Positions 1 to 22,944 of a stretch of 22,944 nt of DNA are shown here, piece by piece (within the stretch, counting starts at the first letter, position 1; each line of letters opens with the position of its first letter). Location of the stretch: positions 1-22,944 of IMG/VR virus record IMGVR_UViG_3300028925_003694, one strand, 5' to 3'. The notes beneath the pieces were generated by a model. That model worked only from the letters and a program-made list of their open reading frames with translations, had not been told where the DNA came from and did not search any database. The translations under genes were made by a program, and so were the position numbers. Source of the stretch: a virus.

Positions 1-2082
1 ATATATGCTTGATACAATTTGTTTTTGTTCTACTAATCCACCACTTGTTGATACACTCATACTAGACATAGTAGGTCTATATGGAGAGTAATCAGAGTTC
101 CAAGTTTCAACCATACGTAATACATCATATTGCTGAGGAGTTTCCATATCACCTATCCATAAAACATTACCAGGGGCTCCTGTTAAATCATATACCTGCA
201 CCCCAAATCTATATACTTCACCTCTTTGATATCCTCTTTTATTACCAGAAGTATGAGGGTCTTTTGTACCGCCAAGAGACATAGATGCTTTAAATTTAGT
301 ATTTGAATTTTCTTCTGTTGCGTTAGCTAAAACACCATCATCAGGCATATCTATTAGTTCTGAAGAAAATTCTTCACCACTACTAGTTGCGCCTATATAA
401 GGAGATGTTGATGTATTTTTAGTTTGATCAGCTTCTCTTGCTTTAACACCAAAAGTAACACGAGCACCTCCTAACCCATTATCCCTATAATTAAAACTCT
501 CTCCACCTAGAGTCATTTTATCACTTAGATACCTATACTCAAATTTATTTTTTACTCTTGAAGTGTAACTACTACCCTCATACCATCTTTGGTTTTGACA
601 AGTAGTCCACATTGGATTACCCATATCGCCTACATGTGAAATCTCAGGATAGTTAGCTGGTATATATGCATCAATACCTAATAGCTTTCCATGACCACAA
701 AGAAATCCACCCTCATCTGCTGTGAAGTCACCAATTTCAGTTGGATTAGCAGTAGTGCCTTTATAGTGCTTCACTGAAGAATCATTTGTCGTAAGCATAG
801 CATTTAGATATGTGCCATCTCCTGGCTCTATTCTATATCTTAGTACCTTTACATTCCATTCTTTTTCAGATATCCAATTCTTCTTTTGTTTTAGATTAGC
901 TGCAAATAAGATATTATCTTTTATTGCAATATCTTTACAAACATCCCATGTATTAGATTCTATTAAAACCTCCTCTAATCCTTGAGGTATCTCTGTATTC
1001 CAATTAGTATGCTGAAACGTTACTTCATTTCCAGATATTTGACTTCTATCCACTAAAGATACACGAGGTGATTGATCTAAATCTTCATAAAGCAATGCAT
1101 ATAACTCTATATAGGCAAACTCACCATCTATATCTGTAATTTTAATAGTAAATCCTTGTGTACCTAAATTCCCTTTCGGGCCACCACCATAAGTAACTGA
1201 ACTACCAAAGGCTTGGTCTGATACATGAAATAAATTACTTAGTGGTGAAAAGGTTGATTCACCTCCATTCTCACTAATATACTTATATGCATATTGATAA
1301 ACTCCTACAGGTAAAGATCCGTGTATTGTTTGATCCAAAGACGGCTGAGAAGGATTCATTAACGGTGTTAAATCTAAAGACTCTACAGGTAATTTATCTA
1401 ATCTTTTTTGTTTTATATTAAGTGTTCTTAATGGATTTAAGTTATCTGTCCAATAAATTCTAGATATACAACTATTTTCAATTATAGCTTCTATTCTCAC
1501 ACCTCCATCTAATTCCATTCCTAAGTCTGGATATTCGAATTTATCCTCATTAGGTCCTTCATAACAAACTCTTAAATCAGTCACTTTAGTAACTAAGAAA
1601 TCTTTACTAAAATCTACTAGTAAAAATATTGTTCTATTTGCAGTGGCTGCTATCGCTGTTCCTCCGAAGTTTCTTTCGTATTCAAATCGACCTACCACCA
1701 TTAACAACATTTGATTAGCATAAGAGTAAGAGCCCACAATAGATGATCTATTATCTAATTTTAAATTACTTTCTAATGGAAATGCATTTTCAGGACCTCT
1801 GTCATAAAATGTTGGGTAATCATTATTAGTTCCTTGATCTTCAGGTATACTTATAGGGTAATTTGCTAAATCAACAAATAAACTATTGCCTTCTATGTTC
1901 TCTACAGTAAAGGTATCTCCTTCTGAATTAGTTAGTCTGATATTCTGAGCGTCTGTATAACTACCTTTTAATTGAAAGTGCGGATCTAAATCACCTATCA
2001 TTCCGTGAGTAAACCCTTCTGGTTGAGATAACCCAGTATTTTCGCTTTGAGAACCTCCTTCTGGTTTTGTCTTTTTTGCCAT
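1..2082 (-). CDS. Large tail protein, stabilisation/muzzle-like (C-terminus off window)
   Basis: I read this open frame by eye on the minus strand. It starts MAKKTKPEGGSQSENTG and continues without a stop for 694 codons to base 1, so the C-terminus is missing. The opening, with phrases such as KGSYTDAQNIRL and TVENIEGNSLFVDL, then beta-rich aromatic repeats (YQYAYKYISENGGESTFSP), resembles the large tail proteins that crAss-like phages carry after their ring proteins, usually annotated as P22 gp10-like stabilisation or muzzle proteins. The role is therefore probably a distal tail-barrel component. It starts one base after the stop of the 365-residue gene, consistent with one late operon. The family call is from memory of sequence style, not a search; a receptor-binding or fibre role is the main alternative. 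Confidence 0.7.
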   Translation of the reverse strand, partial: MAKKTKPEGGSQSENTGLSQPEGFTHGMIGDLDPHFQLKGSYTDAQNIRLTNSEGDTFTVENIEGNSLFVDLANYPISIPEDQGTNNDYPTFYDRGPENAFPLESNLKLDNRSSIVGSYSYANQMLLMVVGRFEYERNFGGTAIAATANRTIFLLVDFSKDFLVTKVTDLRVCYEGPNEDKFEYPDLGMELDGGVRIEAIIENSCISRIYWTDNLNPLRTLNIKQKRLDKLPVESLDLTPLMNPSQPSLDQTIHGSLPVGVYQYAYKYISENGGESTFSPLSNLFHVSDQAFGSSVTYGGGPKGNLGTQGFTIKITDIDGEFAYIELYALLYEDLDQSPRVSLVDRSQISGNEVTFQHTNWNTEIPQGLEEVLIESNTWDVCKDIAIKDNILFAANLKQKKNWISEKEWNVKVLRYRIEPGDGTYLNAMLTTNDSSVKHYKGTTANPTEIGDFTADEGGFLCGHGKLLGIDAYIPANYPEISHVGDMGNPMWTTCQNQRWYEGSSYTSRVKNKFEYRYLSDKMTLGGESFNYRDNGLGGARVTFGVKAREADQTKNTSTSPYIGATSSGEEFSSELIDMPDDGVLANATEENSNTKFKASMSLGGTKDPHTSGNKRGYQRGEVYRFGVQVYDLTGAPGNVLWIGDMETPQQYDVLRMVETWNSDYSPYRPTMSSMSVSTSGGLVEQKQIVSSIY

Positions 2083-2083
2083 T

Positions 2084-3181
2084 TTAGAAATTTATTAAAC
2101 CATTACTACTCTTTACTGGTATTAGTGTATTCCACATATTACCTATTTGTTTTAATTCTTCTGAAGTAGGCATGCTATCGTCTCCTCTTGCTTTACCACA
2201 TAAGAAGTACCATCTTTTTTCTAGTTCTTTAGTTATGTATTGAGGAAGTTTACCATTATAAAATTCTATTAATTTCATTTGCCACATTATATATTGAGCT
2301 ACAGCTGTTTCATGACCTTCTTTTATCATAGGATAACCTCTCATATCTAAGGGGTATGCTAGATAAACAATTGTTATCTCATCTAAATTGTCATGCTGTA
2401 TATTTAATCTATTACCATTTACATAATATCTAAATGCTCTCTGCTTTGAATCGTTTTGATCCTTACCAACCCTACCTCTATGTGTGGCTGCTGTACTTCT
2501 AAGTTCTGTATGTTGACTGGCAGTTGCTCCTGTTCCCACTCTAACACCTAATAGTTTAACATTATTTTCTGGTAAAACAATTTGTTGATTTCTATATATT
2601 CCCTTACCTCCTGTTAAAGACATGCTACTTACTTTTGCATTAGCATTATCTGATTCTAATGTAAAGTTATTTCCGTTTAACCCTATCTCTTTAGCTGTTA
2701 TTGTTAATGTAGTTGCATCTACAGTGTAGCTGACTACATTTAAAGACTCTGGATAATGAAATACAGCAGCATTTATATATGTCCCTGTGCTAGCAGTAAC
2801 GTCTGTCAATCCTGTTAGGCTTTGAATTAAACCGTATTGCGCATTTGTATTATCAAGAGTGATTGCTAGTGTAGATCCAAGCCTTAATTCATTAGGAGAC
2901 TTAGCTTCTCCTAAGTCTGTAGAGTTTTTAAAGAATAATTCCACCCCATTCAATGTTATAGAATCTCCTGATACAGGATTATCTGTAAAAGTAATTGTTC
3001 CTGTAGCTTTATTTCCAGTGGACGTATAAGTAGCCTCTTCTTGAAGGAAGGTGTGTCTACTTCCTATAAGCTTCTCAGCTTCATAAGACCATTCCACCCA
3101 ATTCTGAGTGTATTTACCAAAATCCTGTAAGTCTAAATTTCTTGCTACAGTGGTAAAGATTCTATCTATGTTTACATGCAT
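2084..3181 (-). CDS. Tail ring/adaptor protein with inserted beta domain
   Basis: 365 residues. The outer parts (about 1-50 and 225-365, including MHVNIDRIFTTVARNLDLQDF and the helical tail AVAQYIMWQMKLIEFYNGKLP) look like a helical head-tail adaptor or ring protein. Between them, about residues 55-195, sits a threonine/glycine-rich beta module (GTITFTDNPVSGDSITLNG ... TLTITAKEIGLNGNNFTL) typical of a decoration domain that recurs in phage tail and baseplate proteins. The protein probably belongs to the tail barrel between the portal and the large tail protein, because it lies between the smaller adaptor genes and the large tail gene. The exact ring position cannot be told from sequence alone. 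Confidence 0.62.
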   Translation of the reverse strand: MHVNIDRIFTTVARNLDLQDFGKYTQNWVEWSYEAEKLIGSRHTFLQEEATYTSTGNKATGTITFTDNPVSGDSITLNGVELFFKNSTDLGEAKSPNELRLGSTLAITLDNTNAQYGLIQSLTGLTDVTASTGTYINAAVFHYPESLNVVSYTVDATTLTITAKEIGLNGNNFTLESDNANAKVSSMSLTGGKGIYRNQQIVLPENNVKLLGVRVGTGATASQHTELRSTAATHRGRVGKDQNDSKQRAFRYYVNGNRLNIQHDNLDEITIVYLAYPLDMRGYPMIKEGHETAVAQYIMWQMKLIEFYNGKLPQYITKELEKRWYFLCGKARGDDSMPTSEELKQIGNMWNTLIPVKSSNGLINF

Positions 3182-3192
3182 AATTAATTATT

Positions 3193-3660
3193 TTATGTAG
3201 TTGCTACAAATACTTCTAATTGTTGTTGTGCTGCTCCGTAGACAACTATACTGCCCGCGTTAGCAAAGGCAGACCATGTAGCTGCAATTTCTATTTGAGT
3301 GCCAGTCAGCATCATAGATGTATTAGCGGCTACAGATAGGAATCCACCACTACTATCTCCAACGATACCTACCTTTAATGCAGCTGAATCATCTAAATTA
3401 GTTATTCTAATATACTTAACGTCACCTCTTTTAAATGTCCCTCCTGAATTTAAAGTATCATGAAAAGTTACAATAGTTGTTAGTGCTGTGCTTTCTAATT
3501 CAACTATTCTTTTAGAGGCATTTAATATAGAGGTTGATACTATATGATTATTTGTTTGAGAGAAAGTAATGTTATCTGTTGTCCCAGAAGCGTCTGTTGT
3601 TACAGCTAATGTTTCTGTGATTGTTACTGTAAGTGTTGAAGCGTTTACTGTAGTTGCCAT
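3193..3660 (-). CDS. Small beta-rich virion protein, unrecognised
   Basis: 155 residues with a Thr/Ala/Ser-rich N-terminus (MATTVNASTLTVTITETLAV) and alternating hydrophobic strands throughout, with almost no predicted helix. Phrases such as KYIRITNLDDSAALKVGI and a C-terminal SIVVYGAAQQQLEVFVA suggest a jelly-roll or Ig-like fold used in decoration, fibre-base or tail accessory proteins. It lies between adaptor genes and is separated from its neighbours by 2 and 11 bases, so it is co-transcribed with them. I do not recognise a named family. It is probably a minor structural protein. Confidence 0.5.
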   Translation of the reverse strand: MATTVNASTLTVTITETLAVTTDASGTTDNITFSQTNNHIVSTSILNASKRIVELESTALTTIVTFHDTLNSGGTFKRGDVKYIRITNLDDSAALKVGIVGDSSGGFLSVAANTSMMLTGTQIEIAATWSAFANAGSIVVYGAAQQQLEVFVATT

Positions 3661-3662
3661 AG

Positions 3663-4055
3663 TTAATTTTTATTTATTATATTTCTTGAATACCCTAAAG
3701 GTAATATTTTACAATTTCTATATTTTGTTGGTCTCACCCATACTAGTTTCTTATAGAAATCATCTAATATAGGTACTTTACGGTACACCGTCTGTCCTTG
3801 TTCTTTAGTTGCGTCATTATCCACTCTAATATGAAACGCTCTCTTATGAGGTTTTTCATCTAAATATACATAACCCATGCTATTAGGAAGATATACTATT
3901 CTATCTCTCTCCGCAACATCTCTTATGAGTATTTCAAAAAACCTTTTGACAATGTTATAATAAAGACTATAATCAATATTCTTATATAGCATTAGTTTAA
4001 CGTGCTTATAAATCCCTTTTATGGATATATATTTATTTTTGTACTTGTGCCCCAC
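3663..4055 (-). CDS. Small basic protein of the tail block, possibly HU/IHF-like
   Basis: 130 residues, strongly basic and Tyr-rich. Its start overlaps the end of the 360-residue adaptor gene by 23 bases, so translation is probably coupled. The N-terminal half (IYKHVKLMLYKN ... IVKRFFEILIRDV) reads as two helices followed by RIVYLPNSMGYVYLDE, which is loosely like the helix-helix-strand opening of HU/IHF proteins, and IHF-like genes are reported inside crAss-like structural blocks. The resemblance is weak and the DNA-binding arm is not obvious. The alternative is a small tail completion protein. Confidence 0.45.
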   Translation of the reverse strand: MGHKYKNKYISIKGIYKHVKLMLYKNIDYSLYYNIVKRFFEILIRDVAERDRIVYLPNSMGYVYLDEKPHKRAFHIRVDNDATKEQGQTVYRKVPILDDFYKKLVWVRPTKYRNCKILPLGYSRNIINKN

Positions 4056-5115
4056 TTGTTAGTTTTCTTTTAGTTGTATCATCTATACCGTCTGTAATTA
4101 GATCTGGTATTGTTTTTAGTGTTATCTGTAATTCTACCTGTAAAATTCTTTGTATTAACTCAGGTATATATTGCATTGGTAATGGATAGGGAGTTGTAGC
4201 ATCATCCCAATATTTCTTTACGTTATACCAAAGCGGCCACATCATATCAATGTCTGTTGGATTCTCTAATATCATATTAGCGTACGCTCTATACTTCCAT
4301 AATACCTTTCTATTAGTAGGACTTATTTCGTTATTAAAATTATTAGGAGATGTTTGTATACCTCCTATTTGTAAAAACATATGGCCCCCTCCTCCGTCAC
4401 TCCTATAATTACCAGCCCTATGTATACTGTAGTGTGGTTTATTATAAGGATTTGTAAATTTATTTTGAGTATTCCAACTTGTATCTTTAACTTCCTCTAG
4501 TTGTATTTCAGATTTTTGGTACCCACCTGTTTGTTCATTTACATCTACTGTAGTTATATCGTCTGGAGAATGAGGTCTCCTACCTAAAGATATTGTTTTT
4601 ATGCCAGCATTATTTTTTAATGTTATAGGTGTTGGTATAAAGAAATTATGTTTACCTATATTTCTAAAATCACCCCTATCTTGGCCTCCTATTTTCTTTC
4701 TTCCATACCAATCTCTAGAACTATTATTTGTATACCCGTTCTCTATACCAGTACTTAAGGTTGTTAATGCTAAAAACTCTCCAGTTAACTTACCATTAGA
4801 CATGTGAGGTAGATTACCTTCAGTGTTACCAGATAAAGTTGGTTGACCTAAATCAGAATTTCTTTCGTATTCATCCCATTCCTTATAGTAGTCGGTGATA
4901 AAATTACTAGTAGAGTTTCTTAAGGTAATTTGCATTGGTTGGTATAGCGTAACATCTTCTAGTATCCCTTTCTCAGCATAATCAACTATTAATTTAGCCC
5001 TATGATAGTGAACCCAATGTTTTATCTGTACTATACCTATCTGATTTTCTGTAGAGGTAGTACCTCCGTAAGCAAGGTTTTTTATGTTATAAGCTATTTG
5101 ATCTAATGTAATCAT
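4033..5115 (-). CDS. Head-tail ring/adaptor protein
   Basis: 360 residues. The N-terminus (MITLDQIAYNIKNLAYGGT ... QIKHWVHYHRAKLIVDYAEK) has the helical hairpin style of adaptor proteins next to the tail barrel of Bacteroidota podoviruses. The middle (residues about 90-240) is Gly/Asn-rich and probably loop or beta structure, and the C-terminus is helical again (IPELIQRILQVELQITLKTI). It begins a new transcription unit: a minus-strand terminator and a host-type promoter lie at 5138-5204, immediately upstream. Its neighbours are a second adaptor upstream and the tail barrel genes downstream. The family assignment is by style and position only. Confidence 0.6.
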   Translation of the reverse strand: MITLDQIAYNIKNLAYGGTTSTENQIGIVQIKHWVHYHRAKLIVDYAEKGILEDVTLYQPMQITLRNSTSNFITDYYKEWDEYERNSDLGQPTLSGNTEGNLPHMSNGKLTGEFLALTTLSTGIENGYTNNSSRDWYGRKKIGGQDRGDFRNIGKHNFFIPTPITLKNNAGIKTISLGRRPHSPDDITTVDVNEQTGGYQKSEIQLEEVKDTSWNTQNKFTNPYNKPHYSIHRAGNYRSDGGGGHMFLQIGGIQTSPNNFNNEISPTNRKVLWKYRAYANMILENPTDIDMMWPLWYNVKKYWDDATTPYPLPMQYIPELIQRILQVELQITLKTIPDLITDGIDDTTKRKLTSGAQVQK

Positions 5116-5137
5116 TAAGGGTAGTTTAAGGTGCTTA

Positions 5138-5169
5138 CAAAATTAGTCAAATTTTCTGTATTAAACAAA
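5138..5169 (-). promoter_or_regulatory. Host-type (Bacteroidota) promoter for the tail sub-operon
   Basis: On the minus strand a TTTG (-33, complement of 5166-5169) is followed after exactly 20 bases by TAATTTTG (-7, complement of 5138-5145). This fits the Bacteroidota primary-sigma pattern TTTG-N19-21-TAnnTTTG in both boxes and spacing. The ATG of the 360-residue gene lies about 23 bases past the -7 box. It suggests that tail genes can be transcribed by the host polymerase independently of the upstream capsid genes. Confidence 0.65.
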
Positions 5170-5204
5170 AATAGGCCTTAACTATTTCTAGTCTTGACCT
5201 ATTT
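5160..5204 (-). terminator. Minus-strand hairpin terminator with GAAA-loop tip
   Basis: Read on the minus strand, AAATAGG pairs with CCTATTT (complements of 5198-5204 and 5169-5175). Inside this, ACTA and TAGT close a GAAA tetraloop (5181-5192), and the outer stem runs into TTTTTGTTT. It lies after the 305-residue adaptor gene and before the 360-residue gene. Its U-tract contains the -33 TTTG of the next promoter, so termination and initiation signals overlap. Confidence 0.55.
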
Positions 5205-5239
5205 CTGCAGCAGGGAGCAAAAGAGCTCGTTAAATGCGT

Positions 5240-6157
5240 TTATTTCTGCGCTTCTATATCTTTAATTTGATAGTCTCCTGTTTCTGTAGCTCCAGAAGCT
5301 TTTCTTACTGCTAATTGAATTATTTTTCTTTGATAATGCTCAGCAAATGTAAATCCAGATGGTGACGGTGAATTACCTCCCATTGTACCACTAGTAAATG
5401 CTTGTCCAACTGTAGGTAGAATTACCGACTGTATATAAAATCTCATGATCTGACTAGCGTGAGATACGTTTATCCTGCCCTCTACAAAAGTCCAATATGA
5501 TATCCTTTTACTCTTTTGTTGATAATCTATTTGTGCAAATGAATCCGCCCAAGGAGTTCCAGCTTTAGTTGAAGTGTTAGCAGATTGAAATGGATCAAGA
5601 GTGTTATGTTTTTCGTAATACTCCGACATACTCACAGCTTTTGGTACAACTCTTTCCGTAACTATATCGTCTGCATCTTTTCCAGGATGCATTTCACCAG
5701 TCTCCAAATCCATTACTTCTTTTCTATTATAATAATCCACCTGTACGGATAAAGTAAAAAGATGGTTTTTTGGTAATACATATTGATTTCCATACTTAAA
5801 GAAACCTACATTAGTGTATGCTTGTCCTGACCCTGCAAAAGCACTACCACTTACAACAGTTCCAGATGTATCTATATGACCTGCATTAGTGTACTTCTTA
5901 GATAAGGCAGGATATTCATTATAGATATAACTTTCACTAGCTATATCATCTGGCGTTAATTCATACTTATTCCAATCAATACAATTAGCTATAGCTCTTC
6001 TAGCGTCTTCATCAGCTCCCATCTTTTGATAGTTGTTATTTACAAACTCTGATATAGCAAGATCTAAATACTTATCTTTCTCTATTGCAGTAAAGTAAGG
6101 CTGTTCTGCTTTATCCAAAAGCATGTCCATATAATCATGAGCTTCAGCTAGATTCAT
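5240..6157 (-). CDS. Head-tail connector (portal-proximal ring protein)
   Basis: 305 residues. The first 60 (MNLAEAHDYMDMLLDKAEQP, YFTAIEKDKYLDLAISEFVNNNYQ) have the helical pattern seen in the first ring/adaptor protein of crAss-like and other Bacteroidota podoviruses, in which a 'yft..e.d.yLd.A..efv' stretch recurs. The rest is beta-rich with a Gly/Ser-rich stretch near residue 265. Its position soon after the capsid genes and before the other adaptors fits the protein that docks on the portal. The 3-base gap to the upstream 249-residue gene implies co-transcription. Confidence 0.62.
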   Translation of the reverse strand: MNLAEAHDYMDMLLDKAEQPYFTAIEKDKYLDLAISEFVNNNYQKMGADEDARRAIANCIDWNKYELTPDDIASESYIYNEYPALSKKYTNAGHIDTSGTVVSGSAFAGSGQAYTNVGFFKYGNQYVLPKNHLFTLSVQVDYYNRKEVMDLETGEMHPGKDADDIVTERVVPKAVSMSEYYEKHNTLDPFQSANTSTKAGTPWADSFAQIDYQQKSKRISYWTFVEGRINVSHASQIMRFYIQSVILPTVGQAFTSGTMGGNSPSPSGFTFAEHYQRKIIQLAVRKASGATETGDYQIKDIEAQK

Positions 6158-6160
6158 TTA

Positions 6161-6910
6161 TTAAGCGTTTTTAAACTGTTTATTTTTATTATCTATTGCT
6201 TTCTCTAAATCTGATACACCTGCACTTGCACTATTACTAGTTGTAGCTTCAGTTTTTACAGCTTTAGGTTTAATACCATTACGTACTTGATTCTTCATTA
6301 CAGCATAAACCTCAGAATTATCTTTTAACCATGCTATTGCATGCTCATCAGAGATTCCTAACGTATAACTACCATGCTTCCATACGTCATTAACCTTTTG
6401 AATAACTTTAGCTTCTAAAGCGCTAGTTAAGAATACACGATAAGATTTATCAGCATCGTTATATATTTCTAAGAATTTAGCTGGTGCTTGTCCTGCCATC
6501 TGGATAAGCTTTGCCTTAATGATAAGATTATCATTATCTGTAGATATACCAAACAACTTACATAGATCTTGTAATTCATTATCTTTAATCCCTGTTGCTA
6601 TTTGTACAGCTTCAGCAGACGCTAAGATGCTTTTAGTTTGCTTCAGTACATTAGCTTTAGTATCTATTAGTTCGTAATGCTTGTTCTCTATTATAAATGG
6701 ATGTTCTAATAGAAAGTCATAAATTCTCTTATCATATTCATCATCAATATTTAGAGTTGTTAGTGCGCTAGTCATTTCCCAACCATCAACTGGTAGGTCG
6801 TCTGGATTTAATAATACTGATTTTTTACCATTTCTTAACGTGTACGTTCCGAACTTAACATAAGAAAACCTTTTGTCGTCTTTTGCTTTTACATAAATTA
6901 GATGTGCCAT
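6161..6910 (-). CDS. Structural-block protein, unrecognised
   Basis: 249 residues. The N-terminal 50 residues are beta-rich (AHLIYVKAKDDKRFSYVKF, GTYTLRNGKKSVLLNPDDLP), the centre is helical, and the C-terminus is Ser/Ala/Lys-rich and probably flexible (TEATTSNSASAGVSDLEKA). Sitting between the capsid and connector genes it may be a head completion or minor capsid protein; no motif proves this. Its leader carries AATTAATACTCCC (plus-strand spelling) 14 bases from the start codon, the same element at the same distance as before the acidic scaffold-like gene, which hints at shared regulation. Confidence 0.5.
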   Translation of the reverse strand: MAHLIYVKAKDDKRFSYVKFGTYTLRNGKKSVLLNPDDLPVDGWEMTSALTTLNIDDEYDKRIYDFLLEHPFIIENKHYELIDTKANVLKQTKSILASAEAVQIATGIKDNELQDLCKLFGISTDNDNLIIKAKLIQMAGQAPAKFLEIYNDADKSYRVFLTSALEAKVIQKVNDVWKHGSYTLGISDEHAIAWLKDNSEVYAVMKNQVRNGIKPKAVKTEATTSNSASAGVSDLEKAIDNKNKQFKNA

Positions 6911-6923
6911 TTTTTAAAATTTT

Positions 6924-6936
6924 AATTAATACTCCC
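6924..6936 (-). promoter_or_regulatory. Repeated leader element GGGAGTATTAATT (copy 1)
   Basis: The 13-base minus-strand sequence GGGAGTATTAATT ends 13 bases before the ATG of the 249-residue gene. An identical 13-mer at identical spacing precedes the acidic protein gene at 10352. It is too far from the start codon for an ordinary ribosome-binding site and could be a leader or initiation signal. Confidence 0.35.
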
Positions 6937-6938
6937 TG

Positions 6939-7160
6939 TTATTTTTTACTTATATAATATTTAGACTTTGCTGCAGTCTCTTTAAATATTCTCCTTTGTC
7001 CTCTTTCATTTGTAGATATCCTTGTTTCTTGATATCCTCTCTTTCCCCATTCTAAACCACTTTTCTTTCCTATACTAAATACTTCTGACTTAGAGTTGAT
7101 TGATTCACCTTCTTTTAATTCTATAACTTTACCGTCTCTTACTACTAATGTTGTTTTCAT
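6939..7160 (-). CDS. Small basic protein, unrecognised
   Basis: 73 residues, starting MKTTLVVRDGKVIELKEGES and ending in a lysine-rich tail (ETAAKSKYYISKK). A short beta hairpin at the N-terminus followed by Lys/Arg/Gly-rich sequence suggests a nucleic-acid-binding or capsid-associated peptide, but no family is visible. A TATATTTG (-7-like box, complement of 7165-7172) lies only a few bases before the ATG, so if it is used the transcript would be almost leaderless. A hairpin at 7181-7200 precedes the gene. Confidence 0.5.
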   Translation of the reverse strand: MKTTLVVRDGKVIELKEGESINSKSEVFSIGKKSGLEWGKRGYQETRISTNERGQRRIFKETAAKSKYYISKK

Positions 7161-7180
7161 TTTGCAAATATAAGGAATTT

Positions 7181-7200
7181 GGAGGGGGATTAACCCCTCC
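7181..7200 (-). other. GC-rich hairpin without U-tract (downstream of 149-residue gene)
   Basis: GGAGGGG and CCCCTCC form a 7-bp stem with a 6-base loop in an otherwise AT-rich gap. On the transcribed minus strand it is followed by AAATTCC rather than a run of U, so it is not a textbook intrinsic terminator. It may be a transcript stabiliser, an RNA-processing site or a partial terminator. Confidence 0.5.
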
Positions 7201-7216
7201 GTCTTCCAATTAATTA

Positions 7217-7666
7217 TTATGAGTTAGCTCCAACAATTTTATTGGTTCCCATATCTATAGCAGTACATAAGTACCTTGTACCATCACTGATTAAGTGAAT
7301 ACGACTTCCTACAACTCCAGAAGCTACAAAGTGAACTTGGTTATTACTGATTGCATTTACACTAGTCGACATATCCATACTAGCTCCTAAAACAGCAGCA
7401 GAAGCTCCTCCATCAATCTTTACTAGATAAGCGGCAGATGCTTGTAATATGAAAGTAAACTCTATACCAGCCTTAACAGTAGCTAAAGGTAATGTAATAG
7501 TGAATGCACTTGCTTGAGCAATAGTATATGTAGCTCCACTATTATAGTCATACAAAGTAGTGGCTGCAGTAATTGCAGATACATTTTTAATATTACCTCT
7601 AAGCTTAGGAAGTCTTCCTTTCCCAGCTTCTGAGGATTTGTTTGATAAATCTAAATAATTTGCCAT
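7217..7666 (-). CDS. Small beta-rich virion protein (capsid accessory or head-fibre-like)
   Basis: 149 residues. After a short polar N-terminus (MANYLDLSNKSSEAGKGRLP) it is almost all beta strands rich in Ala, Thr and Ser (TYTIAQASAFTITLPLATVK, GIEFTFILQASAAYLVKIDG), ending RYLCTAIDMGTNKIVG. This is the style of small trimeric fibre or decoration domains in environmental podoviruses. Two strong hairpins (7181-7200 and 7692-7709) bracket the gene on its mRNA, suggesting that its dosage is set separately from the capsid gene upstream. The capsid-accessory assignment is an inference from position and composition. Confidence 0.55.
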   Translation of the reverse strand: MANYLDLSNKSSEAGKGRLPKLRGNIKNVSAITAATTLYDYNSGATYTIAQASAFTITLPLATVKAGIEFTFILQASAAYLVKIDGGASAAVLGASMDMSTSVNAISNNQVHFVASGVVGSRIHLISDGTRYLCTAIDMGTNKIVGANS

Positions 7667-7691
7667 TTTCTTTTATTTTTTTAGCGATATT

Positions 7692-7709
7692 GGGAGGCCG
7701 AAGCCTCCC
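7692..7709 (-). other. UUCG-tetraloop hairpin just after the capsid gene
   Basis: On the minus strand GGGAGGC, loop TTCG, GCCTCCC makes a perfect 7-bp stem closed by a C-G pair, the very stable cUUCGg tetraloop. It lies 22 bases after the major capsid stop codon. What follows on the transcript is AATATCGC, not a U-run. Likely roles are protection of the abundant capsid mRNA from 3' exonucleases or partial termination. Confidence 0.6.
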
Positions 7710-7730
7710 TCTATCAAATTATTGAATTAA

Positions 7731-9236
7731 TTATGATGCAGATAAAATACCACAAGAAAGCGGGTTTCTTACGATAATACCTGTCTCAGATAATACGTGA
7801 CATTGGAATCTATCATCACCATTAGCAGCCATCATTGATTTAGTATCGTAAGGGTTTACCATACCACCAACATATTTCTTAACTAATGAACGATTAATTC
7901 CGTTAGCACCTTTAGTGATTAACTCTACGTTAGAAACACCAGAAGTTGAACCGAAGTCCATGAATACCATCTTCATAGATTCTTTCAATCTTGTATCACC
8001 AAACGAGTTAGTTCCACCTGAAGCACCATGAACGTGCGGATCATCAAATACTGGACAGTAAGCAATAGTAATTTTATTACCTAAAGCATAGTAAGATGTA
8101 AAGTTTCCACCTAAAGAGATATCAGATCCAGCTTTAACATCAGCCATAGAACCTCCAGTCATTGCACCAGAAGGAGCAACAATAAGATCTTTCATAGCTC
8201 TGTGGAATGCGATACGTCCTTCAGTACCAGTAAATACCACCCATTCGTTTCCGTCAGCAGCAGTTGCATTTAAAGAGATCTTACCAATAAACTCAGTGAT
8301 AATATCTTCAGTTAAAGAACCAGCAGAATAAGAAGCTTGATTAGATGCAGAAATTTGAGCTAATACACCATCTCCAATAACGAATGACCCATCAGTAGTT
8401 GTAGATAAAGCTCTTGCAGAACCATCAGCAAACTCACCAGCAGCAATACCAGAAATAATATCAGTGTTAGTCGCAGAGTAGTTCGTAGCAGCAGTTGCAA
8501 CAGAATTTTGTCCATACCATCTTTGTAATTCTTGCTCATACATGAATTGATCCATCATGTGCTGTTCTTTAGTAAAGTACCAAAGAGACTGCCCATTATT
8601 TTCAACCCAAGATACATCAGTAGCATCTTTACCAGTGATTGTACATTTCTTTCTGTTAGTTGTCATCCAGTTCTTATAAGTATCTGGGTAAGCATTGTTC
8701 TCTCCTACATCAGATCCAGCAGAACCAGCAGGGAATGCAGAACCAATTCTACCAACTACAGAGTTTGCAGTGTTATCAGCAGCACTAATTGCAGTGATAG
8801 CCTCAACTGTATATTTGTGAGCAGCAGCATCTGATTGTGCAACAATTAGTCCAGTAGCACCAGATGGAAATCTTACTACATCATATAAATTGAATTGAGA
8901 TTCAGCAGTTCCACCATTTGTTGGTGTAAATATTAAATCTACAATTGCAACACCAGCAGCAGCAGCACCACCACCAGATCCACCAGCAGGGACCCCGTGT
9001 GTTTTAATTACAGTTTTTCTGTTTAGACGATTCATTACTTTCCATTCGTAAGAATTATCTCCTAAAACTTTTTCACTTGCCATTCTTCTAGTTCTTTCTA
9101 AAAGATATGTCATTGAATATCTCGGGTAAAGAGATATTAAAGTTCTAGCTATTTCGGGATGTTGCAACAAGTTTGCATTTAATGCATTTGCAGCAGTTGT
9201 TCCTTTCCCGTATGTACCCGTTGAAGTTACAGCCAT
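7731..9236 (-). CDS. Major capsid protein
   Basis: 501 residues, the expected size for an HK97-fold shell protein of a crAss-like phage. The N-terminus (NANLLQHPEIARTLISLYPR, then SYEWKVMNRLNRKTVIKTHG) is in the style of Bacteroidota podovirus capsid proteins. A Gly/Ala-rich linker at about residues 80-92 leads into a beta-rich segment (VVRFPSGATGLIVAQ) that may be an insertion domain. Later FTGTEGRIAFHRAMKDL and ALGNKITIAYCPVFDDPHVHG look like core-domain strands and the spine-helix region. It follows the acidic scaffold-like gene, the standard portal-scaffold-capsid order. Codon use is visibly more GCA/GGT-rich than in its neighbours, as is common in highly expressed genes. Confidence 0.85.
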   Translation of the reverse strand: MAVTSTGTYGKGTTAANALNANLLQHPEIARTLISLYPRYSMTYLLERTRRMASEKVLGDNSYEWKVMNRLNRKTVIKTHGVPAGGSGGGAAAAGVAIVDLIFTPTNGGTAESQFNLYDVVRFPSGATGLIVAQSDAAAHKYTVEAITAISAADNTANSVVGRIGSAFPAGSAGSDVGENNAYPDTYKNWMTTNRKKCTITGKDATDVSWVENNGQSLWYFTKEQHMMDQFMYEQELQRWYGQNSVATAATNYSATNTDIISGIAAGEFADGSARALSTTTDGSFVIGDGVLAQISASNQASYSAGSLTEDIITEFIGKISLNATAADGNEWVVFTGTEGRIAFHRAMKDLIVAPSGAMTGGSMADVKAGSDISLGGNFTSYYALGNKITIAYCPVFDDPHVHGASGGTNSFGDTRLKESMKMVFMDFGSTSGVSNVELITKGANGINRSLVKKYVGGMVNPYDTKSMMAANGDDRFQCHVLSETGIIVRNPLSCGILSAS

Positions 9237-9326
9237 TTTTTTAAATTTTTTTTTATTAATTAAACATTTTTATTGTTTGCTCAATTAACTTTCAACCTTT
9301 AGCAGTCTTTGACTTACTTTGTAGAC

Positions 9327-10352
9327 TTACTCGTTCATGAACGCTTTTGGATCAAACGTACCTGACTTCATCTTGAAGTTAGACTTGCTTTTTCCAGTGT
9401 TTAAATTAGGTGAAACAATACTATTCATAATAGATGCTTTACCGTCCTCTAAACCTTGAGAACGAAGAATCTTTTCGATTTGCGTGCGGTATAACATGAA
9501 CATAGCGACATCAGCAACATTGGCGTGATCTGCATATATATCCTTCATCATACTACCTGTAGCGTAGCGATAAACTTCTTCCTTCTGTTTCTTTGTTACT
9601 TTCCCTCCCATGAATTGATCCATGTTCTTGATTTCTTTCTTTAAATTTTGCTTTGCTTCTGTAGCTTCTTTCTGTTGAGTCTTTTGAGATTGTTCTTTCT
9701 CATTCTTAGCTTGAGTGGTTTGTTGATCTATAGAATTACCTATAACTCTTCTAATGCTCTTAGCTTTCATCTTCATCATACCAGAATCTTCTAGCTTATC
9801 TAATGAATCTTCAATATCTGAAGCTTCTATACCATCAGCCTTTAATTCTTCTGCTACTAAATCTCTATCATTAAAGGATAAGTAATTTCTTAATTCAGAG
9901 ATCTGATTATTAACAGGATCTTGTTGCTGTTGCATTTGCTCAGCATAAGCATTGATAGTTTTTAAGAACTCTTCTTTAGAGTTTATCTCTAATCCTAATT
10001 CACTACCTACATCACTCCAGCTTAATCCATCAGTTGTTTTTTCTGTAGCTTCTACAGTTTCAGACTCTTCTTCATCTTCCCAGTTGTATTCTTCTTCTTT
10101 TTTATCCTCTTCTTCACCTTCTTTCTTTTCAGAATCCCAACCCCAGCCCTCTTCTTGATCTTCCTCAGTGTTTACAGCTTCTGTACCTTCCACTTCTTCT
10201 GACTCTTCAGATTTATTTAACGCTTCTGTTGTAGTTCCGAGCTCACCATAAACATCTTCTGAAAATGCTAATGGATTAAACTCATCTTTTACCTCTGTAG
10301 TTTCAGTTGTCTCTACAACCTCTTCTACTAACTTCGACTCTTCTTTTGACAT
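9327..10352 (-). CDS. Acidic scaffold-like protein
   Basis: 341 residues. The N-terminal third is extremely acidic (EDQEEGWGWDSEKKEGEEED, residues about 62-81). The middle is Gln-rich and probably coiled-coil (EQMQQQQDPVNNQISELRNY). The C-terminal part is Lys-rich, ending GTFDPKAFMNE. This disordered-acidic plus coiled-coil plus basic C-tail layout, between portal and major capsid genes, is what scaffolding proteins look like; the short basic/aromatic tail would contact the capsid protein. No protease motif is seen. The leader holds a TATATTTG box (complement of 10387-10394) and the repeated GGGAGTATTAATT element. Function is inferred from layout and position. Confidence 0.65.
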   Translation of the reverse strand: MSKEESKLVEEVVETTETTEVKDEFNPLAFSEDVYGELGTTTEALNKSEESEEVEGTEAVNTEEDQEEGWGWDSEKKEGEEEDKKEEEYNWEDEEESETVEATEKTTDGLSWSDVGSELGLEINSKEEFLKTINAYAEQMQQQQDPVNNQISELRNYLSFNDRDLVAEELKADGIEASDIEDSLDKLEDSGMMKMKAKSIRRVIGNSIDQQTTQAKNEKEQSQKTQQKEATEAKQNLKKEIKNMDQFMGGKVTKKQKEEVYRYATGSMMKDIYADHANVADVAMFMLYRTQIEKILRSQGLEDGKASIMNSIVSPNLNTGKSKSNFKMKSGTFDPKAFMNE

Positions 10353-10365
10353 TTTTTTTTATTTA

Positions 10366-10378
10366 AATTAATACTCCC
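10366..10378 (-). promoter_or_regulatory. Repeated leader element GGGAGTATTAATT (copy 2)
   Basis: Identical 13-mer, with the same distance to the start codon, as at 6924-6936. Here a -7-like TATATTTG (complement of 10387-10394) lies just upstream. No TTTG is found at the expected -33 distance, so promoter activity is uncertain. Confidence 0.4.
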
Positions 10379-10406
10379 CTTGATTTGCAAATATACGAAT
10401 TATTTA

Positions 10407-12722
10407 TTATAACTTCTGTGCGGCTCTTTTTAAATCGTCTGACGTTGTGGACGTTCCAGCTTTTTTAGAATCTGATTGCTTCTGTCCAACAGCTTTTTGT
10501 TCCTTCTCATCTTGTCTGTTTTTTCTGTCTATATAATAATCAGCAGCTTTTTTATCCATTTCGTTTCTCTCTTTAGTGTCATGAAGGTCTCTATCTACCT
10601 GTGCTTGCAGTTGAGCAACCTCAAGTCTAGACTCTGCAGCAATTTGAGCAACTTGTAGTTTAGCTTCGTTATCCATTTGTTTAAGTTGAGCTTCAGCTTC
10701 AAATTTAGCTTTCTCCTGTTCGGCAGCAGCTTGTTGTTGTTGCATTTGCTGTTCCATAGCAGTATCTTGCTGTTTTTTCATTTCATCCATAGCTTGTTCT
10801 AATACTTTCTCAGCTTCAGTCATTGTATCTGCTCTAAGTACCTTAACAACACCTAATAGATCTACACTTCCAGCTTGTAATGCAGCTTGAGATAATTGCT
10901 GTACAACTTGCTTCATAGCATCGTCTTTACCACTATCACCTACATAAACACCAAAGTCTTGTAAAGCAATATCTGGCATTACGTTTAAGAACTTATAAGC
11001 ACCATCACCTAATATCATTCCAGCTTTCTTTCCTCCAGCCCAAGCAACCTTCATAAGATTACATAGTCTTTCTAAGATTCTTTGCTTAACTTCAGCATGA
11101 GAATAGAACCAGCTTTCGGTAATTGTAGATGATTGCATTACACTTCTCTGTACATTACCTACATACTCATACTTCTCTACAGCTCCTTCTCTTTGTTTAG
11201 TTACGCCAGATATTTGTCCAGCCATATCTTCTAACATTACCTTAAGGTTAATTAATTGCTGTACAGATTGAGATAAAGTAAAGTCAATTTGTTGGAATTG
11301 ATTAAACGAACTCATTTGATTACCTTCGTCTTTAGAATTAATTGGTATAATACCATCTGTCTTTAAGTGATAAAGAACTTGTTGAATATCCATACCTACA
11401 TTAGTTGGTAATTGAGCTACATCATATACTACAGCCTTACCACCTGAACGAGCCATAGCAAGTTCTATTTGGTAGACAACAATATTATAAAGCATTTGTA
11501 CGTTATCTAATAAGTCGATAATAGAAGCAGGAGAACCTGTAGTATTACCTTTTACACAACCTACATAAGATAATGGAGTTTTTCCTGGATCATCTACGCT
11601 TCTCACTTGATTATCTCTTCGTCTAGCGTTAACTAGAATCTTACCACCTATTTTAGTAGCCTCCCAAATATCATCCACCCATTTGTTTTCAATCTTATCA
11701 CCTTTTCTTTTTCTATAAGTGTCTTTAACCATCTTTCTAAATGGTCTTGCAGGATCATACTTATTGTCTGATAATTTAAACTTAATACTTCTTAATGATT
11801 TCCACTCAGCAGTTACCACTCTTATTCTAGTTTCTTTACCTTGACCAGCATCCACCCATTCAAAGCCAGAGTTATAGTTATTCATATCGCCACCAGCATA
11901 TATATTACGCATCTTATCAAGCTCTAATAAATCCTCAGTAGTTAGTCCTTCTTTAAATTCGTCATTAATCTCATTAACAGAAAGCCATCTTTCTTCACCC
12001 ACCCAAGAACAATCGTCTAGGTAATCTGAATGAGAAGAGGTGTCGAATATTATATTTCTAGGATCTACTCTCCTTACATAAGGATCTCCGTTTTGTATAC
12101 TTACTTTATGGAACTCCTTTGCAGTTACAAGTAAATCTCTAAATCCTTCTTTAAATACATCTCTTAGGTTATATCTATTAGATATATATTCTAATCCGTC
12201 CTGAGTTGTCTCTTCTATCATCTCGCGATAGTTATACTTCATATAAGTTTCAATATCTTCAGGTACAGGAAGTCCTTGTCCTTGTTCCTTGACATCTATC
12301 TTCATTGTTTCTTTCATCTCAGTATGAAATTCATCAAGTAATGATCTCATCATCAATCCTACCTTATGGTCTTGCTTTCTAATAACAGCGGATTTATTCA
12401 CTGTTGTTACTTTCATGTCAATAGGTCTTCTTAATTCTTCTCCAATTAATAGATCAATCTTAGGTGTAATGATAGGATAATTTACTAACCTAGCTGGATA
12501 TGTCAAACCATACTGTTCTGTAATGTACTTGTAGTCAGATTGGTTTATTGATCCATTATATACTTGATAGTTTTTAATATCCTTAGCTCTTGAAGAGGCG
12601 TAAGTGCCTCCGTCAGTACCCATATAACTTACTATAGCGTCAAGAACTTGCTCGCACCATTCGTCATTTTTTTCTTTGTCTCCAACTACCATCGAAGGCA
12701 TTGATGTGTATTTTTTAGCCAT
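10407..12722 (-). CDS. Portal protein
   Basis: 771 residues, typical of crAss-like portals. The N-terminal region contains YPARLVNYPIITPKIDLLIG and the wing region has KVSIQNGDPYVRRVDPRNII, a combination seen in large portals of Bacteroidota podoviruses. The helical stem/crown region is around 480-560 (LINLKVMLEDMAGQISGVTK). From about residue 636 to the end is a long Gln/Ala/Glu/Lys-rich coiled coil (MEQQMQQQQAAAEQEKAK) that probably extends into the head as a barrel. The protein forms the dodecameric DNA gate. The gene starts 4 bases after the large terminase gene ends, the usual packaging order. Confidence 0.87.
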   Translation of the reverse strand: MAKKYTSMPSMVVGDKEKNDEWCEQVLDAIVSYMGTDGGTYASSRAKDIKNYQVYNGSINQSDYKYITEQYGLTYPARLVNYPIITPKIDLLIGEELRRPIDMKVTTVNKSAVIRKQDHKVGLMMRSLLDEFHTEMKETMKIDVKEQGQGLPVPEDIETYMKYNYREMIEETTQDGLEYISNRYNLRDVFKEGFRDLLVTAKEFHKVSIQNGDPYVRRVDPRNIIFDTSSHSDYLDDCSWVGEERWLSVNEINDEFKEGLTTEDLLELDKMRNIYAGGDMNNYNSGFEWVDAGQGKETRIRVVTAEWKSLRSIKFKLSDNKYDPARPFRKMVKDTYRKRKGDKIENKWVDDIWEATKIGGKILVNARRRDNQVRSVDDPGKTPLSYVGCVKGNTTGSPASIIDLLDNVQMLYNIVVYQIELAMARSGGKAVVYDVAQLPTNVGMDIQQVLYHLKTDGIIPINSKDEGNQMSSFNQFQQIDFTLSQSVQQLINLKVMLEDMAGQISGVTKQREGAVEKYEYVGNVQRSVMQSSTITESWFYSHAEVKQRILERLCNLMKVAWAGGKKAGMILGDGAYKFLNVMPDIALQDFGVYVGDSGKDDAMKQVVQQLSQAALQAGSVDLLGVVKVLRADTMTEAEKVLEQAMDEMKKQQDTAMEQQMQQQQAAAEQEKAKFEAEAQLKQMDNEAKLQVAQIAAESRLEVAQLQAQVDRDLHDTKERNEMDKKAADYYIDRKNRQDEKEQKAVGQKQSDSKKAGTSTTSDDLKRAAQKL

Positions 12723-12726
12723 AGTT

Positions 12727-14541
12727 TTATTTTATTTCTATCGGAGTTCCATTGTACCCCATTTTATAATATTTAAATCCCATATCTTCTACTTTCTCCT
12801 TTATAGATGCTTTCATTCTATAATTGTCAATATTATGAATCAAACAAAGACCAAATGCCATAGCACGATCCGTATTCTGTAATCCATAATTAGCAAGCTC
12901 ATCTATCAAGTCTATAAACCATATATCTTGAACGCCTTCCCTTAAGTAATCATCTATTAAATCCTCCATCAATGCTTTCACTTGCTTATTCATATGCACA
13001 CCATATGTATTTCTAGTTTTCGTTCCAGGGTTGTGTGCAGACTCTGGTTTTTCCTTTAAGTACTTCAATGCATTCATACGCTTAAAGTAATCTAAAATAC
13101 CTATCTTTGTATATTCCACCAACATCTTAGCGTTATAGTACACTGCTAATTTCAGACAACCATCCCAAAAATCTTCCTTCTTCTTAGGTCTATCAGTGTA
13201 TTCAGCAACCACGTAATCACTTGGCATATCTGTGTTTGCAAATCTACGATAAATTATCGCACTACCCAAAGAATCTGAGGCTCCAGCTTGATCTTGGTCA
13301 TAAGAGTCAATTCCACCTATGTCTAAATTCTTATATTCCTTCTCAGGATGAGCTAATATTTTAAAAGGACCAGTTGGATGAGGTCTCCATGTTACTACAG
13401 GATCTCCTTCTCCTAATTGCCAATCTAAGAATCCACTTTGTATTTGACTTCTATTATCTTTACTCGAAAGTATCCTGGATCTCTGTGCGTTTATTAATGC
13501 TATATCAAATCTTGCTGAGTGTGTATTTAGGAATGCTTCCTCTACAGTTAATGGGTAATTCTGTATATGTAAGTTATACGCTTCGTTATCTCCAGATTTC
13601 TGTATGCTCTCTCTATCTGTTATAAGTTTTTCTCTAGCTCCCTTCTCGTCTTCAACTCCAGTGTTGATATCAAAGAATCCATAGTAAGCTTTTGATGCTG
13701 GAATAAACATAGGGATTAGATTATAAGCATCATGACTATAATACATATCCATAAAATCTTTAGACGCTTTAGATATATCACCACCAGTACCACCGACAAT
13801 AGGTACACCAAATTGAACATCACCATCCATAAAGCAAGCTTTAGATGACATATATGCGTTCTTAAGTTTCTTAAACTCCCCAGCCTCTTCAAATATCATC
13901 AGTGAAACCCTCTCTCCTTTAAAGACTTCTGGATTATCCATCGTTCTACATATGATATTAGACTGATAACCACCTACTTCCCACTTACCATCCTTATTCT
14001 TCTGTTTATATCCAGATCTCATTATACCATCAGTGTCTTTTAATACTGAGTGTTTAAAGTTTGGATGTATACCATTAAGTCCTTTTCTAGTCTTATCAAA
14101 GAATGCATCTGCTGTAACTTGTAATCCTGCTGCTACACCAACGTCATTAAAAGGATAGAATGTATATTCATGTGCTACAGCTCCAGAGTTCATATAAGAG
14201 AATCCCTTATCTCTGGCTTTAATAACAATCATGCCTTTTCCTTCCTCTTTACATAGTTCTATAGTATCAAAATACTCATGATCCATAGTTCTGTACCAGG
14301 GATGTATTAAGTTCTTACGATTACCAGACGTTCCGTCATTACCTAAGATCATATAGTAATTAAGGTAGAAATAATACTTACCCGAAATCTTATTAAGCCC
14401 TTTAGGTTTAAAACCATTCATACATCTATCAGTCTCTTGAGCCCAATACTCTTGATAAGCTACAGAGTCAGGATTTAATTCAGGATGTCCCACGTTTGGT
14501 ATAGGACGATATCTCTGAGGATCAAATTTTATCTTACCCAT
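12727..14541 (-). CDS. terL: Terminase large subunit (packaging ATPase-nuclease)
   Basis: 604 residues. An adenine-motif/aromatic region near 50-65 (KISGKYYFYLNYYMI) leads to a divergent Walker A at about 108-115 (KARDKGFS) and a Walker B with catalytic glutamate at about 213-220 (SLMIFEEA). A coupling motif (VGGTGGD) follows at about 249. The C-terminal nuclease has candidate metal ligands in GGIDSYDQDQ (about 409-418), MLVEYTK (about 473-479) and NTDRAM (about 556-561). It drives ATP-dependent packaging through the portal and cuts concatemeric DNA. The start overlaps the 73-residue gene by 8 bases. The Walker A lacks the classic GKT, as is common in this family. Confidence 0.93.
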   Translation of the reverse strand: MGKIKFDPQRYRPIPNVGHPELNPDSVAYQEYWAQETDRCMNGFKPKGLNKISGKYYFYLNYYMILGNDGTSGNRKNLIHPWYRTMDHEYFDTIELCKEEGKGMIVIKARDKGFSYMNSGAVAHEYTFYPFNDVGVAAGLQVTADAFFDKTRKGLNGIHPNFKHSVLKDTDGIMRSGYKQKNKDGKWEVGGYQSNIICRTMDNPEVFKGERVSLMIFEEAGEFKKLKNAYMSSKACFMDGDVQFGVPIVGGTGGDISKASKDFMDMYYSHDAYNLIPMFIPASKAYYGFFDINTGVEDEKGAREKLITDRESIQKSGDNEAYNLHIQNYPLTVEEAFLNTHSARFDIALINAQRSRILSSKDNRSQIQSGFLDWQLGEGDPVVTWRPHPTGPFKILAHPEKEYKNLDIGGIDSYDQDQAGASDSLGSAIIYRRFANTDMPSDYVVAEYTDRPKKKEDFWDGCLKLAVYYNAKMLVEYTKIGILDYFKRMNALKYLKEKPESAHNPGTKTRNTYGVHMNKQVKALMEDLIDDYLREGVQDIWFIDLIDELANYGLQNTDRAMAFGLCLIHNIDNYRMKASIKEKVEDMGFKYYKMGYNGTPIEIK

Positions 14542-14755
14542 ATCTTAGTCTCTTTGTTTTTCCCAATCCAAATGGTCCATTCTTTTTGTCTCTTTTTTCT
14601 TGCTTAGCATGATACTTATCTCTTAAGTCTACACCATGTAGTTTAATGGCTAAGTCATTATATTCATCAGACCTTTTCAAGTCAGCCATCTTATAAAACT
14701 TGGTATATCTCTTAAATAGATAGGGTAAATCGTGTTTATTCTTCTTTTCTGCCAT
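14534..14755 (-). CDS. Small basic protein before the large terminase
   Basis: 73 residues, highly charged and net basic (MAEKKNKHDLPYLFKRYTKF ... GPFGLGKTKRLRYG). It overlaps the upstream gene by 1 base and the large terminase by 8, so all three are translationally coupled. Its position suggests a DNA-binding or packaging accessory role, but no domain is recognisable and it is short for a small terminase subunit. Confidence 0.55.
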   Translation of the reverse strand: MAEKKNKHDLPYLFKRYTKFYKMADLKRSDEYNDLAIKLHGVDLRDKYHAKQEKRDKKNGPFGLGKTKRLRYG

Positions 14756-15285
14756 TACATTTCTTTTATTTCCTTCCTTCTTTCTAAAAATGATAGCCCT
14801 TTATTACCAACTATTTTCTGTCTCTCACCTCTTCTATCAATAGCATCTAGTAAAGATTGTCTTGTCTTTAATATCTTCTCCACTCCAATCATTAGCTTCT
14901 GTAGTAGTTCTGCATTCTCTTCGTCTAAATGCATCCCATCAATAAGAACTGTAAATTGATTAATCTTATTATTAAACGCTATAAGCTGTTCATCTAATGG
15001 ATCGAATTGTAGTTCAGTGTATTTTGTACAGGCAGCCATTACAGATACATCCTTAGCTCCCTTCCAATTAAATGTATCATAAAGATCTTTGGAAACAGCT
15101 TTGATTCTCTCGTCTTCAATATAATGCCTATAAGGACTTTCGTAGTCACAGACCAAGGCTACCCACTTGAGGGCCGTAGGCCCGAATTTTTCTTTCTTAA
15201 TGAGTGTAAGAAATTCAGGTACTCCCGTGGTGCCATCATCGTCTTTAAAGATATCACCTTTCCTGTTTAGCTTTAATAAATACAT
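14755..15285 (-). CDS. Packaging-operon protein, candidate small terminase
   Basis: 176 residues. The N-terminal half is mixed alpha/beta (MYLLKLNRKGDIFKDDDGTT, TALKWVALVCDYESPYRHY). The C-terminal half is a long amphipathic helical region (ENAELLQKLMIGVEKILKTR) that could form an oligomerisation coiled coil, ending in a basic tail. It lies two genes upstream of the large terminase, in the slot where small terminases usually sit, and in a chain of 1-base overlaps. No helix-turn-helix is convincing, so the terminase link is positional only. Confidence 0.5.
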   Translation of the reverse strand: MYLLKLNRKGDIFKDDDGTTGVPEFLTLIKKEKFGPTALKWVALVCDYESPYRHYIEDERIKAVSKDLYDTFNWKGAKDVSVMAACTKYTELQFDPLDEQLIAFNNKINQFTVLIDGMHLDEENAELLQKLMIGVEKILKTRQSLLDAIDRRGERQKIVGNKGLSFLERRKEIKEM

Positions 15286-15557
15286 TATTTGTATTTTAGT
15301 GTTAGTTTAAATAAAAAATTAATAGGATTTATGAATTTAGAGTTATAATCTGATTCGAATAACTGATCTATAAGGTAAGTAGGGTTATCCTTTATACACC
15401 ATGCTGAGTTTAAAACCTTAAATCCATTCTTCCTGCACTTAGATTTTATAAACTTCTCGTCTTCCATCAACTCATCTAGATCTTCATAAACCTTTTCTAA
15501 AAAGAATTTATCATCTATACTATACACCCTGCCTTGCTCCCCGTTTACTTCTCTCAT
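15285..15557 (-). CDS. Small protein of the packaging operon, unrecognised
   Basis: 90 residues (MREVNGEQGRVYSIDDKFFL ... INPINFLFKLTLKYK). Acidic helical N-terminal half and a basic, aromatic C-terminal half with Cys at about 41 and 53. It overlaps the lysozyme-like gene by 4 bases (ATGA) and the 176-residue gene by 1 base, which supports it as a real translated gene. No family recognised. Confidence 0.5.
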   Translation of the reverse strand: MREVNGEQGRVYSIDDKFFLEKVYEDLDELMEDEKFIKSKCRKNGFKVLNSAWCIKDNPTYLIDQLFESDYNSKFINPINFLFKLTLKYK

Positions 15558-16222
15558 TTTATTAAAGATGATGTTTGCGCTCCAAATATCTTACTCAGTA
15601 TACCATTTATATCAGGAACATTATTAATATCATTAGATGCTGATTGAAAAGGAACTTTGTCCTGTATAGGAAATAACTCCTGCTTTCTTAAGTTTATAGC
15701 GTCAACTGAATCTTTAGCTATCATACTTTTATTAAATAAATCAGACTTAGCTTGTATTGTTTCTTTATCAGAAGATCCTGAACCAGCCCAGTGATTCTTT
15801 AGCCAGAAATCCTTTGTGGATTGTTTACCAGACCATACGTCACTAAAGTTAGATTTAGGATGCTCTCTATGATACCCTAAGAATAACATTTTTTGTTGTT
15901 CATCACTTAAACTACTAACATCGGCACTTTTTTTCGAATCCCACATCTTATCTAACCAGACAGGTATATCTTTTTTATTTCTCGTTAAGTAAGCATGAGT
16001 TCTATTAACAGCCGTATTACCTCCCATTCCATCTCCCACTTCAAATTGAAACAATCCTCTACCAGGACCTCCTCCTTTTTGTTTAGCACTTCTACTCATT
16101 CTCTGAGCTGGACCCGTCTCATGAAAAGAGATGTAGTCCATTAGCTGATTATATTGTTTAGATGTACCTCCTTTCTCCTTAGAGAGAAGTTTTATCATCT
16201 CTTCTAGTCCGATTTCTTCCAT
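15554..16222 (-). CDS. Lysozyme-like/lytic transglycosylase-like protein
   Basis: 222 residues. ISFHETGPAQRMSRSAKQKG with Glu35, followed by GRGLFQFE at about 54-61 and GGNTAVNRTHAYL, mirrors the lysozyme/SLT layout of a catalytic Glu near 'ES/ET', then a serine, then a 'G-hydrophobic-(M/F)Q' strand. The remainder is helical with tryptophans (VWLDKMWDSKK, FWLKNHWAGSG) and an unstructured tail. It probably cleaves peptidoglycan, either as a virion-borne enzyme aiding DNA entry or for lysis. Placement in the packaging operon favours a virion component. No signal peptide. It shares one base with the upstream gene. The activity is not proven by these motifs. Confidence 0.55.
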   Translation of the reverse strand: MEEIGLEEMIKLLSKEKGGTSKQYNQLMDYISFHETGPAQRMSRSAKQKGGGPGRGLFQFEVGDGMGGNTAVNRTHAYLTRNKKDIPVWLDKMWDSKKSADVSSLSDEQQKMLFLGYHREHPKSNFSDVWSGKQSTKDFWLKNHWAGSGSSDKETIQAKSDLFNKSMIAKDSVDAINLRKQELFPIQDKVPFQSASNDINNVPDINGILSKIFGAQTSSLIK

Positions 16223-16887
16223 TAGAATCTTCCTCCTTGTGTGTATTTTTTCATTTTCATTCCGTGATTAGCTTGTGGTAATTGTCCTTGTGGTAATTGT
16301 GAAGCAAACTTCTTTCCAAATGCTTCCAACTGAGCTAAAGCCAACATATCAGTGGCTTGCTTTGCATATGACTCTTGCTGTTGAGACATTGCTTCTTGTG
16401 GTTGTTGCATAACTTGTTGCTGCATTACCTGTTGTTGTGGTTGAGGTACAACACCTCCGTTATCATATTGTCTTGCAAACTCACCAAACATACCACCATC
16501 TCTAAAAGATGTAACATTCTTAGATAAATAAGGATTCAACCCAAGTAGATCATTGGCATCCATATTACCTTCAGTATCTTCAGATCCTCCTCCAGTTCCA
16601 CCTACACCTCTTGAAGACGTTGCATCTTGCATTCCTCCACCATACCCAGACATACCACTACCTGTTGGTTCTGTAAAGTAATTTTGTAACCCAGAGAAGT
16701 CTGGATGTACTGCGGGATTATTATTCATACCTAAATTACGAACATCTTTCTGAGCATGCATAGTATCATCAAATTTCCAATGTTTCTTCTTTTTAGTAAA
16801 GGAATTACTCGTACTACTAATCTGTAGTCGCTGAAACAAATTATCTAAGTTATTTTGTTGTGGTGCACTGAAGTTTGAGTTTTTCAT
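16222..16887 (-). CDS. Q/G/M-rich protein, first gene of the late operon
   Basis: 221 residues of low complexity. After a polar N-terminus with KKKKHWKFDD (about 32-41), residues 75-110 are Gly/Ser-rich (GSGMSGYGGGMQDATSSRG). Residues about 147-172 are Gln/Met-rich with a repeated QQQVM unit. Near the end a repeated GQLPQ unit precedes MKMKKYTQGGRF. Short 'DGG' and 'NGG' turns (FRDGGMFGEFARQYDNGGV) recur. Such proteins in Bacteroidota phages may be ejected cargo or disordered virion proteins; I do not recognise a defined family. It is read from the promoter region at 16909 and its stop overlaps the lysozyme-like start. Confidence 0.55.
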   Translation of the reverse strand: MKNSNFSAPQQNNLDNLFQRLQISSTSNSFTKKKKHWKFDDTMHAQKDVRNLGMNNNPAVHPDFSGLQNYFTEPTGSGMSGYGGGMQDATSSRGVGGTGGGSEDTEGNMDANDLLGLNPYLSKNVTSFRDGGMFGEFARQYDNGGVVPQPQQQVMQQQVMQQPQEAMSQQQESYAKQATDMLALAQLEAFGKKFASQLPQGQLPQANHGMKMKKYTQGGRF

Positions 16888-16908
16888 ATTATTATATTAT
16901 TATTTTTA

Positions 16909-16916
16909 CAAAGGTA
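16909..16916 (-). promoter_or_regulatory. Candidate -7 box of the late promoter
   Basis: TACCTTTG on the minus strand fits the Bacteroidota -7 consensus TAnnTTTG and lies 21 bases before the ATG of the first late gene. No TTTG is present at the -33 position; an A-tract (complement of 16921-16937) occupies it, so a phage activator may be needed. This is the only candidate in the divergent gap for driving the whole minus-strand block. Confidence 0.45.
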
Positions 16917-16965
16917 TACAATTTTTTTTATTTTTTTGTGAGGGAGTGATACTATATGCCTAAAT

Positions 16966-17001
16966 CCCCATCCCCTTTCAAAAACTTTGGACACCCTCCC
17001 C
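16966..17001 (-). other. G-run cluster in divergent region (possible G-quadruplex)
   Basis: The minus strand has four G-runs (complements of 16998-17001, 16994-16996, 16972-16975 and 16966-16969) within 36 bases of very AT-rich DNA. The two inner runs are separated by 18 bases, in which AAAACT can also pair with AGTTTT just outside. It lies upstream of the late genes and could act on late transcription. A quadruplex with such a long central loop is possible but unproven. Confidence 0.3.
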
Positions 17002-17010
17002 TAGTTTTCC

Positions 17011-17028
17011 TTTTACTATTTACAATAA
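17011..17028 (+). promoter_or_regulatory. Early cassette promoter-like block (copy 1)
   Basis: TTTTACTATTTACAATAA followed by CTATTAATTAATAC and an ATG at 17054. It is a close copy of the block that precedes most small plus-strand genes here. It lacks the host TAnnTTTG signature, suggesting recognition by another polymerase or factor. Confidence 0.45.
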
Positions 17029-17053
17029 CTATTAATTAATACATACATATACT

Positions 17054-17185
17054 ATGCTAACTATTATCATTACTACTATTATTGCTTACCTACTATTTAC
17101 ATATGGCTCATTCGACACTACTAAGTGTAAGAAAGATGTCAACAATGTAATCAATAAGTATAAAAACAGGAACAGACCATTCTAA
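17054..17185 (+). CDS. Tiny membrane protein (43 residues)
   Basis: Read by eye: it starts MLTIIITTIIAYLLFTYGSF and ends KYKNRNRPF. One N-terminal membrane segment (residues 2-17) is followed by a basic, cytoplasm-type tail with a single Cys. It is the first plus-strand gene, placed correctly behind a promoter-like block and followed by a hairpin terminator at 17199-17220, which supports it as a real monocistronic unit. Tiny early membrane proteins of phages often act on the host envelope or superinfection, but nothing specific can be said. Confidence 0.5.
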   Translation: MLTIIITTIIAYLLFTYGSFDTTKCKKDVNNVINKYKNRNRPF

Positions 17186-17198
17186 TACTATACAAGTT

Positions 17199-17220
17199 GA
17201 GACTATATGTCTCTTCTTTT
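17199..17220 (+). terminator. Intrinsic terminator after the 43-residue gene
   Basis: GAGAC, loop TATAT, GTCTC, then TTCTTTTT. The stem is only 5 bp but perfect and sits 14 bases after the stop codon. The T-run is followed by ACTAATA, a weak form of the cassette block. Confidence 0.55.
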
Positions 17221-17260
17221 TACTAATATCTGTGAAAAATGTATAGTTATGGCGGATATA

Positions 17261-17323
17261 AGTGTTAGTGTGATACAGTCTAATGGACTATATCTAACTA
17301 CTATAATAGGTTATACTAACACT
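17261..17323 (+). ncRNA. Compact three-way-junction RNA candidate (element 1)
   Basis: AGTGTTAGT (17261-17269) pairs perfectly with ACTAACACT (17315-17323). Inside, GATA-c-AGTC/GACT-a-TATC (17272-17294) makes a hairpin with loop TAATG. TAACTA with TA-g-GTTA (17295-17313) makes a second hairpin with no linker between them. Only three bases are unpaired at the junction. No coding potential and no U-tract directly after. I know no named family with these features. Confidence 0.45.
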
Positions 17324-17612
17324 ATTAATATATAAACTATTGATTATCAATCATTTATTAAACATTAACACTATAATAGGTATTATATATAACTATTTAA
17401 TGTATTTAGATGATTAACAAGTAATACATATAATTAGGTGCGAAGTTATACATTTTAATTGACATTGTCAAGTCCTTTAACTGTTTTATTCAATAATACA
17501 TAACATACTAAGTATTTAGTTGATCAAACAACATAGGTGCTTGTCCCCTTATGTTAGCAGATTTACATATACTCCTTATATTATGTTTACAAAAGAGTAT
17601 ACATATACTATG

Positions 17613-17633
17613 TTTTACTATTAATAATAATAA
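17613..17633 (+). promoter_or_regulatory. Early cassette promoter-like block (copy 2)
   Basis: TTTTACTATTAATAATAATAA upstream of the ATG at 17655. It is a looser match to the repeated block: the TTTTACTATT half is kept and the rest is an AAT repeat. Confidence 0.35.
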
Positions 17634-17654
17634 TAACTAAAACATAATAAAGAT

Positions 17655-17804
17655 ATGTATGAATTTGAAATGAATGACATTAAAGACATGCTTGCAGAAG
17701 AGCAAGCTAATGAAATGCTACAACAACAAGAAGATAGAGGTGATGATAAATGCCACTGCAATAACTGCTGTGAAAAAGAATCAAAACATCCTGACTGTGA
17801 ATAA
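17655..17804 (+). CDS. Tiny cysteine-cluster protein (49 residues)
   Basis: Read by eye: MYEFEMNDIKDMLAEEQANE, then an acidic/Gln helix and a C-terminal cluster CHCNNCCEKESKHPDC with five Cys and two His in 16 residues. The cluster could bind one metal ion. It sits behind a promoter-like block with an A-rich leader (ACTAAAACATAATAAAGAT) and ends 6 bases before a strong terminator, so it looks like an independent small gene. Function unknown; a metal-binding adaptor or host-factor inhibitor would fit its size. Confidence 0.5.
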   Translation: MYEFEMNDIKDMLAEEQANEMLQQQEDRGDDKCHCNNCCEKESKHPDCE

Positions 17805-17810
17805 GACAGT

Positions 17811-17838
17811 AGGTCGGAGCTAACGCTCCTTCCTTTTT
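17811..17838 (+). terminator. TAAC-loop terminator (copy 1)
   Basis: AGG-tc-GGAGC, loop TAAC, GCTCC-tt-CCT, then TTTTT. A 2x2 internal mismatch splits the stem. The same design recurs at 18573 and 19066. It follows the 49-residue gene by six bases. Confidence 0.75.
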
Positions 17839-17950
17839 AAACTGCTCGCAAATATGTTCTACGAACTGCTCGCTACTCTCTCATCAATACAGTGTTCGTT
17901 TCACTCACGTATTTAATATCAATCTAATTGCTCTGCATATATCTATACTA
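17839..17950 (+). other. Non-coding spacer with AACTGCTCGC direct repeat
   Basis: AACTGCTCGC occurs at 17840-17849 and again at 17864-17873, 24 bases apart. The rest of the stretch is less AT-rich than its surroundings and has no ORF of interest. I see no promoter block until 17951. Confidence 0.35.
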
Positions 17951-17986
17951 TTCTTTACTATTTATAATAGATAAGTATCTATGTAT
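17951..17986 (+). promoter_or_regulatory. Early cassette block (copy 3) with adjoining palindrome
   Basis: TTCTTTACTATTTATAATAG (17951-17970) matches the repeated block. It leads straight into the palindrome ATAGATA-AG-TATCTAT (17968-17983 region), which could be an operator or the 5' hairpin of a transcript. The first element downstream is RNA candidate 2 at 17996, not a gene. Confidence 0.4.
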
Positions 17987-17995
17987 ACTATCAAA

Positions 17996-18047
17996 GGTAG
18001 TCTCTTTGACCTTAATAAAGAGTAGGCTGATATCCTAGCACACTATC
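17996..18047 (+). ncRNA. Three-way-junction RNA candidate (element 2)
   Basis: GGTAGT (17996-18001) pairs with ACTATC (18042-18047) with one G-U. Directly inside are CTCTTT/AAAGAG (18002-18022, 9-base loop) and TAGG/CCTA (18023-18037). The two inner hairpins abut with no linker, as in element 1. It lies between a cassette block and a strong terminator (18051-18075), so a free RNA of about 100 bases is plausible; it could also be just the leader of the 130-residue gene's upstream unit. The helices are short. Confidence 0.4.
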
Positions 18048-18050
18048 AAT

Positions 18051-18075
18051 GAGAGCCTAACGGCTCTCTTTTTTT
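18051..18075 (+). terminator. TAAC-loop terminator (copy 2)
   Basis: GAGAGCC, loop TAAC, GGCTCTC, then seven T. Perfect 7-bp stem. The T-run is immediately followed by ACTATTATATATAA, the next promoter-like block. Confidence 0.8.
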
Positions 18076-18089
18076 ACTATTATATATAA
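18069..18089 (+). promoter_or_regulatory. Early cassette promoter-like block (copy 4)
   Basis: The T7 run of the terminator plus ACTATTATATATAA forms the block; GTATTAATTAAACTTTATATA then leads to the ATG at 18111. The downstream GTATTAATTAAAC is shared with the copy at 18730. Confidence 0.5.
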
Positions 18090-18110
18090 GTATTAATTAA
18101 ACTTTATATA

Positions 18111-18503
18111 ATGGGAACAATAGAAACCACTGACATCGATTGCCAATGCGGCAACACAACAGGCTTTCAATTAAGCCACAATGTATCAGAGTGCACACAA
18201 TGTACTACATTAATCACGATGGATACACCTACATATCATACAAGGTATGTAAAACCTTTAGCAATGATAGCTAAAGAACAAGCATTTGAAAATATGTGCA
18301 TCTCAACCCTTCAAGATAAGCTTGATGAATGGGATGTACAAACTCACGATGCTTGGCTAGAAGAACAATTAGAAAGTATGTATAGGCGTGATAAAGCAGG
18401 TCAAGACGCTTGTGCTGTAATGGGTTCATTCGATAAGAATGGAGATATAGCTGACTGGTCTACATGCTTTGAAGTTGACTGTATAGATGACATACCATGG
18501 TAG
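18111..18503 (+). CDS. Zinc-ribbon-like early protein, unrecognised
   Basis: 130 residues, acidic. The N-terminus carries Cys11 and Cys13 (DCQCGN) and Cys28 and Cys31 (SECTQC), a CxC...CxxC set that would make a small zinc ribbon. A helical middle follows (LDEWDVQTHDAWLEEQLESM), with a Cys/Asp/Trp-rich end (WSTCFEVDCIDDIPW). It is a single-gene unit with its own promoter-like block and a terminator 69 bases after the stop. The ribbon suggests interaction with nucleic acid or a polymerase, but nothing more specific is visible. Confidence 0.6.
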   Translation: MGTIETTDIDCQCGNTTGFQLSHNVSECTQCTTLITMDTPTYHTRYVKPLAMIAKEQAFENMCISTLQDKLDEWDVQTHDAWLEEQLESMYRRDKAGQDACAVMGSFDKNGDIADWSTCFEVDCIDDIPW

Positions 18504-18572
18504 TTAATATCATTAAACTATGTTATAAGTCTATAAATGTAATCAATAAGTTATACTTCTACAACTACTAAC

Positions 18573-18599
18573 AGGTCGGGCTAACGCCCTTCCTTTTTT
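18573..18599 (+). terminator. TAAC-loop terminator (copy 3)
   Basis: AGG-tc-GGGC, loop TAAC, GCCC-tt-CCT, then six T. Compared with copies 1 and 4 the inner stem is changed on both sides (GGAGC/GCTCC to GGGC/GCCC) while pairing is kept, direct covariation evidence that the hairpin matters. Confidence 0.75.
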
Positions 18600-18612
18600 A
18601 CTATTTACAATA
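18594..18612 (+). promoter_or_regulatory. Early cassette block in front of RNA candidate 3
   Basis: TTTTTTACTATTTACAATA runs directly out of the terminator and ends where the closing stem of the RNA candidate begins at 18612. No gene lies between here and the next terminator-like T-run, so this block seems dedicated to an RNA. Confidence 0.5.
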
Positions 18613-18730
18613 GAATAGGTGTAACAATAAGCCCAACGGTAAGTGATTACCATCTAGAGTTGGTGTCGAACAAGTAGTGATGCTCCATAAGGGGAATGTG
18701 ACATCATTTAACCCGCTGCTTACCTATTCT
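18612..18730 (+). ncRNA. Structured small RNA candidate (element 3)
   Basis: AGAATAGGT (18612-18620) pairs perfectly with ACCTATTCT (18722-18730), and the 3' strand runs into TTTTT. Arm 2: CCAAC/GTTGG (18633-18637/18659-18663) encloses GGTAA-GTGA-TTACC (18638-18651), a GNRA-type tetraloop. Arm 3: AAGTAG/CTGCTT (18672-18677/18716-18721), TGATG/CATCA (18678-18682/18702-18706) and CTCC/GGGG (18683-18694). It has its own promoter-like block and end signal, with no ORF. The fold suggests a ligand-binding or protein-binding small RNA of about 120 bases; a leader riboswitch for the 84-residue gene is the alternative, because the T-run would then be a switchable terminator. I cannot match it to a known family. 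Confidence 0.55.
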
Positions 18731-18748
18731 TTTTACTATTTACTATAA
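18730..18748 (+). promoter_or_regulatory. Early cassette promoter-like block (copy 5)
   Basis: TTTTTACTATTTACTATAA starts inside the 3' T-run of RNA element 3 and is followed by GTATTAATTAAAC and an A-rich leader to the ATG at 18773. Confidence 0.5.
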
Positions 18749-18772
18749 GTATTAATTAAACTAAATAAAACT

Positions 18773-19027
18773 ATGGAAGAATATACAGGACATAATGGAT
18801 ACACTTTAAAAGAGTGTTTAAGTAAAACCTTATCAGAAGTGTACAGTAATCCTCAATACTATGAAGACCTGCACACAATGACAGGAAATTTACTACATAC
18901 AGTTGAAGATTTAGAAAACAAGATTTGTGATTTAACTACATTACTTGAGCATTATGAAAAAATAAATAATAAAAGAATAAGAAAAAATATTCTTGCTCAT
19001 AAAGACGAAATAGATAATATGTACTAA
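18773..19027 (+). CDS. Small helical early protein, unrecognised
   Basis: 84 residues (MEEYTGHNGYTLKECLSKTL ... KDEIDNMY). After a short N-terminal segment the sequence is one or two long amphipathic helices (VEDLENKICDLTTLLEHYEK) with heptad-like spacing, so dimerisation through a coiled coil is likely. A Lys/Arg/Asn-rich patch (NNKRIRKNILAHK) near the end could bind nucleic acid. It is a single-gene unit between a promoter-like block and a TAAC-loop terminator. No family recognised. Confidence 0.5.
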   Translation: MEEYTGHNGYTLKECLSKTLSEVYSNPQYYEDLHTMTGNLLHTVEDLENKICDLTTLLEHYEKINNKRIRKNILAHKDEIDNMY

Positions 19028-19065
19028 TGTATAATAGTAATTATCAACAACCTCATTAACCAATT

Positions 19066-19093
19066 AGGTCGGAGCTAACGCTCCTCCTTTTTT
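19066..19093 (+). terminator. TAAC-loop terminator (copy 4)
   Basis: AGG-tc-GGAGC, loop TAAC, GCTCC-t-CCT, then six T. Nearly identical to copy 1 and about 40 bases after the stop of the 84-residue gene. Confidence 0.75.
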
Positions 19094-19107
19094 ACTATTA
19101 ACTATAA
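19088..19107 (+). promoter_or_regulatory. Early cassette promoter-like block (copy 6)
   Basis: TTTTTTACTATTAACTATAA, one base different from the consensus, followed by a 34-base A-rich leader to the ATG at 19142. Confidence 0.5.
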
Positions 19108-19141
19108 CAATTAAACTAGTATAAATTAAATAATTAAAACT

Positions 19142-19468
19142 ATGGCTAAGAAAGCTAAGAAATCAGTAACAGGTAAACATGTAGTAACAGTAGCACCAAC
19201 TAAGAAAGCAACTAACTTTGCTGCTGGTGTATTTATCAAAGAAATTAAATTTGATAACGGTTCATCAGTAATAAAAGTAAACTTCAATGCACGTCAGTTC
19301 TGCAATTGGATGAAAGACAATGTTGATGACAAAGGTTATGTTAAGACAGATGTATGGAGCAACAAAGAAGGTAGTAAGTATACTCACAGTATGAGTCATA
19401 ATGACTACAATCCTCAGCAAGCAGCTAAAGCTGAACTAGAGCAAACTCTAGAAGCAATGCCATTCTAA
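19142..19468 (+). CDS. Early basic protein of a Bacteroidota-phage type, unknown function
   Basis: 108 residues. A Lys/Ala-rich N-terminal tail (MAKKAKKSVTGKHVVTVAPT) precedes a compact beta-rich core (GVFIKEIKFDNGSSVIKVNF, then MKDNVDDKGYVKTDVWSNKE). The end is acidic and finishes AMPF, faintly like the Pro-Phe tip of single-stranded-DNA-binding proteins. A lysine-rich tail plus small beta core fits an abundant nucleic-acid-binding protein, but this is inference. The stretch SHNDYNPQ shares DYNP with the 129-residue gene downstream. Its TAA overlaps the next ATG by one base (TAATG), so translation of the membrane protein is coupled to it. Confidence 0.55.
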   Translation: MAKKAKKSVTGKHVVTVAPTKKATNFAAGVFIKEIKFDNGSSVIKVNFNARQFCNWMKDNVDDKGYVKTDVWSNKEGSKYTHSMSHNDYNPQQAAKAELEQTLEAMPF

Positions 19469-19704
19469 TGAGCATACTAGCAATATCATTCTTCGCTGCC
19501 GTTGGTTATTATATCATAGTATATAAAGCCATCGGTAGGAGAAGGTTAGTTAAAACGCAGACATTTTGGGACATAGTATTCACATTACTACTACCAATAT
19601 TGTTCATTGGTACATTCAGTGGACTGGCAACAGCAGTGGTAGCAGGAGTATTATTCTCCCTATTCACAGCTATGACACCAGCACCTAGTGATGAAGACAT
19701 GTAA
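19468..19704 (+). CDS. Small three-helix membrane protein
   Basis: 78 residues. Hydrophobic segments at about 2-19 (SILAISFFAAVGYYIIVY), 34-50 (WDIVFTLLLPILFIGTF) and 52-69 (GLATAVVAGVLFSLFTAM), with a basic loop (GRRRLVK, 23-29) after the first and an acidic C-terminus (PAPSDEDM). The positive loop suggests that loop is cytoplasmic. A holin is possible from size, but the early-type location and coupling to the 108-residue gene argue for a host-membrane or superinfection role. Function unknown. Confidence 0.55.
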   Translation: MSILAISFFAAVGYYIIVYKAIGRRRLVKTQTFWDIVFTLLLPILFIGTFSGLATAVVAGVLFSLFTAMTPAPSDEDM

Positions 19705-19710
19705 TAAAGA

Positions 19711-19736
19711 GAAAGCGCTTAGTCGCTTCCTTTTTT
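19711..19736 (+). terminator. Intrinsic terminator with CTTAGT loop
   Basis: GAAAGCG, loop CTTAGT, CGCTTCC, then six T, 7 bases after the membrane-protein stop codon. The stem has one A-C mismatch. Its T-run is shared with the next promoter-like block. Confidence 0.7.
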
Positions 19737-19750
19737 ACTATTTACTATAA
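19731..19750 (+). promoter_or_regulatory. Early cassette promoter-like block (copy 7, consensus)
   Basis: TTTTTTACTATTTACTATAA, which I take as the consensus, followed 18 bases later by the ATG at 19769. The short distance limits where transcription can start to the A/T-rich bases just after the block. Confidence 0.5.
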
Positions 19751-19768
19751 TTAACTAATACTTTTATA

Positions 19769-20158
19769 ATGAAAAAAGAAACTTACGAAATCACTACAGA
19801 ATATCTTAATGATTTAAAAAAACTACTAGACTCTAAGTCTGGAAAAGTAACAAAATACCAGTTAGCTCATGCATCATTTAGAAAGAGATGTGCAGACTGG
19901 ATAATAACAGATGTAGATAATATGACTATCACGTACCTATCTGGTACACAAAGAACATTACCTACATATAATGAACTCATGAAAAGAGTTAAGATGTCTA
20001 ATGATGACTACAATCCTAAGAGAAGAAAGTATATCGCTAGGTATTGGAAAGTAATAAATGCTTTCAATAAGCATAGAGCAAGATTTAAAAATAAAAGAAA
20101 CACAATAGCTAATAGCCTTAGTCCTCAACAGATTAGAGCATTAGCTTCACAAATATAA
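19769..20158 (+). CDS. Basic early protein, unrecognised
   Basis: 129 residues, strongly basic. The N-terminal half is mixed (YEITTEYLNDLKKLLDSKSG, ADWIITDVDNMTITYLSGTQ) and the C-terminal half is helical and Arg/Lys-rich (YNPKRRKYIARYWKVINAFN, HRARFKNKRNTIANSL), so DNA or RNA binding is likely. NDDYNP repeats the DYNP of the 108-residue protein; the two genes share a 14-base identical run there (19401-19414 and 20004-20017). The structured non-coding stretch starts 3 bases after its stop codon. No family recognised. Confidence 0.55.
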   Translation: MKKETYEITTEYLNDLKKLLDSKSGKVTKYQLAHASFRKRCADWIITDVDNMTITYLSGTQRTLPTYNELMKRVKMSNDDYNPKRRKYIARYWKVINAFNKHRARFKNKRNTIANSLSPQQIRALASQI

Positions 20159-20161
20159 AAT

Positions 20162-20329
20162 AAAGAATAGTGAATACAAGTCTACACACTTGTCCTGGTA
20201 TGTCTGAAATAGGAAAGGCAACATAAAGTTAATGTGTATGTAGTTGTTGGATGCTCCCATTGCAGTAATGGATGGAGCGACACTAAAGTCATATAAAGAA
20301 AATAAATAAGGTTTGACTAACTATTCTTT
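20162..20329 (+). ncRNA. Structured small RNA candidate (element 4)
   Basis: AAAGAATAGT (20162-20171) pairs perfectly over 10 bp with ACTATTCTTT (20320-20329). Inside: ACAAGT/ACTTGT (20176-20193, loop CTACAC); CAACATA with TATG-ta-GTTG (20219-20225/20237-20246); and GCTCC-CATT/AATG-gat-GGAGC (20253-20278). No ORF. It begins right after the 129-residue gene, so it may be released from that mRNA or have a promoter inside the gene's end. The 3' T-run is short (TTTT). The 8-mer GATGCTCC also occurs in element 3. Confidence 0.5.
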
Positions 20330-20341
20330 TATATAATAGGT
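20320..20341 (+). promoter_or_regulatory. Promoter-like block between RNA elements 4 and 5
   Basis: ACTATTCTTTTATATAATAGG overlaps the 3' closing strand of element 4 and ends at the 5' stem of element 5. It is a looser match to the cassette block and contains TATAATAGGT, also present within the 12-mers at 17300 and 17370. Confidence 0.35.
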
Positions 20342-20342
20342 T

Positions 20343-20401
20343 GGGAGTAGGAGCGTGTGGCCACGGAAAGATAACTAAAATTTGCTGTTATTACTACTCC
20401 C
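20343..20401 (+). ncRNA. Structured small RNA or long terminator hairpin (element 5)
   Basis: GGGAGTAG (20343-20350) pairs with CTACTCCC (20394-20401), followed by TTCCTTTT. Inside are CGTG-TGGC-CACG (20353-20364) and GATAAC/GTTATT (20370-20375/20387-20392, one G-U pair). The 59-base length and branched interior are unlike the simple terminators nearby. Bases 20377-20390 are complementary to 20485-20497 in element 6. Confidence 0.45.
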
Positions 20402-20415
20402 TTCCTTTTCATAAA

Positions 20416-20534
20416 AGAGATGAGTGAATATATAAATAGTAGCCAAACAATGCCATGTGCGGTACTATTAAATAGTTAACGCGCTAACAGCAATTTTGCT
20501 GGTTGACGGTCCGATTCTGCTCATCTCTTTTTTT
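20416..20534 (+). ncRNA. Structured small RNA candidate with terminator tail (element 6)
   Basis: AGAGATGAG (20416-20424) pairs with CTCATCTCT (20520-20528), extendable by three A-T pairs, then seven T. Inside: AATAGTA-g-CC with GGTACTATT (about 20435-20469), and CAGCA/TGCTG around loop ATTT (20488-20501). GTTAAC (20475-20480) can pair either with GTTGAC (20502-20507) or partly with TAAC (20485-20488), two exclusive folds. It is followed at once by the leader of the 51-residue gene, so either a free RNA or a regulated leader terminator is possible. Confidence 0.5.
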
Positions 20535-20554
20535 ACTAACTAAAAACTAAAACT

Positions 20555-20710
20555 ATGGAAACAAACGAATTAACTGCAAAAGAAAAAGAAATGCTTTTAG
20601 GATTAGTAACACAAGCAATAGAGGAAATTGGATTAGGAGAAATGGAGTATCTAAAACCTTTACAAAAGATAGAGCAAAAGCTAATGAATATACTAGAAAT
20701 AAATTATTAA
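20555..20710 (+). CDS. Small helical protein (51 residues)
   Basis: Read by eye: METNELTAKEKEMLLGLVTQ, then AIEEIGLGEMEYLKPLQKIE, ending LMNILEINY. It is predicted as two amphipathic helices, acidic overall. The leader ACTAACTAAAAACTAAAACT is A-rich as in other genes here. It follows the terminator-like end of RNA element 6 and is the first gene of the more tightly packed right-hand set. Function unknown. Confidence 0.5.
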   Translation: METNELTAKEKEMLLGLVTQAIEEIGLGEMEYLKPLQKIEQKLMNILEINY

Positions 20711-20725
20711 TTAAACTTAAACAAA

Positions 20726-20956
20726 ATGAAATACAAATTATGGGATAGGCAAATGAATTGTTATAAAAGTGATTGTGAATATAACGATATAATATATAGT
20801 GATAAAAAATATATAGAGTGTGATTTATACAACTACCACTCAATAGATTATGGTGGATTGGAAGAAAAAGAATTTAACGAATTATCGCTTCAAGGAATGT
20901 TGATGTTGTTTGACTGGGAAGTACATAACGCTAAAACAAATAAAATTATTAATTAA
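20726..20956 (+). CDS. Small acidic, Tyr-rich protein, unrecognised
   Basis: 76 residues (MKYKLWDRQMNCYKSDCEYN ... NAKTNKIIN). Aromatic and Asp-rich N-terminal half with three Cys (12, 17 and 32), then a helical stretch EEKEFNELSLQGMLMLFDWE. The opening resembles short phage proteins that begin with a 'KY-LWD' strand, but no family can be named. It lies 15 bases after the 51-residue gene with an A-rich leader, so probably the same transcript. Confidence 0.5.
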   Translation: MKYKLWDRQMNCYKSDCEYNDIIYSDKKYIECDLYNYHSIDYGGLEEKEFNELSLQGMLMLFDWEVHNAKTNKIIN

Positions 20957-20978
20957 AACTAAATAAAAACAAATAATT

Positions 20979-21599
20979 ATGCCAAATTGGTGCTGGAACA
21001 ACCTGACTGTAACAGGAGACGAAAAACAACTACAAGACTTTGTAGAAAAATCAATGAGTACATATGATGATGGTACTGAAAGATTTATATTTAACGGAAC
21101 ACATCCTATGCCTGAAGATCTAAACATAACTAAAGGCACACAAACACAAGATGAAAAAGAACAAGCTATTCTTAATAAAGCTAAATATGGTTATACTGAT
21201 TGGTATGACTGGCATCTTGGCGAATGGGGAACTAAATGGGACGCTTGTGAGTCTTATATAAATAATAATGATATACATTACTTTAGTGTATCATTTGACA
21301 CAGCTTGGGCTCCTCCTATAAATTGGCTAATAAATATAGCTATGGATTATCCAGATTTAGAATTTGAATTAGAATATGAAGAACCAGGCATGTGCTTTGG
21401 TGGAACATTTACAATACAAGGAGATGATGGGCAAGACGCTCAATGGGATTTAGACGCAGCTTCTGAATGCTGTAACGCAGAGGTATCATTTGATGATGAC
21501 TACGAAGCTAAATGCCTTGTGTGTGGAGAAGAAACAGAAACAATAAGTATTAACGTGGCTGATATTAAGCCTGCTAAAATTAAAGCGAATGAAAATTAA
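20979..21599 (+). CDS. DUF1281/Api92-like ferredoxin-fold protein with C-terminal zinc ribbon
   Basis: 206 residues. The start MPNWCWNNLTVTGDEKQLQD, the PMPEDLN motif (43-49), YGYTDWYDWHLGEWGTKWDA (70-89) and SFDTAWAPPINWL (105-117) are hallmarks of the YubB/DUF1281 ferredoxin-like family found in phages and plasmids. Its molecular role is not established. The core ends with EPGMCFGGTFTIQGDDG. After that comes CysCys164-165 and Cys179/Cys182 (ECCNAEVSFDDDYEAKCLVC), a likely zinc ribbon not usual in the shorter family members. Its end overlaps the next small gene by 11 bases. The family call is strong; function remains open. Confidence 0.82.
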   Translation: MPNWCWNNLTVTGDEKQLQDFVEKSMSTYDDGTERFIFNGTHPMPEDLNITKGTQTQDEKEQAILNKAKYGYTDWYDWHLGEWGTKWDACESYINNNDIHYFSVSFDTAWAPPINWLINIAMDYPDLEFELEYEEPGMCFGGTFTIQGDDGQDAQWDLDAASECCNAEVSFDDDYEAKCLVCGEETETISINVADIKPAKIKANEN

Positions 21600-21747
21600 A
21601 CAAGTAGGTAAACGACTAATCAACTCTTATGAAGATTGGAGAGAGTATATAGTAACACATCACGAAGTAACTAAGATGAAAAATAAAACAATAGAACTCA
21701 GTAATAAAGCATTGGAAATTTTAAACTTAAAAAAATTAAAGAAATGA
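21589..21747 (+). CDS. Small basic protein (52 residues)
   Basis: Read by eye: MKIKQVGKRLINSYEDWREY, IVTHHEVTKMKNKTIELSNK, ALEILNLKKLKK. Helical and basic. It starts inside the end of the DUF1281-like gene (11-base overlap) and its stop overlaps the next start as ATGA, so it fills the gap exactly as coupled genes do. Function unknown. Confidence 0.5.
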   Translation: MKIKQVGKRLINSYEDWREYIVTHHEVTKMKNKTIELSNKALEILNLKKLKK

Positions 21748-22019
21748 GTAAAATAGAAACAACATCAATATCCTTCAATGTAAGTAAGTCTATAAATATA
21801 GGCAACTTTGAAGCAGTAAAGATTAACTATGGGCAAAGCATCACAGTTGATCCAACTAAACCTGTAGAAATACAGAGAGAAATGTTAATTGAAGAGTGCT
21901 ACAAAGTAGTAAAAAGAGAGACTGAAATATGGGAAGGGTTAAAAGCCGTTCAACATATTGATAGAAATAAGAAAACTAATGTAGTTAAAGCAAAGAGCTT
22001 TACGAGTTTTAAAGACTAG
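21744..22019 (+). CDS. Early-region protein, unrecognised
   Basis: 91 residues. The first 40 are beta-rich (MSKIETTSISFNVSKSINIG, FEAVKINYGQSITVD), followed by a helix (QREMLIEECYKVVKRETEIW) and a basic C-terminal tail (NKKTNVVKAKSFTSFKD). A small strand-rich domain with a helical extension would fit a nucleic-acid-binding protein, but no motif confirms this. It is coupled to the upstream gene by an ATGA overlap. Confidence 0.5.
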   Translation: MSKIETTSISFNVSKSINIGNFEAVKINYGQSITVDPTKPVEIQREMLIEECYKVVKRETEIWEGLKAVQHIDRNKKTNVVKAKSFTSFKD

Positions 22020-22035
22020 CAAGAGCATTAATATT

Positions 22036-22140
22036 ATGAATAGACTAGAATTAGAACTAGCTAATGACATTAAGAGACTAGCTATAGCTATGGAGAAGCT
22101 AGTAAAACTAATGACGAAGGCAATAAAAGACAACTCATGA
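22036..22140 (+). CDS. Tiny helical protein (34 residues)
   Basis: Read by eye: MNRLELELANDIKRLAIAME, KLVKLMTKAIKDNS. A single amphipathic helix with regular Leu/Ile/Met spacing. Its TGA overlaps the next ATG (ATGA), and it begins 17 bases after the 91-residue gene, which is why I accept so short a frame. It may form a coiled coil. Function unknown. Confidence 0.4.
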   Translation: MNRLELELANDIKRLAIAMEKLVKLMTKAIKDNS

Positions 22141-22346
22141 AAATAAAAGAATATAGAATTAGAGTGAGAAGAGAGTATACCACAGATGTATTTCTGAAAT
22201 TCCCTGACGATGGTAGAGATCACAAAGAGGATCTTAACGATAAGATGCTTGGAGGAGACTCATATATGTGGGATCATATAGCAGAGGAAGAATTAAAACA
22301 AATGGACATAGCTCACGAGGACTATGAGATAACTTTAATAAAATAA
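22137..22346 (+). CDS. Small acidic/basic mixed protein, unrecognised
   Basis: 69 residues. A beta strand opening (MKIKEYRIRVRREYTTDVFL) leads to a Gly/Asp-rich loop and an acidic helix (MWDHIAEEELKQMDIAHEDY) ending in a strand (EITLIK). The strand-helix-strand order resembles small phage-encoded regulatory or inhibitor proteins, without any recognised family. Coupled to the 34-residue gene by a 4-base overlap; the next gene starts 2 bases after its stop. Confidence 0.5.
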   Translation: MKIKEYRIRVRREYTTDVFLKFPDDGRDHKEDLNDKMLGGDSYMWDHIAEEELKQMDIAHEDYEITLIK

Positions 22347-22348
22347 AT

Positions 22349-22579
22349 ATGGATAATATAATAGGTAAGTTGATGAGCCTCATGTCTGAAGAGATTGAGA
22401 ATAATAAAGACAACAAGAATAATGAATCTCTTGAATATAGGCTAGGTAAGAATGATGCTTACTCTACAGTACTCACTATGATGACTAAAGCAATGGTTGC
22501 TGAAAGTGATAAAGTAAGTAAAAGAATAGACAAACAATTAATGGACGACAAAAACAACAACTCAGAATGGAAGAATTAA
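22349..22579 (+). CDS. Small helical protein, unrecognised
   Basis: 76 residues (MDNIIGKLMSLMSEEIENNK ... MDDKNNNSEWKN). Mostly charged helix with an Asn/Lys-rich linker at about 19-26 and a conserved-looking centre YRLGKNDAYSTVLTMM. It lies 2 bases after the previous gene and its end overlaps the next by 13 bases. Function unknown. Confidence 0.5.
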   Translation: MDNIIGKLMSLMSEEIENNKDNKNNESLEYRLGKNDAYSTVLTMMTKAMVAESDKVSKRIDKQLMDDKNNNSEWKN

Positions 22580-22902
22580 AAACACAAATAAGAGGCTTAC
22601 AGGCAGAAATACAAGCATTAGACTCTAATAGAGAAGTTCTGGAATCAAGATTAACTTTAGCGGAAGAATCGTATAGAGAGTCTACATTACCAGAAATTAC
22701 AGAAGACTTTTCTATACTTATTGAGAACTCTATTAGAGCGGCTGTAAATAACATAGACTTTTCAGATGAAGAAAATTATGATATTTCTCATGAAATAAAT
22801 TATAAAGAACTAAGTACTCAACTAAACTTCTTGAATCGAGAAGAGTTAATATCATTAGTACTTATAAATGTTACAGAATTATTTAAAGTAATAGAAGCGT
22901 AA
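22567..22902 (+). CDS. Coiled-coil protein, unrecognised
   Basis: 111 residues, acidic. Residues 1-35 form a clear heptad-type coiled coil (MEELKTQIRGLQAEIQALDS, REVLESRLTLAEES), followed by an acidic helical domain (TEDFSILIENSIRAAVNNID, NREELISLVLINVTELFKV). It is probably a dimer or an oligomeric adaptor. It overlaps the 76-residue gene by 13 bases and is followed directly by the next start codon. Function unknown. Confidence 0.55.
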   Translation: MEELKTQIRGLQAEIQALDSNREVLESRLTLAEESYRESTLPEITEDFSILIENSIRAAVNNIDFSDEENYDISHEINYKELSTQLNFLNREELISLVLINVTELFKVIEA

Positions 22903-22903
22903 A

Positions 22904-22944
22904 ATGGGAACTAGAAGCTTAACTAAAGTAATCACTACCTGGAA
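22904..22944 (+). CDS. MGTRSLT-type phage protein (start only)
   Basis: The frame begins MGTRSLTKVITTW and runs off the window after 13 codons. An MGTR-(S/N/G)-L(T/I) start is typical of a widespread small phage protein family of unknown function. It begins one base after the TAA of the coiled-coil gene. Confidence 0.5.
   Translation, partial: MGTRSLTKVITTW

What the first reader, a model, noticed from the sequence alone, without database searches (positions are those of the whole stretch)
20159..20554. Three closed, branched RNA folds laid end to end in one 396-base non-coding gap
Between the 129- and 51-residue genes there is no credible ORF, yet three consecutive segments are each sealed by a perfect 8-10 bp terminal stem (20162-20171/20320-20329; 20343-20350/20394-20401; 20416-20424/20520-20528), each containing at least two internal hairpins and each followed by a T-rich tract. 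A random AT-rich spacer would not be expected to give nested long stems of mixed composition three times in a row. A phage-encoded small-RNA array, or one processed polycistronic RNA, is the simplest reading. I do not recognise the folds.
Basis: partly seen in the sequence, partly recalled or inferred. Interest (0 to 1): 0.7.

Follow-up and report, generated by a model that had tools for sequence, protein, structure and literature searches.

The report
Swappable small-RNA modules in marine phages
A 396-base non-coding gap in an uncultivated phage, related to viruses of Bacteroidota, holds three stem-closed RNA-like modules, of which one clearly and a second probably belong to conserved structured-RNA families found in no RNA catalogue searched; related phages carry such modules in different combinations and orders at the same site.

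Summary
In detail: three disjoint stems of 10, 8 and 12 bp lie at the stated places (the third is longer than stated), a result reached by 4 of 2000 shuffles. Support is unequal. Module 2 (20343-20401) is a conserved RNA: 19 distinct rows, six of eight closing-stem pairs with changes on both sides, 98.9% of cells paired against 38-80% when partners are slid. Module 3 (20413-20531) is probably real (three relatives, stem kept through double changes). Module 1 (20162-20329) has no relative except a near-identical contig and unremarkable folding energy; it is unproven.

No Rfam 15 family matches. The same site in related phages holds different sets of closed modules; modules 2 and 3 occur in both orders. 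Module 2 was found once in each of 8 records, beside different genes, about 10 nt after a stop codon.

Best reading: a site of exchangeable, co-transcribed RNA modules with structured cores, probably trans-acting accessory RNAs; the target, and transcription itself, are untested. Rivals are cis-acting 3'-end modules and plain terminators. The 'small-RNA array' idea is largely supported; processing of one polycistronic RNA cannot be judged.

The parts
20162..20329 (+). Module 1 (E1): 168-nt segment closed by the 10-bp stem 20162-20171/20320-20329; unproven as an RNA
   Evidence: Stem present; energy z -0.6; pairing probability depends on context; only a near-identical contig carries it
20343..20401 (+). 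Module 2 (E2): conserved structured RNA; closing stem 20343-20350/20394-20401, extended by AGG/CCT 20338-20340/20404-20406 across a UU/UU internal loop
   Evidence: Alignments A2/A6, covariance model R1: 20 matches at E<=2.5e-20, 19 distinct rows; double changes in 6 of 8 closing pairs
20357..20364 (+). 8-nt palindrome GUGGCCAC in E2, kept self-complementary in relatives as GUGAUCAC, GAGUACUC, GAGAUCUC, AAGAUCUU (GUGGCCAU, with one G-U, in three)
   Evidence: Rows of A6
20370..20392 (+). Internal hairpin of E2, GAUAAC 20370-20375 with GUUAUU 20387-20392
   Evidence: Nearly invariant; outer pair is G-C in 11 rows and G-U in 8, which marks the + strand as the RNA
20352..20386 (+). Possible pseudoknot in E2: AGC 20352-20354 with GCU 20384-20386
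   Evidence: One of three pairs changes on both sides (A-U 14 rows, U-G 5 rows, probably one event); the others are invariant
20413..20531 (+). Module 3 (E3): probable structured RNA; closing stem 20413-20424/20520-20531; hairpin CAGCAA 20488-20493/UUGCUG 20496-20501
   Evidence: Relatives L089, L090, L152; A3/R3; closing stem 13/13 pairs kept, 3 with double changes
19769..20158 (+). Upstream 129-aa gene, no family or fold match; marks the site in related phages
20555..20710 (+). Downstream 51-aa gene, no family match

Best explanation
The gap is one version of a variable site that carries exchangeable, co-oriented structured-RNA modules. Shown by comparison: module 2, and with fewer sequences module 3, keep their closing stem by compensating changes while a core inside stays nearly constant, so selection acts on an RNA. 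Shown: the modules occur at other sites and in changed order, module 2 sits close behind the stop codon of whatever gene is upstream, and it was found once per genome. Inferred: each module is transcribed from the + strand with the upstream gene, ends at or is protected by its closing stem plus U tract, and persists as a roughly 60-120-nt RNA whose core binds a specific host or phage factor in trans. Inferred with less confidence: such modules are accessory factors, possibly decoys against host systems. Module 1 may be a further, unsampled module or an ordinary spacer.
For: Covariation of E2: 98.9% of cells paired, 9 of 20 pairs with double changes against a shuffled mean of 4.8, slid controls 38-80% paired. 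G-U in place of G-C on the + strand. Different module sets after the same 129-aa gene; E2 precedes E3 in the window but E3 precedes E2 in L106 and L110; E3 also occurs elsewhere in L152. E2 occurs behind several different genes. One match to E2 in each of 8 of 15 records, none in 7. Of three contigs scanned, closed modules of known families were confined to about 54-61 kb of the 65.7-kb record G004 and to one gap of G001. Two E2 rows (L048, L126) have no U tract directly after the stem, so termination is not the shared feature. The phage has an ordinary short terminator-like hairpin at 19713-19728.
Against: No expression data. E2 lies next to stop codons (median 11 nt) and mostly has a U-rich tail, which equally suits a cis role at mRNA 3' ends. 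No target, partner protein or host counterpart was found; 24-base patterns of the E2 and B cores gave no exact hit in 84,980 bacterial and archaeal genomes, which gives no support to simple sequence mimicry. Copy number rests on contigs of unknown completeness. E1 lacks comparative support. Many of the relatives were found by fixed patterns on their cores, which makes the cores look more constant than they may be.
Confidence: 0.5

Rival explanations
1. Cis-acting 3'-end or intercistronic modules: stem plus U tract ends or partly ends the upstream transcript and protects its 3' end, and the core binds a factor that tunes termination or stability of neighbouring genes.
For: Position about 10 nt behind stop codons, next start often within about 30 nt when no further module intervenes, U-rich tails in most, on the strand of the upstream gene; little room for a sigma-type promoter between modules.
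Against: Found once per genome and in one region; neighbours change while the core does not; some members lack a U tract.
Confidence: 0.35
2. Plain intrinsic terminators with oversized loops, swapped as recombination joints between phages.
For: Purine-rich 5' arm, pyrimidine-rich 3' arm and U tract; modular shuffling at one site.
Against: A plain terminator needs no constant 43-nt core or kept palindrome; E2 has 28 invariant columns in 16 sequences. The same phage has a short terminator-like hairpin.
Confidence: 0.1
3. Chance stems in an AT-rich spacer.
For: Applies at most to module 1: energy z -0.6, no informative homologue, context-dependent pairing.
Against: For modules 2 and 3: covariation and relatives in other contexts.
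Confidence: 0.03

Closest known systems
pseudo-ToxI of phage phiTE (PMC3475682)
   Different: ToxI and pseudo-ToxI are near-identical tandem 36-nt repeats; here there are no direct or tandem repeats of that kind and the modules differ from each other; no toxin partner known
RNA anti-CRISPRs, Racr (PMC10651486)
   Same: Small non-coding phage RNAs in intergenic places, solitary units, in one case in a bicistronic RNA with an anti-CRISPR gene
   Different: Racrs resemble host CRISPR repeats; the E2 and B cores had no exact match in 84,980 genomes; SRUFinder was not run
Mobile regulatory cassettes of T4-type phages (Arbiol et al. 2010, known here only by title as cited in PMC4177764)
   Same: Small cassettes said by the title to mediate modular shuffling between phage genomes
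   Different: The paper was not held; from memory those are promoter plus stem-loop cassettes. Here constant inner cores and closing stems that covary, no promoter identified between modules
Phage tRNA arrays
   Same: Compact series of closed, branched RNAs with short AU-rich linkers
   Different: ARAGORN finds no tRNA or tmRNA in the window or in 25 related loci

Membership tests
Any Rfam 15 family | Score at or above the gathering threshold | tested here: not met
   No match in the window or in 20 related loci; best sub-threshold matches to the gap have E 0.76 or more
Type III RNA antitoxin (ToxI-like) | Tandem near-identical repeats of about 36 nt | tested here: not met
   No direct repeat of 14 nt or more; only a 7-nt, 2-copy tandem repeat
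Type III RNA antitoxin (ToxI-like) | H-type pseudoknot | tested here: inconclusive
   Three-pair pseudoknot possible in E2, one pair covarying
RNA anti-CRISPR (solitary CRISPR repeat) | Similarity to a host CRISPR repeat | not tested
   No repeat library at hand; exact-core scans of 84,980 genomes gave none, a narrower test
tRNA or tmRNA | Detected by ARAGORN | tested here: not met
Cis-regulatory leader (riboswitch type) | Constant downstream gene | tested here: not met
   E2 precedes many different genes
Structured RNA under selection (E2) | Compensatory changes above shuffled and slid controls | tested here: met
Structured RNA under selection (E3) | Compensatory changes above shuffled and slid controls | tested here: met
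   Five pairs with double changes, shuffled mean 2.1, 3 of 500 shuffles as high; only 4 rows, 3 of them close
Structured RNA under selection (E1) | Compensatory changes in homologues | not testable with these tools
   No diverged homologue found

The most novel reading that the evidence does not exclude
Marine phages of this group keep a dedicated, rapidly reshuffled locus of mutually different small structured RNAs that act in trans on host factors, a pool of RNA accessory factors comparable in role to arrays of small anti-defence protein genes; module 2 may act as a dimer through its palindrome.
Probability: 0.3. Interest if true: 0.85.

Novelty: new variant of a known kind. Interest (0 to 1): 0.62.

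Why it matters
Structured RNAs of phages are mostly known as single cases. A site where several unrelated, conserved RNA modules are exchanged between phages gives a concrete set of sequences, with boundaries and predicted structures, for testing whether phages carry accessory RNAs the way they carry accessory proteins. The families (module 2, module 3, and the B family found in sister arrays and in other phages) could be entered in RNA catalogues at once.

Tried and rejected
Rfam at gathering and permissive thresholds: nothing. tRNA/tmRNA: none. Coding gap: rejected, no ORF of 40 aa or more. Homologues of E1 by BLAST, nhmmer and a 17-base pattern: only the near-identical contig, otherwise unrelated, apparently coding sequence. 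Search of named phages with E2: none; with B: only weak short matches. Host genomes: no exact match to the two core patterns. Upstream 129-aa protein as a possible RNA-binding partner: fold predicted (mean pLDDT 74.8) but no structural or family match. L149, a pattern hit without the closed structure, was dropped as a chance match. An automatic list of closed stems in all loci was mostly coding or antisense sequence and was used only to pick out repeated families. One match of the B model, G004:60767-60887, is the E2 of that genome: a weak cross-match, E 0.0014, that together with several weak E2-model matches on B elements suggests a shared hairpin but was not tested further. A hypothesis that closing stems mimic Shine-Dalgarno or anti-Shine-Dalgarno sequence was considered from single cases (AGAAAGGAGG) and dropped, since other members have different stems.

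Full report
What was claimed. The stems are where stated; the third is 12 bp, not 9. Three disjoint perfect stems of 8 bp or more with loops of this size were reached by 4 of 2000 dinucleotide-preserving shuffles of the gap. Folding energies relative to shuffles are z -3.0 and -4.1 for modules 2 and 3 but -0.6 for module 1. The gap has no ORF of 40 aa or more.

Where it comes from. The record is a 22,944-base virus contig. Its terminase matches crAss-like and Flavobacterium, Cellulophaga and Bacteroides phages, the best at about 30% identity. That the source is marine is my inference, not shown by a tool. A terminase scan, a scan with an alignment of the 129-aa protein and DNA patterns gave related loci.

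Module 2 (E2). A 21-base pattern from the core was found in 20 viral stretches, a looser one in 26. A covariance model found 20 matches at E 2.5e-20 or better, 19 distinct rows, with a wide gap to the next match at E 0.015 in the larger search. On the model-fitted alignment 98.9% of cells pair, 9 of 20 pairs have changes on both sides (shuffled mean 4.8, none of 500 as high), and sliding the partners lowers pairing to 38-80%. The alignment was fitted to the structure, so it leans towards it; independent support comes from comparing each sequence's own flanks with flanks swapped between sequences: 9.35 against 6.57 in mean best-stem score, 3% of swaps reaching the median of the true pairs. The closing stem changes freely (GGGAGUAG, GAGAGUAG, GGGGGUAG, AAAAGGGCAG, UAGGAAGAAG and others, each with its complement), while the core stays nearly constant. 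G-U in place of G-C on the + strand (for example 8 of 19 rows at the outer pair of the inner hairpin) points to RNA of that strand rather than a DNA cruciform. An 8-nt palindrome stays self-complementary through its central two bases in five variants, which suits pairing between two molecules but rests on about three independent changes. A short pseudoknot is possible.

Module 3 (E3). Relatives in L089, L090 and L152; the model found no others among 63 loci except L106, which is the same contig as L089. With four rows, the 13-pair closing stem is never broken and three of its pairs have double changes, and a second helix has two. Three rows are close to each other, so in effect this is two lineages: good but limited evidence.

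Module 1 (E1). Its only relative is contig 3300028925_002652, 99.7% identical to the window in the region compared and therefore uninformative. Pairing of its closing stem depends on the flanks included. It should be called unproven.

The site. In relatives the gap after the 129-aa gene holds different module sets: for example a single element in L104 and L111, and about five in L110, with E2, E3, a family B (pattern AATAAYNNAGCGGTTATACTTTGT, 49 viral stretches) and other closed elements that I distinguished only by eye. In the window E2 precedes E3; in L106 and L110 E3 comes first. E2 also lies behind other genes (L086, L092, L095, L148, L151) and E3 elsewhere in L152. E2 has a median distance of 11 nt to the upstream stop codon, B of 8 nt (distances from fixed offsets, so approximate). 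Each of 8 records has exactly one E2 match; B has one clear match in most records that have it. A scan of three whole contigs counted 5, 2 and 2 closed elements in G004, G005 and G001 against 1.3, 2.3 and 0.7 in shuffled gaps. Those of known families were clustered at 54-61 kb in G004 and in one gap of G001; G005 is at its control level and shows no array, and its known E2 was missed because an ORF call covered it. The scan is therefore a lower bound.

Reading. Neighbour independence, single copy, confinement to one region and a constant core argue for RNAs with a function of their own, more likely in trans; position behind stop codons and U-rich tails fit a cis 3'-end role nearly as well. No datum here shows transcription. 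The known phage RNAs that act in trans, pseudo-ToxI (PMC3475682) and Racr (PMC10651486), show that such a role is possible, not that it holds here; ToxI-type repeats are absent.

Novelty. No Rfam 15 family matches the window or 20 related loci. A text search of open papers found no description, but it covers only part of the literature. I rate this a new variant of a known kind: phage structured RNAs, here several families exchanged at one site.

Noticed in passing
L161:9844-9967 (-) and about 43 further loci (alignment A4; pattern scan): Family B, a second conserved stem-closed element with core AAUAAYNNAGCGGUUAUACUUUGU, in sister arrays and behind different genes in other uncultivated phages (some upstream proteins end in an acidic tail such as DDDLPF); closing stems differ widely but stay complementary in most. 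No exact core match in 84,980 genomes.
   Followed up: partly
G004:C1:60767-60887 and weak matches in L161, L163, L164, L179, L195: Models of E2 and B weakly recognise each other's elements, which may mean a shared hairpin AUAAC-UNA...GC[G/U]-GUUAU.
   Followed up: partly
L107 gap, L148:3795-3860 (-), L076:2973-3053 (-): Other array elements look, by eye, like H-type pseudoknots sharing a GATAAAG strand; not tested.
   Followed up: no
window 20338-20342 and 20402-20406; gaps in L107, L113, L115: Several different elements share a base AGG-UU ... UU-CCU with a possible tandem U-U internal loop before a U tract.
   Followed up: no
window 19713-19728: Ordinary short terminator-like hairpin followed by a T tract, in the gap before the 129-aa gene.
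   Followed up: no
window 20979-21599: 206-aa protein matching Pfam DUF1281_C, ferredoxin-like domain of Api92-like proteins (E 2.6e-12); a protein with the same start (MPNWCWN) is often the first gene after the arrays in relatives.
   Followed up: no
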